Origin: Thermopolyspora flexuosa
Lineage (GTDB): Bacteria; Actinomycetota; Actinomycetes; Streptosporangiales; Streptosporangiaceae
Length of the DNA: 64,000 bases
Assembly (NCBI RefSeq): GCF_006716785.1
Contig: NZ_VFPQ01000001.1
Span: 1,178,001-1,242,000, forward strand
Direction: 5' to 3'
The position numbers and the translations under genes are program-made. Every line of letters begins with the position of its first letter. The first letter of the stretch is position 1. This document shows, piece by piece, positions 1 through 64,000 of the stretch. The notes beneath the pieces were generated by a model. It ran no database searches, was not told the origin of the DNA, and saw nothing but the letters and a program-made list of their open reading frames with translations.

Positions 1-945
1 CGTTTTCCGGCACGCTCGTGTGGTGCTCCGAGGGCTCTTTCACCTCCCGGATTGACTGATAGTTTTATTTCACGAACGTTACGCCCGGGGCAAGTGGTGA
101 GTGGACGGATTTGTCGTTTTAGTCGCGATCCGTAAAGGCCGGTCGCGGTTCACCTGCCGGTCGAAGGCATGGGGAGCGGGGCGGCGCCATACCGGGCGTC
201 TCCAGGCGGAGCGTGGCGGCGCGAGGTCGGTTCCATGCACTACCGGTCGGAAATGGTATGGCCCTTATCGGGCGTTGAGTCCCGCAGGTTCGCGGGATCC
301 GCTGCCTCGCGTCGGCCCGCTTGGGTTAATGAAAGGCAATCGCCGGATTTCACGTTCACTTGTGACGATGGACGTGGGTGTGCGCGCCCCTCGCCGTGAT
401 CGGGAGGCCGGCGAATTCGCCCGGCAAACACGTATCCGGAGGGAAATGACGGCCGTCCGCCGTATCGCCGACGCTCCCCGGGCTCCTGCCGGTTCATGCC
501 GAGGGCCACCCGGACCGGATGAAAGCGCCGAACTTGACACGCGGGCCCGGTTCGGGCACCAGACCCCGGGCAGGGCGGATCGGGCGCCCCGCGCGTGCCG
601 TACCCCGGCGACCGGCGCCACCCGAGCCGACGGGGAGTCGGTACCGAGGACGAGGGGAATGTCACCCCGATGCCGTGCACGTTCGTCGAGCAGGCCGATC
701 CTTGCCGGTGCGTCCGCCGACGCGCGAAAGGTGACGGAGGCGGACCCGGCGGAGGCGCGGGCCGGAGTACGGCGACGCCCAACAGTGCCCGCACACGAAC
801 GCCATGCGGGACCGGACGTGGCCCCGCGCGGAGCCGGACATTCACTGCGTGACGGGGACTCGGGCACGGTGTGCCCTGTCGGCCGCCCTGTCACCGGTCA
901 CGCGGTGAATCATCGGGCGGGGCCGTGTCCGCTGATTACACGACG
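1..945. other. stretch with no convincing gene
   Basis: Open frames exist on both strands, but all are rich in Arg, Pro and Gly, have no recognisable domain, and overlap each other as GC-rich random frames do. Bases 1 to about 110 and parts of 300-450 are less GC-rich than the rest of the window. No terminator, repeat or mobile gene was recognised. The stretch lies downstream of the tRNA-Arg gene, a place where integrated elements often sit, but no integrase or repeated tRNA end is visible. Confidence 0.5.
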
Positions 946-1019
946 CGCGCCCTGAGGGATTCGAACCCCCGACCATCGGATTAGAAGTCCGGTGCTCTAT
1001 CCAGCTGAGCTAAGGGCGC
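946..1019 (-). tRNA. tRNA-Arg, anticodon TCT
   Basis: The reverse complement folds as a 74-nt tRNA. The acceptor stem pairs GCGCCCT with AGGGCGC and the discriminator base is G. The D arm is GCTC/GAGC, the anticodon loop is CTTCTAA (anticodon TCT, reading AGA), and the T arm contains GGTTCGAATCC. The 3' CCA is not encoded. AGA is a rare Arg codon in such a GC-rich genome, so this should be a low-demand tRNA. Confidence 0.95.
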
Positions 1020-1437
1020 TCCCGCTCAATTGTGCAGGATCCCGGGAACCGCTGTGCAACGGTTAATGCATCGGTAGGGTAAACGAGTAATATCGCGACG
1101 GCCTCGGGTCCGGACCCGGTCGTCGCGGGCGGAGGGACGCGGGGCGATCCGCTCCCCGCCACGCGTACGGCACGGCCGCCGCGGCCGGGTGCGACCGCAC
1201 GGGACGAGCCTCGCCAGGCGCCGTCGGCCTTACGCCCGGTGAGCGGGAACATGAGCCGGAACGGGTGGGCGGCGTCCCGGTGGGTCCCGTGGGTGGCCGC
1301 CGGCATGAGTGCGGTCACCGGTGACCGCGCAACGTGTCACGCTCCGGCACCGGCCGCACCGGCCCGCGGCGCTCGCGCTTCCGTCAGGCGGCGAAACCGC
1401 CCCGGCGGAGGCGCTTGGAACGTTACCCTTTGGGGGC
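1020..1437. other. intergenic stretch between tRNA-Arg and kinase gene
   Basis: No gene is supported in these 418 bases. The segment 1030-1100, just upstream of the tRNA on the minus strand, is locally AT-richer (around GGTTAATGC and GAGTAATATC) and probably holds the tRNA promoter. No clean -35/-10 pair could be fixed. The right end presumably carries the promoter of the kinase-like gene. Confidence 0.4.
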
Positions 1438-2250
1438 ATGTCGCTGAGCATGACCCTGACCGAGGTCAGGCTGGGCGGGGGACCGTGCGGGGGATCCGTC
1501 ACCGAGGGTGTCGTGCGGGTCGGCGACACCGTGCGGCGGCCGGCGCGGGCCTCGACACCCGCCGTCAACGCCCTGCTCGCGCATCTTGAGGCCGTGGGGT
1601 TCGACGGTGCCCCGCGCGTGCTCGGCGTCGACGAGCTGGGCCGCCAGGTGCTGACGTACATTCCCGGTGAGACCGCCTCCCGGCCGCTTCCGGCGTACGC
1701 GGTGAGCGACGAGACCCTGGTCGCGCTCGCCCGGCTGCTGCGCCGGTTTCACGACGCGGCCGCGGGCTTCGCCCCGCCGCCCGGGCTGGTCTGGGAGGAG
1801 GGGTCCGGCGACGACGGCGAGCCCGAGATCGTCGGGCACTGCGACGTCACGCCGGAGAACGTGGTGTTCCGCGACGGCCGGCCCGTCGCGCTGATCGACT
1901 TCGACCTGGCCCGGCCCACCACCCGGCTGTTCGACGTGGTCACCACGCTGCGGCACTGGGCCCCGCTCGCCGACCCCGTCGACGCGGACCCGCGCCAGCG
2001 CAACCTCGACGTGGGCCGGCGGCTGCGGCTGTTCTGCGACGCGTACGGCCTGCCGCCGCGGGACCGCCGCCGGGTCGTCGAGGTGGCGCGGCTGCGGTTC
2101 GGCCGCTCGTACGCGGCGATGCGCGCCCGGGCGATCCGGGAGGGCGGCGGCTGGGCCCGCATGTGGGCCTCCGGCGCGGGCGACCGCATCCGCCGGGCCG
2201 CCGCGTGGCTCGACGCCCACCAGGAGGAACTGGAGCGGCACCTGTTCTGA
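1438..2250 (+). CDS. aminoglycoside phosphotransferase (APH)-family kinase-like protein
   Basis: This 270-residue protein has the catalytic half of the APH/choline-kinase fold. The segment GHCDVTPENVVF supplies the catalytic Asp and Asn, and LIDFDLA matches the metal-binding DFD position. The substrate cannot be told from sequence; such actinobacterial paralogues often phosphorylate unknown small molecules rather than antibiotics. The ATG at 1438 is preferred because an upstream in-frame extension from 1309 is Arg/Pro-rich and lacks family similarity. The gene stands alone ahead of cobD, with about 150 bases between. The N-terminal lobe is short, with a glycine-rich stretch near residues 10-16. 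Confidence 0.8.
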   Translation: MSLSMTLTEVRLGGGPCGGSVTEGVVRVGDTVRRPARASTPAVNALLAHLEAVGFDGAPRVLGVDELGRQVLTYIPGETASRPLPAYAVSDETLVALARLLRRFHDAAAGFAPPPGLVWEEGSGDDGEPEIVGHCDVTPENVVFRDGRPVALIDFDLARPTTRLFDVVTTLRHWAPLADPVDADPRQRNLDVGRRLRLFCDAYGLPPRDRRRVVEVARLRFGRSYAAMRARAIREGGGWARMWASGAGDRIRRAAAWLDAHQEELERHLF

Positions 2251-2403
2251 CCGTCTCCCGGGCGCGCCTGGCATGGTGGGACGGCCGGGCTCGGACCCCA
2301 GCGGAGAGGAGGCGGCACGGCGCACCCGGCCGCCGTGCGACGACCGATGCTGCTCGCACCCCGCCGATCGGCACCCACCGCCCCGGTACGGCACGGCGGC
2401 CGC

Positions 2404-3360
2404 ATGCGCGCGGCGACCGCGCTCGGCCTGCTCGCCGGGGCCGCCGCGGACGCCGTGTTCGCCGACCCGCGCCGCGGCCACCCGGTCGCCCTGTTCGGCC
2501 GGGCCGCGGCCGCGCTCGAGCGCCGCCTGTACGCGGACTCGAAGGCCCGCGGCGCGGCCCACGCCGCGCTGTGCGCCGGCGGCGCGGCCCTGCTCGGCGC
2601 GGCCGCGCAGGCGCTCACCCGGGACCGGCCGTGGGCCCGGGCCGCGGTGACCGCCGCCGCCACCTGGGCGGTGCTCGGCGGCACCAGCCTCGGCCGGGAG
2701 GGCGCCTACCTCGCCGCCGCCCTGGAGCGCAAGGACATCGCCGCGGCCCGGGCCCGCCTGCCCCACCTGTGCGGGCGCGACCCCGGTCGCCTCGACGAGC
2801 CCGAGCTCGCCCGCGCCACGGTCGAGTCGGTCGCGGAGAACACCTCCGACGCGGTGGTCGCCCCGCTGGTGTGGGGCGCGATCGCCGGGGTGCCCGGCCT
2901 GCTCGGCTACCGGGCGATCAACACGCTCGACGCCATGGTCGGCCACCGCTCGCCCCGGTACGCGAACTTCGGCTGGGCGGCGGCCCGGCTCGACGACGCG
3001 GCGAACCTGCTCCCGGCCCGGCTCACCGCCGCGCTCGCCGTGCTCGCCGCGCCCGTGGCCGGGGGCTCGCCGCGGCGGGCGCTCGCCGTACTGCGCCGGG
3101 ACGGGCACCGGCACCCGAGCCCGAACGCGGGCCGGTGCGAGGCCGCGTTCGCCGGCGCGCTCGGTGTCCGGCTCGGCGGCGCCAACGACTACGGCGGCCG
3201 GATCGAGCACCGCCCCCACCTCGGCGACGGCGAGCGCCCGGGCGCCGCCGACATCCGCCGCGCGGTACGGCTCGCCCGCGTCGTCGGCCTCGCCGCGACC
3301 GCCCTCGCCGCGCTCGCCGCGGCGCGGCCCCGGCTCGCCCGCGCAACGAGGCCCGCCTGA
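2404..3360 (+). CDS. cobD: adenosylcobinamide-phosphate synthase CobD/CbiB
   Basis: This membrane enzyme attaches aminopropanol (or its phosphate) to adenosylcobyric acid in the late steps of cobamide synthesis. Family marks are ADPRRGHPVALFGR near the start, SVAENTSDAVVAPL, and the LLGYRAINTLDAMVGHRS region followed by YANFGWAAARLDDAANLLPAR. The length of 318 residues is typical of CobD, with several hydrophobic Ala/Leu-rich helices. The ATG at 2404 was chosen because the family starts just before this point; GTG 2335 would add a basic, non-conserved leader. cobQ, the enzyme acting just before it, begins 42 bases downstream, so the two are probably co-transcribed. No cobalamin riboswitch was recognised upstream. 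Confidence 0.92.
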   Translation: MRAATALGLLAGAAADAVFADPRRGHPVALFGRAAAALERRLYADSKARGAAHAALCAGGAALLGAAAQALTRDRPWARAAVTAAATWAVLGGTSLGREGAYLAAALERKDIAAARARLPHLCGRDPGRLDEPELARATVESVAENTSDAVVAPLVWGAIAGVPGLLGYRAINTLDAMVGHRSPRYANFGWAAARLDDAANLLPARLTAALAVLAAPVAGGSPRRALAVLRRDGHRHPSPNAGRCEAAFAGALGVRLGGANDYGGRIEHRPHLGDGERPGAADIRRAVRLARVVGLAATALAALAAARPRLARATRPA

Positions 3361-3402
3361 CCGCGCCGTGGCCGGTTCGCGGGGATGTGTCATGGTTGTC
3401 GC

Positions 3403-4896
3403 ATGACGCGAGGGGCACTGCTGGTCGCCGGGACCACGTCGGACGCGGGCAAGAGCGTGGTCACCGCCGGGATCTGCCGCTGGCTGGCCCGCCGGGGCGT
3501 GAAGGTCGCGCCGTTCAAGGCGCAGAACATGTCGCTCAACTCGTACGTGACCCCGGACGGCGCGGAGATCGGCCGGGCCCAGGCGATGCAGGCGGCGGCG
3601 TGCGGCCTGGAACCCACCGCCGACATGAACCCGATCCTGCTCAAGCCGGGCGGCGACCGGCGCAGCCAGGTGGTCGTGCTCGGCGAGCCGATCGCCGACG
3701 TGGACGCCCTGGAGTACGGCGCGCACCGGGACCGGCTGCGCGAGATCGCGCTCGCCGCGCTGGAGCGGCTGCGCGCCGCCTACGACGTGGTGATCTGCGA
3801 GGGCGCGGGCAGCCCGGCAGAGATCAACCTGCGCGCGGGCGACATCGCGAACATGGGGCTCGCCCGCGCCGCCGGGCTGCCGGTGATCGTGGTCGGCGAC
3901 ATCGACCGGGGCGGGGTCTTCGCCTCCCTGTACGGCACGCTCGCCCTGCTGGAGCCCGCCGACCAGGCGCTCGTCGCCGGATTCGTGATCAACAAGTTCC
4001 GCGGCGCGCCCGAGCTGCTCGCCCCCGGCCTCGCCATGCTGCGCGGCCTCACCGGCCGCCCGGTGTACGGCGTGCTGCCCTGGCGCGACGGCCTGTGGCT
4101 CGACGCCGAGGACTCCCTCGCGCTCGCCGCCGACCCGCCCGCCGCGGGCGGGGGCGGCAACCGGGGCACGCTGCGGGTCGCCGTGGTGCGGCTGCCCCGG
4201 ATCTCCAACTTCACCGACGCCGACGCGCTCGCCGCCGAGCCCGGGGTGCTCGTCCGGTTCGTCACCTCGCCGTGGGAGGCCGAGGACGCCGACCTGCTCG
4301 TGCTGCCGGGCACCCGGGCGACCGTGGCCGACCTTGACTGGCTGCGCCGTACCGGCCTCGCCGAGGCCGTCGCGGCCCGGGCGCGGGCGGGGCGGCCGGT
4401 GCTCGGCATCTGCGGCGGCTACCAGATGCTCGCCCGCACCATTCGCGATGAGGTCGAGTCGCGCGCCGGGCACGTGGACGGCCTCGGGCTGCTGCCCGCC
4501 ACCGTGGAGTTCCGCCCGGCCAAGACGCTCGGCCGCCCGAGCGGCGAGGGCTACGGCCACCCGGTGGCCGGGTACGCGATCCACCACGGCGTGGTGACGC
4601 CCACCGGCGGCGAGCCGTTCCCGGGCGGCTGCCGGTCCGGCGCGGTGTGGGGCACCTCGTGGCACGGGCTGCTGGAGAACGACGGCTTCCGCCGGGCGTT
4701 CCTCGCCGACGTCGCCGCGGCGGCCGGGCGGGACTTCGCGCCCGCGCCGGACACCTCGTTCGCGGCGCTGCGCGAGCGCCGCCTCGATGCGCTCGGCGAC
4801 CTCGTCGAGCACCACCTGGACACCGCGGCCCTGCTGCGGCTGCTGGAGAATGGGGTGGACGACGGGCTCCCGGTCCTGCCGCCCGGAGGGGTGTGA
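3403..4896 (+). CDS. cobQ: cobyric acid synthase CobQ
   Basis: This glutamine-dependent amidotransferase amidates adenosylcobyrinic acid a,c-diamide at four carboxyls. The N-terminal dethiobiotin-synthetase-like ATPase domain shows GTTSDAGKS (about residues 10-18) and [10 protein letters not shown]. The C-terminal class I glutamine amidotransferase domain has its nucleophile Cys near residue 337 in GICGGYQML and a catalytic His near residue 421 in SWHGLLEND. At 497 residues it is full length. ATG 3403 is used; an in-frame ATG at 3385 adds only six residues. It follows cobD and runs into the small SHOCT gene, whose possible GTG start overlaps its TGA stop. Confidence 0.95.
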
Positions 4897-4901
4897 CGAA
4901 G

Positions 4902-5108
4902 ATGCGGATGCTGCTGACGGTCGCCTTCGTGCTCGCCGTGCTGGCCGCGGTCGGCTTCGGCGTTGCCTGGCTCACCAGCACGGTGCACGAGCGGCGCCGG
5001 GCGCGGGAGGAGGACCCCAAGGAGATCCTCAAACGCCGGTACGCCGCGGGCGAGATCGACGAGGACGAGTACCTGCGGCGGATGTCCGGCCTGTCGCAGG
5101 ACTGGTGA
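4902..5108 (+). CDS. small membrane protein with SHOCT domain
   Basis: This 68-residue protein has one hydrophobic segment (about residues 3-24) followed by a basic, charged tail. The tail matches the SHOCT motif: DPKEILKRRYAAGEIDEDEY followed by LRRM. SHOCT domains are short oligomerisation or targeting motifs of unclear function. A strong GGAGGG at 4885-4890 lies 11 bases before ATG 4902. GTG 4893 (overlapping the cobQ stop as GTGA) is an alternative that adds three residues but sits too close to that site. It may be carried by the cobQ transcript; no link to cobamide chemistry is implied. Confidence 0.8.
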   Translation: MRMLLTVAFVLAVLAAVGFGVAWLTSTVHERRRAREEDPKEILKRRYAAGEIDEDEYLRRMSGLSQDW

Positions 5109-5112
5109 GGCT

Positions 5113-5508
5113 TCAGTACTTCACCTCGAACCAGACCGCGCGTCCCGCGGGGTGGTCCGTCACGCCCCACGCACGGGCGAGCACGTCGACGAGGAACAGG
5201 CCGCGCCCGCCCTCGCCCTCCTCGTCCTCCGCGTCGCTCTCCACGTGGGGCATGCCCTCCGCCCCGGCGTCGATCACGGTGACGTGGACGACGCCGCGCC
5301 GGGCGGAGGCGACCACGGTCACCGTGCCCGAGTGGCGGGAGTCGGAGTGCCGTACCGCGTTGGTGACGAGTTCGGAGGCGAGCAGCAGCACGTCGTCGAG
5401 GGCCGGATGGTCCTCGCCGAGCCGTTCGCGCAGCCAGGCCCGGGCGCGGGGCACCGACGCCTCGATGGCCGGAAACTCGATCGAGCCGAGCAGACCGTCG
5501 GCGGCCAT
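5113..5508 (-). CDS. anti-sigma-factor-type ATP-binding protein (HATPase_c, RsbW-like)
   Basis: The protein is 131 residues, a stand-alone GHKL ATPase domain. The N box is LLASELVTNAVRHS, the G1 box VIDAG and the G2 box GGRGLFLVDVLA. Such small actinobacterial proteins act as anti-sigma serine kinases or related switch proteins, but no sigma factor or anti-anti-sigma gene is adjacent, so the partner is unknown. An acidic insertion (ESDAEDEEGEGG) sits between the ATP boxes. The gene converges with the SHOCT gene, with only four bases between their stops. Confidence 0.85.
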   Translation of the reverse strand: MAADGLLGSIEFPAIEASVPRARAWLRERLGEDHPALDDVLLLASELVTNAVRHSDSRHSGTVTVVASARRGVVHVTVIDAGAEGMPHVESDAEDEEGEGGRGLFLVDVLARAWGVTDHPAGRAVWFEVKY

Positions 5509-5823
5509 CAGGCATCACGCCCTATGGCCGGACGTCCCTTGACCGGTGCGCGCCCGGCGGGGCGTCGCACGGCGGGGGATCTCGTGGCAGGACATGGCAC
5601 GGGCGCCCTCGATTCCCTCGGTGTGATGTGTCCCACTCACGGCTACGTGCGGACGAAACGGGAAGTTCGAGGGTATCGGGTCGTTCTCGGGCACCCACCA
5701 CCGGGTTACCGGTCAGCGGAACGCTCTTTTTCGGACACCCGAAATTCGCCGCCGCGGCCGGGCCGCGCCACGGCCGGGCGGCTGCTCCGGCCGGTGCTCA
5801 GCGGCCCCGGCCGGAGCATGTGA
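5509..5823. other. intergenic region with terminator of the oxidoreductase gene
   Basis: No gene is supported in these 315 bases. The left part should contain the promoter of the minus-strand ATPase-like gene. The right end holds the hairpin listed separately at 5784-5817. Confidence 0.5.
5784..5817 (-). terminator. hairpin terminator after quinone oxidoreductase gene
   Basis: A perfect 11-bp stem (GCTCCGGCCGG at 5784-5794 against 5807-5817) encloses a 12-base loop. It begins seven bases beyond the stop of the minus-strand gene. There is no strong U tract, as is usual in high-GC actinomycetes. Confidence 0.6.
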
Positions 5824-6783
5824 TCACGGGATGAGCAGGAGCTTTCCGGTGGTACGGCGGGCCTCGAGGTCGTCGTGCGCCTGCCGGGCCTCGGCGAGCG
5901 GGTAGCGGCGGAACACGTTCACCCGGATCCGGCCCTCGGCGAGCCAGCCGAACACCATCTCGGCCCGGGACAGCAGCTCCTCACGGGTGAGGATGTAGTG
6001 GTGCAGGCTCGGCCGGGTGAGGAAGAGCGAGCCGAGCGGGTTGAGCCGCTGCGGGTCGAACGGCGGCACCGGGCCGCTCGCCGCGCCGTACAGCGCGAGC
6101 ACCCCCCGCGGCCGCAGCGAGGCGAGGCTGCCCTCGAACGTGGCGGCCCCCACCCCGTCGTACACCACGTGCACCCCGGCGCCGGTGATCTCCTTGACCG
6201 CCTCGGCGAAGCCGTCGTACCGCAGCACGTGGTCGGCCCCGGCCTCGCGGGCGATCTTCTCCTTCTCCGCGGTGGACACGGTGGTGATCACCCGGGCCCC
6301 GCGCAGCTTGGCGACCTGGATGAGCAGCTGGCCCATGCCGCCCGCACCCGCGTGCACGAGCACGTCGTCGCCCGGCCTGATCTCGTAGGTGGAGTGGGTG
6401 AGGTACTGCGCGGTGAGGCCCTGCAGCATCACCGAGGCCGCGGCCTCCGGGGAGATCGCGTCGGGGATGGGGATCAGCCGGTCGGCGCGGATCACCGCGC
6501 GCTCGGCGTAGCCGCCGGGGATGTTCACCCAGCCCATCTTGTCGCCGACGGACACGCCGGTCACGTCCGGGCCGACCGCGGCCACGGTGCCCGCCCCCTC
6601 CGAGCCGGGCGTGAACGGCAGCGGCAGCTGGTAGCGGCCCATGCGGTGGTAGACGTCGATGAAGTTGACCCCGCTCGCGGCGACGTCGATGAGGACCTCG
6701 CCCGGGCCCGGCACCGGGTCGGGGACCTCGGTGTACTCCAGCGCCGAGGAGTCACCGGGGGTGGACACGACGATGGCGCGCAT
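5824..6783 (-). CDS. NADPH:quinone oxidoreductase-like medium-chain reductase
   Basis: This 319-residue cytosolic protein belongs to the zinc-free quinone oxidoreductase branch of the medium-chain dehydrogenase/reductases. The substrate-side GroES-like domain includes the motif SGVNFIDVYHRMGRY. The Rossmann domain carries HAGAGGMGQLLIQVAK, the dinucleotide-binding glycine cluster. It should reduce quinones or similar enones using NADPH; the true substrate is unknown. ATG 6783 is preceded by AGGTGAAGGAGCGGCAAC, a good ribosome site. It is monocistronic, with a terminator hairpin behind it. Confidence 0.9.
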   Translation of the reverse strand: MRAIVVSTPGDSSALEYTEVPDPVPGPGEVLIDVAASGVNFIDVYHRMGRYQLPLPFTPGSEGAGTVAAVGPDVTGVSVGDKMGWVNIPGGYAERAVIRADRLIPIPDAISPEAAASVMLQGLTAQYLTHSTYEIRPGDDVLVHAGAGGMGQLLIQVAKLRGARVITTVSTAEKEKIAREAGADHVLRYDGFAEAVKEITGAGVHVVYDGVGAATFEGSLASLRPRGVLALYGAASGPVPPFDPQRLNPLGSLFLTRPSLHHYILTREELLSRAEMVFGWLAEGRIRVNVFRRYPLAEARQAHDDLEARRTTGKLLLIP

Positions 6784-6911
6784 GCTGTTGCCGCTCCTTC
6801 ACCTCAGACTGCACAAAAACGTCAACGCGAACATGGTGCCCCGCCGCGGAGCGCGGCCACCCTCCGGCCCCGCGCCCGGATCCGGCCATGGTGATCCGGC
6901 CGGGGCGCGGG

Positions 6912-6942
6912 CCGAGGCCGCCCGCCGCCGGGGCGGCCTCGG
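6912..6942 (-). terminator. hairpin terminator after ABC importer operon
   Basis: A perfect 12-bp stem (CCGAGGCCGCCC at 6912-6923 against 6931-6942) has a seven-base loop. It lies 24 bases beyond the stop of the minus-strand ATPase gene, the last gene of the importer operon. Confidence 0.6.
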
Positions 6943-6966
6943 GCACCGCGTGCGGCCTTCCGCAGG

Positions 6967-8088
6967 TCAGCGGCCTCCGGTACGGCCGGCCGCGGCCGTG
7001 GCCGGCGCGCCGGTGGCCCCTGTGCCGCCGGCCTCGGTGCGCGGCGCGACCAGCACGGGCCGGTCGACGAGCCGCACCGAGGCCCGGGTGCCGGGCACGA
7101 ACCTGGCCACGTCGTGGCCGGGCACGTCGGACAGCACCTCCACGCCGTCGTCGAGCCGCAGGCGCAGCCGTACCGACGCGCCCCGGAACGAGGAGTCCGC
7201 GATCAGCGCCGGGCCGTCCGCGTCCGGGGTGACGAGCACCGCCTCCGGCCGTACGAGCACGTCCACCTCGGGCGAGTCCGGGACCGGCCCGTCGACCGGG
7301 AGCGTCTGGCCGATCACCGTGACCGTGGGCCGGTCGCCCGCCGTGGAGACCACGCCGGGCAGGCGGTTCATGGTGCCGACGAACTCGGCGACGAACGCGG
7401 TCGCGGGCCGCGAGTACAGCTCGGCCGGGGCGGCGCACTGCTCGATGCGCCCGGCGCGCATCACCGCGACCCGGTCGGCGATCGACAGCGCCTCCTCCTG
7501 GTCGTGCGTGACGAAGATCGTCGTGATGTTGAGGGAGAGCTGCAGCCTGCGGATCTCCTCGCGGAGCTGCACGCGCACCTTGGCGTCGAGCGCCGACAGC
7601 GGCTCGTCGAGCAGCAGCACCCGGGGCTCGAGCGCGAGCGCCCGGGCGAGCGCGACCCGCTGCTGCTGGCCGCCGGAGAGCTGGTGCGGGTAGCGGTCGC
7701 CGTGCTCGGGCAGCCCGACGAGCGCGAGCAGCTCCTCGGCGCGGGCCCGGCGTCTGGCCGCGGGCACCTTGCGCACCCGCAGCCCGAACGCCACGTTGTC
7801 GCGCGCGTTGAGGTTGGGGAACAGGCTGTAGGACTGGAACACCATGCCCGCGTCGCGCCGGTTCGCGGGCACCCGGGTGATGTCCTCGCCGTCGATCAGC
7901 ACCGCCCCGGCGTCGGGCTGCTCGAAGCCCGCGAGGACGCGCAGCGCCGTCGTCTTGCCGCACCCGGACGGGCCGAGCAGGGCGACCAGCTCGCCCGGCT
8001 CGATGACGAGGTCGAGATCGTCGAGGGCGACGGTGTCGCCGAAGACACGGCGCAGCCCCTTGAACTCGACACGGGCCCCGGTCGTCAT
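6967..8088 (-). CDS. ABC importer ATP-binding subunit (PotA/PhnT-like)
   Basis: This 373-residue ATPase energises uptake by the operon's importer. Walker A is GPSGCGKTT, the Q-loop region MVFQSYSLFPNL, the signature LSGGQQQR, Walker B LLLDEPLSALD and the switch His THDQEEA. A C-terminal TOBE-type beta domain (about residues 240-345) is typical of spermidine, iron, sulfate or phosphonate importers. Its ATG overlaps the preceding permease stop (ATGA at 8085-8088), so translation is coupled. The TOBE region does not fix the substrate. The last 25 residues are Ala/Gly/Thr-rich. Confidence 0.92.
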   Translation of the reverse strand: MTTGARVEFKGLRRVFGDTVALDDLDLVIEPGELVALLGPSGCGKTTALRVLAGFEQPDAGAVLIDGEDITRVPANRRDAGMVFQSYSLFPNLNARDNVAFGLRVRKVPAARRRARAEELLALVGLPEHGDRYPHQLSGGQQQRVALARALALEPRVLLLDEPLSALDAKVRVQLREEIRRLQLSLNITTIFVTHDQEEALSIADRVAVMRAGRIEQCAAPAELYSRPATAFVAEFVGTMNRLPGVVSTAGDRPTVTVIGQTLPVDGPVPDSPEVDVLVRPEAVLVTPDADGPALIADSSFRGASVRLRLRLDDGVEVLSDVPGHDVARFVPGTRASVRLVDRPVLVAPRTEAGGTGATGAPATAAAGRTGGR

Positions 8089-8966
8089 GACGCACTCCTT
8101 TTCCTGACCCCCGCGCTCGACACCGCGAGCAGCAGGGCCCACGTGAGCAGCAGGCTGAACACCGACACCGCGACCGACACCTGGGCCTGCGACCCGGAGA
8201 TCATCACGATCCACACCGGGAACGGCACGTAGCCCAGCAGCCGCGCCACCGTGTACTCGCCGAGCACGAGCGCGAGGGTGAGGAACGACGCGCCCGCCAG
8301 CCCGGAGCGGATGTTCGGCACGATCACCGAGAGCATCACCCGCGGCCAGGACGCGCCGCAGTTGCGTGCCGCCTCCACCAGGGTGCGCACGTCGATCGCG
8401 GTGAGCGCGGAGTCGAGCGACCGGTAGGCGAACGGCAGCGCGAGCACCACGTACGCGAGCACGAGGATCAGCGGGAACCGCTGGTCCTGGATGGTGATGA
8501 TCGTCTGGTAGAAGGGCGTGGGCGCGAGCACGTCCTGCGCCCACGGCAGCAGCGACGAGATCCCGGCGGTGAACGAGATCGGCGGCACCACCATCGGCAG
8601 CGTGCACAGCACCTCGAGCACCGGCTTCAGCCGCGGCGCGGCGAGCCGTACCGCGAGCATCGCGGGCAGCAGCAACAGCAGCACGAGCACGATCGTGGCG
8701 GCGGCGAGCCCGAGCGAGAGCGACAGGCTGGAGACGAACCCCTCCACGGTGAAGATCCGCGTGTAGGCGTCGAGGGTGAACCCGACGTTCGGGATGTTCA
8801 CCGTGAAGACGAACGCCGTCGCCATCGGCACGAGGAAGTACAGCGCTGCGATCAGCAGCACGACGCCACGCCAGACCCGTACGGTACGCGGGCGCGCCGG
8901 CCCGCCCGGATGCTTGGCGGGCGTGGTGTCGGTGAGGACGGCCGGGGCCGGGGTCAACGTAGCCAT
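8085..8966 (-). CDS. ABC importer permease, second subunit
   Basis: This 293-residue inner-membrane protein has about six hydrophobic helices. Its cytoplasmic coupling segment, VEAARNCGASWPRVMLSVIVPNI, fits the binding-protein-dependent permease EAA motif. It resembles PotC/PhnV-type permeases, which pair with the other permease in this operon. Start ATG 8966 has GGAGTGCCCG upstream and overlaps the preceding gene by 13 bases. A Pro/Thr-rich cytoplasmic tail of about 30 residues precedes the first helix. Confidence 0.9.
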   Translation of the reverse strand: MATLTPAPAVLTDTTPAKHPGGPARPRTVRVWRGVVLLIAALYFLVPMATAFVFTVNIPNVGFTLDAYTRIFTVEGFVSSLSLSLGLAAATIVLVLLLLLPAMLAVRLAAPRLKPVLEVLCTLPMVVPPISFTAGISSLLPWAQDVLAPTPFYQTIITIQDQRFPLILVLAYVVLALPFAYRSLDSALTAIDVRTLVEAARNCGASWPRVMLSVIVPNIRSGLAGASFLTLALVLGEYTVARLLGYVPFPVWIVMISGSQAQVSVAVSVFSLLLTWALLLAVSSAGVRKRSAS

Positions 8967-9835
8967 CGGGCACTCCTCCGTTGCATCGGGAGGTAGACGG
9001 CCATGACCAGACCGGCCACCAGGATCATGTCGAGGCTGAGCGCGAGCGCCACGTTCTGGTGGCCGACGAGCACCTGGCCGGACAGCGCGTCCCCGATCAT
9101 CAGGGTCACCAGCGGCACCGTGGCGCCCACCATCGCCGCCGCGGTGGCGTACGCGGCGAACGCCCCGCCGAACAGCAGCACCACGCCGCCGAGCAGCGAC
9201 GGGGCGAGCACCGGGATGCCGACGTGCCGCCAGAACTGCCACGGGGTGGCGCCGCAGTTCAGCGCGGCCTCGCGCCACTGCGGCCGCAGCCCGTCGAGCG
9301 CGGGCGTCATCACCAGCACCATGAGCGGCACGGAGAAGTACAGGTAGACCAGGGCGAGGCCCCAGAAGTTGTACAGGCTCCAGCCGAACCGGTCGAGGCC
9401 GAACGTGGTGGTGACGACGCCGGCGTTGCCGAGCGTGGCGATCCACAGGAACGCGAGCGGCACGCCGCCGAAGTTCGCGAGCACCCCGGAGGCGGTGAGC
9501 ACGCTCTCCCGCAGCCACCGGGAGCGCGAGGTCACCACCGCCTGCGCGAGGAGCGTCCCGAGCACGGCCCCGGCGATCGCGACCACCGCCGACAGCCGGA
9601 CGCTGCCGAGCAGCGCGGTGAGGTAGCCGCCCTGCAGCGACCGCTCCATGTTGTCGAGGCTCGGCCTGCCGTCGACGGTGAACGCGCCGATGACGATCAT
9701 GACCGCGGGGCCGCCGAACACGACGGCGTAGAAGACCAGCAGCGGAAGCGCGGCGAGCCAGCCCGCCGACCGGACGCGGGCGAGCAGCCCGCGCCCGGTG
9801 CCGGCGGACCGGCCGCCGGTCGATGCGCCCGTCAT
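8954..9835 (-). CDS. ABC importer permease, first subunit
   Basis: This 293-residue membrane protein has about six transmembrane helices. The EAA-type loop is REAALNCGATPWQFWRHVGIPV, the site that docks on the ATPase. It is PotB/PhnU-like by position and length. Its ATG (9833-9835) overlaps the stop of the substrate-binding lipoprotein as ATGA, which supports coupled translation and one transporter complex. Confidence 0.9.
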   Translation of the reverse strand: MTGASTGGRSAGTGRGLLARVRSAGWLAALPLLVFYAVVFGGPAVMIVIGAFTVDGRPSLDNMERSLQGGYLTALLGSVRLSAVVAIAGAVLGTLLAQAVVTSRSRWLRESVLTASGVLANFGGVPLAFLWIATLGNAGVVTTTFGLDRFGWSLYNFWGLALVYLYFSVPLMVLVMTPALDGLRPQWREAALNCGATPWQFWRHVGIPVLAPSLLGGVVLLFGGAFAAYATAAAMVGATVPLVTLMIGDALSGQVLVGHQNVALALSLDMILVAGLVMAVYLPMQRRSARWLR

Positions 9836-10998
9836 CCGCTGACGGCCGCGGACCAGCCGGAGGCGACGACCTCCTGCGCCTTCTTGACCTGCTCCTCGGT
9901 CGGGAAGCTCGGGGTCCCCTCGACCTTGGGCAGCTTCTCAAGCAGCTGCGGGTCCACGGTCTTGTCGGCCTCCATCGCGGGCAGCAGCGCCGGCCGCGCG
10001 AACCCCTTCAGGTAGAGGTTCTGGCCCTCGGGGCTGAACAGGAACTCCATCCACAGCCGGGCCGCGGCCGGGTGCGGGGCGTCCTTGTTGATCGCCTGCG
10101 CGTAGTAGGAGGCGTACTTGCCGTCCTCCGGGATCACGACCTGCCAGTCGAGGCCCTTGGACTTGAAGTCCTCGGCGTACTTGGCGTTGACGTAGTCCCA
10201 GTCGATGCTGATCGGCGTCTCGCCCTTCTCCACGGTCGCCGTGGTGGTCTCGACCGGGTTGAAGTTGCCGACCTCCTTCAGCTTCTTGAAGAAGTCGAGG
10301 CCGGGCTGGATGTCGTCGAACGAGCCGCCGTTGGCGAGCGCGGCGGCGAACACGCCGGCGAACGCCGAGCCGGCCTTGGTCGGGTTGCCGTTGAGCGCGA
10401 CCTTGCCCTTGTACTCGGGCTTGAGCAGGTCGGCGAAGGTCTTCGGGCAGGTGCCGACGGCCTTGGCGTCGCAGCCGATCGAGATGTAGCCGCCGTAGTC
10501 GTTGTACCAGAGGCCGTTCGGGTCCTTCATGGTGTCGGGGAGCTTGTCCCAGGAGGCCACCTTGTAGGGGGCGAACAGGCCCTCGGCCGCGCCGCTGAGC
10601 GCGAAGGTCTGACCGAGGTCGAGCACGTCGGGCGCCCGGTCCTGGCCCTTCCGCGACTTGACCGCCGCGATCTCGTCGGAGCTCGACCCGTCCGGGTTCT
10701 CCTCGTTGATCTGGATGCCGTACTTGGCCTTGAAGGTGCTGATGATCTCGCCGTAGTTGGCCCAGTCGTGCGGGAGCGCGATGACGTTGAGCTGGCCCTC
10801 CTTCTTCGCCTCGGCGATGAGGGCGTCCATGCCGCCGAGGTCGGCGGCGGAGGTGGCGGTGGCGGCCTTGGACGCGCCGGCACCCCCCGCCTGCTCGGTG
10901 GGGGCGGAGCCGCAGGCCGCGGTGAACGAGACGGCCACGGTCAGGGCAGCGGCCAGCCCAGCAAAACGGGTTTTCCTGGAGAAACGAGACGAAAGCAC
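9832..10998 (-). CDS. ABC importer substrate-binding lipoprotein
   Basis: The 388-residue protein has a basic leader, a hydrophobic stretch and a lipobox ending in FTAACGS, so the mature protein should be lipid-anchored outside the membrane. The body is a type II periplasmic binding fold of the spermidine/iron/thiamine/phosphonate superfamily, with LNVIALPHDWANYGEI near the start and SIDWDYVNAKYAEDF later. The ligand cannot be assigned by eye. GTG 10998 is chosen because GGAG at 11005-11008 lies six bases before it; the longer TTG start at 11010 would overlap that site. First gene of a four-gene operon. Confidence 0.88.
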   Translation of the reverse strand: MLSSRFSRKTRFAGLAAALTVAVSFTAACGSAPTEQAGGAGASKAATATSAADLGGMDALIAEAKKEGQLNVIALPHDWANYGEIISTFKAKYGIQINEENPDGSSSDEIAAVKSRKGQDRAPDVLDLGQTFALSGAAEGLFAPYKVASWDKLPDTMKDPNGLWYNDYGGYISIGCDAKAVGTCPKTFADLLKPEYKGKVALNGNPTKAGSAFAGVFAAALANGGSFDDIQPGLDFFKKLKEVGNFNPVETTTATVEKGETPISIDWDYVNAKYAEDFKSKGLDWQVVIPEDGKYASYYAQAINKDAPHPAAARLWMEFLFSPEGQNLYLKGFARPALLPAMEADKTVDPQLLEKLPKVEGTPSFPTEEQVKKAQEVVASGWSAAVSG

Positions 10999-11010
10999 GC
11001 AGAACTCCAA

Positions 11011-11416
11011 ACCCTCAATTTACGCAGAAGAGGCACCGGTGCGCCGAACGTAAGCGAATGCGTGAAGCCATGCCAGATCAAGTACGTCGCACAACGGTTG
11101 CGGTTCTGTGAACGGCCGACGAGCACCTCGGGGCATCCGGGGGAAACGTCCCGCGATGGGGGTGTGCCGGGCGATGTCGACCTGCGGCCGGGGGCGGGAC
11201 GTCCGGTGCGCGCCGGGAGGGCCATCGGCCCGCGTCGCCGGAGCCTCATAACCAGATTACGCGTAGTCGTCAAGTGACTCTGCGGTGGGGTATGCGTCAC
11301 GGCCCGGCGTGGCGCGACTTGCGTTCATGCTGCTTGGAACATATGTTCGAAGTACCGCCGACGCCCGTCTTCCCCCGGGTGGCTTCGTACCGACGGCCAC
11401 AGGGAGACGAACCGCC
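11011..11416. other. divergent regulatory region with SOS box
   Basis: The 406-base gap separates the minus-strand importer operon from the plus-strand DUF6504-dnaE2 operon. The SOS box at 11335-11350 is described separately. The remainder should contain both promoters; no other element or gene is supported. Confidence 0.6.
11335..11350 (+). promoter_or_regulatory. LexA-binding SOS box
   Basis: The sequence TGGAACATATGTTCGA differs by one base from the actinobacterial SOS consensus TCGAAC-N4-GTTCGA. The dyad extends outward to 11333-11352, with a single mismatched pair. It lies 66 bases before the DUF6504 start, and dnaE2, a classical LexA-regulated gene, is next in the operon. The ATG inside the box (11343) is not used as a start. 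Confidence 0.88.
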
Positions 11417-11683
11417 TTGAGCAGACTCTACGGTGACCCCATCGAGGTGTGGACCCGCGACGGCAGCCCCGTCCGCTTCGTCTGGCGCGACCGCCTCTAC
11501 ACCGTCCGGCAGGTGCTCGAACACTGGGTGGTGGCCCGCGAGTGGTGGAAGACCTCGGACACCGACCCCGGTGAGCGCAGGTTCTGGCGGGTAGAGGCAA
11601 GTCCCGGCGGCACGACCGGAACCTACGAGCTGCGTTACGACACCTCCGGCGACCGCTGGCTGCTGCTGAGGGCGTGGGACTGA
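11417..11683 (+). CDS. DUF6504 family protein, SOS operon
   Basis: This 88-residue protein is rich in Trp, Arg and Asp, with the pattern GDPIEVWTRDG near the start and WRDRLYTVRQVLEHWVV after it. It resembles the DUF6504 family found beside translesion polymerase genes; the family function is not known. The C-terminal half (FWRVEAS, YELRYD) looks like a small beta-rich domain. TTG 11417 is preferred because GGGAG lies about 10 bases upstream, and because longer starts would run through the SOS box. Its TGA overlaps the dnaE2 ATG (TGATG at 11681-11685), so it is probably translated together with dnaE2. Confidence 0.75.
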   Translation: MSRLYGDPIEVWTRDGSPVRFVWRDRLYTVRQVLEHWVVAREWWKTSDTDPGERRFWRVEASPGGTTGTYELRYDTSGDRWLLLRAWD

Positions 11684-14600
11684 TGGTCACGACACCGGAC
11701 ATCGCCGCACCGGACGCCTCCGCGTTCGCCGAGGCGCTGCCGGGCCCGTTCCCGCACCTGCACGTCGCCTCGGCCTACTCGCTGCGGTACGGCACCGCGT
11801 TCCCGGCCGACCTGGTGCGCCGGGCCGCCGAGCACGGCGCCGACATGCTCGCGCTCACCGACCGCGACGGCCTCTACGGCGCGATCAAGCACGTCGCGGC
11901 GTGCCACGAGGCCGGCATCGGCCCGATCGCCGGCGCCGACCTCGCCCTGGCCGGCGGCGGCGACCGGGAGGACCGCGTGGTCGTGCTCGCCCGGAGCGAG
12001 GGCTGGCCGCAGTTGTGCCGCCTGGTCACGGCCGCGCACCACTTCGGCGAGCGCGGTGAGCCGCGGGTGACCCCGGAGCTGGTCGGCGAGCACGCGCCGG
12101 GCCTGTTCGTGCTGCTCGGCCCGGGCTCCGACGTCGGCCGGGCGGTCGCCCTCCGCCGCGACCAGGAGGCCCGCGCGCTGCTCGACCGGTGGCGCGCCGC
12201 CGCGGGCGACGCGGTGGTGGTCGAGCTGGTGGACCGGTACGGCCCGCGCGAGGCGAGCAACGCCACCCGCATGCTCGCCCTCGCCGAGGCGGCCGGCGTG
12301 CCCGCCGTGCTCACCAACGCGGTGCGTTTCCTCGACCCGGCCGACCACCGGATCGGCCACGTGCTCGACTCGGCCCGCCACCTGCTCCCGCTGCACTCGC
12401 GGCACCTGGAACGGTCCACGTCGCACGCGTACCTGAAGACCGGCGCCGAGATGGCCCTGGTCGCCCGCCGCATCTGCGGCGGCGACGCCGAGCGCATGGC
12501 ACGGCTGTTCGCCGTCACCCGCCGGATCGCCCGCCGCTGCGTGCTCGACCCGGTGGAGATCCTCGCGCTGCGCGCCGACCCGCCCCGGCTGCACCTGCCC
12601 GAGGTCGGCGGTGACCCGGTCGGGCTGCTGCGCCGCCGCTGCGCGGACGGCCTGCGGGAACGCGGCCTGGAACGGTCCAAACAGGCGCGGCGCAGGCTCG
12701 CCGAGGAGCTCGACGTGATCGAGCGCAAGGGCCTGTCGGGCTACTTCGTCGCGGTCGCCGGCATCACCGACATGATCCGCGGCATGGGCGTGCGCTGCGC
12801 GATCCGCGGCTCCGGCGCGGGCAGCCTCGTCACCTACCTGCTGCGCATCGGCGAGGTGAACCCGCTCGAGCACGGCCTGCTCATGGAGCGCTTCCTCGCC
12901 GAGAGCCGGGTCGGCCTGCCCGACATCGACATCGACGTGGAGTCGGCCCGCCGCCTCGACTGCTACCGGGCGATCCGCGACCGGTACGGCGAGGCCCGCG
13001 TGGCCTGCGTGTCGATGATGGAGACCTACCGGGCGCGCAGCGCGATCCGCGATGTGGGCATGGCGCTCGGCCTGCCCCCGCACGAGGTCGACGTGATCGC
13101 CAAGGCGTTCCCGCACGTCCGGGCCCGGCAGATCCGCGCCGCCCTGTCCGACCTGCCGGAGCTGCGGCAGAGCGGGCTGAACGACCGCCTGCTGGAGACC
13201 GCGTTCCGCCTCGCCGAGCGGCTCGACGGCCTGCCCCGGCACATCGCCCTGCACCCGTGCGGCGTGCTCGTCGGCAACGCGGGCCTGCGCGACCGCACCC
13301 CGGTCGAGCGCAGCCTGCTCGGCTTCCCGATGAGCCAGTTCGACAAGGACGACGTGGAGGAGGCCGGGCTGCTCAAGCTCGACGTGCTCGGCGTGCGCAT
13401 GCAGTCCGCGCTGGCGTACGCGGTGGCCGAGATCGAGCGGGTGGACGGCGAGCGCGTCGACCTCGACGCGATCCCGCACGACGACGCGGCCACCTACGAG
13501 ATGATCCGCGAGGCCCGCACGATCGGCTGCTTCCAGATCGAGTCGCCCGGGCAGCGCGAGCTCGTCGCCAAGCTGGAGCCGCGCACCCTGCACGACCTGA
13601 TCGTGGACATCTCGCTGTTCCGCCCCGGCCCGGTCAACTCCGACATGGTCACGCCGTACCTGGAGACCCGGCACGGCTGGCGGCCGCCCCGCTACCCGCA
13701 CCCGAGCCTGCGCCCGGTGCTCGAGGAGACCGGCGGCGTCGTGGTCTTCCACGAGCAGGTCCTGAGGATCATCGACGTCATGACGGGCAAGGGCCTGTCC
13801 GAGGCCGAGCGGGTACGGCGCGGCCTGTCCGACCCGGAGAGCCGGGCGCGCATGCGCGAGTGGTTCTTCGCCAACCTCCGCCCGGAGTACACCCGGGAGG
13901 AGGCCGAGGAGGCCTGGCGGGTGCTCGACGCGTTCGGCGCGTTCGGGTTCTGCAAGGCGCACGCGGCGGCGTTCGCGCTCCCCACCTACCAGTCGGCCTG
14001 GCTGAAGCGGCACCACACCGCGGCGTTCCTCGCCGGGGTGCTCACCCACGAGCCGGGCATGTACCCGCCCCGGGTGATCCTCGACGAGGCCCGCCGCTGC
14101 GGGGTGGCGGTGCTGCCGCTCGACGTCAACCGCTCCGACCGCACCTGGCGGGTCGAGCGGGTGCCCCCCGCGGCCGGGTACGGCGCGGCGCCGCCGGTCG
14201 GCCGGCCGCCGCTGTCCCGCCCCGGGTACGGCCTGCGCGTGCCGCTGTCCGCGGTGAAGGGGATCAGCGAGGCCGAGATCGACCGCATCCTCGCCGGCCG
14301 GCCGTACACCTCGCTCGCCGACTTCTGGGAGCGGGCCCGCCCGTCCCGGCCGGTCGCCGAGCGCATCGTCGAGGTGGGCGGGTTCGACGCGCTGCACGGC
14401 CTGCGCCCCGGCGGGCCCCGCTGGCGGCCCGGACACCTCACCCGGCGGGACCTGATCGCCCAGGTGGGGGCGCTGGAGCGGGCCTCGTCGGGGGTGGCGG
14501 AGAGCCAGCTCGCGATGGGCTTCACCGAGCGGGTGCCGCCCGGCGAGCTGCCGGAGATGACCGAGGCCGAGGTGGTCGAGGCCGAGCTGGAGATCCTCGG

Positions 14601-15183
14601 CCTCGACGTGAGCCGCCACGTGATCGCCTTCTACGACGAGCTGCTCGACGCGCTCGGCGTGACCCGGGCCCGCGACCTGCTGCGCTGCCGCAACGGCGCG
14701 GAGATCCTGGTGGCGGGGGTGAAGGTGGCCACCCAGACGCCCGCGGTCCGGTCCGGGCAGCGGGTCATCTTCACCACCCTGGAGGACTCCACCGGGCCGG
14801 TCGACCTGACGTTCTTCGAGTCGGTGCAGGGCCGCTGCGCGGCCACCGTGTTCGGCTCCTGGCTGCTCGCGGCGCGCGGGGTGGTGCGGCGCACCGGCGC
14901 CCGGGCGGTGTCGGTGCGCGCGATCGACTGCTGGAACCTCGTCGACCTCGACCAGGCCCGGCGCGAGGGCGGCATGGACGCGGTGCGGGCGCTCATGCGC
15001 GCCTCCCGCCCGGCCGGGTCCGCCGGGGTCGGCGGCACCTCGATCGCGTACCCCAACGGCTACCGGCTCTCCCCGTACGCCGACGTCGGCCCCGCGCCCG
15101 GCCCGACCCGGCCGCCGCGCCGCATGTGGCACGCCAGCGGGGGCAGCTCCGGCCCCACGGTCCGGCCGGGAGGCGTGAGGTGA
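11683..15183 (+). CDS. dnaE2: error-prone DNA polymerase III alpha subunit DnaE2
   Basis: This 1166-residue protein is a C-family polymerase for damage-induced mutagenic synthesis. The N-terminal PHP domain starts near residue 26 (SAYSLRYGTAFPADLVRRAA). The polymerase aspartates are in LPDIDIDVE, near residues 414-418. The finger region includes GFCKAHAAAFALPTYQSAWL, and an OB-fold-like domain with VAGVKVATQTP begins near residue 1008. Length and the DnaE2-like HHTAAFLAGVL segment separate it from replicative DnaE1 (usually longer). It is the second gene of an SOS-box operon. imuA and imuB, its usual partners, are not in the window. Confidence 0.93.
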   Translation: MVTTPDIAAPDASAFAEALPGPFPHLHVASAYSLRYGTAFPADLVRRAAEHGADMLALTDRDGLYGAIKHVAACHEAGIGPIAGADLALAGGGDREDRVVVLARSEGWPQLCRLVTAAHHFGERGEPRVTPELVGEHAPGLFVLLGPGSDVGRAVALRRDQEARALLDRWRAAAGDAVVVELVDRYGPREASNATRMLALAEAAGVPAVLTNAVRFLDPADHRIGHVLDSARHLLPLHSRHLERSTSHAYLKTGAEMALVARRICGGDAERMARLFAVTRRIARRCVLDPVEILALRADPPRLHLPEVGGDPVGLLRRRCADGLRERGLERSKQARRRLAEELDVIERKGLSGYFVAVAGITDMIRGMGVRCAIRGSGAGSLVTYLLRIGEVNPLEHGLLMERFLAESRVGLPDIDIDVESARRLDCYRAIRDRYGEARVACVSMMETYRARSAIRDVGMALGLPPHEVDVIAKAFPHVRARQIRAALSDLPELRQSGLNDRLLETAFRLAERLDGLPRHIALHPCGVLVGNAGLRDRTPVERSLLGFPMSQFDKDDVEEAGLLKLDVLGVRMQSALAYAVAEIERVDGERVDLDAIPHDDAATYEMIREARTIGCFQIESPGQRELVAKLEPRTLHDLIVDISLFRPGPVNSDMVTPYLETRHGWRPPRYPHPSLRPVLEETGGVVVFHEQVLRIIDVMTGKGLSEAERVRRGLSDPESRARMREWFFANLRPEYTREEAEEAWRVLDAFGAFGFCKAHAAAFALPTYQSAWLKRHHTAAFLAGVLTHEPGMYPPRVILDEARRCGVAVLPLDVNRSDRTWRVERVPPAAGYGAAPPVGRPPLSRPGYGLRVPLSAVKGISEAEIDRILAGRPYTSLADFWERARPSRPVAERIVEVGGFDALHGLRPGGPRWRPGHLTRRDLIAQVGALERASSGVAESQLAMGFTERVPPGELPEMTEAEVVEAELEILGLDVSRHVIAFYDELLDALGVTRARDLLRCRNGAEILVAGVKVATQTPAVRSGQRVIFTTLEDSTGPVDLTFFESVQGRCAATVFGSWLLAARGVVRRTGARAVSVRAIDCWNLVDLDQARREGGMDAVRALMRASRPAGSAGVGGTSIAYPNGYRLSPYADVGPAPGPTRPPRRMWHASGGSSGPTVRPGGVR

Positions 15184-15282
15184 TCGTCACTCCGGAGATT
15201 CCCGAATCGTTACCTCTGACGGGGACCTATCAGATGTAATGCCACTAGCAGGGAACATGACCGAAAACGGGATGGGGGCGGT

Positions 15283-16308
15283 GTGACGGGCCACCCGACG
15301 GGCCGCGCATGCGGCGGCTCCAGGCGAGGGCATGCCGGCGCCGGAGGGCGGCGGGCGCTGCGGCGAGGCGCCTCGGCAGTGCTCGTCACGCTGCTCGTCA
15401 CGCTCGTCGCGCTGCTCGCGGCCTGCTCGCCCGACGAGGGCCCGGAACGGGAGCGCACCGCGGCCACGCCCGGCGCGACCCCGCCCGCCACCACCCCGGA
15501 GACCGCGGACAGGCTGCTGCGCCGCTACCTGGCGGCCATGCGCGAGCCCTCGTCCGAGACGCTCGCGAAGCTGGAGGGCGGCGCCGCCCGGGCGGTGCAC
15601 GACGCCGAGCTCCGGTTCACCGAGGCGTCGGTCCCGCAGCTCGCCGCCGAGTTCGCCATCCCCCGGCTCACCGGGTACCCGAAGTGGTTCGCGGCCGGGG
15701 CGGTACGGCCCGGCATGACCGGCGAGGTGGCGCTGTTCGTGAAGAGCCGGAAGGGCGCGGCCTGGCGGGTCCACCACCTCGCCTATCTCAGCCGGCCGAT
15801 GCCCGAGCTCGCCCGGGACGCCGAGGGGTACGTCACCGCGGCCGAGCCCGGCGACCTGGCCGAGCGCCAGGCGAAGACGTTCACCCGCGAGCTGGGGACG
15901 TCCGCCGCCGCCGAGGCCGACGCGGAGGACGCGGACACGGCGGGCGGGGGCGACCCCGAGACCGCGCTGCGGGCCACGCTGCGGCAGCACGCGCGGCTGT
16001 TCAGCGGCTACGCGTGGACCGTCCGGCACCAGGCCGCATCCCAGGGCCGCTCCTACGCGCTGCGCACCGCGGACGGCGGCTCGGTGGTGTGGTACGTGCT
16101 CGCCTACTCGTTCACCGCGACCAACAGCGGCGGCCGGTTCGAGATCACCCTCGCCGACGAGGCGTCGCGCCTGCTCAACGACTCCACGGTGCGCCGGGCG
16201 TTCACCTGGGATGCCCGCTACCAGAGCGTCGCGCACGCCCAGGCCGACGGCACCGCGCGGGTGCTCGGCATCGCCCTGCCCGGCTGGACCGCCATGCGCG
16301 GCGACTGA
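15283..16308 (+). CDS. putative secreted lipoprotein of unknown function
   Basis: The 341-residue protein has an Arg-rich N-terminus, a hydrophobic segment (about residues 28-46) and a lipobox ending in LLAACS, so it is probably a lipid-anchored surface protein. After a Thr/Pro/Ala-rich linker the body contains SEVARETL-like helices and the segments GYPKWFAAG, GEVALFVKSRKGAAWRVHHLAY and SGGRFEITLADEAS. No enzyme motif was recognised. GTG 15283 is one of two adjacent GTGs with GGGGGCG just before. It may share a transcript with dnaE2, but the 99-base gap suggests its own promoter. Confidence 0.75.
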   Translation: MTGHPTGRACGGSRRGHAGAGGRRALRRGASAVLVTLLVTLVALLAACSPDEGPERERTAATPGATPPATTPETADRLLRRYLAAMREPSSETLAKLEGGAARAVHDAELRFTEASVPQLAAEFAIPRLTGYPKWFAAGAVRPGMTGEVALFVKSRKGAAWRVHHLAYLSRPMPELARDAEGYVTAAEPGDLAERQAKTFTRELGTSAAAEADAEDADTAGGGDPETALRATLRQHARLFSGYAWTVRHQAASQGRSYALRTADGGSVVWYVLAYSFTATNSGGRFEITLADEASRLLNDSTVRRAFTWDARYQSVAHAQADGTARVLGIALPGWTAMRGD

Positions 16309-16354
16309 CCTTCGTTCCGGGGCCTCTCTCGAAAAGCGGGTGACCGGGGCGGCC

Positions 16355-17122
16355 TCAGCCGCCGGCCACCGGGCCGCCGTTGCCCGGCACCGTGCTCGGC
16401 GGCGCGACCGGCGCGGCGAGCGGGGCGGCCGCGATCCGGGCGACCGGGCGCCGCCGCGGGGCGACGCCGGCCCGGGTGACCTCGCGGACCGTGGCCGCGC
16501 AGAGCGCCGCGGCGAGCGCGGTCACCGTGACCGCGGCCGGGCCGAGGCCGGTGAGCCCGTCGTCGCCCGCGACCAGCGAGATCGTCACCGTGGCGAGGGC
16601 GGCGAGCCAGCTCAGCCACCAGGCGACGAGCAGCACGGGCCGGTGCCGCCGACCGGCCGGGGGATCGGCCTCCCGCCAGGCGGCGTGCAGCGCGAACGGC
16701 GGCGCGACCAGGTTGACGATCGGGATCAGCCAGGCCCGCAGCGCGCTCCGGCGCATCTGGCCCAGCCAGCGCAGGTAGGTCACGGCCGCCGCGGCCCAGG
16801 CGACCGCGACGGCGAGCACCAGCAGCGCGAAGGCCGTCAGCTCACCGGTGATCTCCTCGGCGCCGGGCGCCCGCGGGTCGCCGTCGATCGCCGCGATCCG
16901 GGCGGCGAGCGGCCCGCCCCGCGTCTCCTCGAAGATCACCAGCGCGGCCATCGCGAGCACGAGCACGGCGAGGGCCACATACACGCGCACCGCGTACCGG
17001 CCCGCGGAGGACCAGGTGGCGCGGCGGCCGGGGAGCCAGGCGGCCAGCCGGGCGGAGAGCCCGGTGAACGACCCCGAGGCGAACCCAGTGGAGGACCCAT
17101 TGGACGACAGGGTGGCGCGCAA
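16355..17122 (-). CDS. DUF4328 membrane protein
   Basis: This 255-residue protein has four to five predicted hydrophobic segments. A central ALRAWLIPIVNLVAPPFAL stretch matches the DUF4328 signature (Trp/Pro-rich WxxPIVNL). The function of the family is unknown; related proteins are integral membrane proteins of actinomycetes. The start is a TTG at 17122, supported by GGGGGAGGAGATCC directly before it; no ATG or GTG is well placed. The C-terminus is Ala/Pro-rich. It converges with the lipoprotein gene 46 bases away. Confidence 0.75.
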   Translation of the reverse strand: MRATLSSNGSSTGFASGSFTGLSARLAAWLPGRRATWSSAGRYAVRVYVALAVLVLAMAALVIFEETRGGPLAARIAAIDGDPRAPGAEEITGELTAFALLVLAVAVAWAAAAVTYLRWLGQMRRSALRAWLIPIVNLVAPPFALHAAWREADPPAGRRHRPVLLVAWWLSWLAALATVTISLVAGDDGLTGLGPAAVTVTALAAALCAATVREVTRAGVAPRRRPVARIAAAPLAAPVAPPSTVPGNGGPVAGG

Positions 17123-17266
17123 GGATCTCCTCCCCCCGGCATGCGCTGATGGGTCGGTGCGCGGCGATCGGGTGCGCCGCTGCCAGACATGTATCCCACG
17201 CGCCGCGCCGCTAATCCCCCGACACGCCGGGCGTTCCGCCGGGCCGTACCGCTCGTTCCGGGCAGG

Positions 17267-17908
17267 TCAGGACACGATACCCGACTCCCAGGCCCACGCG
17301 GCGATCTCGACCCGGTTCCGCGCGCCGAGCTTCGCCTGGATGCTGCCGAGGTGCGTCTTGACCGTGGAGAGCGAGACGAACAGCTCGGCGGCGACCTCCT
17401 GGTTGGTACGGCCGCGCGCGACCAGCCGCACCACGTCGAGCTCCCGTTCGGTGAGCGGCTCGCGCGGCCGCCGGGCCTGCGGCGTGGGCCGGGCGAGGTG
17501 CTTGAGCAGCCGCACGGTCACCGAGGGGGAGACGAGCGAGTCGCCGACCGCGGCCGCGCGCACCGCCTCGATCAGCAGCGTCGGCCCGCTGTCCTTGAGC
17601 AGGAAGCCGCACGCGCCCGCGCGCAGCGCGCCGTACACGTACTCGTCCAGGTCGAAGGTGGTGACGATCACGACCCGCATCGGGTCGGGCACGCCGGGCC
17701 CGGCGAGCAGCCGGGTGGCCTCGAGCCCGTCGAGCCGGGGCATCCGGATGTCGAGCAGGCACACGTCCGGCCGCAGCCTGCGGGCCTGCTCCACCGCCTC
17801 CACCCCGTCGGCAACGGCGGCGACGACCTCGATGTCCGGCTGGGCGTCGAGGATCATCTGAAAGCCCGTCCGTACCAGCTGCTGATCGTCCGCGATGAGC
17901 ACCTTCAC
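17267..17908 (-). CDS. orphan NarL/LuxR-type response regulator
   Basis: This 213-residue protein has a receiver domain with ADDQQLVRTG, phosphoacceptor Asp in VCLLDIRMP, VTTFDLDEYV and the conserved Lys in GFLLKDSG. The C-terminal LuxR helix-turn-helix includes LTERELDVVRLVARGRTNQE and LSTVKTHL. It should be a phosphorylation-controlled DNA-binding regulator. No histidine kinase is adjacent. It is divergent from a membrane-anchored protein gene (18026-19252), with 117 bases shared between them; a functional link is possible but not shown. Confidence 0.93.
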   Translation of the reverse strand: MKVLIADDQQLVRTGFQMILDAQPDIEVVAAVADGVEAVEQARRLRPDVCLLDIRMPRLDGLEATRLLAGPGVPDPMRVVIVTTFDLDEYVYGALRAGACGFLLKDSGPTLLIEAVRAAAVGDSLVSPSVTVRLLKHLARPTPQARRPREPLTERELDVVRLVARGRTNQEVAAELFVSLSTVKTHLGSIQAKLGARNRVEIAAWAWESGIVS

Positions 17909-18025
17909 GCGATGAATTCTGCCATTGACAAAGCATGACGAAGCGGCGGAAACGGGTTTGGCGCGCCTTGCGGAATGTCACAATCACGGCCGATACCCGG
18001 GTTTCGGTCACGGCCAGAGAGGGCG

Positions 18026-19252
18026 ATGAACGCGAGTCCGCCGCTTCCCACTCCCGAAGGCGTGCAGACCGCCGAACAACTGCTGGAACGGCTCGCCGAG
18101 CTCCGCGCCTGGGCGGGGCAACCGTCGCTGCGCACCCTGCGCCGCCTCGCCGGTACCACCACCTCGCCGTCCGGCGACGTCGTCGACGCGCTGCCGGCCA
18201 GCACGACGTCGTACGTTCTCAACGGGCGCGGCCTGCCGCGCCCGCCGCGCCTGGAGTTCGTCGAGGCGTTCGTCACGGCCTGCCTGCTCGCCTGCGATCA
18301 CCCGAAGCAGGAGATCCCGGCCATCGTGGAGCGCTGGCGCGCCTGCTGGCGTGCCCTCGCCCTGGCGCAGGAGGGCGCGGCGACCTCGGAAGGGGCCGTG
18401 CCACGGGCGGCGCCCGCCCCGGCCTCGCCGGGCATGACGGCTTCCGGCACGGCCGTGCCCGCGCCGCTCGGCGCGTCCGGGCCAGGGCCGGCGCCGGACG
18501 TGGCGCCGACGATCCCCGCGTCCACGCCCGCCGCGGCCGTGACCTTCGCGGAGGGCCCGCCGCGACCGGGACACGTCGCCCCGGGCGTGGTGCCGTCCGC
18601 GGCTCCCGGGCCGCCGGTCCTCGCGCCTCCGGACGACGCGGAACCGGCCGCGCGGCCGCAGACACCCCCCGGGCACGGGCGGCGGACGCGGTGGCGGGGC
18701 GACCGGCGGGTACCGCTGACGGCCGCCGTCGGCCTGGCGGTGGCCGCGGCCCTCGTCGGCGTGGCGGGCACGCTCCTGGTGGTGGGGAACGGCGAGCAAC
18801 CGGCCGGGCCGTCCCCCGGACTCGAGGTGGCCGCGTCCCCGGGACTCGACCCGGCAGGCCCCGCCGGACCGATGCGCGTGGTCAAGCGGGGCGTCGTCAC
18901 GGGCATGCGGGACGTGGAGGGGTTCGACGCCGACCGCGGCATGGTCCTGCGGCAGAACAGCCGGGGCATCGACGTGAGCGGCTGGAGCTCGGGCAACCAC
19001 CTGGTGGCCAAGTCGCAGGCGGTGGTCATGCCGCTGCGCGAGACGGGCGCCGAGGACCACCGCCGCTGCACGCGGCGGCCCGCCGCGGCCAAGACCCAGC
19101 AGATCAAGGGCCTGCACGCGTGGCCCCCGGGCCACGCCATCTGCATCTGGACCGCCGAGGGCAACCTCGCCCTGCTCACCCTGGAACGCACCCCCTCACC
19201 GGCCGACCCGGTGCTCGCGTTCCGCTACGTGGTGTGGCGGCCGGGCGACTGA
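18026..19252 (+). CDS. membrane-anchored protein with N-terminal helical, possibly HTH, domain
   Basis: The 408-residue protein starts with a helical domain of about 105 residues (ELRAWAGQPSLRTLRRLAG, STTSYVLNGRGLPRPP) like the short helix-turn-helix modules found in many actinobacterial regulators. A long Pro/Ala/Gly-rich disordered linker (about residues 115-225) follows, then one hydrophobic helix (about residues 235-257). The C-terminal domain of about 150 residues should lie outside the cell and includes NSRGIDVSGWSSGNH and Cys residues in HRRCTRR and AICIW. This order suggests a one-piece membrane sensor or effector, but no function is known. ATG 18026 follows GAGAGGGCG. Confidence 0.75.
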   Translation: MNASPPLPTPEGVQTAEQLLERLAELRAWAGQPSLRTLRRLAGTTTSPSGDVVDALPASTTSYVLNGRGLPRPPRLEFVEAFVTACLLACDHPKQEIPAIVERWRACWRALALAQEGAATSEGAVPRAAPAPASPGMTASGTAVPAPLGASGPGPAPDVAPTIPASTPAAAVTFAEGPPRPGHVAPGVVPSAAPGPPVLAPPDDAEPAARPQTPPGHGRRTRWRGDRRVPLTAAVGLAVAAALVGVAGTLLVVGNGEQPAGPSPGLEVAASPGLDPAGPAGPMRVVKRGVVTGMRDVEGFDADRGMVLRQNSRGIDVSGWSSGNHLVAKSQAVVMPLRETGAEDHRRCTRRPAAAKTQQIKGLHAWPPGHAICIWTAEGNLALLTLERTPSPADPVLAFRYVVWRPGD

Positions 19253-19260
19253 GAAACGGC

Positions 19261-19289
19261 GCCGGGCCGCCCGGTCCGGGCGGCCCGGC
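19261..19289. terminator. bidirectional hairpin terminator
   Basis: A perfect 13-bp stem (GCCGGGCCGCCCG at 19261-19273 against 19277-19289) has a three-base loop. It sits between convergent genes ending at 19252 and 19327. Confidence 0.7.
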
Positions 19290-19326
19290 GGTCTCACGCG
19301 ACCTGCGGCGGGTACCGGTGAGGGCG

Positions 19327-20838
19327 TCAGGCGTCGCAGAAGTCCCGCCAGGCGGCCTTGCCGGCCGGGTCGCGCAGGCGGTAGTCGTCGCCGCTCTTCG
19401 TCCTCCAGTCGTGGTCGAAGTAGGCGACGTACAGCGCGCCCTTCTGGGTGAGGTACCGGGTGAGATCGCGCAGCCACTGGGCGCGGCCGGTGCCGTCGTC
19501 GCCCTTGATGACGGTGCTGCCGGTCTCCGCGACCGCGAACGCCAGGCCCTGGCGGCCGATCTCCGCGACGATCCCGTCGAACAGCTGGGCGGGCGGGGTG
19601 TACTTCGGCTGCTTCGCGTTGCGGCCCTGGTTGTACACGTCGACCGCCACCACGTCGACGTACGACCTGCCGGGCAGGTAGTCCGTCCAGGTACGGCCCG
19701 AGCGCGCGTTGAACGACCAGCCCATCAGCGTGAGGGTCGCCTTGAGCCGCGGGTTGCCCACCTCGTCGGCGATCTTCGCGATGTGCTCGAAGGCGGCCCG
19801 GAACTGCGCCGCGGTGAACTCGCCCTTCTCAATGTTGTCCTCGGGCTCGTGGTGGTACGTCCAGTAGGTCACCCGGTCCCGGGGCGCGTCGGCGAACCAC
19901 TGGCGCAGCTTGGCGTCGTACGCCTTCTGCAGCACCTGGGACGGGTTCATCTTGAACGACACGTGCACCGGCCTGCCGCCCACGTCGAGCATGCGGGCCC
20001 AGGGCTTGGGCTCGCCCGGGTTGAAGAGCCGGATGAGCTCGAGGCCGCCGTAGTAGCCGTCGACGCGGGCGAGCGCCTCGCGCATCGTCTCGCCCTCGGA
20101 CTCGGTGGCGAACGACGCGCCGCACAGCGTTCCCGCCGCCGTTTCCCCCGACGTCCCTCCGGAGGCGCCCGCCGACCCGCCCGTGGCGCCGGTGCCGCCC
20201 GTCCCGTCGCCGGGGTCCGCGTACTCCACGGTCAGGCGCGGGCCGCGGTCACCGGCCTCGGTGGAGTGGAAGACGGCAGGGCGCCCGCCCGTGCTGCGCA
20301 CGGCGAACGCGTACGTGCCCGGGCCGGTGACCGACGCGGTCACGTCGAACGCCACGACGCCCGAGGCGCTCTGGGCGACCGGCTTCCCGGCGAGCCCGCC
20401 GAGCGACGGCCGGTCGGCGTAGGTGGTGGACTCGCTCCACGACCCGGACACCCGCCGCACCTCCAGCCCGCCCGGCTTCGCCGAGCCCCGCGTGCGCAGC
20501 TCCAGCACCACACGCCTGGGCGTGCGGCCGCCCGCGTCCGGAACGGTGAACCGCAACAGGATCTCGCTGTACCGGTCGGCGCGGCGGGCGGCGACCAGGC
20601 TGGTCGCCTCGCCGTAGGCCCGGCCGGGCCGCTCGCGCACCACGTAGGTGTCCGCGTCGGCGCGTACCAGGGTGGGCGCGAGGGCCGCCGAGGAGAGGGA
20701 CGCCGCGCCCTTGCCGGTGCCCGCGGCCATGGCCGCGGGTCCCGTCGCCAGCGCGGTGGCCAGGGTGAGTCCGATCGCCGCCAGATGCCGGCCTCCGGAT
20801 GGCCGCCGGCCTGATCCGGCCACGAACGATATGCGCAT
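19327..20838 (-). CDS. secreted GH26-like glycoside hydrolase with DNRLRE/CBM96-like module
   Basis: This 503-residue protein has a signal peptide (about residues 1-39, ending GPAAMA-A). A beta-rich DNRLRE/CBM96-like module follows, with DADTYVVRERPGRAYG and ILLRFTVPDAG (about residues 55-205). A Gly/Ser/Thr linker leads to a TIM-barrel-like catalytic domain. The candidate acid/base is the Glu in YHHEPEDN and the candidate nucleophile is the Glu in AVAETGST, the arrangement seen in GH26-like enzymes. The target is probably a plant or microbial polysaccharide, by inference only. ATG 20838 has GAGGAG nine bases upstream; a longer start is Arg-rich and lacks such a site. Confidence 0.72.
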   Translation of the reverse strand: MRISFVAGSGRRPSGGRHLAAIGLTLATALATGPAAMAAGTGKGAASLSSAALAPTLVRADADTYVVRERPGRAYGEATSLVAARRADRYSEILLRFTVPDAGGRTPRRVVLELRTRGSAKPGGLEVRRVSGSWSESTTYADRPSLGGLAGKPVAQSASGVVAFDVTASVTGPGTYAFAVRSTGGRPAVFHSTEAGDRGPRLTVEYADPGDGTGGTGATGGSAGASGGTSGETAAGTLCGASFATESEGETMREALARVDGYYGGLELIRLFNPGEPKPWARMLDVGGRPVHVSFKMNPSQVLQKAYDAKLRQWFADAPRDRVTYWTYHHEPEDNIEKGEFTAAQFRAAFEHIAKIADEVGNPRLKATLTLMGWSFNARSGRTWTDYLPGRSYVDVVAVDVYNQGRNAKQPKYTPPAQLFDGIVAEIGRQGLAFAVAETGSTVIKGDDGTGRAQWLRDLTRYLTQKGALYVAYFDHDWRTKSGDDYRLRDPAGKAAWRDFCDA

Positions 20839-21170
20839 CGGTGGTGCTCCTCGACATGAGGCGGATACGACAGAGCCCACCTCACGCCATTCCGATCTTC
20901 GTTTTCGCGTTCGCACCGGAATTGGACGATATTGGCCGCCCTTGGAGGCGCTCGGACAATTTCGATGTTCCGCTCGGGCGTTTTGTGAGGTCTAGGCCGG
21001 TGTCCAACGGGAGCACCGCGCATTGAACACCGCGCGACATCTCGCGCCCGGCCGAAACCCGCTCCCCGGCAACCGTCCCGGCACGCCGGGGCGCACCGGG
21101 ACGCAGCGGACGGTACGGCGGGCGTCCGGTACGGCCCGCCGCCACGCCGCCGGCCACCGGGACGAGCCGG
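20839..21170. other. intergenic region, locally AT-rich
   Basis: No gene is supported in these 332 bases. Positions 20880-20990 are clearly less GC-rich than the flanks (for example ATCTTCGTTTTCGCG), as expected for the promoter of the secreted hydrolase on the minus strand. The right half lies downstream of the FadR-type regulator gene, and no strong hairpin was found there. Confidence 0.4.
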
Positions 21171-21950
21171 TCAGCTCACGTTCTCGTCGGGATCGTCGAG
21201 CGGGCAGGCCCCGTGCGGCGCGGTGCTCGACGGGGAGTCGCCGAACAGCTCGGGGTAGGCGTGCACGAGGTGGTCGGCGACCGCCCGGCCCGCCTCCGCC
21301 GCGTCGCCCGCCTTGATCGCCTCGAAGATGCGGCGGTGGTCGCGCCGCAGGATCGTGGTGTCGCCGAGCCGTACGATCGCGTCCACCGCGTACCGGCGGA
21401 CCGAGTCGCGCAGCGCCTGCATCACCGCGACGAGCAGGCGGTTGCCGGAGGCCTGGACGATCGCCAGGTGGAAGGCGGTGTCGTCCTCCACGAACTCCTC
21501 GGGCGGCAGGCCGGGGCGGTCCATGCGCTCCAGCGCCCGCTCCATCGCCGCCAGCTCGGCGGCGTGCCGGTCGACGTGCCGGGCCGCGTGCTCGGCCGAC
21601 CAGCGCTCCACCATGAGGCGGGTGTCGATGATGTCGCGCATGGTCAGGCTCGACAGCCGCAGGTGGAGGCGGAGCAGGTCGGTGAGCGCGTCGCCGGGGC
21701 GCGCGGTGAGCACCGCGCCCGCGTCCGGGCCGCGCCCCACGGCCGAGGAGACCACGCCCAGCGCATCCAGCACCCGCAGCGCCTCCCGCACCGAGGCACG
21801 GCTCACCTGGAGCTGCTCGGCGAGCCGGCGTTCCCCGGGCAGCCGGTCGCCGGGCGCGAGACCGTCGGCCTCGATGCGCTCCTCGATCTGGGCGAGCACC
21901 TCCTCGAAGGTGCGGGTGCGCCGGACCGGTCGCCACCCGTCCTCGCTCAC
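21171..21950 (-). CDS. FadR/GntR-family regulator of lut operon (LutR-like)
   Basis: This 259-residue regulator has an N-terminal winged helix (LAPGDRLPGERRLAEQLQVS, then RASVREALRVL) and a C-terminal FCD ligand domain (DTRLMVERWSAEHAARH, EEFVEDDTAFHLAIVQASGN, HRRIFEAIKAGD). The family commonly senses lactate or similar carboxylates. It is divergent from lutABC, and two palindromic sites lie between them, so it is probably the lut repressor. GTG 21950 is chosen because AAGGAG lies eight to nine bases upstream; a start at 22004 would run through the operator. Confidence 0.88.
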   Translation of the reverse strand: MSEDGWRPVRRTRTFEEVLAQIEERIEADGLAPGDRLPGERRLAEQLQVSRASVREALRVLDALGVVSSAVGRGPDAGAVLTARPGDALTDLLRLHLRLSSLTMRDIIDTRLMVERWSAEHAARHVDRHAAELAAMERALERMDRPGLPPEEFVEDDTAFHLAIVQASGNRLLVAVMQALRDSVRRYAVDAIVRLGDTTILRRDHRRIFEAIKAGDAAEAGRAVADHLVHAYPELFGDSPSSTAPHGACPLDDPDENVS

Positions 21951-21977
21951 GTGGGCCTCTCCTTCGGGGTGAAAGCC

Positions 21978-22007
21978 TTGACCTCGGGGGTATGGTCTGA
22001 CCATATT
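21978..22007 (+). promoter_or_regulatory. candidate lutA promoter
   Basis: TTGACC at 21978-21983 and CATATT at 22002-22007 are 18 bases apart and face lutA. The -10 part lies inside the first operator palindrome, so repressor binding would block it. Assignment is by eye. Confidence 0.5.
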
Positions 22008-22019
22008 GTGGTCTGACCA
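21993..22019. promoter_or_regulatory. two tandem FadR-type operator palindromes
   Basis: TGGTCTGACCA occurs at 21993-22003 and again at 22009-22019, 16 bases centre to centre, each a perfect dyad around the central T. Both are followed by TAT. The pattern TGGTNNNACCA is typical of FadR-family operators. The sites lie between the regulator and lutA. Confidence 0.8.
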
Positions 22020-22038
22020 TATTCGGAAAGGCTACCCC

Positions 22039-22821
22039 GTGCGCGTCGCCCTCTTCATCACCTGCGTGAACGACACGCTCTTCCCGGAGACCGGCAAGGC
22101 GGTCGTCACCCTGCTGCGCCGGCTCGGCTGCGAGGTCGAGTTCCCCCGGGCACAGACCTGCTGCGGCCAGATGCACCTCAACACCGGCTATCCCCGGGAG
22201 AGCCTGCGGCTGGCCCGGCACTTCGTCGACGTCTTCTCCGGGTACGACGCCGTCGTGACGCCCTCGGGCTCGTGCGCGGCGATGGTGCGCGAGCAGTACC
22301 CGAAGCTCGCCCACAGCCCTCACTTCGCCGCCCCGGCCGGGGCGCGGCGGCTCGTCCCGACCCGGGCCGGCCGGGAGTTCGCCGCCGCCGTCGACGAGGT
22401 GACGCCCCGGGTGTACGACCTGTCCGAGTTCCTCATCGACGTGCTCGAGGTCGAGGACGTGGGGGCGTACTTCCCGCACAGGGTGACCTACCACCCCACC
22501 TGCCACTCGCTGCGCGGGCTGCGGCTGGGGGACCGGCCGCTCCGGCTGCTGCGCGCGGTCCGCGGGCTCGAGCTCGTCGACCTGCCCGGCGCGGAGGAGT
22601 GCTGCGGCTTCGGCGGCACCTTCGCGGTGAAGAACCCGGCGATGTCCGCGGCGATGGGCACCGACAAGGTGCGCAACGTGCTCGACACCGGCGCGGAGGT
22701 GCTGTGCGCCGCCGACAACTCCTGCCTGATGCACATCGGCGGCACGCTCCGGCGGCAGCGCGGCGGGGTGCGGGTGATGCACCTCGCCGAGATCCTCGCC
22801 CAGACCGAGGGGAGGGCCTGA
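22039..22821 (+). CDS. lutA: lactate utilization protein A, Fe-S oxidoreductase subunit
   Basis: This 260-residue protein has two CCG motifs of heterodisulfide-reductase-type subunits: AQTCCGQMHLN near residue 40 and EECCGFGGTF near residue 190. LutABC oxidises L-lactate to pyruvate. GTG 22039 follows GGAAAGG, and lutB starts at its stop (TGATG). The gene is controlled from the operator region just upstream. Confidence 0.92.
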   Translation: MRVALFITCVNDTLFPETGKAVVTLLRRLGCEVEFPRAQTCCGQMHLNTGYPRESLRLARHFVDVFSGYDAVVTPSGSCAAMVREQYPKLAHSPHFAAPAGARRLVPTRAGREFAAAVDEVTPRVYDLSEFLIDVLEVEDVGAYFPHRVTYHPTCHSLRGLRLGDRPLRLLRAVRGLELVDLPGAEECCGFGGTFAVKNPAMSAAMGTDKVRNVLDTGAEVLCAADNSCLMHIGGTLRRQRGGVRVMHLAEILAQTEGRA

Positions 22822-24272
22822 TGGGCGCACCGAAGGCGAGCACCGGGCGGGGCCACGTCGTCGACCTCGGCATGCCGGCGTTCCCGCGCAGCTCGGCGCG
22901 CGCGGCCGCCGACTCCCAGCTCCGCTTCAACCTGCGCAAGGCGACGCACACGATCCGGGGCAAGCGCGCGAACGTCGTCGCCGAGCTGCCCGACTGGCTG
23001 GAGCTGCGCGCCGCGGGCAAGGCGATCAAGGACCACACGCTGCGCAACCTCGACCGCTACCTGATCCAGCTGGAGCGGGCGGTCACCGAGGCCGGCGGCC
23101 ACGTGCACTGGGCCGCGGACGCGGACGAGGCGAACCGCATCGTCACCGACCTGGTGAAGGCGACCGGCGAGACCTCGGTGGTGAAGGTCAAGTCGATGGC
23201 CACCCAGGAGATCGGGCTCAACGAGGCGCTGCACGAGGCGGGCATCACCGCGTACGAGACCGACCTCGCCGAGCTCATCGTCCAGCTCGGCGACGACCGG
23301 CCCTCGCACATCCTCGTCCCGGCGATCCACCGCAACCGCGCCGAGATCCGCGAGATCTTCCTCGACCACATGGGGGAGTGGGGCCGGCCCGCGCCCGACG
23401 GCCTCGGCGACGACCCGCGCGCCCTCGCCGAGGCCGCCCGGCTGCACCTGCGCGAACGCTTCCTCACCACCAAGGTGGCGATCTCCGGGGCGAACTTCAT
23501 GGTCGCCGAGACCGGCACCCTGGTCGTGCTGGAGTCCGAGGGCAACGGGCGCATGTGCCTCACCCTGCCGGAGACGCTGATCAGCGTCGTCGGCATCGAG
23601 AAGGTCGTGCCGACCTGGCGGGACCTGGAGGTGTTCCTCCAGCTGCTGCCGCGGTCCTCGACCGGGGAGCGGATGAACCCCTACACCTCCACCTGGACCG
23701 GGGTCACCCCCGGCGACGGGCCGCGCGAGTTCCACCTCGTGCTGCTCGACAACGGCCGCACCGACGTGCTCGCCGACGAGGTGGGCCGCCAGGCGCTGCG
23801 CTGCATCCGCTGCTCGGCATGCCTCAACGTGTGCCCGGTGTACGAGCGGGCGGGCGGCCACGCGTACGGCTCGGTCTACCCCGGGCCGATCGGCGCGATC
23901 CTCACCCCGCAGCTGCGCGGCATGGACACGCCGCTCGACGCCTCGCTGCCGTACGCCTCCTCGCTCTGCGGTGCCTGCTACGACGTGTGCCCGGTGGCGA
24001 TCGACATCCCCACGGTCCTCGTCCACCTGCGGGCGCGGGCGCCGCACGAACCCGCCGAGCGGGCGGTGATGCGGGCCGCGTCCTGGCTGCTCGCCCGGGC
24101 GAACCGGTTCGGCGCGGTGCAGCGGCTGGCCTCCCGGCTGCGCCGCCTGATCCCCCGGCGGGCCCCTGGACCCGGGCCGCTCGCCGCCTGGACCGACACC
24201 CGCGACATCCCGCCGATCCCCGCCGAGCCGTTCCGCGACTGGTGGGACCGAACCGAAGGAGGTGCCCGGTGA
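22821..24272 (+). CDS. lutB: lactate utilization protein B, iron-sulfur subunit
   Basis: This 483-residue protein has the LUD domain typical of LutB (about residues 60-300: VVKVKSMATQEIGLNEALHE, MVAETGTLVVLESEGNGRM). It then carries two four-cysteine iron-sulfur motifs, CIRCSACLNVCPVY and CGACYDVCPV. It receives electrons during lactate oxidation in the LutABC complex. ATG 22821 shares a base with the lutA stop and has GGGGAGGG upstream. The C-terminus is Arg/Pro-rich. Confidence 0.93.
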   Translation: MGAPKASTGRGHVVDLGMPAFPRSSARAAADSQLRFNLRKATHTIRGKRANVVAELPDWLELRAAGKAIKDHTLRNLDRYLIQLERAVTEAGGHVHWAADADEANRIVTDLVKATGETSVVKVKSMATQEIGLNEALHEAGITAYETDLAELIVQLGDDRPSHILVPAIHRNRAEIREIFLDHMGEWGRPAPDGLGDDPRALAEAARLHLRERFLTTKVAISGANFMVAETGTLVVLESEGNGRMCLTLPETLISVVGIEKVVPTWRDLEVFLQLLPRSSTGERMNPYTSTWTGVTPGDGPREFHLVLLDNGRTDVLADEVGRQALRCIRCSACLNVCPVYERAGGHAYGSVYPGPIGAILTPQLRGMDTPLDASLPYASSLCGACYDVCPVAIDIPTVLVHLRARAPHEPAERAVMRAASWLLARANRFGAVQRLASRLRRLIPRRAPGPGPLAAWTDTRDIPPIPAEPFRDWWDRTEGGAR

Positions 24273-24907
24273 CCCCGGCCACGGGCTCGCGTGAGCGCAT
24301 CCTCGCCCGAATCCGCGCCGCGGTGGCGGTCGCGCCCGAGCAGCGGATCCGCCGCGCCTACCGCACCGGCGCGCGCATGCCGCGCGAGACCCTGATCGAG
24401 CTGTTCGCCGAGCGGGTCCGGGACTACCGGGCGATCGTGCACACGGTCGCCGCGGACGACGTGCCCGGCACGGTCGCCGACGCGCTCGCCAGGCGCGGGG
24501 TGCGGCGGCTCGTCGTGCCCGCCGGGCTGCCCGGCACCTGGCTGGCGCGGGCCGACGCCGAGGTCGAACGGCTCGCCGACGACCCGCCGCTGTCCGCGGC
24601 CGAGCTCGACCGGACCGACGGGGTGATCAGCGCGTGCGCGGTCGCGATCGCCGAGACCGGCACGATCGTGCTCGACGCCGGGCCGGGCCAGGGGCGCCGG
24701 GCGCTCACCCTCGTGCCCGACTACCACCTGTGCCTGGTGCGCGCCGAGCAGATCGTCCCCCGGGTGCCCGAGGCCGTCGCCCGGCTCGACCCGCGCCGCC
24801 CGCTCACCTGGATCAGCGGCCCCTCGGCGACCAGCGACATCGAGCTCAACCGGGTCGAGGGCGTGCACGGGCCGCGCACCCTCGAAGTCGTGATCATCAC
24901 GGACTGA
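24269..24907 (+). CDS. lutC: lactate utilization protein C
   Basis: This 212-residue protein has the LUD fold shared with LutB; the segment AIAETGTIVLDAGPGQGRRA is the family core, followed by VPDYHLCLVRAEQIV and SGPSATSDIELNRVEGVHGP. The LutC role in the lactate-oxidising complex is not fully defined. GTG 24269 overlaps the lutB stop as GTGA and has a perfect AAGGAGG at 24256-24262. It is the last gene of the operon, and a hairpin follows. Confidence 0.92.
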   Translation: MTPATGSRERILARIRAAVAVAPEQRIRRAYRTGARMPRETLIELFAERVRDYRAIVHTVAADDVPGTVADALARRGVRRLVVPAGLPGTWLARADAEVERLADDPPLSAAELDRTDGVISACAVAIAETGTIVLDAGPGQGRRALTLVPDYHLCLVRAEQIVPRVPEAVARLDPRRPLTWISGPSATSDIELNRVEGVHGPRTLEVVIITD

Positions 24908-25316
24908 TCCGCTCGGGGACGTCCGCCCCGGTCGGCGTCCCCGCAACCGGCACTGCGGCAGGGCGGGCGTGTGTCACCGGCCTCGCCGCCGTTGGCCGGG
25001 TACGGCCCGGCCTCGCCCACGCCGATCTCGTACGGCTTTCGCGCGATTCCTGCCGAGCCGTCGGCCGCCTGCGCCGATCAGAGGCATTCCGTGGCCGGGT
25101 TGTCGCCGAGGTGCCGGGCGGCACGTCGGCCGTTCGCGGCATGCCCGGGCCGCTCGACGCGAGCCGCCCGCGTCACGGGTGCGCCCGATCCGGGGCGATG
25201 GATTTCTTGTCGCCGTGACCACATCCTCGCCCGGGCGCGCGTCCGGTCGCCGGGCCGGGCGCCGGCCGTACCTCTCCTTATGGAAGGAGCGCGGCGGACG
25301 AGCCCTTTCGGTTGCG
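24908..25316. other. intergenic region after lutC
   Basis: No gene is supported in these 409 bases; the open frames present are Arg/Pro-rich shadows. The lut terminator hairpin is listed separately. Both flanking genes end here, since lutC and the DUF2795 gene converge. Confidence 0.5.
24914..24943 (+). terminator. hairpin terminator after lutABC
   Basis: An 8-bp perfect stem (CGGGGACG at 24914-24921 against 24936-24943) lies seven bases after the lutC stop. The inner loop can add CCG/CGG pairs past a one-base bulge. Confidence 0.55.
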
Positions 25317-25706
25317 CTAGCGCTTCTGCTCGGCCGCGCTCAGCGCGAGCGCGGTGGCGACCTCGCCGAGGTTGTGGAACTTCTCGTCGGGCAACGTGCG
25401 CACCGCCTGCAGCACCGGCTCCGGCGCGGCCTTGGTCACGGCGTGGGTGAGCAGGGCGCGGCGGTCGGCGGGGAACCGGGCGTCGCTCAGCCACTTGGCG
25501 AGGTTGGCGCGCCGTTCCACGTCCGCCGGGGTGATGCGGGGGCGCTGCGGCGCGGCGGGACGCCGGCCGGGAAGGGTGCCGTCGTCGACCGCGTCGGCGG
25601 GAGGCGCGGTCATCGGCTCGTCCCGCCGGACATCCTCGGCGGCCTCGGCGGCGTGCCGTGCGGACCGGGTCGTGCGCTCGCCCTGCTTCGGGCTCCCTCG
25701 CTCCAT
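25317..25706 (-). CDS. DUF2795 domain protein
   Basis: The 129-residue protein has a charged, disordered N-terminal half. The C-terminal DUF2795 domain is marked by LAKWLSDARFPADRRALLTH and VLQAVRTLPDEKFHNLGEVA. The family is small, actinobacterial and of unknown function. ATG 25706 has GGGAGGAGAAGGTC directly upstream, a strong ribosome site that decides the start. Confidence 0.8.
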   Translation of the reverse strand: MERGSPKQGERTTRSARHAAEAAEDVRRDEPMTAPPADAVDDGTLPGRRPAAPQRPRITPADVERRANLAKWLSDARFPADRRALLTHAVTKAAPEPVLQAVRTLPDEKFHNLGEVATALALSAAEQKR

Positions 25707-25881
25707 GACCTTCTCCTCCCGTTCACCCAAGGTGCGAATCAGGCCATTTGCCTCTCCGTACCCCTGGCGCCATCGGCAAACGTGGGGCCGTCCCGCGGGC
25801 GAGCCCGAGGTGGAGCACTTGGAAAGCACTTGAACGTCGGTTGAGTAGTTGATTACCATCAAACCCGACGAAGGGGGACGT

Positions 25882-26346
25882 ATGTGGTCCGGTAACGACC
25901 TCAGCGCGGAACAGGCCTTCGGCGAGATCAGGCGCGTCGACCGGCAGGTGCGGCGGTCGTCGCGGCCCACCGCGGTGTGGTGGCTGGCGTGCGGGATCGC
26001 CACGGCCGTCTACTGGTCGGTCATGCACTTCGGCCGCGAGCCGTACGACACGCTCGCGGTCGTGGGATGGGTGGTGTTCTCCACCGCGTCCGCCTTCTAC
26101 GTCTGCCGGCGGGGCGCATACGAACGCAGGCTGTACCGGCTGGCGCGCGTCGTGATGGCCGTGTTCCTGGCGGCCACCCTCTTCAACGTGCTGGTGACCC
26201 CGTACGTGCGGGAGAACGACGGGATCTGGCCGGTCGTCGTCGGCGTCGTCGGCATCCTCGTCGCGGCCATCCCGCCGCTGTACGGCGGCTGGCGCGGGCT
26301 GAAGGCGCTGCGCGACCTGGACCGGGAGGAGCCGGCGATCCAGTGA
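25882..26346 (+). CDS. small integral membrane protein in ABC operon
   Basis: This 154-residue protein begins with a charged helix (AFGEIRRVDRQVRRSSR) and then has about four hydrophobic segments (AVWWLACGIATAVYWSVM, LAVVGWVVFSTASAFYV, VVMAVFLAATLFNVLV, WPVVVGVVGILVAAIPPLY). No family was recognised. ATG 25882 follows AAGGGGGACGT. Its TGA overlaps the next regulator's GTG, so it belongs to the regulator-exporter operon. Confidence 0.75.
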   Translation: MWSGNDLSAEQAFGEIRRVDRQVRRSSRPTAVWWLACGIATAVYWSVMHFGREPYDTLAVVGWVVFSTASAFYVCRRGAYERRLYRLARVVMAVFLAATLFNVLVTPYVRENDGIWPVVVGVVGILVAAIPPLYGGWRGLKALRDLDREEPAIQ

Positions 26347-26687
26347 CCGCGACCACCGGAAGCGGCCATCATCCCCGGCACAAGCTCGACGAGATCATCC
26401 ACGCCCCGGTACGCCTCTCCATCGTCGCGGCCCTGGCGGCGGCCGAGAAGGCCGAGTTCCGCTTCCTGCGCGACACGATCGAGGTGAGCGACTCGCTGCT
26501 GTCGAAGCACATCGCCACTCTCGAGGAGGCCGGCTACGTGCGGGTGCAGAAGGGGTTCGTCGGCAAGCGCGCCCGTACCTGGCTCTCCCTCACCGAGCGA
26601 GGGCGCAAGGCGTTCGCCGAGTACGTGTCCGTGTTGCAGGAGATCGTGACAAAACCAACGAAAGGTGCGGTGGATGCTCCGCATTGA
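26343..26687 (+). CDS. winged-helix transcriptional regulator (HTH_34-like)
   Basis: This 114-residue protein is a single winged-helix domain: HAPVRLSIVAALAAAEKAEF, DSLLSKHIATLEEAGYV and RARTWLSLTERGRKAF. It is probably a DNA-binding regulator of the exporter genes that follow. GTG 26343 overlaps the upstream stop (GTGA), and its own stop lies 14 bases inside the ABC ATPase gene. Effector and operator are unknown. Confidence 0.85.
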   Translation: MTATTGSGHHPRHKLDEIIHAPVRLSIVAALAAAEKAEFRFLRDTIEVSDSLLSKHIATLEEAGYVRVQKGFVGKRARTWLSLTERGRKAFAEYVSVLQEIVTKPTKGAVDAPH

Positions 26688-27549
26688 CGAGCTGAGAAAA
26701 CGGTACGGCGAGAAGGTCGCGCTCGACGGCGTCTCGCTCACCGTGCGCCCCGGCGAGATGTTCGGCTTCGTCGGCGCGAACGGGGCGGGCAAGACCACGA
26801 CGATGCGGATCGTCATGGGCGTGCTCCAGGCGGACGGGGGCGAGGTGCGCTGGCAGGACCGCCCGATCGACTTCGCCGTCCGCCGCCGGTTCGGCTACAT
26901 GCCCGAGGAACGCGGCCTCTACGCCAAGATGCGGGTCCGCGAGCAGCTCGAGTACTTCGGCCGGCTGCACGGCATGGCCCCGGCCCGGGCCCGCCGGTCA
27001 GCCGACGACCTGCTGGAACGGCTCGGCCTCACCGAGCGCCGGGACACCGAGGTGGAACGGCTCTCGCTCGGCAACCAGCAGCGGGTGCAGCTCGCCGTCG
27101 CCCTCGTGCACGAGCCCGAGATGCTCATCCTCGACGAGCCGTTCTCCGGCCTCGACCCGATCGCGGTCGACGCGCTCGCCGAGGTGCTGCTCGAGCGCAC
27201 CGCCGCGGGCGTACCGGTGGTGTTCTCCAGCCACCAGCTCGAGCTCGTCGAGCGGCTGTGCGACTCGGTCGGCATCATCGCGAGCGGCCGCATGGTCGCC
27301 GTCGGCTCCGTCGCCGAGCTGCGCGGCCGGGAACGGCACAAGCGGCTGCGCGTCGTGCTCTCCGACGCCGAGCCGGGCTGGGCCGACCGGCTGCCCGGCA
27401 CGATCGTGGCGAAGGACGGCGACGAGGTCATCCTCGAGCCCGCCGACGACCAGGAGGTGCTCCGGGAGGCGATGCGGCTCGGCCGGGTCGAGCAGTTCGG
27501 CTGGGTGGAGCCGAAGCTGAGCGAGATCTTCCGCGAGGTGGTCGCGTGA
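26674..27549 (+). CDS. ABC exporter ATP-binding subunit (NatA/DRR-like)
   Basis: This 291-residue ATPase has Walker A GANGAGKTT, signature LSLGNQQR (an LSLGN variant of LSGGQ), Walker B MLILDEPFSGLD and switch His SSHQLELVE. The C-terminal 75 residues are typical of ABC-2 type exporters. ATG 26674 is chosen with AAAGG at 26661-26665; GTG 26665 would add MRW. It pairs with the permease 91 bases downstream. The substrate is unknown; such pairs often export drugs or Na+. Confidence 0.9.
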   Translation: MLRIDELRKRYGEKVALDGVSLTVRPGEMFGFVGANGAGKTTTMRIVMGVLQADGGEVRWQDRPIDFAVRRRFGYMPEERGLYAKMRVREQLEYFGRLHGMAPARARRSADDLLERLGLTERRDTEVERLSLGNQQRVQLAVALVHEPEMLILDEPFSGLDPIAVDALAEVLLERTAAGVPVVFSSHQLELVERLCDSVGIIASGRMVAVGSVAELRGRERHKRLRVVLSDAEPGWADRLPGTIVAKDGDEVILEPADDQEVLREAMRLGRVEQFGWVEPKLSEIFREVVA

Positions 27550-27640
27550 GCGTGACCGGCGGACCGTCCGGCGCCGGAGGAGGCCGCGCCGGAGCACGAG
27601 GCATCGCGAGAGGGACGACGCAGCGAGGGAGAGGGGCACC

Positions 27641-28825
27641 GTGAAGGACCTGGGCCCGGTCTGGCTCACCGCCCGCCGGGAGATCACCGTACGCGGCCGC
27701 AGCAAGGCGTTCATCATCGGCCTGGCGGTCACCATCCTGCTCGTGGTCGTGGCCGTGGGCCTGCCGCGGCTGCTCGCCGGCGTACCGGACCGGTACACGG
27801 TCGGCCTCGTCGGCGCGCAGAGCGACCGGCTCGCCGCCGTGCTCGGCGCGCAGGCCGAGGCCGCCGAGGACACGCAGCTGACCGTGGTGAACTACGAGGA
27901 CGAGGCCGCCGCCCGGGCGGGGGTCGAGGCCGGTGACGTCGACCTGGCCGTGGTGGACAACGCCAGGGTGATCCTCGCGGAGACCCCCGACGCCAACCTG
28001 CGGACCATGCTCGCCACCGCGCACCAGGTGGTGGCCACCGAGGAGCGGCTGCGCGCCGCCGGGCTCGACCCGAACGCGGTCCAGCAGGCGATGCAGGTCG
28101 AGCCGCTCACCGAGGTCTCGCTCACCGGCACGAGCGGGAAGGAGGCGGGCCTGCGCCGCATGCTCGCCATGGCCATCGTCATCCTGCTGTTCGTGCTGAT
28201 CATTCAGGCCTGCACCATGGTCGCGATGGGCGTGGTCGAGGAGAAGGGCAGCCGGATCGTGGAGATCCTGCTCGCCACGATCCGCCCGGCCCAGCTCCTC
28301 GCCGGGAAGGTGGTCGGGCTGGGCGTGCTCGGGCTGCTGCAGGTCGCCGTGATCGCGATCGCCGGCTACACCGCCGCGCAGTTCAGCGGGCTGCTGCCGG
28401 AGCTGCCCGAGGACACCGGCGGCGTGCTCGCCCTCACCCTCGCCTGGTTCCTGCTCGGCTACGCCTTCTACGCGGTGCTGTACGCCGCGATCGCCTCCCT
28501 CGTCTCCCGCCAGGAGGAGCTGCAGTCCGCGCTCACCCCGGCCACGCTGCTGCTCATGGGCGGCTACTTCGTGGCGATCTACTCGGTGATGGAGCCCGCC
28601 GGCCCGGTCACCCGCGTGCTGTCGGTCGTGCCCCCGTTCTCCGCGATGATCATGCCGGTGCGGGCGGCCGGGGACGAGGTGCCCGTCTGGGAGATCGGCC
28701 TGGCGTTCGGGCTCATGCTGCTCGCCGTACTGCTCGTGCTCTGGCTCGGCGGCCGGGTGTACGAGCGGGCGGTGCTGCGCACCGGCGCCCGGGTGCGCAT
28801 CGCCGAGGTGCTGCGCGCCCGGTGA
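27641..28825 (+). CDS. ABC-2 type exporter permease (NatB-like)
   Basis: This 394-residue membrane protein has a first helix near residues 24-43 and a large extracytoplasmic loop (about residues 50-180). A block of five or six helices follows, starting MLAMAIVILLFVLIIQACTM, with cytoplasmic VVEEKGSRIVEILLATIRPAQ. This layout matches NatB/YhaP-type permeases. GTG 27641 follows GGGAGAGGGGCACC. It forms a transporter with the upstream ATPase. Confidence 0.88.
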   Translation: MKDLGPVWLTARREITVRGRSKAFIIGLAVTILLVVVAVGLPRLLAGVPDRYTVGLVGAQSDRLAAVLGAQAEAAEDTQLTVVNYEDEAAARAGVEAGDVDLAVVDNARVILAETPDANLRTMLATAHQVVATEERLRAAGLDPNAVQQAMQVEPLTEVSLTGTSGKEAGLRRMLAMAIVILLFVLIIQACTMVAMGVVEEKGSRIVEILLATIRPAQLLAGKVVGLGVLGLLQVAVIAIAGYTAAQFSGLLPELPEDTGGVLALTLAWFLLGYAFYAVLYAAIASLVSRQEELQSALTPATLLLMGGYFVAIYSVMEPAGPVTRVLSVVPPFSAMIMPVRAAGDEVPVWEIGLAFGLMLLAVLLVLWLGGRVYERAVLRTGARVRIAEVLRAR

Positions 28826-28920
28826 CCGGTGGGGCGCCGGGGGCCGTGCCGTACCGGCGGGGGTGGTTGCGATAGTGGTGGGATGAGATCCGTACCGCCC
28901 GGCCTCGTCGAGGGGTGACC

Positions 28921-30012
28921 ATGCCAGGTTTCGACGCCCACCTCACGCTCTCGTCGGAACGGCTGGTGCTGCGCCCCTTCGGGCCGAAGGACGCGCCCCA
29001 GGTGCGGGCGATCGTCGCCGCCGGGACCGCCTCCTTCCTGCCGCCCGGCGCGCCCGGTCACCTCGCCTACGTCGACCAGTGGCTGAGTCACGGCGTCCAC
29101 GAGCCGCTCCGCTCCGGCGAGGGCATCCACCTCGCGATGGAGGCCGCGGGCGAGATCGTGGGCGCCATCAGCCTGTTCAAGACCCACTGGGGCGCCGGCA
29201 CCACCGAGATCGGGTACGGCGTGCTCCCCGGCCACCGGGGGCGCGGGTACGCCACCGAGGCGGTGCGCCTGCTCACCTCGTGGGCGCTCGGCCCGGGCGG
29301 CCTGCGCCGGGTCGAGCTGCGGGTCAACCTCGACAACGCCGCCTCGATCCGGGTGGCGGAGAAGGCCGGGTTCACCCGGGAGGGCCTGCTGCGCGGCGGC
29401 GGCTTCGAGGACGACGGCCCGCACGACCTGCTGGTGTTCGGCCGGATCGCCGGGGATCCGCCCATGCCGTACACCGGGTTCCACACCGGGCTGCGGCTGG
29501 AGAGCGAGCGGCTGCTGCTGCGCCCGTTCACCGCGGCGGACGCCCCCGACGTGCTCGCCGCGGTCGCCGGCGACCCGGAGATCCGGCGCTGGATGCCGTG
29601 GGCCGCCGGGTACACGATGGAGAGCGCGCTCCAGTGGTGCACCCGGCTCGCCCACATCGACGTGGCCACCGCCGTGCACTTCGCGCTCGAGCCGCGGGAC
29701 GGCGGGCGGCTCGCCGGGTCGGCCGGGGTGCACCGGGCCGACTGGGAGCGCGGCGACGCCGAGATCGGCTACTGGATCGCGCCGTGGGCGCGCCGCCGCG
29801 GCTACGCCACCGAGGCGACCCGGGCGATCAGCGAGCACCTGTTCGAGCGCGGCTTCCAGCGGGTCCACCTCGTGGTCGCGGACGGGAACGTGGCGAGCCA
29901 GGCGGTGGCGAAGAAGGCCGGGTTCACCCGGGAGGGGGTGATGCGCCGGGCGGTGCCGGTGCCCGGCGGCTACGTGGACGGCATATTGTTCAGCCTGCTC
30001 AGGGGCGAATGA
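28921..30012 (+). CDS. fused tandem GNAT (RimJ/RimL-like) acetyltransferase
   Basis: This 363-residue protein contains two complete GNAT domains. The first (about residues 10-180) has LVLRPFGPKDAPQVRAIV and acetyl-CoA loop YGVLPGHRGRGYATEAVRLL. The second (about 190-360) has LLLRPFTAADAPDVLAAV and YWIAPWARRRGYATEATRAI. Both keep the R/QxxGxA-type binding loop (RGRGYA, RRRGYA), so both may be active. The RimJ/RimL type suggests N-terminal or side-chain acetylation; substrates are unknown. ATG 28921 follows AGGGG at 28911-28915; GTG 28915 is an alternative. Confidence 0.85.
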   Translation: MPGFDAHLTLSSERLVLRPFGPKDAPQVRAIVAAGTASFLPPGAPGHLAYVDQWLSHGVHEPLRSGEGIHLAMEAAGEIVGAISLFKTHWGAGTTEIGYGVLPGHRGRGYATEAVRLLTSWALGPGGLRRVELRVNLDNAASIRVAEKAGFTREGLLRGGGFEDDGPHDLLVFGRIAGDPPMPYTGFHTGLRLESERLLLRPFTAADAPDVLAAVAGDPEIRRWMPWAAGYTMESALQWCTRLAHIDVATAVHFALEPRDGGRLAGSAGVHRADWERGDAEIGYWIAPWARRRGYATEATRAISEHLFERGFQRVHLVVADGNVASQAVAKKAGFTREGVMRRAVPVPGGYVDGILFSLLRGE

Positions 30013-30108
30013 GCGGTTTCGTGCTGAAAATTCCAAGCTCGGGACGCCGTGGTGCGCTTTGGAGTATCCTCGCGGTCTGCCGCTGCAGGCCGACCAGGGG
30101 AGACCGAG

Positions 30109-30951
30109 ATGAAGCCGCCGCTGCTGCTGATCGGGACCGGCACCGACGACAATAGCGGCACCGCCGAATTCGGCAGGTTCGTGCACCGGTTGCGCTGTCG
30201 CCTCGAGCACATCGCCGCCGACGTGTGCGGCGGATTCCTCGACCGGTCCGAGCCGCGCCTGCGCGACTCGGTCGCCTCGCTGGTGGCCCGCGGGCACCAC
30301 CGCATCGTGGTGCTGCCCCTCGTGCTCACCGAGCACGACCAGGTCCTCACCGCGCTGCGCGCGGCCCTCGCCCGGGAGCAGGAGCGCCACCCGACGCTGC
30401 GGTACGACCTCGCCCGGCCGCTCGGCCCCGACCTGGGCGTGCTCGGCCTGCTCGCCGAGCGGCTCGCCGACGCCGAGGCGGAGATCCCCCGCCTCGCCGC
30501 CGTGCCCGCCGCCACGGCCCAGTCCACCCCGGGCGTGAGCCGGTCGGAGACCGCGATCGTGCTCGTCGGCGGCGGCTCCACCGACCCGGCCGGGAACGCG
30601 GACGTGCACCGGACCTCCCGCCTGCTGTGGGAGACCTACGCCTCCGGCTACCTCACCGTGGAGACCGCCTACATGTCGCCGCTCACCCGGCCGGGCGTGG
30701 CCGGCGGGTTGGAGCGATGCCGACGACTCGGTGCAAAGCGTGCGATCGTGCTGCCCTACCATGTTTTCGCCGATTCCGACCTGGAACGGGTCTGGGCGCA
30801 GGCGATGGCGTACGCGGCGGGCCACGACGGGCTCGACATCCGCTGCGCCGAGGCCATCGGGGACTGCGAGGGCCTCGCCGACGTCGTGATCGAACGCTAC
30901 GAGGAGGCGCTGACCGTGGAGCTCGCCGACCGGCGGCAGGTGCTGCGATGA
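30109..30951 (+). CDS. CbiX-like sirohydrochlorin chelatase family protein
   Basis: This 280-residue protein is a two-domain CbiX-type chelatase homologue that would insert cobalt or iron into sirohydrochlorin. Its neighbours are cobT and a CysG-like gene. The first domain has LLIGTGTDDNSGTAEFGRFV and later LVLTEHDQV. The second has VLVGGGSTDPAGNADVHRTS and GLERCRRLGAKRAIVLPYHV. The GHGT metal-site His expected near residue 10 is replaced by Thr (GTGT), while the His in LTEHDQV is kept. This may alter activity or metal choice. ATG 30109 follows GGGGAGACCGAG. The stop overlaps the cobT start as ATGA. Confidence 0.8.
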   Translation: MKPPLLLIGTGTDDNSGTAEFGRFVHRLRCRLEHIAADVCGGFLDRSEPRLRDSVASLVARGHHRIVVLPLVLTEHDQVLTALRAALAREQERHPTLRYDLARPLGPDLGVLGLLAERLADAEAEIPRLAAVPAATAQSTPGVSRSETAIVLVGGGSTDPAGNADVHRTSRLLWETYASGYLTVETAYMSPLTRPGVAGGLERCRRLGAKRAIVLPYHVFADSDLERVWAQAMAYAAGHDGLDIRCAEAIGDCEGLADVVIERYEEALTVELADRRQVLR

Positions 30952-32021
30952 CGCCCGCGGAGGCCGTGGCCCGGATCGTCGCGGCGATCGATCCGCTCGA
31001 CGAGGCCGCCGCGCGGGCCGCCCGCGAGCACCAGGACCGGCTCACCAAGCCGCGCGGCGCGCTCGGCTCGCTCGAGGACGTCGCGGTCCGCCTCGCCGGG
31101 ATCGCCGGGACCTGCCCGGCGCCGATCCCGCACCCCGCGGCCGTCGCCGTGTTCGCCGCCGACCACGGCGTGCACGCCCAGGGCGTCACCCCCTGGCCGC
31201 AGGAGGTCACCGCCCAGATGGTGGCGAACTTCCTCGCCGGCGGCGCGGTGGTCAACGCGTTCGCCAACCAGGCCGGGGCCACGGTGACCGTGGTCGACGT
31301 CGGCGTCGCCGCCGACCTGCCGCCCACGCCGCGACTGGTCAACCGCAAGATCGCGTACGGCACCGCCGACCTGTCCCAGGGCCCGGCGATGACCCGCGAG
31401 CAGGCCGAGCGCGCGATCGCCACCGGCGCCGAGATCGCCGCCGACCTCGTCCGCTACGGCGCCCGCTGCCTGATCGCGGGCGACATGGGCATCGCGAACA
31501 CCACCGCCTCGGCCGCCCTGGTCTCCGCGTTCACCGGCCGGGACCCCGAGCTCGTCACCGGCCGCGGCGCCGGGATCGACGACGCCACGCTGCGGCACAA
31601 GATCGAGGTGGTACGCCGCGGCCTCGAGGCCAACGGCCTGCCGTCCGAGGAGGTGCCCGCGATCGAGGTGGTCGCCCGGGTCGGCGGCCTCGAGCACGCC
31701 GCGATCGCCGGGTTCATCCTCGGCGCCGCGGCCGCGCGGGTGCCGGTCATCCTCGACGGCGTGATCGCCGGGGCGGGCGCCCTGGTGGCCGCGGGCATCG
31801 CGCCCCGCGCGATCGACTACTGCCTCGCCGGTCACCGCTCGGCCGAGCCCGGGCACGCCGCCACCCTGGAGCACCTCGGGCTGCGGCCGCTCGTCGACCT
31901 GGAGCTGCGGCTCGGCGAGGGCACCGGCGCCGTGCTCGCCCACCCGCTCGTGTGCGCCGCGGCCCGCGTCATGCACGAGGTCGCCACCTTCGACTCGGCG
32001 GGCGTCTCCGAGAAGGAGTGA
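30948..32021 (+). CDS. cobT: nicotinate-nucleotide--dimethylbenzimidazole phosphoribosyltransferase CobT
   Basis: This 357-residue enzyme makes alpha-ribazole phosphate, the lower ligand of cobamides. Recognised segments are KPRGALGSLEDVAVRLAGI, FAADHGVHAQGVTPWPQEVT, DMGIANTTASAALVSAFTG and the catalytic-Glu region LGEGTGAVLAHPLV near the end. Length is normal for the family. ATG 30948 overlaps the CbiX-like stop (ATGA), so the two genes are coupled. It completes a set with cobD, cobQ and the CysG-like gene in this window. Confidence 0.95.
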   Translation: MTPAEAVARIVAAIDPLDEAAARAAREHQDRLTKPRGALGSLEDVAVRLAGIAGTCPAPIPHPAAVAVFAADHGVHAQGVTPWPQEVTAQMVANFLAGGAVVNAFANQAGATVTVVDVGVAADLPPTPRLVNRKIAYGTADLSQGPAMTREQAERAIATGAEIAADLVRYGARCLIAGDMGIANTTASAALVSAFTGRDPELVTGRGAGIDDATLRHKIEVVRRGLEANGLPSEEVPAIEVVARVGGLEHAAIAGFILGAAAARVPVILDGVIAGAGALVAAGIAPRAIDYCLAGHRSAEPGHAATLEHLGLRPLVDLELRLGEGTGAVLAHPLVCAAARVMHEVATFDSAGVSEKE

Positions 32022-32280
32022 CGGCCGCGCGGCCCGCGCCGGGTTCGCGGTGGCCGGTTCCGGGCATGCGCGCAGTCCGCCGTGCCGTACCGGTGTCCTC
32101 CGGACGTGCCGTTCGGTGTGCCCTCCGCAGGGTCGACAATGGTTCCTGACCGCACCGACCGGCACAATGTGGGAGATCGCGGTCAGGGGCGATAACCTGC
32201 CCTTCCTGAAACAATGGCGCTGTAGGTTAACTCACGTACCGCGCCCCGCCGATCTTGCCGCCATGGAGGGAAACCGCGTC

Positions 32281-33513
32281 ATGTCGCCCTACATGCTCGG
32301 CCTGCGCCTGGAAGGGCGGCGCGTGCTCGTCGTGGGGGGCGGTCGGGTGGCCCAGCGACGGGTACCGGCGCTGCTCGCCGCCGGAGCCCGCGTCACGATC
32401 GTCTCGCCGAGCGTCACCCCCGCGCTCGACGACCTCATCGCGGACGGCCGGGTGCACTGGGAGCGCCGGCGCTACCAGGTCGGCGACTGCGACGGCGCGT
32501 GGCTCGTGCAGGCGTGCACCGACGACCGCGCGGTGAACACCGCGGTCGCCGCCGAGGCCGAGGCGAAGCGCATCTGGTGCGTGCGCGCCGACGACCGGGA
32601 CGCCTCGGCCGCGTGGACCCCGGCGAGCGGGCAGGTGGGCGAGATCGGCGTGGCGGTGACCGCGGGCGGCGACCCGCGCCGGGCCGCCAGCATCCGCGAC
32701 GCGATCGTCAACGGGCTGCGCGACGGCACCGTCGACGCCCGCCGCAACCGCACCAAGCCGGTCGGCGTCGCGCTCGTCGGCGGGGGACCGGGCGATCCCG
32801 GGCTGATCACGGTACGCGGGCGGCAGCTGCTCGCCCAGGCAGACGTCGTGATCGCCGACCGCCTCGCCCCGCGCGCGCTCCTCGACGAGCTGCCGCCGGA
32901 CGTCGAGCTGATCGACGCGGCGAAGATCCCGTACGGCCGCTACCTGGCGCAGGAGAAGATCAACGAGCTGATCATCGAGCACGCCCGGCAGGGGAAGTTC
33001 GTGGTGCGGCTGAAGGGCGGCGACCCCTTCGTGTTCGGCCGGGGCGGCGAGGAGATGATCGCCTGCGCCCGGGCCGGCATACCCGTCACCGTGGTGCCGG
33101 GCATCACCAGCGCCATCGCCGCCCCCGCGGCGGCCGGGGTGCCGGTCACCCATCGCGGCGTCACCCAGGAGTTCCACGTGATCTCGGTGCACGTGCCGCC
33201 GGGGCACCCGCAGTCCACCGTGGACTGGCCGGCGCTCGCCCGGTCGAACGGCACCCTGGTCCTGCTCATGGCCGTCGAGCGCATCGCGGCGATCGCTGAC
33301 ACACTCCTCGAAAACGGACGTTCTCCAGAAACTCCCGTGATGGTGGTGCAGGACGGTACTCTTCCCACCCAGCGAGCCGTTTCCGCCACGCTCGGCACGG
33401 TGGCGGAACGCGTGGCCGCGGCTGGAATCCGCCCGCCGGCGACGGTGGTCGTCGGCGAGGTGGTCAGGGTCGGCCAGGAGATCGAGATGGTGCGAGCGGA
33501 GCGGATTCCGTGA
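32281..33513 (+). CDS. CysG-like siroheme synthase / uroporphyrinogen-III C-methyltransferase
   Basis: This 410-residue fusion has an N-terminal Met8-like NAD domain (RVLVVGGGRVAQRRVPALL) for precorrin-2 oxidation/chelation. A C-terminal SUMT domain follows, with VALVGGGPGDPGLITVRG, DVVIADRLAPRALLDELP, VVRLKGGDPFVFGRGGEEM and ITSAIAAPAAAGVPVTHRG. SUMT makes precorrin-2 for both siroheme and cobamide routes. At 410 residues it is shorter than E. coli CysG (about 457), mostly in the central domain. ATG 32281 has GGAGGG ten bases upstream; the ATG at 32263 overlaps that site. Confidence 0.92.
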   Translation: MSPYMLGLRLEGRRVLVVGGGRVAQRRVPALLAAGARVTIVSPSVTPALDDLIADGRVHWERRRYQVGDCDGAWLVQACTDDRAVNTAVAAEAEAKRIWCVRADDRDASAAWTPASGQVGEIGVAVTAGGDPRRAASIRDAIVNGLRDGTVDARRNRTKPVGVALVGGGPGDPGLITVRGRQLLAQADVVIADRLAPRALLDELPPDVELIDAAKIPYGRYLAQEKINELIIEHARQGKFVVRLKGGDPFVFGRGGEEMIACARAGIPVTVVPGITSAIAAPAAAGVPVTHRGVTQEFHVISVHVPPGHPQSTVDWPALARSNGTLVLLMAVERIAAIADTLLENGRSPETPVMVVQDGTLPTQRAVSATLGTVAERVAAAGIRPPATVVVGEVVRVGQEIEMVRAERIP

Positions 33514-35876
33514 ACCCGGCTGCGAACGAACCCACCGGGCGGACGCCGATGGGCGACGACACCGAGTCGCCCGGCGAGCAGACGCTGTCGTTCGAGCCCA
33601 TCCGCGACGAGGAGGGCGCCGACCCCTCGGACGCCGACCCCGCGGACGCGGCCGACGGGCCGACCCGGCCCACGATGCATCCGGCGGCGCGCGCCCGCGC
33701 CGCCGCCCCCGCGCGGGACGAGCCGGTGACCGGTCCCGGCGGGACCGCGGTGGCACCGGTCGCCGGCGGCGCGCCGTCCCCGGAGCGGGCCGGGCCGGCG
33801 GCGGCCGTACGGCAGGCCGGGCCCGCCGGCCTCGAGTGGCGTCCGTCGCGCGTCGCCGAGGACCCCGAGCGGCCCGATCCGCCGAAGCCGGAACCGGACC
33901 GGGAGGCGAACGAGGCGGCCAAGGTCGCCGAGGCGGCGCCTGAGACAGCCGGCGAGACCGCCGGCGAGCCCGCGTCCGCGGCCGGGCGGCCGGAACCGGA
34001 GACGGAACCCGCGGCGGAACCGGCGGCCGAGCCGGCCAAGGCGGCCGAGGCGGGCGACGAGGCCACCGGCGAGACCGGGTCCGAACCCGAGCGCGCGGAA
34101 CCGGCGGCGGAGCAGGAGACCGCGCCGGAGCCCGAGCCCGAGACCGGCCGGGCCGACGAGGACACGCCGCCGCGCACCCGCGAGGTGCCGGTGCCCGAGC
34201 CGGTGTCCCGCGCCTTCAGCGCGGCCCTCGCCGAGCTGCGCGAGAGCCTGATCGGGCTGAACTTCGGGCTCGACCTGCCGGGCGCGGTGGAGGCCCGCAA
34301 GGTGCAGGCGGAGATCCTCTCCCAGCTCGGCAACTACGTGATCCCGCGGGTGCACATGAGCACCGCCCCGGCGCTCGTCGTGGTGGCGGGCTCGACCGGC
34401 GCGGGCAAGTCCACGATCGTCAACTCGCTCGCCGGGACGAAGGTCAGCGCCACCGGGGTGCGGCGGCCGACCACCGGCACGCCCGTGCTCGTCTGCCACC
34501 CGAACGACCGCGAGTGGTTCGCCCGGGGCAACGTGCTCAGCGGGCTGACCCGGGTGACCCGGCCCGGCCTCGGGCCGAGCATGTCGAGCTTCGTGCTCAC
34601 CACCTCGCCCGGGCTGCCGGAGAACATCGCGCTGCTCGACACCCCGGACATCGACTCGGCGGTCGAGGAGCACCACGAGATCGCGCACCGCATGCTCGAC
34701 GTCGCCGACCTGTGGGTGTTCGTCACCACGGCGGCCCGGTACGCCGACGCGCCCGCCTGGCACCTGCTCAAGCTGGCCAAGGAGCGGGGCGCCCGGTTCG
34801 TCATCGTGGTCGCCCGGGTGACGCCCAAGGCCCGCGACGTGGTGCTCAAGCACTTCGGCCGCATGCTCGACGACTACGGCCTCGGCGACGTGGAGCGCTT
34901 CGTCATCCACGAGACCACGGTGACCGACGGGCGGCTCCCGGACGAGGAGATCGCCGAGCTGCGCACCTGGCTGGAGGAGCTGTCGGTCGACGACGACCGC
35001 CGCGCCCGGGCGATCCGCACCACGCTCGACGGCGCGCTCAACAGCTTCCGGGTCCGCATCCCGGCGCTCGCCCGCCAGCTCGAGGCGCAGGTGGCGTTCC
35101 GGGCCGAGCTGCGCACCGACGTGGACGCCGCGTACATGGCCGCGCTCGCCGAGATCGACGAGGCCACCCGCAACGGCTCGCTGCTGCGCGGCGAGGTGCT
35201 CGCCCGCTGGCAGGACTTCGTCGGCTCCGGCGACATCCGGCACGCGCTGCAGCACCTGCGCCGCCCCGGCCGCTTCGCGAGCAAGGCGCGGCAGGAGGCC
35301 CCGATGCGGCTGCGCGCGCTCAAGCAGGCGGTCGCCTCCGGGCTGGAGTCGATCATCGTCGCCGCCGCGCAGCGGGCGGCCGAGGACGTGGTCACCCGCT
35401 GGCGCAACCGGTCGCCGGTCGGCGAGCGGCTCGCCGCCACCCCCGGCCTCGGCAAACCGTCGGACGAGCTGGTACGGCGGGCCGGCGAGGCGGTGAGCGC
35501 CTGGCAGGACCACATCGTCGAGCTGGTCCGCACCGAGGGCGTGACCAAGCGGTCGATCGCCCGGGTGCTCTCGGTCGACGTCGACTCGCTCGCGGTCATC
35601 TTCACCGTGGGACTGCTCGGCTACGAGTTCGCCGACACCGCCACCACGAGCACCAAGGGCTCGCTGCCGGAACGCCTGCTCCGCGGGCTGCTCGGCGCGG
35701 AGTCCCTGCGCAACATCGCCGCCAAGGCGCGCAGCGACCTGCGCGCCCGGATCAGCATGCTCTTCGACGAGGAGACGGTGCGCCACGTCCACGTGCTCGA
35801 CAGCGCGGGCATCCCGGACGAGTCCGCCGCGGCACGGCTCTACCAGGCCACCTACAACCTTGAGGTCGCCCGATGA
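33510..35876 (+). CDS. dynamin-family GTPase, first of tandem pair
   Basis: This 788-residue protein has a disordered N-terminus of about 230 residues rich in Glu, Pro and Ala, with AEPAAEPA-type repeats. The GTPase domain has P-loop GSTGAGKST near residue 293, VRRPTT switch I and DTPDID (G3) near residue 377. The usual G4 NKxD is not clear: ARVTP stands there. Later parts are helical with a hydrophobic stretch near residue 700. Tandem dynamin-like pairs in streptomycetes (DynA/DynB) act in sporulation septation; a similar role is inferred from the arrangement only. GTG 33510 overlaps the upstream stop and has GGAG eight bases before. Confidence 0.8.
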   Translation: MNPAANEPTGRTPMGDDTESPGEQTLSFEPIRDEEGADPSDADPADAADGPTRPTMHPAARARAAAPARDEPVTGPGGTAVAPVAGGAPSPERAGPAAAVRQAGPAGLEWRPSRVAEDPERPDPPKPEPDREANEAAKVAEAAPETAGETAGEPASAAGRPEPETEPAAEPAAEPAKAAEAGDEATGETGSEPERAEPAAEQETAPEPEPETGRADEDTPPRTREVPVPEPVSRAFSAALAELRESLIGLNFGLDLPGAVEARKVQAEILSQLGNYVIPRVHMSTAPALVVVAGSTGAGKSTIVNSLAGTKVSATGVRRPTTGTPVLVCHPNDREWFARGNVLSGLTRVTRPGLGPSMSSFVLTTSPGLPENIALLDTPDIDSAVEEHHEIAHRMLDVADLWVFVTTAARYADAPAWHLLKLAKERGARFVIVVARVTPKARDVVLKHFGRMLDDYGLGDVERFVIHETTVTDGRLPDEEIAELRTWLEELSVDDDRRARAIRTTLDGALNSFRVRIPALARQLEAQVAFRAELRTDVDAAYMAALAEIDEATRNGSLLRGEVLARWQDFVGSGDIRHALQHLRRPGRFASKARQEAPMRLRALKQAVASGLESIIVAAAQRAAEDVVTRWRNRSPVGERLAATPGLGKPSDELVRRAGEAVSAWQDHIVELVRTEGVTKRSIARVLSVDVDSLAVIFTVGLLGYEFADTATTSTKGSLPERLLRGLLGAESLRNIAAKARSDLRARISMLFDEETVRHVHVLDSAGIPDESAAARLYQATYNLEVAR

Positions 35877-37513
35877 CTCCAGGCACGACGACCGCCTCAG
35901 CACAGTTCGGTCTTGGTGCCCGGCTCGCCGCGCTCGCCCGTATCGTCGAGCTCGGTGCCGGCCGGGTCGATCCCGAGATTCTCGACGAGGCCGGCCGCCT
36001 CCTCATGCGGGCCGGTGACCGGCTCCGGCTGTCCAGCGAGCACACCGTGGTGGCGCTCGCGGGCGGCACCGGCAGCGGGAAATCGTCGCTGTTCAACCGG
36101 ATCTCCGGGCTCGAGCTGTCGCCCACGGGAGTGCGGCGGCCCACCACGGCGCGCACGCACGCCTGCGTGTGGGGGCTGGAGGGGGCCGCGCCCCTGCTCG
36201 ACTGGCTGCAGATCCAGTGGCGGCACCGCTTCGCCCGGGCGAGCGCGCTCGACCGCGGGGAGAGCCGGCTGCACGGGCTCATCCTGCTCGACCTGCCCGA
36301 CCACGACTCGATCCGCGCGCTCAACGACTCCGAGGCCGAGCGGCTCATCAAGGCCGCCGACCTGGTCATCTGGGTGCTCGACCCGCAGAAGTACGCCGAC
36401 GCCTCGATCCACCGGCGGTACCTGTCCCAGCTCGTCGGGCACGAGGCCACCACGGTGTTCGTGCTCAACCAGGTGGACAAACTCTCCCCCGAGGAGCTCG
36501 TCGAGTGCGTCGGCGACCTCGCCGACCTGCTCAAGCGCGAGGGGGTGGAACACCCGCGGCTGGTGTCCACCTCGGCGCTCACCGGGCGGGGCATCGACGG
36601 GCTCAAGGGCGTGATCGCCGAGGCGGTCTCCCAGCGCCGCGCCGCCGTGCAGCGCATCGAGGCCGACCTCGACCACGTGGTCGCCGAGCTGGTCAGGTCG
36701 CTGCCCGCGCACGAGAACCCGGCCACGCCCACGACCGTGGACCCGGCGCGGCGGGAGGCGCTCACCCGGGCGCTGTGCGACGCGGTCGGGCTCACCGCGG
36801 TCGGCGAGGCGATGGAGAACGTGCAGATCGCCCGCGCCGAGGAGTGGGTCGGCTGGCCGTACGCGCGGTGGGCGGAGCGGCTGCGCCCCGACCCGCTGCA
36901 CAACCTGCGGCTGGGCGACCTGCGCGGGGAGATCGGCGACCTGGTGCGCAGCGGGGTGACCGCGCAGCCCGCCGAGGTGGCCACCGCGGTGCAGGGCCTG
37001 GTCGACGGGGTCACCGCCGGCCTGCCCGACCCCTGGGCCGACGGCGTGCGGGACGCGGTACGGCAGGCGTCGGCGGCGCTGCCGCAGCGGCTGTCGGAGG
37101 AGCTGTCCCGGATGGCGCCGCGACCGGACGAGGTGCCCGGCTGGTGGAAGGCGGTCAAGCTCGGCCAGTACGCCCTGGTCGGGCTGCTCCTCGCCGGGAT
37201 CCTGTGGACCATGGCGATCCTGGTGTACGGCGTGCTCGACGTGGCCGACGCGCCGGGCGCCCTCCTCGACGATCCCGGCGTGCTGCCGTGGCTCGCGCTG
37301 GTCATGGCCTCGGTGCTCGGGCTGGGCGCGTTCGCCGCGTCGGCCTGCCGCAACTTCATCCGGCGCAGCGCGGCCGCCGAGCGCGAGCGGCTCGAGCGGG
37401 AGATGCGCAAGCGCGTCGAGGCGATCGCCGAGGAGATGGTGATCGGGCCCGCCGAGCGCGAGCTGCAGCGTTGCAACGAGTTCTTCGGCGCGCTGTCCGT
37501 GGTCCGCCGCTGA
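35873..37513 (+). CDS. YfjP/dynamin-like membrane GTPase, second of tandem pair
   Basis: This 546-residue protein has the GTPase motifs GGTGSGKSS (about residue 65), VRRPTTAR (switch I), DLPDHD (about residue 142) and a clear G4 NQVDK near residue 199. Two hydrophobic helices lie near residues 430-450 and 465-490, then a charged C-terminal helix, a membrane-anchored layout as in bacterial dynamins. ATG 35873 overlaps the first GTPase stop (ATGA), so the two are probably made together and may work as a pair. Confidence 0.85.
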   Translation: MTPGTTTASAQFGLGARLAALARIVELGAGRVDPEILDEAGRLLMRAGDRLRLSSEHTVVALAGGTGSGKSSLFNRISGLELSPTGVRRPTTARTHACVWGLEGAAPLLDWLQIQWRHRFARASALDRGESRLHGLILLDLPDHDSIRALNDSEAERLIKAADLVIWVLDPQKYADASIHRRYLSQLVGHEATTVFVLNQVDKLSPEELVECVGDLADLLKREGVEHPRLVSTSALTGRGIDGLKGVIAEAVSQRRAAVQRIEADLDHVVAELVRSLPAHENPATPTTVDPARREALTRALCDAVGLTAVGEAMENVQIARAEEWVGWPYARWAERLRPDPLHNLRLGDLRGEIGDLVRSGVTAQPAEVATAVQGLVDGVTAGLPDPWADGVRDAVRQASAALPQRLSEELSRMAPRPDEVPGWWKAVKLGQYALVGLLLAGILWTMAILVYGVLDVADAPGALLDDPGVLPWLALVMASVLGLGAFAASACRNFIRRSAAAERERLEREMRKRVEAIAEEMVIGPAERELQRCNEFFGALSVVRR

Positions 37514-37660
37514 CGCTACCGGCGGGTATCCACAGAACCGGATTCGGGCGCCGTGTGGCGGGCCCGGATGCGGAATCGTTGCCTCCGCCGGAGGGCGCGA
37601 GCGCCGCCCTCCGGCCCGGAAGGCGGTCCGCGGGACCGGCTCGAGCGACAGGAGGCAACG

Positions 37661-38278
37661 ATGAACGACGTCTACATCACGCTGACCGGCAACGTCACCC
37701 ATGATCCCCGGCAGTACCCCCTCGCGGACGGCTCCCGCGTCACCGCGATCCGGGTGGCCACCTCCCGCCGCTACCTCGACCGGCGGACCCAGGAGTGGAT
37801 GAGCTCCCCGCCCTCCTTCTACGCGGTGCGCTGCTATCGCGGCCTCGCCGACAACGTCGCCCAGTCGATCCGGCGCGGCCATCCGGTCGTGGTGCACGGG
37901 CGGCTGCGCATCCGGGAGTTCGAGCGCGACGGCGAGCGCCGGGTGATCGCCGAGGTCGAGGCGAGCTCCGTCGGCCATGACCTGAAGTGGGGCATCGCCA
38001 CGTTCGAGAAGCCGCCGCGGGCGATGCGCGCCGTGCCCGGCGGCGGGCACGGGTCGGGCGACGCCGGCGACGGCGCGGAGTGGGCCGGCGACGTGCCGGG
38101 AGATCCCGAAGGCGCCGGTCATGGCGGTGGTCCCGTCGATTCCGCCGATCCCGCCGACCCCGCGGCCGGCCTTCTCGGCGACGATCCCGCCCCCATGGTC
38201 ACGGCCGACATGGTCACGGCCGACGCCGCCTGGGGCGACGACGAGCGGCGGCCGGCCGCGGGCGGCATCGCGGCCTAG
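37661..38278 (+). CDS. single-stranded DNA-binding protein (SSB), lacking acidic tip
   Basis: This 205-residue protein has an N-terminal OB fold of about 110 residues (MNDVYITLTGNVTHDPRQYP, FYAVRCYRGLADNVAQSIRR, VVVHGRLRIREFERDGERR). A Gly/Asp/Ala-rich tail of about 90 residues contains a tandem MVTADMVTAD repeat. The usual acidic DDDxPF tip that recruits partner proteins is absent; the protein ends AAGGIAA. It is therefore more likely a second, specialised SSB than the replicative one. ATG 37661 has AGGAGG five bases upstream. It lies between the GTPase pair and the GGDEF gene. Confidence 0.88.
   Translation: MNDVYITLTGNVTHDPRQYPLADGSRVTAIRVATSRRYLDRRTQEWMSSPPSFYAVRCYRGLADNVAQSIRRGHPVVVHGRLRIREFERDGERRVIAEVEASSVGHDLKWGIATFEKPPRAMRAVPGGGHGSGDAGDGAEWAGDVPGDPEGAGHGGGPVDSADPADPAAGLLGDDPAPMVTADMVTADAAWGDDERRPAAGGIAA
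38195..38224 (+). repeat. 15-bp perfect tandem duplication in SSB tail
   Basis: ATGGTCACGGCCGAC occurs twice in tandem (38195-38209 and 38210-38224) and encodes MVTAD-MVTAD near the C-terminus. It is in frame, so it adds five residues. Confidence 0.85.
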
Positions 38279-38665
38279 CCCTGGCGACCCCGTCCGGGGC
38301 GGTCATGGCGCCGGGCCGGCGTGGGCACGGCCGTGGCCGCCTCGGCGCCGGGGGACGGGGGAGGGGCGCTCGGCGATGGGGGAGGGGGCATCGGCGGTAC
38401 CGGGTCGGTCCTCACCGGAGGGCGAAGGCCTACCGGAGCCGGCCGATGGCGCAACACAGGGTGAGAACGCGGATTCAAGTCCAGATGACGCCTTGCGTCA
38501 TGGCCTGCTCCTTTCCACTCGATCCGCTGCCGGATACGCGGATCCACCCAAGGCAGCCTATCGGTTTCCGTCGCACATCGCACAGTCCGCAACTATTGTG
38601 TTACACATCGGAGTCGTCCCTGCGGCGGCTCGTGACGAGGCGATCGATGTGTTTTGGGGGATGCG
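38279..38665. other. intergenic region before GGDEF gene
   Basis: No gene is supported in these 387 bases; the Arg-rich frames here lack any domain. The part near 38450-38640 is less GC-rich (for example CAACTATTGTGTTACAC) and probably contains the promoter of the diguanylate cyclase gene. Confidence 0.4.
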
Positions 38666-39955
38666 ATGGTGGCCGCCGATCCGGTCTCAGCCAAGCCGCG
38701 TGGCGTCATCGCCGCACGAGCCGCCCGATGGCCGCTGTTGGGCGAGCGGCGCGCCCTCGTCGGCTACGTCTGCTGCATCGTGGCGCTCTATCTCGTCACG
38801 CTCTCCGGGGCCCTGCTCGCGACCCGGCTGGAGGGACGCGACCTGGCGACGTTCGCCGCCCTGCTCGCCTGCGGCGCCGTGTGCATCGAGGCGCGCCGCC
38901 GGCTCGGGGTCCCGGCCGGCGTCTCCCGCGACCTGCTGTCGGCCTGGTGGCTCCCGGCCGCGCTGCTGCTGCCCCCGGCCTACGCGCTGCTGCTCCCGCT
39001 TCCCCTGCAGTTCCTCCTCCACCTCCGGGTGCGGGAGACGGTGGTCTACCGCCGGGTGTTCAGCGCGGCCGCGATCGGGCTCGCGGCGGGCGCCGCCTCG
39101 ATGGCCTTCCACTGGCTCGCCCCGGCGGGCGACGGCCTCGCGCTCGGGGTGAACGCGACGGTGCCCCTCGCGATCGGCTGCGGGGTGGTGTTCACGGTGC
39201 TCAACACCGCGCTGATCGCGATCGCCGCGCACACCGCCGAACCGCGCACCCCGTGGCGGCAGCTGCTGTGGGACCGGGAGAGCGCCACCCTCGACCTCGT
39301 CGAGCTGTGCCTGGGGGTGCTCGTCACCATCGCGTTCGCGCTGAGCCCGTGGCTGCTGCTGGTCACGCTGCCGCCGATCGTGCTGCTGCAGCGCAGCCTG
39401 CTGCACGCCCAGCTCCAGGCGGCGGCGCGCACCGACGGCAAGACCGGCCTGCTCAACGCCGCCGCGTGGCAGCGCGAGGCGGAGACCGAGATCGTCCGGG
39501 CCCGGCGCACCGGGCAGACGCTCGCCCTCATCATCCTCGACATCGACCACTTCAAGCAGGTCAACGACAAGCACGGCCATCTCGTCGGGGACCGGGTGCT
39601 CGCCGGCGTGGCCGCCACGCTGCGCTCCCAGGTGCGGGAGTATGACGTGGTGGGCCGGTTCGGCGGTGAGGAGTTCGTGGTCCTGCTGCCGAACACCGAG
39701 GTCGTCGAGGCGCGCAACGTCGCCGAGCGGCTGCGCATGCACGTCGCCCACATGGCGGTCCCGGTCAACGACGCCGCCATCACCGTCACCGTGTCGGCCG
39801 GGGTCGCGGTGATGAACCTCCACGGCGAGGACCTGCTCGACCTGCTCGCCGCAGCCGACCTCGCCCTCTACCGCGCCAAGGAGCTCGGCCGGGACCGGGT
39901 CTGCCTGCCCGCCCCCGGCCACACCCCGCCCGAGCACCGCCGCCCGCGGTCGTGA
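38666..39955 (+). CDS. membrane-bound diguanylate cyclase (GGDEF)
   Basis: This 429-residue protein has an N-terminal block of about six to seven hydrophobic helices (residues about 28-245) of no recognised named family. A C-terminal GGDEF domain begins near DGKTGLLNAAAWQREAE. The active site is an intact GGEEF near residue 333, preceded by REYD, a canonical RxxD product-inhibition site five residues before it. It should make c-di-GMP, a signal that controls development and antibiotic production in actinomycetes. ATG 38666 follows GGGGG at 38656-38660; TTG 38654 is an alternative. Confidence 0.92.
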   Translation: MVAADPVSAKPRGVIAARAARWPLLGERRALVGYVCCIVALYLVTLSGALLATRLEGRDLATFAALLACGAVCIEARRRLGVPAGVSRDLLSAWWLPAALLLPPAYALLLPLPLQFLLHLRVRETVVYRRVFSAAAIGLAAGAASMAFHWLAPAGDGLALGVNATVPLAIGCGVVFTVLNTALIAIAAHTAEPRTPWRQLLWDRESATLDLVELCLGVLVTIAFALSPWLLLVTLPPIVLLQRSLLHAQLQAAARTDGKTGLLNAAAWQREAETEIVRARRTGQTLALIILDIDHFKQVNDKHGHLVGDRVLAGVAATLRSQVREYDVVGRFGGEEFVVLLPNTEVVEARNVAERLRMHVAHMAVPVNDAAITVTVSAGVAVMNLHGEDLLDLLAAADLALYRAKELGRDRVCLPAPGHTPPEHRRPRS

Positions 39956-40029
39956 AACGCCCGCGATGCCCGGCATCGGCGGCGACGCACGCCCGTTAGC
40001 AGTGCTACACGCCCACTAAGCTGGAGGGC

Positions 40030-41694
<1,665 letters not shown>

Positions 41695-41704
41695 TCCGCA
41701 GAAG

Positions 41705-41728
41705 CCGCCGCGCACCGGCGCGGCGGCA
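41705..41728. terminator. bidirectional hairpin terminator
   Basis: A perfect 10-bp stem (GCCGCCGCGC at 41705-41714 against 41719-41728) has a four-base loop. It is 10 bases after the ettA stop and between convergent genes. Confidence 0.75.
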
Positions 41729-41760
41729 CCGGCGGCACGGGAGGGGCGCCGCGGCCCGGT

Positions 41761-43314
41761 TCAGCGGGCGGCGAGCCATGCGGCGGTGTCCGGCGGCAGC
41801 CCGTCCGCGGTCAGCGGGCCGCTGGCGGCGAGCATCGTGCGGTGCGGCGGCAGGGCCACGTGCCCGCGGCCGCAGTTGAGCACGCAGATCAGGTCGCCGC
41901 GGGCGAAGGCGAGCACCTTGTCGGGCGAGTCGAGCCAGCCGATCCGGTCCGGCAGCGCGCCGACGAGGCTCCGCCGGAGCGCGAGCACCTTCCGGTAGAA
42001 GGAGAGCATCGACTCCGGGTCGGCGAGCTGGCGCTCCACGGTGAGCTCGGCCCAGTCCGCCGGCTGGGGCAGCCACGGCGCCGCCGACCCGGTGAGCGAG
42101 AAGCCGAACGGCGGGCGGGAGCCCGACCAGGGGAGCGGGACGCGGCAGCCGTCGCGTCCCGGCACCTCGCCCCCGGTGCGGAAGAAGGTGGGATCCTGGC
42201 GCACCTCGGGCGGAAGGTCCGTCACCTCGGGTAGGCCGAGTTCCTCTCCCTGGTAGAGGTAGACCGAGCCCGGCAGGGCGAGCATCGCGAGCACGGCTGC
42301 CCGGGCCCGCGCCGCGCCCACGCCCGGCTCCGGCGCGCCCTCGGCGTACCGGGTGACGTGCCGTACCACGTCGTGGTTGGAGAGCACCCAGGTGGGCGCC
42401 GCGCCGAGCGCGGCGAGGGTGTCGTCGATGACCGAGCGGAACGCGGCGGCGTCCCAGGGCGCCTCCAGCCAGGCGAAGTTGAAGCACTGGTGCAGCTCGT
42501 CGCCGCGCACGTACCGGGCGAGGTCCTCCACCGAGTCGGTCCACACCTCGCCGACGAGCATGCGGTGACCGTCGAACCGGTCGAGCAGCTTGCGCCACTC
42601 CCGGTAGACGTCGTGCACCTCCGGCCGGCCCCAGATCGGGGTGCCGGAGCGCAGGTCCTGCGCCTCCTCCGGGATCGACGGCAGCGCCTCGTCCTTGTAC
42701 AGGCCCATCGCCACGTCGATACGGAAGCCGTCCACCCCGCGGCCGAGCCAGAACCGCAGGATGTCGAGGAACTCGGCGTGGATCTCGGGGTTGCGCCAGT
42801 TGAGGTCCGGCTGCTCGGGCGCGAACAGGTGGAGGTACCACTGCCCGTCCGGCACCTGCGTCCACGCCGGGCCCCCGAACACCGACCGCCAGTTGTTCGG
42901 CGGCCCGCCGTCGACGCCGTCCCGGAAGATGTACCGGTCGCGCTCGGGCGAGCCCTTGGGCGCCGCCAGCGCCTCGCGGAACCACGGGTGCGCCGAGGAG
43001 GTGTGGTTCGGCACCAGGTCGACGATGACCTTCAGGTCGTGGGCGTGCGCGTCGGCGACCAGCCGGTCGAACGTGGCGAGGTCCCCGAAGAGCGGGTCCA
43101 CGTCGCGGTGGTCCGCCACGTCGTAGCCCCCGTCGACCATGGGCGACCGGTAGAACGGGGTGAGCCACACGGCGTCCACGCCGAGCGCGGACAGGTACGG
43201 CAGGCGCCGCCGTACCCCCTCGAGGTCCCCCACCCCGTCACCGTCGGCGTCGGCGAAGCTGCGCACGTAGATCTGATAGACGACGGCGTCGTGCCACCAG
43301 GGGAGTGTCTCCAT
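41761..43314 (-). CDS. GH13 alpha-glucosidase / oligo-1,6-glucosidase
   Basis: This 517-residue cytoplasmic GH13 enzyme opens the barrel with WWHDAVVYQIYVRSFADADG. The conserved VDLVPNHTS is the region I motif. The candidate nucleophile is Asp200 in GFRIDVAMG, the acid/base Glu256 in LVGEVWTDS, and the third acid Asp315 in SNHDVVRH. The length and loop order fit oligo-1,6-glucosidase and alpha-glucosidase (glycosyl cleavage of short alpha-glucans), but exact specificity is not fixed. ATG 43314 has GGAGACAC nearby. It is monocistronic and converges with ettA. Confidence 0.9.
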   Translation of the reverse strand: METLPWWHDAVVYQIYVRSFADADGDGVGDLEGVRRRLPYLSALGVDAVWLTPFYRSPMVDGGYDVADHRDVDPLFGDLATFDRLVADAHAHDLKVIVDLVPNHTSSAHPWFREALAAPKGSPERDRYIFRDGVDGGPPNNWRSVFGGPAWTQVPDGQWYLHLFAPEQPDLNWRNPEIHAEFLDILRFWLGRGVDGFRIDVAMGLYKDEALPSIPEEAQDLRSGTPIWGRPEVHDVYREWRKLLDRFDGHRMLVGEVWTDSVEDLARYVRGDELHQCFNFAWLEAPWDAAAFRSVIDDTLAALGAAPTWVLSNHDVVRHVTRYAEGAPEPGVGAARARAAVLAMLALPGSVYLYQGEELGLPEVTDLPPEVRQDPTFFRTGGEVPGRDGCRVPLPWSGSRPPFGFSLTGSAAPWLPQPADWAELTVERQLADPESMLSFYRKVLALRRSLVGALPDRIGWLDSPDKVLAFARGDLICVLNCGRGHVALPPHRTMLAASGPLTADGLPPDTAAWLAAR

Positions 43315-43457
43315 GGTGACAGGGCTGCCCGCGATGGCCGGGCGCTACGCCTGACGCCCGGCCGGACGGCCGGGGCGGGACACCGCCGGCCCGCTCGCCG
43401 CGAGCGGGGACCCTCGGCCCCGGGAGCCGGGCGTCGCCGTCGCCCGCGTGGCCACCG

Positions 43458-43865
43458 TCAGGTTGGGGTGTTGACGAGGCTGTGCGCGGCGTACACGAGG
43501 TAGTCCCACAGCTGCGCCTCCAGCTCCGGCGCCAGCTCCAGCTCCTGCACCGCGTCGTACATGTGCTTGAGCCAGGCGTCGCGCTCGGCCTCGCCGATGG
43601 CGAACGGCGCGTGCCGCATGCGCAGCCGCGGGTGGCCGCGCCGCTCGCTGTAGGTCCGCGGGCCGCCCCAGTACTGCATGAGGAACAGCCGCAGCCGCTC
43701 CTCGGCGCCGGACAGGTCCTCCTCGGGATAGAGCGGCCGCAGCAGCGGATCCTGGGCGACACCCTCGTAGAAGCGGCGCACGAGCCTGCGGAAGGTCTCC
43801 TCGCCGCCTACGGCCTCGTAGAAGGTCTGCTTCGCCTGGTCGGGGGTTGCTGGCTGTTGGGACAT
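43458..43865 (-). CDS. group II truncated hemoglobin (GlbO-like)
   Basis: This 135-residue protein has the 2-over-2 globin fold of the truncated family. Recognised segments are [43 protein letters not shown], the proximal His region [18 protein letters not shown] with the group II Trp in the following helix, and a short C-terminal helix. GlbO proteins bind oxygen or NO and can protect respiration. ATG 43865 is used; an in-frame ATG 43877 adds four residues, and the ribosome site is not clear for either. It is about 140 bases upstream of the GH13 gene in the same orientation. Confidence 0.9.
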
Positions 43866-44167
43866 TCCTCGGCTCATCTCCGTGAGGACGTGGTACTCGC
43901 TGTGCGCGAACCGGGGGGCGTCCGCCGGCGGACGGCGACCGTGCCGGGAGCGCGTCGCCACCGCCGTCTCGGCACGCGGAACGGCACGCTCCCAGGGTAC
44001 GGCCTCACCCCCGGTGGGCCGGCGGACGGGCCACCGGCCCTCCCGGCGTCCACGCGGCCTGCCGTACGGCGTGCCGGGCGCGGTGCCGAGACCGGCGACA
44101 CGCGCGGGACCGGGCCGCCGCCGGGACGGACGGGCCGCCCGGACGCCGGGTGGGGCCTGCGCGGCCG
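43866..44167. other. intergenic region between globin and mscS genes
   Basis: No gene is supported in these 302 bases. The frames present are Arg/Pro/Gly-rich and lack any domain. The promoter of the globin gene (minus strand) should lie in its left part. Confidence 0.4.
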
Positions 44168-45304
44168 TCAGGACGCCGCGGCGAACGGCACGCCCTTCTC
44201 GTCGAGCGCGTGCTTGATGCGCACCCGCAGCTCGCGCGCGACCTCGTTCTGCTTGCCGGGCATGGTCTTGGCGGTCACCCGGAAGAGCATCGCCGAGTCG
44301 GAGATCTGCTCCAGGGCGTACACCTTGGGCTCCTCGACGATCACCAGGTCGCGCATGCCGGGCTCCTCCCACAGCCCGTTCGCGATGGACTTGAGCAGCT
44401 CGCGGACCTCCTCGATGTCGGCGTCGTACGGCACCGGCACGTCGACCAGCGCCCGCGACCAGCCCTGCGACTCGTTGCCCACCCGGCTGATCGTGCCGTT
44501 GCGGATGTACCACACGCGGCCGTCGGCGTCCCGCAGCCGGGTGATGCGCAGCGTCACGGCCTCGACGGTGCCGGTGGCCGGACCGGCGTCGATGATGTCG
44601 CCGACGCCGTACTGGTCCTCCAGCAGCATGAACATGCCGGAGATGAAGTCCTTCACCAGCTCCTGCGCGCCGAAGCCGATCGCGATGCCGAGGATGCCCA
44701 CGCTGGTGAGCAGCGGCGCGAGGTTCATGCCGAAGCGGGCGAGCACCATCAGGAACGCGGTGCCCATGATCACGACGGTGGCGACGTGCCGCAGCACCGA
44801 CCCCATCGTCTCGGCCCGCTGCCGGCGCCGCTCGGTGAGCAGCACCTGGGCGGCGTCCGTCTGCTGGCCGGACCGGGCGCGCAGCTTCTCCGGGAGCACA
44901 CCCTGCGCGGCCTTGCGGGTGATGCGCTCGATCAGGCGGAGCACCAGCTTCCGCAGGACGAACGCGCCCGCCAGGATGAGGACGATCGTGATCAGCCAGG
45001 CGGCGAACGGTGCCCAGCCCTTCGGCAGGATGCCCTCCACCAGCGGGCAGATCACGTCGTTCGATGAGGTGCAGGTGGAGAGCACCGCCTCGGTGAGCGC
45101 CTCCGGGTCCGGAAGCACCAGGTCGGTCGGATCCGGCGTGGAGGTGGCCTCCGGGGTCGGCTCCGGCGTGGGCGCCGGGGTGGCCTCCGCCGTCGGCGCG
45201 GGAGTGCCTTCCGATGTGGGGGCCGGGGTCGCCGGGGCGTCGGACGGGTCCGCGGACGGGTTCGCCTCCGGCGTCGGGGCAGGTGCGAGCGATCGCAGGA
45301 ACAC
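44168..45304 (-). CDS. MscS-type mechanosensitive ion channel
   Basis: This 378-residue protein has an unusual extracytoplasmic-type N-terminus of about 65 residues made of Pro/Thr/Ala/Glu repeats ([20 protein letters not shown]). Three hydrophobic helices follow near residues 98-120, 165-187 and 195-210. The pore-lining helix has [20 protein letters not shown] and the beta domain [20 protein letters not shown]. MscS channels open under membrane tension to release osmolytes. The start is GTG 45304 with GAGG nine bases before. The 3' end is about 300 bases from the globin gene. Confidence 0.9.
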
Positions 45305-45819
45305 TTACGGGATCCTCGGGGATTGGTTCGGTCGGCGGTTGGTCATACCTCGGTCAACCATAGTGATACCGCCGAGCTGCCACCGCCGACCGAACCGGCC
45401 GCCGCGACCTCCGCGCCGTCAAGAGGGGGCGCCGGGCCCGACCGCCGGATCAGGCCCGTATCGCCCCACGCGGCGGCCCGGCCGGTAGGCGCACCCGGAA
45501 ACACCTGCCGGCCGTCCCCTCGCCGGGGTGGGGTCCCGGCGCCGCCCGGCACCGCCGTACCGGCGGCCCGGGCGGAGCTTTACGCCGCGGGTGGAATTTC
45601 GAATCCGAATCTGACTCGGGTGAATCCGAGTATGACTCGGATGTCTGACTCGGTACCGTGTTCGATTCCGGCGAATCAGGAATTGACGTATTGTTCCGAC
45701 TTGACGAGAATTCGCGAAAATGATCCCGGAGCCGGCGCGGCAGGCAACGCCCGGACCCTCCGGCGCGTTCCGCACCGCCGCCGCGCCGACCCCGGGGACG
45801 CCGCGGTGGGCGCGTGCCT
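45305..45819. other. intergenic region with AT-rich repeat patch
   Basis: The gap holds 515 bases. Between about 45585 and 45730 the sequence is strikingly less GC-rich than the surrounding 70-75% GC genome, and it contains 21-bp direct repeats with dyads (listed separately). No gene is supported. It lies upstream of mscS on the minus strand, and its other side is the 3' end of the 90-residue gene. Confidence 0.7.
45601..45654. repeat. 21-bp direct repeats with CCGAGT/ACTCGG dyads
   Basis: GAATCCGAnTnTGACTCGG occurs at 45601-45619 and 45622-45640, 21 bases apart with 18 of 21 matches. A partial third copy (TGACTCGG) is at 45646-45653. CCGAGT-ATG-ACTCGG at 45626-45640 is a perfect dyad, and ACTCGG-N6-CCGAGT at 45614-45631 is another. 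It looks like a binding-site array or a small structured RNA; which is unknown. Confidence 0.8.
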
Positions 45820-45838
45820 CTAGTCGCCCACCGCGGCG
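45799..45838 (-). terminator. hairpin over the end of the 90-residue gene
   Basis: A perfect 14-bp stem (CGCCGCGGTGGGCG at 45799-45812 against 45825-45838) with a 12-base loop spans the stop codon of the minus-strand gene. The terminator stem includes the last codons. Confidence 0.65.
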
Positions 45839-46092
45839 AGCACTCGGGCCACCTTCGTCGCGGCGCCGGCCGGATCGTCCGCCCGGTGCATGCGCTCGCC
45901 CCACGACCACCAGTAGTAATCGGTCGCCGCCTGCGGACGGCAGGTGACGTTCTCGGTGAGACTGGTCGCCTTCGGATTGATCACACGCACGAAGGCGCGG
46001 CCCGACGACGTGCGCACCACGCGGGCGAGCAGGCCGCGTGCGTCCAGTTCCGACACCAAGCGCTCCAGGTGACCGAGGTGGTCCTCGCGCAC
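45820..46092 (-). CDS. small conserved protein, divergent from XRE regulator
   Basis: The 90-residue protein begins with a helical LGHLERLVSELDARGLLARVV, then a beta-like RAFVRVINPKATSLTENVTC and a Trp/Tyr-rich DYYWWSWGERMHRADD. It resembles small hypothetical proteins found beside XRE/TPR regulators in actinomycetes, but no function is known. GTG 46092 is chosen because GAGGAGGAC lies about eight bases upstream; longer frames to 46401 run through the intergenic region. Divergent from the XRE gene with a 323-base gap. Confidence 0.75.
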   Translation of the reverse strand: MREDHLGHLERLVSELDARGLLARVVRTSSGRAFVRVINPKATSLTENVTCRPQAATDYYWWSWGERMHRADDPAGAATKVARVLAAVGD

Positions 46093-46415
46093 CGTATGTC
46101 CTCCTCGTACGGCGGGCCTCTTCGGTCCCGCGCCTGCTTTTCCGGTCGGCTCAAGATGACCGACATCGTCAAATGGCGCAACGGACCTTTGAGGCGGCCG
46201 TGGATGGGGGATACCCCAATCAGGGTTATAGAAGCGCTCCGAAGGAGGACGATCCTTAGCCGAATTCCGCAAGACTCGTTCCCCAGCAGACCTCGTCTGG
46301 TCCATTATTCTCTGTAGGCGTAGCGCAACCCGCCGGTAACAGTGAGTCAGGGGGCGGTCGACCGGGCGGGGACTCGGCAGGGCGGTCACGTGCCGCCCCA
46401 AGGAGAAGGGCTGTC
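46093..46415. other. divergent promoter region
   Basis: The 323-base gap lies between the small gene and the XRE regulator, and presumably carries both promoters. Sequences such as GGGATACCCCAATCAGGG and GGTTATAGAAG are AT-richer than the surroundings. No operator could be assigned. Confidence 0.4.
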
Positions 46416-48059
46416 ATGGTCGTGCCAGGCATGGTCGGAGATGACGGCCGAACCTCGAACGGCAGGGCGACGGAGAACCGGATCGTGACCGGGAGACACA
46501 GGGAGACCGAACTCGCCCGGCGGAGCCGGGCTCGAGGGTTGGCCGCGGGGCGGAGCCTTCCCCAGATCGCGGACGAGATCTTCGAATTATGCGGCCCGCA
46601 GTTCGGCACGACGCGGATCAAGGCCCACCGCCTGGCCCACGGCATCGCGCTCGCCGACGTGATCGAGCAGGTACGTGCGCTGTTCGAGCGCGACGGCAAG
46701 CCCGTCCCCGGGATCGGCGAGACATTGCTGTCGGCGTACGAGAGCGGCCTCAAGCGGCCGGGCCCGGAGTACCTCCACTACCTGTGCACGGTCTACCGGG
46801 TCGAGCCGGCCGCCCTCGGTTACGAGGGGCCGTGCATCTGCGGAAACGGACACCGTGCCCCCGGTGCGGGCCGGAGCGACGCGGCGCAGGAGCCCACCCC
46901 CGAGCTGGTGCCCAGGCAGCGTGAGCCGCGGACGTGGCCAACCGGCAGTGATGCCCCCGGCGACGGGGGCGAGGAGGACGAGAACGTGCTACGCAGGACG
47001 TTGTTGCAGCTCCTCGCGGTGACGGGAGCCGGCGCGGTGATCGAGCCGGAGACCCACAGCCGGGTCTTCGGCGCCGTCGAGAACATCCGCAGGCGGCTGG
47101 ACGAGACCCTGGTGTCGGGCACCGTGTCTGCGGCCATGCTCGACCAGTGGGAGGAGGCCACCAAGGGGTTCGGCCGCCAGTACATGAAGACCCCTCCGCT
47201 GCAGTTGCTCTGCGACGTTCTGCTGGAGCTCAGCTCGGTGCGCAGGGCGATGGCGCACCGCCAGCCGGTGGACCTGCAGCGGCGGCTGTGCCAGATGACG
47301 GCCCAGCTATCCGGCCTGAGCGGGATGATCATGCTCAACCTCGGCGACCACCGGCTCGCGCGCTCGTTCTTCCGCACCGCGCGCACCGCCGCCGACGAGA
47401 CCGAGGACCGCGCGCTGCGCGCCTGGGTGATCGCCCGCGAGTCCCTGGTCCCGCTCTACTACGGCGACCCGAAGGAGGCGCTCAACCTCGCCAGGCAGAG
47501 CCGTGCCCTCGCCGGCCAGACCCCCTGCCCGGCGCAGGCGATGGCGCCGATCGTGGAGGCGCGGGCGATCGCGATGCAGAGCGGCTCGACCGGCCGCAAG
47601 GAGGCGGTCGACCAGGCCAAGCGCGCGCTGTCCCGGGCCCGCGCGGCCTTCACCCAGATGAGCAGCGACGACCAGCAGGACCTCGCGTTCGGCTACACCG
47701 AGCGCCAGCTCTACTTCCACGAGGGCGACGCGCTGGTACGGCTGGGCGAGACGATCGAGGCCGACTACATCCTCCAGAAGGCCCTCTCCCAGTACGGGCC
47801 GTCGGATTGGCTCGACCCCACCCTCATCCGGTTCGACCGGGCCCGCTGCAAGCTGATCGAGGGTGAGATCGAGGAGGCCGCGCGGATGGCCCTGGAGACC
47901 TGGAAGGAACTCGAGGACGCCTACCGCACCGACATCGTGGTGCGCCGGGCGAACGACCTCATCCGGCAGGCCGAGAAGGCGGCGAGCGGGAGCCGTATCC
48001 CCGTGCTGGAGGAGCTCAAGGACGCCGTCAAGGCCCGGGCGACGAGGGCGGAGGCATGA
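46416..48059 (+). CDS. XRE-family regulator with helical-repeat (TPR-like) C-terminus; TTA codon
   Basis: This 547-residue protein has an N-terminal helix-turn-helix region around GRSLPQIADEIFELCGPQFG and the XRE segment GIGETLLSAYESGLKRPGPEYLHYLC (split here as VPGIGETLLSAYESG). A Cys pair (GPCICG) follows. The C-terminal 370 residues are alpha-helical and TPR-like (SFFRTARTAADETEDRALRA, KEALNLARQSRALAG). Such proteins sense peptides or control development. A rare TTA Leu codon occurs at residue 58 (46587-46589). ATG 46416 follows AAGGAGAAGGG. The GNAT gene overlaps its stop (ATGA). Confidence 0.82.
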   Translation: MVVPGMVGDDGRTSNGRATENRIVTGRHRETELARRSRARGLAAGRSLPQIADEIFELCGPQFGTTRIKAHRLAHGIALADVIEQVRALFERDGKPVPGIGETLLSAYESGLKRPGPEYLHYLCTVYRVEPAALGYEGPCICGNGHRAPGAGRSDAAQEPTPELVPRQREPRTWPTGSDAPGDGGEEDENVLRRTLLQLLAVTGAGAVIEPETHSRVFGAVENIRRRLDETLVSGTVSAAMLDQWEEATKGFGRQYMKTPPLQLLCDVLLELSSVRRAMAHRQPVDLQRRLCQMTAQLSGLSGMIMLNLGDHRLARSFFRTARTAADETEDRALRAWVIARESLVPLYYGDPKEALNLARQSRALAGQTPCPAQAMAPIVEARAIAMQSGSTGRKEAVDQAKRALSRARAAFTQMSSDDQQDLAFGYTERQLYFHEGDALVRLGETIEADYILQKALSQYGPSDWLDPTLIRFDRARCKLIEGEIEEAARMALETWKELEDAYRTDIVVRRANDLIRQAEKAASGSRIPVLEELKDAVKARATRAEA

Positions 48060-48568
48060 GCCTGCGCATCCGCCGCTACCGCTGGTCCGATCTGGAGGCC
48101 GTCTGCGCGCTCAACCGGATCGGCCTCGCGCAGGTGGGCCTCGCCCCGGGGGACGGCGTCTACTACGACCACGACCTGCCGCGCATCCACGAGATCTACC
48201 TCAACGGCCAAGGCGAGTTCCTGGTCGGCCTCGTCGACGGCCGCATCGTCGCGATGGGCGGGCTGCGGCGGGTCACCGAGCACGAGGCCGAGCTGTGCCG
48301 CATGCGGGTCCACCCCGAGTACCAGCGGCGCGGGTACGGCACGCGCATCCTGCTCCGGCTCGAGGAGCGTGCGGTCAGGCTCGGCTACCGCCGCCTCATC
48401 TGCGACACCACGAGCAACCAGCTCGCCGCGATGGCGCTGTACCGGCGGCACGGCTGGCTGGAGACCGGACGCCGCCGCATCGGCGCGCTCACCGTCGTCT
48501 ACTTCGAGAAGGAACTCCACCCCGAGGCCGACGAGCACGATTTACCCGCGGTGAGCGAGAACGCCTAG
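48056..48568 (+). CDS. GNAT acetyltransferase, co-transcribed with XRE regulator; TTA codon
   Basis: This 170-residue protein has a single GNAT domain: ELCRMRVHPEYQRRGYGTRI is the acetyl-CoA loop and NQLAAMALYRRHGWLETGRR the C-terminal half. It should acetylate an amine; the target is unknown. ATG 48056 overlaps the regulator stop, so the two are coupled. Leu163 near the C-terminus is encoded by TTA (48542-48544), like one codon of the regulator. Confidence 0.85.
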   Translation: MSLRIRRYRWSDLEAVCALNRIGLAQVGLAPGDGVYYDHDLPRIHEIYLNGQGEFLVGLVDGRIVAMGGLRRVTEHEAELCRMRVHPEYQRRGYGTRILLRLEERAVRLGYRRLICDTTSNQLAAMALYRRHGWLETGRRRIGALTVVYFEKELHPEADEHDLPAVSENA

Positions 48569-48633
48569 CCGAGACGAACGCCGCCGGGTCCCGTCGCGGC
48601 CGCCGGCCACGACGGGACCATGACCACAGGCCG

Positions 48634-50718
48634 CTACGCCTCCGGCCCGGCGGCCTCCTCGGCGGCGAGGCCGGTGTGCACGGCGAGGAACGCGAGCTGG
48701 TCGGCCGCGAGCTCGACGCTGCGGCTCACCGCCCGCGCCCCGTGCCCCACCTCGGTCTCGTTGCGCAGCAGGATCGGCCGGTCGGACGAGGTGGCGTGCT
48801 GCAGCGCCGCGCACATCTTGCGCGCGTGCAGCGGATCGACCCGGGTGTCGGAGTCGAACACGGTGAACAGCGTCGCCGGGTACGGCACGCCCTCCCGCAC
48901 GTGGTGGTAGGGCGAGTAGGCGAGCAGCCAGCGGAACTGCTCGGGATCGTCGGCCGAGCCGTACTCCACGTTCCAGGTCGCGCCGAGGCCGAACCGCTCG
49001 TAGCGGATCATGTCGAGCAGCGGGGCCGAGCAGACCACCGCCGCGTACAGCTCCGGGCGCTGGGTGAGCGCGGCGCCGACGAGCAGCCCGCCGTTCGAGC
49101 CGCCGGAGATGCCGAGCCGGTCGGGCGTGGTCACCCCGGTGGCGATCAGGTGCTCGGCGGCGGCGTGCAGGTCGTCGAAGACGTTCTGCTTGTTGCCGAG
49201 CATGCCCGCCCGGTGCCACTCTTCGCCCTCCTCGCCGCCGCCCCGCAGCTGGGCGATGGCGTAGACGCCGCCCGCCTCGGCCCAGGCGAGGATCGACGCC
49301 GAGTACCCGGGCGCCATGGAGATGCCGAAGCCGCCGTAGCCGTACAGGATCGTCGGCCGCGGCCCCTCCCCGGGCCGGGAGATCACCAGCATGCGCACCT
49401 GCGTGCCGTCCTTCGACCGGTAGACGACCTGCTCGGTGCGCACGTCCGGCACCTCGACCGTGCCGGGGGCGGCCGCCCACAGCGTGGTCTCGCCGGTGCG
49501 GGCGTCGTACCGGTGCACCGCGGGCGGCGTGGTGTTGTCGGTGTAGACGAACCACGCCTCGTGGCCGCCCTCCGGGCGGGAGGCCAGGCCGCCGATCGTG
49601 CCGATGCCGGGCACCGTCACCTCGCCGGTGCGGGCGCCGGTGGCCAGGTCGTGCACGGTGATCTCGCCGATCGCGTGCCGGGTCCAGCCGACGAGCAGGG
49701 TGCCGGCCTCGTCGAGGATCGCGTACGAGGCGAGCACCGCCTCCGGGTCCTCGGGCACCAGATCCCGCCAGTGCTCGTAGGTGGGCGTGGCCGGGTCGGT
49801 CACGCAGATCCGGCCGCGCGGGGCGTCCCGGTCGGTGAACACGTACAGCCGCCCGTCGCGGCCGAAGTGCAGCCCGGTCTGCGCGTCGACCCCCTCCTGC
49901 ACGGTGACCGGCTCCGGCGCCTCGGCCGGGGAGGCGGTCAGGTCGGCGATCCACAGGTCGTTGCGCGGCGCGGTGCCCTTGGACGCGGAGATCGTGAGCC
50001 AGCGGCCGTCCCGGGAGACCGACACCCCGTAGTACTCGGTCTTGTCCCGGCCCTCGCCGAAGACGAGCACGTCCTCGTCGGCCGGGGTGCCGACCCGGTG
50101 CAGGTAGACGCGGCGGTGGTACTGCCGCTCGTCCTCGGGCACGCGCTCCGGCGGCAGCCGCCGCACGTAGTAGAACGCCTCGCCGCCGGGCAGCCAGGCG
50201 ATGGGGGAGTAGCGGCACCGGTCGATGGGGCCGTCCACCCGCTCGCCGGTCGCCACGTCCATGACGTACAGCCGGGACTCCTCGTCGCCGCCGACCGAGA
50301 GCTGGTAGGCGAGCAGCCGCCCCTCCTTGTCGGGCTGCCAGGCGTCGAGCGTGGTGAGGCCGCTCGGGTCGATCGCGACCGGGTCGATCAGCGGCCGCTC
50401 GGCGCCGTCCTCGACCACGTACAGCACCGCGTGCTCCTGGTCGGGGGTGCGGCGCATGAAGAAGTACCGGTCCCCGCGCCACACCGGCGGCCCGACCGTC
50501 CCCGACCGCATGAGCTCGGCCACGCGCTCGCGGAACCTCCGCCGGATCGGCAGGCCGGGTACGGCGGCGGCGAAGAGCTCCTCCTGCGCCTTGAGCCACT
50601 CCTTGGTGGCGGGGGAGTCGCGATCCTCCAGCCAGCGGTAGGGATCGGGCACCGGGGTGCCGTGCAGGACGTCCACCACGTCGTCGCGGTGGGCGGTCGG
50701 GTACTGCGGTCGTGTCAT
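48634..50718 (-). CDS. prolyl oligopeptidase (S9A family)
   Basis: This 694-residue protein has an N-terminal beta-propeller ([20 protein letters not shown] marks the start). The alpha/beta hydrolase domain includes [20 protein letters not shown] and the nucleophile Ser541 in [16 protein letters not shown]. The acid is in [15 protein letters not shown] and the His in NETEVGHGA. It cleaves short peptides after Pro in the cytoplasm; no signal peptide is present. ATG 50718 precedes the conserved MTRPQYPTA start; the upstream extension lacks similarity. Confidence 0.92.
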
Positions 50719-51098
50719 GCCCGTAACCCTAAGCGCACTCCGCCGATGCGGGGCCGCCCGCGCCGCCCACCGGGGGTACGGCGGTGCCGCCTGCGGGGCC
50801 CGGCGGCGGCCGGTCACGCATCGTGTCCACGTCGACGCGCGGGGCAGGCGTAAAGAATCCTCAGAGCGGGGATTATGCGTATCAGACGTCTCTCCCGCCA
50901 TCCGCGGCCACGAGTTATGGGGTGGCGAGAGGGGACCGGAAAAGGCCACACTGGTTGAGGGCGGTGCCGTGGTGATCCGCTGGACCGTCCGGCGGAGGTC
51001 CGTGTGACGGAAGCGTCAGGGCCCGATGTCGGGCCGCAACAGGGGTCGTGCCGGGGCACGACCTCCGACGTGACGCGCTTAACTGGAAAGGCCCAGTG
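50719..51098. other. intergenic region with small hairpins
   Basis: No gene is supported in these 380 bases. Two short hairpins lie upstream of the HNH gene: GGCCCGA-TG-TCGGGCC (51020-51035, approximately) and CGTGCC-GG-GGCACG (51047-51060). They could be a leader structure. The part around 50860-50910 is AT-richer and probably holds promoters for both divergent genes. Confidence 0.4.
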
Positions 51099-51605
51099 AT
51101 GCGCCAGGTACTGCTGCTGAACGCTACGTACGAACCGTTAACCACCCTCTCGCTGCACCGGGCGGTCGTCCTGGTGCTGCGGGAGAAGGCGGAGGTCGTC
51201 CACCGGGACCGCCGGGGCGCCGTCCTGCGGTCGGCGAGCCGCACGCTGGAGGTCCCCTCGGTGATCCGGCTGCGGCGGTACGTCCGCATCCCGTACCGGT
51301 CCCGCATCCCGCTCACCCGGGCGGCCCTGATGCGCCGGGACGACTTCCGCTGCGCCTACTGCGGCCAGCGGGCCGAGACCATCGACCACGTCATCCCCCG
51401 ATCCCGTGGCGGCACCCACACATGGGAGAACTGCGTCGCCTCCTGCATGTCGTGCAACCACCGTAAGGCCGACAAGCTCGTGGAGGAGCTGGGGTGGACG
51501 CTCCGCGTCTCCCCGGTGGTGCCACGCGGCGCTCACTGGCGGCTCATCGGCGCGCAGTACGACGGAGACCCGCAGTGGGCGCCCTACCTGGAATCGGCGG
51601 CTTGA
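51099..51605 (+). CDS. HNH-family nuclease-like protein; TTA codon
   Basis: This 168-residue protein has an HNH domain with zinc Cys pairs (CAYCGQ and CMSCNHRK) around the catalytic segment ETIDHVIPRSRGGTHTWENC. The N-terminal 80 residues (VLLLNATYEPLTTLSLHRAV) are typical of a conserved actinobacterial HNH family. DNA cleavage is inferred from the fold; the target is unknown. Leu14 is a TTA codon (51138-51140). ATG 51099 follows GGAAAGG. Confidence 0.87.
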   Translation: MRQVLLLNATYEPLTTLSLHRAVVLVLREKAEVVHRDRRGAVLRSASRTLEVPSVIRLRRYVRIPYRSRIPLTRAALMRRDDFRCAYCGQRAETIDHVIPRSRGGTHTWENCVASCMSCNHRKADKLVEELGWTLRVSPVVPRGAHWRLIGAQYDGDPQWAPYLESAA

Positions 51606-51641
51606 CCTTACCACAGGCGACGGCGGTCGTACTCTGGTGCC

Positions 51642-51842
51642 ATGCCGCGTTACGACTACCGGTGCCGCGCCTGCGGCGTGACCTTCGAGCTGTCCCGTCC
51701 CATGGCCCAGTCGGACGACCCGGCGGTCTGCCCGGAGGGTCACGACGACACGGTGAAGCTCCTCCCCACCGTCGCCGTGACCGGAACGGCGGCCGCCCCC
51801 CGTCCGAGCGGGGGTTGCTGCGGCGGCGGCTGCTGCGGCTGA
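51642..51842 (+). CDS. FmdB-family zinc-ribbon protein
   Basis: This 66-residue protein has an N-terminal zinc ribbon: YDYRCRACGVTFELSRPM with Cys pair CRAC, and the later PEGHDD. It ends in a Gly/Cys-rich GGCCGGGCCG stretch. FmdB-type proteins are of unknown, possibly regulatory, role. The C-terminal Cys cluster may bind metal (inference). ATG 51642 lies 37 bases after the HNH stop, so they may share a transcript. Confidence 0.85.
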   Translation: MPRYDYRCRACGVTFELSRPMAQSDDPAVCPEGHDDTVKLLPTVAVTGTAAAPRPSGGCCGGGCCG

Positions 51843-52052
51843 GGCGTGCGGCCGTCCGCCCGAGGTACGGCCGGCCTCCCGCCCGCGCCCGGCCCCGGGA
51901 CGGCCCGGCAGCCCCGGCCCCGACCGGCGCCGCGCCGAACCGCACCGCCCTTTCCTCGGCGTCCGGTGTCCGGCGGAGCGGGACCTTCGTGATCCGATGA
52001 CCGGGCCCGACCGGCGTGCCCCGGGCGCGTGGCCGCCGCGCCCGCGCGCGGG

Positions 52053-53054
52053 TCAGTCCCGGCGTACCTCGTCCATCACCAGTGTGGCGACGCGTTCCAC
52101 CGTGGCCCGGCCCGTCGCGTGCCGCGGGTGGCGGTCGCTCAGCACCGCGATGAGGGTGTCGCGGCTGGGCGAGACGATCCTGCCCGCGCTCGTGACGGTC
52201 CACCGGTCGCGGTGGCGCAGCCTGCCGTTGCGCAGTGCCACCCGGTCCCGGGCCATCGTGGCCGCACCGATGCCGCCGTGCCGCCCCGGGGCGTCGACGG
52301 CGAGCAGGGCGGCGGCGAAGGCGCGGTTGCGGTCGTTCAGCGGGCCGCCCGGGGCGGTGAGCAGGTCGAGCACCCGCAGCTGGTCGGCGACGACGCTGCG
52401 CGTCTCCTTCCAGCGCAGGCCCGGCCCGGGCAGGGTGCGGTCGAGGCCGAACCGGCGGAGCGTGCGGGCCACGCCCACGCGGCCGCCGAGGGCGGCGTAG
52501 AGCCGCTCGGCCGCACGGTCGTCGCCGAGCCTGATCATCTTCGTGGCGAGGTCGCGCTCGGCGGGGGTCAGGCCGCGCGGCCGCCCCTGCGCGCGCAGCA
52601 ACAGCACGAGCAGGATGTCGAGTTCCGCCACGTCGCCGAGCCGGTACGGCGTACGCTCCCGGTACTGGTAGCGCATGCCGGTGACCCGGTCGTACACCGC
52701 GACCGAGGTCCGGCCCGGGCGCCCGCGCAGGTAGCGGTCGAGCCGCGCGGTGAGGCGACGCCGCTGCTCGGCCGCGACGGGGGCGGCCGCGACCGAGAAC
52801 GGGCCGTCCGCGGCGCCTGCCGGGGCCGAGCCGGTGGGCCGCGGCGCGCCGGACGGAGGACCGCTCGCCGTGCCGTCCGCGCCGCCGCCCGGCGCGGCCG
52901 GCGCCGGTGCCGTGGCGTCCGGCAGCGCGGCCGCGCCCCGGGCGTCGCCCCGCGGCTCGGCCGGGTCGCCCGGCGCGCAGGCCGACCCGGCGAGCGCCAC
53001 GATCAACGCGAGAACTCCCCCCGAAATCCTCATGACCGGATTCTGCCTGGTCAT
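52053..53054 (-). CDS. class A beta-lactamase-like lipoprotein with lost catalytic motifs
   Basis: The 333-residue protein has a signal peptide with lipobox ALAGSACAP. A Pro/Ala/Gly-rich linker (about residues 40-95) follows, then a class A beta-lactamase/serine-hydrolase fold. At the SxxK site it reads GDVAELDIL (Ser to Asp, Lys to Glu), at SDN it reads LGDDRAA, and the KTG-region strand reads TVTSAGRI. All three motifs are changed, so beta-lactamase activity is unlikely. It may bind rather than hydrolyse peptidoglycan-like ligands. ATG 53054 is used; ATG 53033 would shorten the leader by seven residues. Confidence 0.7.
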   Translation of the reverse strand: MTRQNPVMRISGGVLALIVALAGSACAPGDPAEPRGDARGAAALPDATAPAPAAPGGGADGTASGPPSGAPRPTGSAPAGAADGPFSVAAAPVAAEQRRRLTARLDRYLRGRPGRTSVAVYDRVTGMRYQYRERTPYRLGDVAELDILLVLLLRAQGRPRGLTPAERDLATKMIRLGDDRAAERLYAALGGRVGVARTLRRFGLDRTLPGPGLRWKETRSVVADQLRVLDLLTAPGGPLNDRNRAFAAALLAVDAPGRHGGIGAATMARDRVALRNGRLRHRDRWTVTSAGRIVSPSRDTLIAVLSDRHPRHATGRATVERVATLVMDEVRRD

Positions 53055-53089
53055 GGGTGGTTTCCCCGGTATTCGGGGGTCGCGGCGTG

Positions 53090-53575
53090 TCAGGCGGCTT
53101 TGCGGCGCTGGAACGGCAGGAAGCGGCGGGCGAGGTGCGGGCGGGCCGGGATGTCGGTCGGCTCGACGGTGAGGATGCGGTCGAACCGGAAGGCGCGGAT
53201 GGCGCGGCGCAGCCGGCACCAGCCCACCAGGTACCAGTGCTCGCGGTGGACCAGGCAGGTGACCGGCTCCACGTCGCGCACGGTCGGCCGTCCGGCGGCG
53301 TCGACGTAGCCGAGGCGGACCACCCGCCGGGTGGTGATCGCGTTGGCGATCACCCGGGCGCGGCCGGCCACGTCGGCGTCGAGCGGGGTGGTGAGGGTGG
53401 CGAGCGTGGTGGCGACCACCTCGTCGTCGATGTCGAGGTGCTCGAACACGTGCCGCAGCCCGCGGCGGGCGGTGACGGACTGCGGGCCGGCGCCCAGGTG
53501 GGCGAGGGAGAGGGCGAGGGCGGCGATCTCGGCGGCCGTCAGGGGTGCGGAGCCCTGGTTCGCGACGGTTCCCAT
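53090..53575 (-). CDS. WYL-domain protein lacking N-terminal HTH
   Basis: This 161-residue protein has a WYL domain: LGYVDAAGRPTVRDVEPVTC, EHWYLVGWCRLRRAIRAFRF and DRILTVEPTDI. WYL proteins usually carry an N-terminal winged helix and are about 320 residues; here only about 70 residues precede the domain and no HTH is clear. The WYL domain binds ligands, often nucleotides or nucleic-acid signals. It lies near the beta-lactamase-like gene with the same orientation. Confidence 0.75.
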   Translation of the reverse strand: MGTVANQGSAPLTAAEIAALALSLAHLGAGPQSVTARRGLRHVFEHLDIDDEVVATTLATLTTPLDADVAGRARVIANAITTRRVVRLGYVDAAGRPTVRDVEPVTCLVHREHWYLVGWCRLRRAIRAFRFDRILTVEPTDIPARPHLARRFLPFQRRKAA

Positions 53576-53656
53576 GATCCGACGTTACCTCCCGCCACCG
53601 ACATTTTCCCTCCCCTTTTCGATAGAGTGTTCGATCTGATCGGGCCGCGAGAAGGC

Positions 53657-53691
53657 CCGGGGCCCGGGCGAAGCGGTCGCCCGGGCCCCGG
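53657..53691 (-). terminator. strong hairpin terminator after ilvD
   Basis: A perfect 15-bp stem (CCGGGGCCCGGGCGA at 53657-53671 against 53677-53691) has a five-base loop. It sits 13 bases beyond the ilvD stop on the minus strand. Confidence 0.8.
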
Positions 53692-53704
53692 CAGGTCGTG
53701 ATCG

Positions 53705-55555
53705 TCAGGCCTCGTGGGTACGGCCGAGCTGGGACAGGTCGCGCGAGGCGCCGGTGGACGCCGAGGTGGTGAGCGCGGCGTACGCCTGCAGCGCGGCGCT
53801 CACCGGGCGCTGCCGGTCACGCGGCCGGTACCCGTGCAGCGTGTCGAGCAGCTCCTTGCGCCGCCGGGCGAGCTCCTCCTCGGACACCCGCAGCTCGATC
53901 GACCGGTTCGGGATGTCGATGTCGATGACGTCCCCGTCGCGGACGAGCGCGATGATGCCGCCCTCGGCCGCCTCCGGGGAGATGTGGCCGATCGACAGGC
54001 CGCTCGTGCCGCCGGAGAACCGGCCGTCGGTGATGAGCGCGCAGACCTTGCCGAGCCCCTTCCCCTTGAGGAAGCTCGTCGGGTAGAGCATCTCCTGCAT
54101 GCCGGGGCCGCCCTTGGGGCCCTCGTACCGGATCACCACGACGTCGCCGGGCTTCACCCGGTCGCCGAGGATGCCCTCGACCGCCTCCTCCTGGGACTCG
54201 AACACCACGGCCGGGCCGGAGAAGCGCCAGATCGACTCGTCGACGCCGGCGGTCTTCACCACCGCGCCGTCGCGGGCGAGATTGCCCCACAGCACCGCCA
54301 GGCCGCCGTCCCGGGTGTAGGCGTGCTCGATGTCGCGGATGCAGCCGTTTTCGCGGTCGAGGTCGAGGCTCTCCCAGCGGTTGCTCTGCGCGTACGCCTG
54401 CGTGGTGCGCGCCCCGCCGGGGGCGGCGTGCCACAGCTCGATCGCCTCGGGACGCACCTTCGGCGAGCGCGGGTCCCACTCGTCGATGTAGTCGCCGAGC
54501 GTGGGCGAGTGGACGGTGCGGGTGTGCCGGTGGATCAGCCCGGCGCGGTCGAGCTCGCCGAGGATCGCCGGGATGCCGCCGGCCCGGTGCACGTCCTCCA
54601 CGTGGTACTTGGCGGTGGCGGGCGCGACCTTGCACAGGCACGGCACGCGCAGCGACAGCTCGTTGATCTCCTTGAGCCCGAAGTCGACGCGGGCCTCGCG
54701 GGCCGCGGCGAGCAGGTGGAGGATCGTGTTGGTCGAGCCGCCCATCGCCACGTCGAGGGCCATCGCGTTCTCGAACGCGTCCCGGGTGGCGATGGACAGC
54801 GGCAGCACCGACTCGTCGTCCTCCTCGTAGTACCGCCGGGCGAGCTCCATCACGGTACGGCCGGCCTTGCGGTACAGCTCCTTGCGCGCGGTGTGCGTGG
54901 CGAGCGTGGTGCCGTTGCCGGGCAGCGCGAGGCCGATCGCCTCGGTGAGGCAGTTCATCGAGTTGGCGGTGAACATGCCCGAGCACGAGCCGCACGTGGG
55001 GCAGGCGCTCTCCTCCATCCGGGCGAGCTCGTCGTCGGAGACCGCGTCGTCGGCGGAGGCGATCATCGGGTCGATGAGGTCGAGCTTGCGGCCCGGCACC
55101 TTGCCGGCCTCCATCGGGCCGCCGGAGACGAACACGGTCGGGATGTTGAGCCGCAGGGCGGCGAGCAGCATGCCCGGGGTGATCTTGTCGCAGTTCGAGA
55201 TGCAGACCAGGGCGTCGGCGCGGTGGGCGTTCACCATGTACTCCACCGCGTCCGCGATGAGCTCGCGGCTGGGCAGGGAGTAGAGCATGCCGCCGTGGCC
55301 CATCGCGATGCCGTCGTCGACCGCGATCGTGTTGAACTCCCGGGGCACGCCGCCCGCCTCACGCACCGACTCGGCCACCACCGCCGCGACCTCGCGCAGG
55401 TGCACATGGCCGGGTACGAACTGGGTGAAGCTGTTGGCCACCGCGACGATCGGCTTGCCGAAGTCGCTGGCGGCCACACCGGTCGCCCGGAGCAGGGCCC
55501 GGGCGCCGGCCATGTTCCTGCCGTGGGTGACCGTACGGGACCTGAGGGCGGGCAT
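53705..55555 (-). CDS. ilvD: dihydroxy-acid dehydratase IlvD
   Basis: This 616-residue Fe-S enzyme converts 2,3-dihydroxy acids to 2-oxo acids in branched-chain amino acid synthesis. Recognised segments are [37 protein letters not shown] and [20 protein letters not shown] (cluster ligands), [20 protein letters not shown], and [23 protein letters not shown] 55555 has GGGAGAACCGCC just upstream. No leader peptide or T-box was recognised. A strong hairpin terminator follows. Confidence 0.96.
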
Positions 55556-55723
55556 GGCGGTTCTCCCATCCGAAGACGTGCGGGTCTTCAAATGGTAGGG
55601 CCATCCCGCGCCCGGCGCGGCACGCACCGCCGGGCCGTACGGCCGCGCGCGGTCCCGCGCCGGCAGGCGCGCAGGCCGTACCCGGGCGGCACCAGGGCCG
55701 CGGGCGGCGCGGCCCAGGGCGGC

Positions 55724-56557
55724 TCAGTCCTCCGGGTAGCGCGCGGGCAGCACGCTCGCGCCGATCTCGTAGATCTCCTCGATCTCGGCGTCGGTGAGCG
55801 CCCGCTCCCGCCGGGTGATCCACTTGCGCACGCGGCTGCCGTCGAACACGTCCACGCCGCGCACGTTCAGGATCTTCCACGGGATCCGCGGGCCGTAGAT
55901 CGCGAGCGACGGCACCACGTGAATCTCGCGGCCCAGGGCCTCGCTGATCAGCCTGCTCGCCTCGCTCGCCTCCATCCGGGCCTCGTCGAGACGTTCCTTC
56001 ATGTTGAACGGCCCGTGGAAGAGCTTGCGATGCGACTGCACCCGGACCGGGAGCCGCTTGTCCCACTTCTCCGAGTCCACCGCGTAGACACCGGTCGGCC
56101 CGATCACGAGATGGTCGATCTGGGCGTCGGTGCCGGGGATCGCGCGGGCGTGCAGCGAGCGGTAGCCGTTGCGCTCGAGCTTGCGGAGCTGCGCCTCGGT
56201 GTGGCGCTCGGCCACGGACGGGCGGCGCCAGGCGGGCACCGAGGAGACGAGCTGGGCCTGGTAGACGGTGTCGGCGATCGCGGCGATGATCGCGGCGGTG
56301 ACCCCAAGCCTCCAGTCGATGAGCAGCACGCCCACGCCCACGCCGACGAGCACGGAGATGATCACGCGTCGTCGCAGGTGCCGGTACCGCGGGTCCTGGA
56401 TGAGATCACGCAGCGAGACCCGCGTGACCGGGGCATACGTCGACTCCGCCTCCCGGGGATGTTCCCGGACACGCTCCCCGGAAGGGCGATCACTCACCCA
56501 AATCGGTGACGTACCGTTACCGTTGTCTGGTTCGAGCCCGGAATCCACGTCACTCAC
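55724..56557 (-). CDS. NERD-domain protein with membrane segment
   Basis: This 277-residue protein has a hydrophobic segment near residues 65-100. A NERD domain follows, with GYRSLHARAIPGTDAQIDHL and VIGPTGVYAVDSEKWDKRLP. NERD is a nuclease-related fold; the acidic and Lys-containing segment DSEKW corresponds to the nuclease core. Its role is unknown. GTG 56557 starts the frame. No neighbour suggests a function. Confidence 0.8.
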   Translation of the reverse strand: MSDVDSGLEPDNGNGTSPIWVSDRPSGERVREHPREAESTYAPVTRVSLRDLIQDPRYRHLRRRVIISVLVGVGVGVLLIDWRLGVTAAIIAAIADTVYQAQLVSSVPAWRRPSVAERHTEAQLRKLERNGYRSLHARAIPGTDAQIDHLVIGPTGVYAVDSEKWDKRLPVRVQSHRKLFHGPFNMKERLDEARMEASEASRLISEALGREIHVVPSLAIYGPRIPWKILNVRGVDVFDGSRVRKWITRRERALTDAEIEEIYEIGASVLPARYPED

Positions 56558-56738
56558 GGTAGCCGAGACTCCAGGTCATGGATAGTGTTACCTAGTTCAT
56601 ACTTTTGTTGCCGCGTGCCGCCGCGTGCCCCGCGCGCGGGACGGGTACGTACACATTTCCCCTCGCCCGGTCCACGGTCGTCCCCAGCGCGAGCGCCGCA
56701 CTGGGCAAAGTCCCGTCATCCGCCTACCGTTCGGAGAC

Positions 56739-58175
56739 GTGACGGAGATACATGATCTTACCGCCCTGCAGCAGGCGGCGGCGGTACGCGACAGGGAACT
56801 GTCCCCGGTGGAGATCGTCGACCACTACCTCGCGCGCATCGAACGGCTCGACGCGCAGGTCGGCGCCTACGCCACGGTCACCGCCGAGCTCGCCCGCGAG
56901 CAGGCGCGGCAGGCCGAGCAGGCGATCATGTCGGGCACGGCGGCCGGTCCCGACGGCGAGCTGCCCCCGCTGTACGGCGTGCCCATCCCGATCAAGGACC
57001 TCAACCTCGTCAAGGGCGTGCCCACGCTCTTCGGCTCGGCCGTCTACGAGGGCTTCGTCGCCCCGGTCGACGACGGCGTGGTGGAGCGGCTGCGCGCGGC
57101 CGGCACGATCATGCTCGGCAAGACGAACGCCCCCGAGTTCGGCCTGCCCTGCTACACCGAGACCGACGTCGCCCCGCCCGCCCGCACCCCGTGGGACCCG
57201 TCCCGCTCGGCCGGCGGCTCCAGCGGCGGGGCCGCGGCCGCGGTCGCCGCCGGGCTCGCCCCGGCCGCGCACGCCAGCGACGGCGCGGGCTCGATCCGCA
57301 TCCCCTCCTCGGTGTGCGGCCTGTTCGGCATCAAGCCGTCCCGGGGCCGGATCAGCACCGGCCCGATCGTCCCGGACCTGGCGGGCCTGTCCACCAGCGG
57401 GCCGATCGCCCGCGACGTCGCGGACGCCGCGGCCCTGCTCGACGCGATGGCGCACAACGCGCCCGGCGACCTCTCCTACGCGCCGCCGCCCGAGATGCCG
57501 TTCGCCGAGTACGCCCGGCGCGACCCGGGCCGGCTGCGGATCGGCCGCACCGCCGAGCCGGTGGTGCCCGGCGTGGAGATCCACCCCGAGGTGATGGCGG
57601 CCTACGAGGCGGCCGCCAGACTGCTGGAGTCGCTCGGGCACGAGGTGGTCGACGTGCCCCGGGTCTACGACGGGGGGATCCTCGCCGACTTCGAGACCCT
57701 CTACTACGCGTACGCCACCGTGCACCCGGTCGACCCGGCGATGGAGGGCAAGCTGCGCCCGCTCACCGCCTGGCTGCGCGAGCGCGGCCGCGCCGTGTCC
57801 GCGCCCGAGCTGCTGCGCGCGATGTCCTCGCTGCAGTTCGCGGCCCGCGCCGGGCTCGCCGCCACGGCGGAGTACGACGCGCTGCTCATGCCGACGCTCA
57901 GCATGCCGCCGGTGCCGGTGGGCTGGTTCGAGGAGTGCGACGACCCGGCCGAGACGTTCCGGCGCATGGAGCGCTTCACCCCGTTCGCCGCGCTGTGCAA
58001 CGTCAGCGGGCAGCCCGCGGTGAACCTCCCGCTGCACTGGACGCCCGGCAACCTGCCGATCGGCGTGATGCTCGCCGGCCGGTACGGCGAGGAGGGCCTG
58101 CTGATCTCGCTCTCCGCGCAGATCGAGCGGGCCGTCGGCGGCTTCTGGGGGGAGCGCCGCCCCGCCGTCTGGTGA
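56739..58175 (+). CDS. amidase (Ser-cisSer-Lys family)
   Basis: This 478-residue amidase has the catalytic Lys in YGVPIPIKDLN, the Gly/Ser-rich segment RSAGGSSGGAAAAVAAGLAP and the nucleophile region ASDGAGSIRIPSSVCG. The length is typical. Targets may be amides or nitrile-derived acids; not assigned. GTG 56739 is preferred since the family begins near VTEIHDLTALQQA; the ribosome site is weak (GGAG two bases away). The longer upstream frame is Arg-rich. Confidence 0.88.
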   Translation: MTEIHDLTALQQAAAVRDRELSPVEIVDHYLARIERLDAQVGAYATVTAELAREQARQAEQAIMSGTAAGPDGELPPLYGVPIPIKDLNLVKGVPTLFGSAVYEGFVAPVDDGVVERLRAAGTIMLGKTNAPEFGLPCYTETDVAPPARTPWDPSRSAGGSSGGAAAAVAAGLAPAAHASDGAGSIRIPSSVCGLFGIKPSRGRISTGPIVPDLAGLSTSGPIARDVADAAALLDAMAHNAPGDLSYAPPPEMPFAEYARRDPGRLRIGRTAEPVVPGVEIHPEVMAAYEAAARLLESLGHEVVDVPRVYDGGILADFETLYYAYATVHPVDPAMEGKLRPLTAWLRERGRAVSAPELLRAMSSLQFAARAGLAATAEYDALLMPTLSMPPVPVGWFEECDDPAETFRRMERFTPFAALCNVSGQPAVNLPLHWTPGNLPIGVMLAGRYGEEGLLISLSAQIERAVGGFWGERRPAVW

Positions 58176-58190
58176 CGGCCCGCGCGGTGG

Positions 58191-59201
58191 TCACGCGCCG
58201 CCCCGGTACGCCGCGCGGCCGTCCCCGTCCCGGGTGGCGGCGAGCAGGCCGACCAGGTGCGCGGCGGTGTCGGCGAGCAGCGTCGACGGCGTGATCGGCG
58301 CACCGGCGACCGCCGAGAACAGGCTCGGCAGGCCGGGCAGCGGGTAGCCGTCGTCGTCGAGCGCGCCGCGGGCGATGTCGTGCCGGGCGAGGCGGGCCCG
58401 GCTGCGCTCCCACGCCTCGAGCACCTCCGCGCGGGACGGCACCCCGAAGCCGTGCCCGACGGGCGCGGCGTGGCGCAGCCGTACCAGCGGGCTCTCGGCG
58501 AAGCCGCGGGCCACCCGGCAGCGGGCGGCGAGGTCCTCGCGCGCCTTCGGGTCGATCCAGTCCATCGCGGTGCACGGGGTACGGCACCGGGCCACGCAGA
58601 CCGCGAGCGCCCCGGCCACCTGGCTGTGCTGCCGGTCGAGGTACGCCTGCCAGCCGGAGGGCGGCTCCACCGCGACCCGGAGCGTGCGCTCGGCCGCGGA
58701 CCTGGCCGCCTTGGTGTGCGCGCAGTCGGCGGCGTCGAGCACCCCGAACCGGCTGCCCGGCGCGCGCAGCCCGGCCGGCCAGCGTACCGGGTCGCCGGCG
58801 TGGCCGAGCACGGTCTCGAACGCGAGCAGCGGCAGGTACTCGGCGGCGATGTGCAGCGCCGCGGTGACCGGGCTCAGCTCGTGCCGGTCCCAGCGCACCC
58901 GGATCACCTCGAGCAGCAGCCCGAACGCCGGGCGCAGCGAGTCGAGCGCCCCGCGCGGCCGCTCCCGCGCGGTCTGCGGCATGTGGCAGGCGTGCGCCCG
59001 GCGGCGCAGCTCCGCGGGCACGTACCGTTCGTCGTCGCCGTTGGCGAAGTCCTCGGCGTCGAGGGTGAGCAGCCGCTGGCCGAACTCGCACACCGCCACC
59101 ACCCGCCGCGCGTCGGCCAGCGCGCGCGGCGCGAGCGCGCCCACGTCGCCGAACGCGTACCGCCGGGCGAGTTCGATGAGCAGGTCGAGGGGGGATCGCA
59201 C
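58191..59201 (-). CDS. conserved protein of unknown function
   Basis: The 336-residue protein has no recognised domain. It is Ala/Arg-rich and largely helical, with a Cys/His pattern (ACHMPQTARERP, AVCVARCRTPCTAMDWIDP) in the middle and C-terminal part. GTG 59201 has GGAGAGCCTC upstream. It converges with the amidase gene, 16 bases away. Codon use is normal for the genome, which argues for a real gene. Confidence 0.6.
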   Translation of the reverse strand: MRSPLDLLIELARRYAFGDVGALAPRALADARRVVAVCEFGQRLLTLDAEDFANGDDERYVPAELRRRAHACHMPQTARERPRGALDSLRPAFGLLLEVIRVRWDRHELSPVTAALHIAAEYLPLLAFETVLGHAGDPVRWPAGLRAPGSRFGVLDAADCAHTKAARSAAERTLRVAVEPPSGWQAYLDRQHSQVAGALAVCVARCRTPCTAMDWIDPKAREDLAARCRVARGFAESPLVRLRHAAPVGHGFGVPSRAEVLEAWERSRARLARHDIARGALDDDGYPLPGLPSLFSAVAGAPITPSTLLADTAAHLVGLLAATRDGDGRAAYRGGA

Positions 59202-59341
59202 GAGGCTCTCCAGTTGTGCGTGCCGTGCCGGTGCCGTCGTGGATCACCCGGGCGGGCTCCGGCGGATACCGGGCGGGGAGCCGGGGCGGCGGATCCGGCG
59301 GGATCCGGGCCGGCCGCCCCGCTCACGTGGTCACCGGGCCG

Positions 59342-61909
59342 TCAGGCCGCGGCGGCGTCCTTCGCCCGGGCGCGCAGGGCGCGGCGGATGCCGTCGGCGC
59401 CCTCCAGCAGCAGCCGGCGCAGCGCGTGCGGCGGCTCGGCCTCGGCGAGGTACCGCTGGGTCTCCTCGATCGTCTCCGCCCGGATCTGGAACACCGGGTA
59501 GCAGCCCACCGCGAAGTTCTGCGCCATGTCGGTGGTCCACTCCCGCCAGACGCGGCCGACCTCGGCGAAGAACCGCTCGCCGTACGGCGCGAGCAGCTCG
59601 GGGTGGTGCGGGTCGTTGAAGCCGAGGATCGTCGACCGCAGCACCGCGCCGCTCAGCCCGCCGTCGACGATCGTCGCCCAGGCCGCCTCCTTCGCCTCCG
59701 GCGTGGGGATCGCCGCCCGGCACATCGCGGCCGACCGCTCGCCGGTCGCGGTCCGGTCCCGCTCCAGCTCGGCGGCGATGTCGGCCTCGCCGAGCACCCC
59801 GCCGCTCACCAGCGCGTGGGTGAGCGTCCACCGCAGGTCGGCGTCGACCGCCAGCCCCTCCGGTACGGCGGTGCCGTCGAGGATGCCGCGCAGGAACGCC
59901 AGGTCCTGCGCGCGCACCGCGACCCCGGCGAACGCGTTCACATAGGCGAGCTGGAAGTCCGAGCCCGGCTCGGCCTCGGCGATGAGCTCGCGCAGCCGGT
60001 CGGCGAGGATCGCCAGCCCCTCGGCCCGCCACGCCGGGTCGGCGTACTGCTGCACCGCCTGCCGCGCCTGCCGCAGCACGGTCTGCAGCACGGTGAGGTC
60101 GGTCACCGAGTGGATGCCGCGCACCACGAGCCGCACGTAGTCGCGGGTGGCCATCTCCGCGTCCCGGGTCATGTCCCAGGCCGCCGACCAGCACAGCGCG
60201 CGCGGCAGCGACTCGTCGAACCTCGCGATGCCGCCGTCCACGATCGTGCGCAGCGAGCGCTCGTCGAGCCGGATCTTCGCGTAGGTGAGGTCGTCGTCGT
60301 TGATCAGCACCAGGTCGGGCCGAGCCTCGCCGACGAGCTCGGGCACGGCGGTGCGGGAGCCGGAGACGTCGAGCTCGACCCGCTTGGTCCGGGTGAGCAC
60401 GCCGTCCCGCTCGGTGTAGAGGCCGATCGCGATCCGGTGGGTGCGCAGCGTCGGGTAGTCGGCCGGCGCCTCCTGCAGCACCTCGAAGCTCGCGAAGCGG
60501 CCGGACTCGTCGAGGGTGAACGACGGCCGCAGCGTGTTCACCCAGGAGGTCTCCAGCCACTCCTTCGACCAGGACGACAGGTCCCGGCCGGAGGTGCGCT
60601 CCAGCGCCGACAGCAGGTCCTTCAGCTCGGTGTTGCCCCAGGCGTGCTGGGTGAAGTAGTCGCGCACGCCCGCCAGGAAGTTGTCGAGGCCGACGTAGGC
60701 CACGAGCTGCTTGAGCACCGAGGCGCCCTTGGCGTACGTGATGCCGTCGAAGTTGACCTCGACCGCCTGGATGTCCGGGATGTCCGCGGCGATCGGGTGG
60801 GTGGAGGGCAGCTGGTCCTGCCGGTACGCCCACGCCTTCTCCACGTTGGCGAACGTGGTCCAGGCGCCCTTGCCCCACCGGGTCGCCTCGGCCTGGCAGA
60901 GCACCGACATGTAGGTGGCGAACGACTCGTTCAGCCACAGGTCGTCCCACCAGCGCATGGTGACGAGGTTGCCGAACCACATGTGCGCCATCTCGTGGAG
61001 GATGGTCTCGGCCCGGCGCTCCACCATCGCGTCGGTGACCCGGGAGCGGAAGATGTAGTCCTCCAGGAAGGTGACCGCCCCGGCGTTCTCCATCGCGCCC
61101 GACTTGAACTCGGGCACGAACAGCTGGTCGTACTTGCCGAACGGGTACCGCAGCCCGAAGACCCGGTGGAAGAAGTCGAAGCCCTGCCGGGTCACCTCGA
61201 AGATGTTCTCGGCGTCGAGGTACTCGGCGAGCGAGGCCCGGCAGTAGATGCCGAGCGGGATGCCGTCGTGCTCGGACCGCACCACGTGGTACGGCCCGGC
61301 GATCAGCGCCGTGATGTAGGTGGACATCACCGGGGTGGGCGCGAACTTCCACCGCCTGGCCCGCTGCAGCACGCCGTGCCGGTGGCGCTCCTCCGGCAGC
61401 TCCTCCACCGACTCGGGCACGGTGTTCGACACCACCTCCCAGTCGGCGGGGGCGATCACGATGAACTCGAACGTCGACTTCAGGTCGGGCTGGTCGAAAC
61501 AGGCGTACATGCGGTGCGCGTCCGCCGTCTCGAACTGGCTGTGCAGGTAGACCCGCTGGTCCACGGGGTCCATGAAGCGGTGCAGCCCTTCACCGGTGCG
61601 CATGTAGGTGCAGTCGGCGTCGACGCGCAACTCGTTCGTCGCCGCAAGGTCCGGCAGGGGGATGCGCCCGGCGACCGGGTCGTACGTGGCCGGGTCGAGT
61701 TCGCGCCCGTTCAACGTGATGCTGCGCACGCGGGCGCCGGCGAGGTCGATGAAGGTCTCGGCCCCGGGCTCGGCACAGTCGAACCGGACCGTGGTGACGC
61801 TCTCGAAACGGTCCTCGCCCTCGGTGAGATCGAGTTCCACCGTGTAGGACCGGACCGTCAGCAGCCGGGCTCGTTCCCGGGCCTCGTCACGGGTCAGATT
61901 GCCTGCCAC
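59342..61909 (-). CDS. pepN: aminopeptidase N (M1 family)
   Basis: This 855-residue zinc aminopeptidase has the GAMEN substrate motif in KSGAMENAGAVTF. The zinc site is HEMAHMWFGNLV near residue 305, with the third ligand in LWLNESFATYM. The C-terminal half is helical, as in M1 enzymes. It releases N-terminal residues from peptides in the cytoplasm. GTG 61909 has GAGGAGCCGAT upstream. It is divergent from the nitroreductase gene, the same neighbour order as in mycobacteria (Rv2467-Rv2466c). Confidence 0.95.
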   Translation of the reverse strand: MAGNLTRDEARERARLLTVRSYTVELDLTEGEDRFESVTTVRFDCAEPGAETFIDLAGARVRSITLNGRELDPATYDPVAGRIPLPDLAATNELRVDADCTYMRTGEGLHRFMDPVDQRVYLHSQFETADAHRMYACFDQPDLKSTFEFIVIAPADWEVVSNTVPESVEELPEERHRHGVLQRARRWKFAPTPVMSTYITALIAGPYHVVRSEHDGIPLGIYCRASLAEYLDAENIFEVTRQGFDFFHRVFGLRYPFGKYDQLFVPEFKSGAMENAGAVTFLEDYIFRSRVTDAMVERRAETILHEMAHMWFGNLVTMRWWDDLWLNESFATYMSVLCQAEATRWGKGAWTTFANVEKAWAYRQDQLPSTHPIAADIPDIQAVEVNFDGITYAKGASVLKQLVAYVGLDNFLAGVRDYFTQHAWGNTELKDLLSALERTSGRDLSSWSKEWLETSWVNTLRPSFTLDESGRFASFEVLQEAPADYPTLRTHRIAIGLYTERDGVLTRTKRVELDVSGSRTAVPELVGEARPDLVLINDDDLTYAKIRLDERSLRTIVDGGIARFDESLPRALCWSAAWDMTRDAEMATRDYVRLVVRGIHSVTDLTVLQTVLRQARQAVQQYADPAWRAEGLAILADRLRELIAEAEPGSDFQLAYVNAFAGVAVRAQDLAFLRGILDGTAVPEGLAVDADLRWTLTHALVSGGVLGEADIAAELERDRTATGERSAAMCRAAIPTPEAKEAAWATIVDGGLSGAVLRSTILGFNDPHHPELLAPYGERFFAEVGRVWREWTTDMAQNFAVGCYPVFQIRAETIEETQRYLAEAEPPHALRRLLLEGADGIRRALRARAKDAAAA

Positions 61910-62062
61910 ATCGGCTCCTCATCGCTGTGCCCCGCTGCCGCCTCGCAGGGGGTCTTCCGAATCCTGCCATGCCCGGGAGGGACGTTCCCTTCGGGAATAC
62001 CCTCGTTCCAACCGTGGGTTGCGCCACAGTGTAAGCATGTGATCGCGACCTGGGAGCTGACG

Positions 62063-62713
62063 ATGACCGATCGGATTCCTGTGGATTTCTGGTTCGACCC
62101 GCTGTGCCCGTGGGCCTGGCTCACCTCCCGCTGGGTGCTCGAGGTCGAACGGGTCCGTCCGGTCGAGCCGCGGTGGCACATCATGAGCCTCTACGTCCTC
62201 AACGAGGACAAGGACATCCCCCAGCAGTACCGTGAGCTGCTCGCGAACGCGATGGGGCCGGTACGCGTGCTCGCCGCCGCGGCGAACAAGTACGGCGGGG
62301 AGACCGAGGGCGGGGAGAGCGCCGTGCTCGGCCGCCTCTACACCGAGATCGGCGTGCGGTTCCACAACCGGGCCGAGCTCGGCGAGGACCGCAGCAAGGA
62401 GCGGTTCGCCGAGGTGCTCCGCCGCGCGCTGGCGGCCGCCGGGTACGACGAGCAGCTGGTCGACGCGATGGACTCCACCGAGTACGACGAGGAGATCCGC
62501 AGCTCGCACGCCACCGCGATGGAGCTGGTCGGCGAGGAGGTCGGCACCCCGGTGATCAAGGTGGGCGAGACCGCGTTCTTCGGCCCGGTGGTGAGCCCCA
62601 CGCCGAAGGGCGAGGCGGCCGGCAGGCTGTGGGACGGCGTGCTCCTGGTCGCGGGCACCGACGGCTTCTTCGAGCTCAAGCGCTCCCGCACCCGCGGCCC
62701 GATCTTCGACTGA
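62063..62713 (+). CDS. mycothiol-dependent nitroreductase (Rv2466c-like, DsbA fold)
   Basis: This 216-residue thioredoxin-fold protein has the active site DFWFDPLCPWAWLTSRW, with a CPWA motif as in Rv2466c. Such enzymes use mycothiol and can reduce nitro compounds under oxidative stress. Later segments HNRAELGEDRSKERFAEVLR and VGTPVIKVGETAFFGPVVSP match the family. ATG 62063 follows GGGAGCTGACG. It is divergent from pepN. Confidence 0.92.
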   Translation: MTDRIPVDFWFDPLCPWAWLTSRWVLEVERVRPVEPRWHIMSLYVLNEDKDIPQQYRELLANAMGPVRVLAAAANKYGGETEGGESAVLGRLYTEIGVRFHNRAELGEDRSKERFAEVLRRALAAAGYDEQLVDAMDSTEYDEEIRSSHATAMELVGEEVGTPVIKVGETAFFGPVVSPTPKGEAAGRLWDGVLLVAGTDGFFELKRSRTRGPIFD

Positions 62714-63186
62714 CGGGAGCGCGCGTACTTCCACGCGCTGGAAAACCACTCCCTCGCGAAGGAAGGCGGCAGGCCCTCCCGTTCGCGTTCCGCCCCCCGG
62801 CCGGGTCACGGACGCGGCACCGACGCCGTGAACCGGCCGCGGTGGCGATCCCCGGCGGCCCGCCCCTGCGTTCCGCCCATCGCCCCGAGCGCTGACGCCG
62901 CGGCCGCCGTGCGCGGGCGCCGGGCACCCCGCGGCGCTCCGGCGCGCCGGGCGGGGCCGGTACGGCTCGGCCTCTCGCGCGGCCTCCCCGGTCACGTGAG
63001 CGGCCCGCGGGGCCGGTCGCGCCCGGCGGGACGTCCGGCCCGCGTGATCCGCAACGTCGGCGGCCCTGCCGTGGGGAACGGCAGGGCCGTGCTCGGCCCT
63101 CGTCCTGGCGGGCGGGTTCGATGGCCGCGGGCGCGGGGCCCGTCCGGCCGCATCCGGTCCGTGGCCGCGCGCCTCAACCGGTCACG
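62714..63186. other. intergenic region between nitroreductase and marR genes
   Basis: No gene is supported in these 473 bases; frames here are Arg/Pro-rich. A terminator-like hairpin at 63061-63089 is listed separately. The two flanking genes converge on this region. Confidence 0.5.
63061..63089. terminator. bidirectional hairpin between convergent genes
   Basis: A perfect 12-bp stem (CGGCCCTGCCGT at 63061-63072 against 63078-63089) has a GGGGA loop. It lies between convergent genes. Confidence 0.6.
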
Positions 63187-63618
63187 TCACCCGCCGGCCC
63201 GCGCGGCGTCGCCGCCGGCCCGCAGCGCGGTGGTGGGCGGCGGGAAGCGCACCGCGGGGAAGGCGGCGTCGCGGAGGATGCGGCCGATCGTCGCGGTGGC
63301 CGCGGCGTACAGGTCCCGTCCCGCCTCGGTGAGGCGCACCTGGGTTCCCCGCCCGTCGTCCGGCGACGCCGTGCGCTGCAGGACCCCGGCCGCCTCCATC
63401 TGCGCCACCAGCCGGGACACCTGGGGCTGGCTGCGCGAGACCCGCTCGGTCAGCTCGACCAGCCTCGTCCAGCCCGTGGCCGGGACCAGCGCGGACATCA
63501 GCTCGTAGGCGCTGACGCAGAGCCGGTGCTCGCGCGCGAGCTCGCGTTCGATGCTCTGGGTCAGCCGGTTGCAGGCGCGCATCATCTCGAGCCAGCCGGT
63601 CACCAGGTCGTCGCTCAC
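63187..63618 (-). CDS. MarR-family regulator
   Basis: This 143-residue protein has the winged-helix region TRLVELTERVSRSQPQVSRL and VAQMEAAGVLQRTASPDDGR, and a basic wing. It should regulate the divergent MFS transporter gene through the palindromic sites between them. GTG 63618 is the start; the upstream sequence has GAAGG. The effector is unknown. Confidence 0.9.
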   Translation of the reverse strand: MSDDLVTGWLEMMRACNRLTQSIERELAREHRLCVSAYELMSALVPATGWTRLVELTERVSRSQPQVSRLVAQMEAAGVLQRTASPDDGRGTQVRLTEAGRDLYAAATATIGRILRDAAFPAVRFPPPTTALRAGGDAARAGG

Positions 63619-63649
63619 CCTTCACAACCTACCCGAAGGAACTTTCATT

Positions 63650-63681
63650 CGCATGCATGGACAACTTGCATGCGCATGCAT
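63650..63681. promoter_or_regulatory. palindromic MarR operator candidates
   Basis: TGCATGCGCATGCA at 63667-63680 is a perfect 14-bp palindrome. The 9-mer CGCATGCAT also occurs at 63650-63658 and 63673-63681, 23 bases apart. The cluster sits between divergent marR and MFS genes, a usual place for MarR binding. Confidence 0.75.
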
Positions 63682-63693
63682 AGAGTTGCCGCC

Positions 63694-64000
63694 ATGGACG
63701 ACAGCACACGGACCCGCTCCGCCGCCCCGGGCCCGCCGGCGCAGGCGCCGGACCCCTCCGCCTCCTGGAGCGCCATGGCCGTGCTCGGCGCCGCCCAGCT
63801 CATGGTCATGCTCGACTCGACGGTCGTGAACGTCGCGCTGCCCTCCATCGGCCGCTCGCTGCCGGCCGGCACCGCGGCCCTGCAGTGGACCGTCGGCTCC
63901 TACGTGCTGACGTACGGCAGCCTGCTGCTCCTCGGCGGCCGCATCGCCGACGTGTTCGGGCGCCGCCGCTCGTTCCTCGCCGGGCTGGCGCTCTTCGGCG
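63694..64000 (+). CDS. MFS drug/proton antiporter (DHA2/EmrB-like), truncated by window edge
   Basis: Only the first 102 residues are in view. After an Ala/Pro-rich leader, the first transmembrane helix carries MVMLDSTVVNVALPSIGRSL, a DHA2-type motif, and GSLLLLGGRIADVFGRRR is the loop 2-3 motif. Such 14-helix pumps export drugs. The gene continues past base 64000. ATG 63694 follows the MarR-like palindromes, so its expression is probably controlled by the divergent regulator. Confidence 0.88.
   Translation, partial: MDDSTRTRSAAPGPPAQAPDPSASWSAMAVLGAAQLMVMLDSTVVNVALPSIGRSLPAGTAALQWTVGSYVLTYGSLLLLGGRIADVFGRRRSFLAGLALFG

Follow-up and report, generated by a model that had tools for sequence, protein, structure and literature searches.

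We report two hairpins, designated A and B, upstream of the mechanosensitive channel gene mscS of Thermopolyspora flexuosa, for which a role as conserved structured RNA is well supported: in both, compensatory base changes exceed those in shuffled and slid controls. Between them lies a conspicuous AT-rich patch with 21-bp repeats, which had been singled out in an earlier note. As judged from sequence comparison, this patch is probably a lineage-specific, fast-evolving linker between two structured-RNA modules, and not conserved for its own sequence. The eye-catching repeats would then be under the weakest constraint in this region, and conservation would reside in the flanking hairpins. The following features of the window, i.e. 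the whole 64-kb stretch of DNA that was analysed, are referred to below.

44168–45304, minus strand: mscS, small-conductance mechanosensitive channel with GTG start (Pfam PF00924, PF21082 and PF21088 above cut-off)
45472–45519, minus strand: hairpin B with the loop UUCCGGGU at 45493–45500 (covariation; model R2, 50.9 bits in the window)
45592–45724, minus strand: AT-rich variable patch, lowest GC of the window, between hairpin A and the conserved stretch toward hairpin B
45601–45621, strand not assigned: 21-bp repeat copy 1 with the imperfect dyad CCGAAT/ACTCGG
45622–45642, strand not assigned: 21-bp repeat copy 2, holding the perfect dyad at 45624–45642
45644–45653, strand not assigned: partial third repeat copy with the core TCTGACTCGG (10/10 identical)
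45725–45796, minus strand: hairpin A with the 5′ bulge GGUGCGGA at 45769–45776 (covariation; model R1, 45.5 bits in the window)
45799–45838, minus strand: 14-bp perfect hairpin straddling the small-gene stop codon (helix search in the loci)
45820–46092, minus strand: upstream small gene of about 90 aa, its GTG preceded by GAGGAGG (start set by eye)

Relatives were collected by a small-protein scan of named genomes, from which the best 80 of 116 were kept. Apart from the MAG locus L053, the genera in the titles of these 80 loci are presumably all Streptosporangiaceae. The small gene, searched as 45820–46113, matched no Pfam and no NCBIfam family. A gene matching the NsdA family (TPR regulator) was present in 80/80 loci; in the window this is the divergent gene at 46416–48059 on the other side of the small gene, which scored above the cut-off of the NCBIfam NsdA-family regulatory protein subfamily. 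Downstream and on the same strand, mscS followed in 79 of the 80 loci, the exception (L075) being a contig end. At the small-gene stop a helix of 9 bp or more, counting G-U pairs, was found in 59/80 loci, compared with 18/80 when the 3′ segments were shuffled.

Hairpin A consists of a 17-bp lower stem, the GGUGCGGA bulge on its 5′ side and an upper stem of variable length. Its base pairs were counted in 22 rows (the window and 21 loci) chosen by eye among the 79 sequences that contain A; near-duplicates and the majority of the copies with a long apical loop were omitted. Within these rows 92.9% of the cells were paired and 16 of 23 pairs had changed on both sides; none of 500 shuffles scored as high on any of five measures, and the slid controls were far lower. 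The bulge was present in all 45 rows of alignment A5, a constancy that for GGTGCGG is partly by construction because the 78 loci with A, and likewise the A5 rows, had first been picked by the pattern GGTGCGG[AG]. Outside A5, locus L090 reads GGTGCGGG at this position, and in the two loci lacking the pattern model R1 found no A. A pairing of the bulge with CCCUCCGCGGCC, the third conserved loop on the downstream side, was considered by eye and rejected, since this loop is missing from several loci, among them the window. Insertions of very roughly 150–200 nt were seen between the small-gene stop and A in L124 (about 2850–3055) and L130 (about 2770–2940); these loci come from two genera (Microbispora rosea, Microtetraspora malaysiensis) and share pieces such as GCATCGCAAGGCGGAG, possibly a mobile repeat.

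Hairpin B is built of an 11-bp stem and the loop UUCCGGGU. Pair counts were based on 30 of the 81 rows (the window and 29 loci), taken mainly from 71 with pattern-set ends. Here 91.2% of the cells were paired, with changes on both sides at 9 of the 11 pairs; again 0/500 shuffles reached the observed value on any of the five measures, and slid versions scored lower. The UCCGGGU of the loop was invariant in the 30/30 rows of alignment A9; L076 and L093 lack the first U. By eye, relatives show a third hairpin between B and the promoter motif (e.g. L070, about 3120–3180; L104, about 3063–3125); many of them have a loop like CCCUCCGCGGCCC, and the genus of the window differs in sequence there. The RNAalifold fold of alignment A8 past hairpin B was not trusted.

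The slid controls matter here because related rows inflate shuffle tests; they are themselves biased toward a structure that was drawn from the rows under test. G-U cells outnumbered A-C cells 45:5 in the stems of A (22 rows) and 22:9 in those of B (28 rows of A8, window excluded). This excess speaks for an RNA from the minus strand, on which mscS lies too; with 9 A-C cells against 22 G-U, the strand is less certain for B.

Both hairpins recurred across the loci, among which the rows used for model building are included. Model R2 found B once in each of the 81 sources (the window and 80/80 loci); this count was used in place of a pattern search, which found B in 78/80 (not in L053 and L088). 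Of 128 matches to model R1, those on the gene strand placed A in the window and 78/80 loci, L076 and L111 being without it; some of these were weak, the weakest having E 0.0012. The remaining 49 matches were the same hairpins on the mirror strand. In a scan of 60 relatives (37 of the family, the own genome included), A and B occurred in the same 15, which were also the 15 that strongly matched the whole interval. Weak extra matches came from G058 for A and, for B, from G041 and from another site in G010; these scans used stricter filters that can lose weak matches. Among 246 genomes drawn from the class, strong matches were obtained in 5 of the 22 listed from the family, and weak ones in 11 of other families. 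The latter R1 matches (11/246 genomes, E 7.5e-5 to 0.009) were probably due to chance, as five loci checked from these 11 genomes (L138–L142) had neither mscS nor the small gene.

The distances within the interval divide it in two. From the small-gene stop to A the median was 61 nt (IQR 60–63, range 24–286; 78 loci), and a T(G/T)TGAC-type motif, sought 40–140 nt after B, followed B in 78/80 loci at a median of 69 nt (IQR 68–70, range 48–72). The distance between A and B varied (median 93 nt, IQR 69–118, range 39–466; 78 loci). Considering the near-constant outer distances, hairpin A appears to be tied to the small gene at its 3′ end, and hairpin B to the upstream region of mscS. The A-B spacers of the other loci differ in sequence and length and have a median GC of 72%. 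The spacer of the window is 205 nt long with 60.5% GC, the patch making up its AT-rich portion; AT-rich spacers also occur in L090 (47%), L091 (52%) and the A-less locus L076.

By eye, the T(G/T)TGAC-type motif resembles a −35 consensus and may be the −35 element of mscS. Hairpin B may thus end just before the mscS transcript start, and it need not be part of the mscS mRNA because the likely mscS promoter is located downstream of it. A riboswitch would lie in the 5′ leader of the gene it regulates, together with an expression platform; with ~69 nt between B and the motif that may be the −35 element, B may be situated upstream of the mscS transcript. An inverted repeat, GGTTCGGTCGGC...GCCGACCGAACC, surrounds the presumed mscS promoter in the window (45305–45400); as a strict pattern it was found in 23/80 loci with gaps of 24–48 nt.

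Turning to the patch itself, its low GC content was borne out: 45585–45730 has 51.4% GC against 73.5% for the 64-kb window and is the lowest stretch in it, since only 17 of 63,854 windows of 146 nt were as low, all inside 45574–45737. It lies about 280–290 bp upstream of the mscS GTG (45304). The two 21-bp repeats plus partial third copy that the earlier note had described were likewise recovered. Copies 1 and 2 are identical at 18/21 positions (86%), a best 21-mer repeat reached by 0/300 dinucleotide shuffles of the patch. The perfect CCGAGT/ACTCGG dyads were slightly overstated in the plural, as there is one perfect dyad with 8-bp arms, ATCCGAGT-ATG-ACTCGGAT at 45624–45642, and the dyad of repeat 1 is imperfect. 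Dyads alone are weak evidence, because an 8-bp arm was also reached in 12/300 shuffles of the patch. GANTC sites numbered 8 in 45585–45730 compared with 2.1 in shuffles (0/300 as high), a count inflated in part by the tandem repeat copies; the average across the window is 0.25 per 146 nt. The patch of the sister genome has 4 such sites, a number reached by 21/200 shuffles.

The sister comparison was made with G001 (locus L053), the sole other genome of the genus compared, and both duplication and drift, as discussed here, derive from this one comparison. Identities refer to aligned columns, with gap columns counted apart. The patch was 61.2% identical (63/103) with 31 gap columns. By contrast with the patch, identity was 94.4% for hairpin A (68/72, 4 gap columns), 98.1% for hairpin B over 45470–45523 (52/53, 1 gap column), 92.5% for the remainder of the A-B spacer (62/67), 90.8% for the end of the small gene (128/141) and 89.6% on the promoter side (147/164). 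Between the sisters, both hairpins were hence better conserved than the 141 nt of coding sequence next to them. Conservation outside the patch is not universal, because 45797–45819 beside the small-gene stop is just 77.3% identical (17/22, 1 gap). A pair of repeats, GATCAATTTCGC / GATCATTTTCGC, 92 nt apart, brackets the sister's patch (L053 2883–2894 and 2975–2986); by eye, the window retains just the copy beside hairpin A.

The earlier note had held that random drift in relatives would speak against a function of the patch, and drift is largely what the 61.2% identity and the 31 gap columns show. Yet the two patches can still be aligned, with a global alignment score of 38.5 against 12.5 for the best of 300 shuffles and a common core around TCGAACACGGTACCGAG, and at 53.6% the sister patch is still GC-poor in spite of its sequence turnover. 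It is not obvious that plain neutral drift, in a genome of 73% GC, would keep it so. The repeat unit CCGAGTCAGATTCGGATTC matches one site of the G001 patch at 16/19 bases, a quality seen in 0/500 shuffles, while the remaining two units of the window match over just 7 and 8 bases (equalled in 57 and 11 of 500 shuffles). The sister patch thus contains one clear, diverged unit versus two and a part in the window, and it has no comparable repeat of its own, its best 21-mer match of 12 being reached by 181/200 shuffles. The 21-bp repeats are therefore most likely the product of a tandem duplication, the sister having the unit just once. With two genomes compared, either a duplication in the lineage of the window or a loss in the other would account for the difference.

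The patch could also have a fold of its own, given that its predicted fold on the minus strand is more stable than that of shuffles (z −3.2 and −3.5; plus strand z −1.9). This may stem from the duplicated dyads, because the sister patch folds no better than its shuffles (z −0.3 and −0.7). As coding sequence the patch was rejected: the two ORFs through it have no Pfam match, the sister comparison has 31 gap columns, and by eye the frames of the two are unlike.

Tandem units with dyads at a spacing of 21 bp, about two helical turns, are what would be expected of an operator array controlling mscS or the small gene. A search for the repeat elsewhere in the genome, as proposed in the earlier note, found no further site for the 19-nt pattern of the unit with as many as 3 mismatches allowed. 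The sister has one clear, diverged unit, and inspection by eye did not show the units in the intervals of a set of 13 loci and a set of 14 loci outside the genus. The operator array suggested in the earlier note was therefore not borne out, and we regard it as improbable. A mobile repeat (MITE/REP) was likewise set aside, since the patch had a full-length match just at its own locus and other genome matches were to short pieces.

A related question is whether base composition rather than sequence is under selection, with the patch as a binding platform for a nucleoid-associated protein, Lsr2 or Gbn. Lsr2 binds AT-rich sequences (PMC6584129), and the patch is the lowest-GC stretch of the window and keeps a low GC in the sister while the sequence turns over. 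Gbn recognises GATC(A/T)T (PMC9239103), and one GATCAT lies at the patch edge and another in the G001 patch; the single GATCAT means little, however, because the 64-kb window has 54 GATC(A/T)T sites. Moreover, the patch with its 51% GC is not strongly AT-rich, and comparable low-GC patches are rare at this locus: the lowest 100-nt window was at or below 52% GC in just 4/80 loci (L090, L091, L076 and the sister L053), at a median of 67.5%. Altogether we consider such a platform unlikely, if somewhat less so than the operator array.

Least probable of all, in our judgement, is a promoter within the patch, e.g. the plus-strand TTGACG-17-GAGAAT at 45683–45711, which would drive an antisense RNA over hairpin A. 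It was the one sigma-70-like match in 45200–46500, where 50 shuffles gave a mean of 0.0. The scan is a simple consensus match, no such match was found in the sister locus, and the covariation favours the opposite strand.

Returning to the patch as a linker, we infer a transcript that starts at or before the small gene and runs through hairpin A, the linker and hairpin B. Through their conserved bulge and loop, A and B would bind protein or RNA, or serve in stabilisation or termination; the mode we would prefer is a 3′UTR or sRNA whose hairpins bind protein or confer stability. The role of the linker would be limited to holding both hairpins apart, and since it has just this to do, it would tolerate AT-rich sequence and tandem duplication. 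The transcribed leader or small RNA considered in the earlier note is thus supported in part: the region holds conserved RNA-like structure, but the structures flank the patch and are not its repeats. More tentatively, A and B might together form one undescribed Streptosporangiaceae RNA, a regulatory 3′UTR or sRNA through which the small gene next to the NsdA-family regulator is coupled with the mechanosensitive channel, and in which the linker tunes the distance between the GGUGCGGA bulge and the UUCCGGGU loop. By eye, bulge and loop could even pair through CGGA/UCCG. The pair constitutes a concrete and testable candidate RNA family, with alignments and models, in a group including antibiotic producers, and adjoins the gene for a pressure-release channel of the osmotic-shock type.

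Among known systems, the patch is reminiscent of Lsr2 and Gbn sites of Streptomyces in being a local AT-rich island with GATCAT at its edge. It differs from them in that its sequence is not conserved and few comparable islands exist at this locus in relatives; the likeness is one of composition and of a single GATCAT. The GC-rich hairpin straddling the small-gene stop, followed by hairpin A, recalls intrinsic terminators; unlike in these, no terminator-like site with a T-run was found in 45200–46500, and hairpin A has a conserved bulge, which is not a known feature of terminators.

Against Rfam 15, window positions 44000–47500 gave two matches and nine of the 80 loci one match, all far below the gathering score. 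Hairpins A and B are apparently undescribed, as our searches of open-licence papers gave no prior description of them. The study PMC8269224 counted reads over annotated genes, and the word mechanosensitive is absent from the passages searched; neither mscS nor mechanosensitive occurred in a word search of the main texts of three reports on candidate structured RNAs from comparative genomics (PMC2864571, PMC6429828, PMC8632094). From the candidates in these reports A and B differ in having no credible Rfam match and in strong matches confined to one family in the genomes searched, whereas they resemble them in their covarying stems around conserved unpaired stretches and in a fixed gene context, usually at one place per genome.
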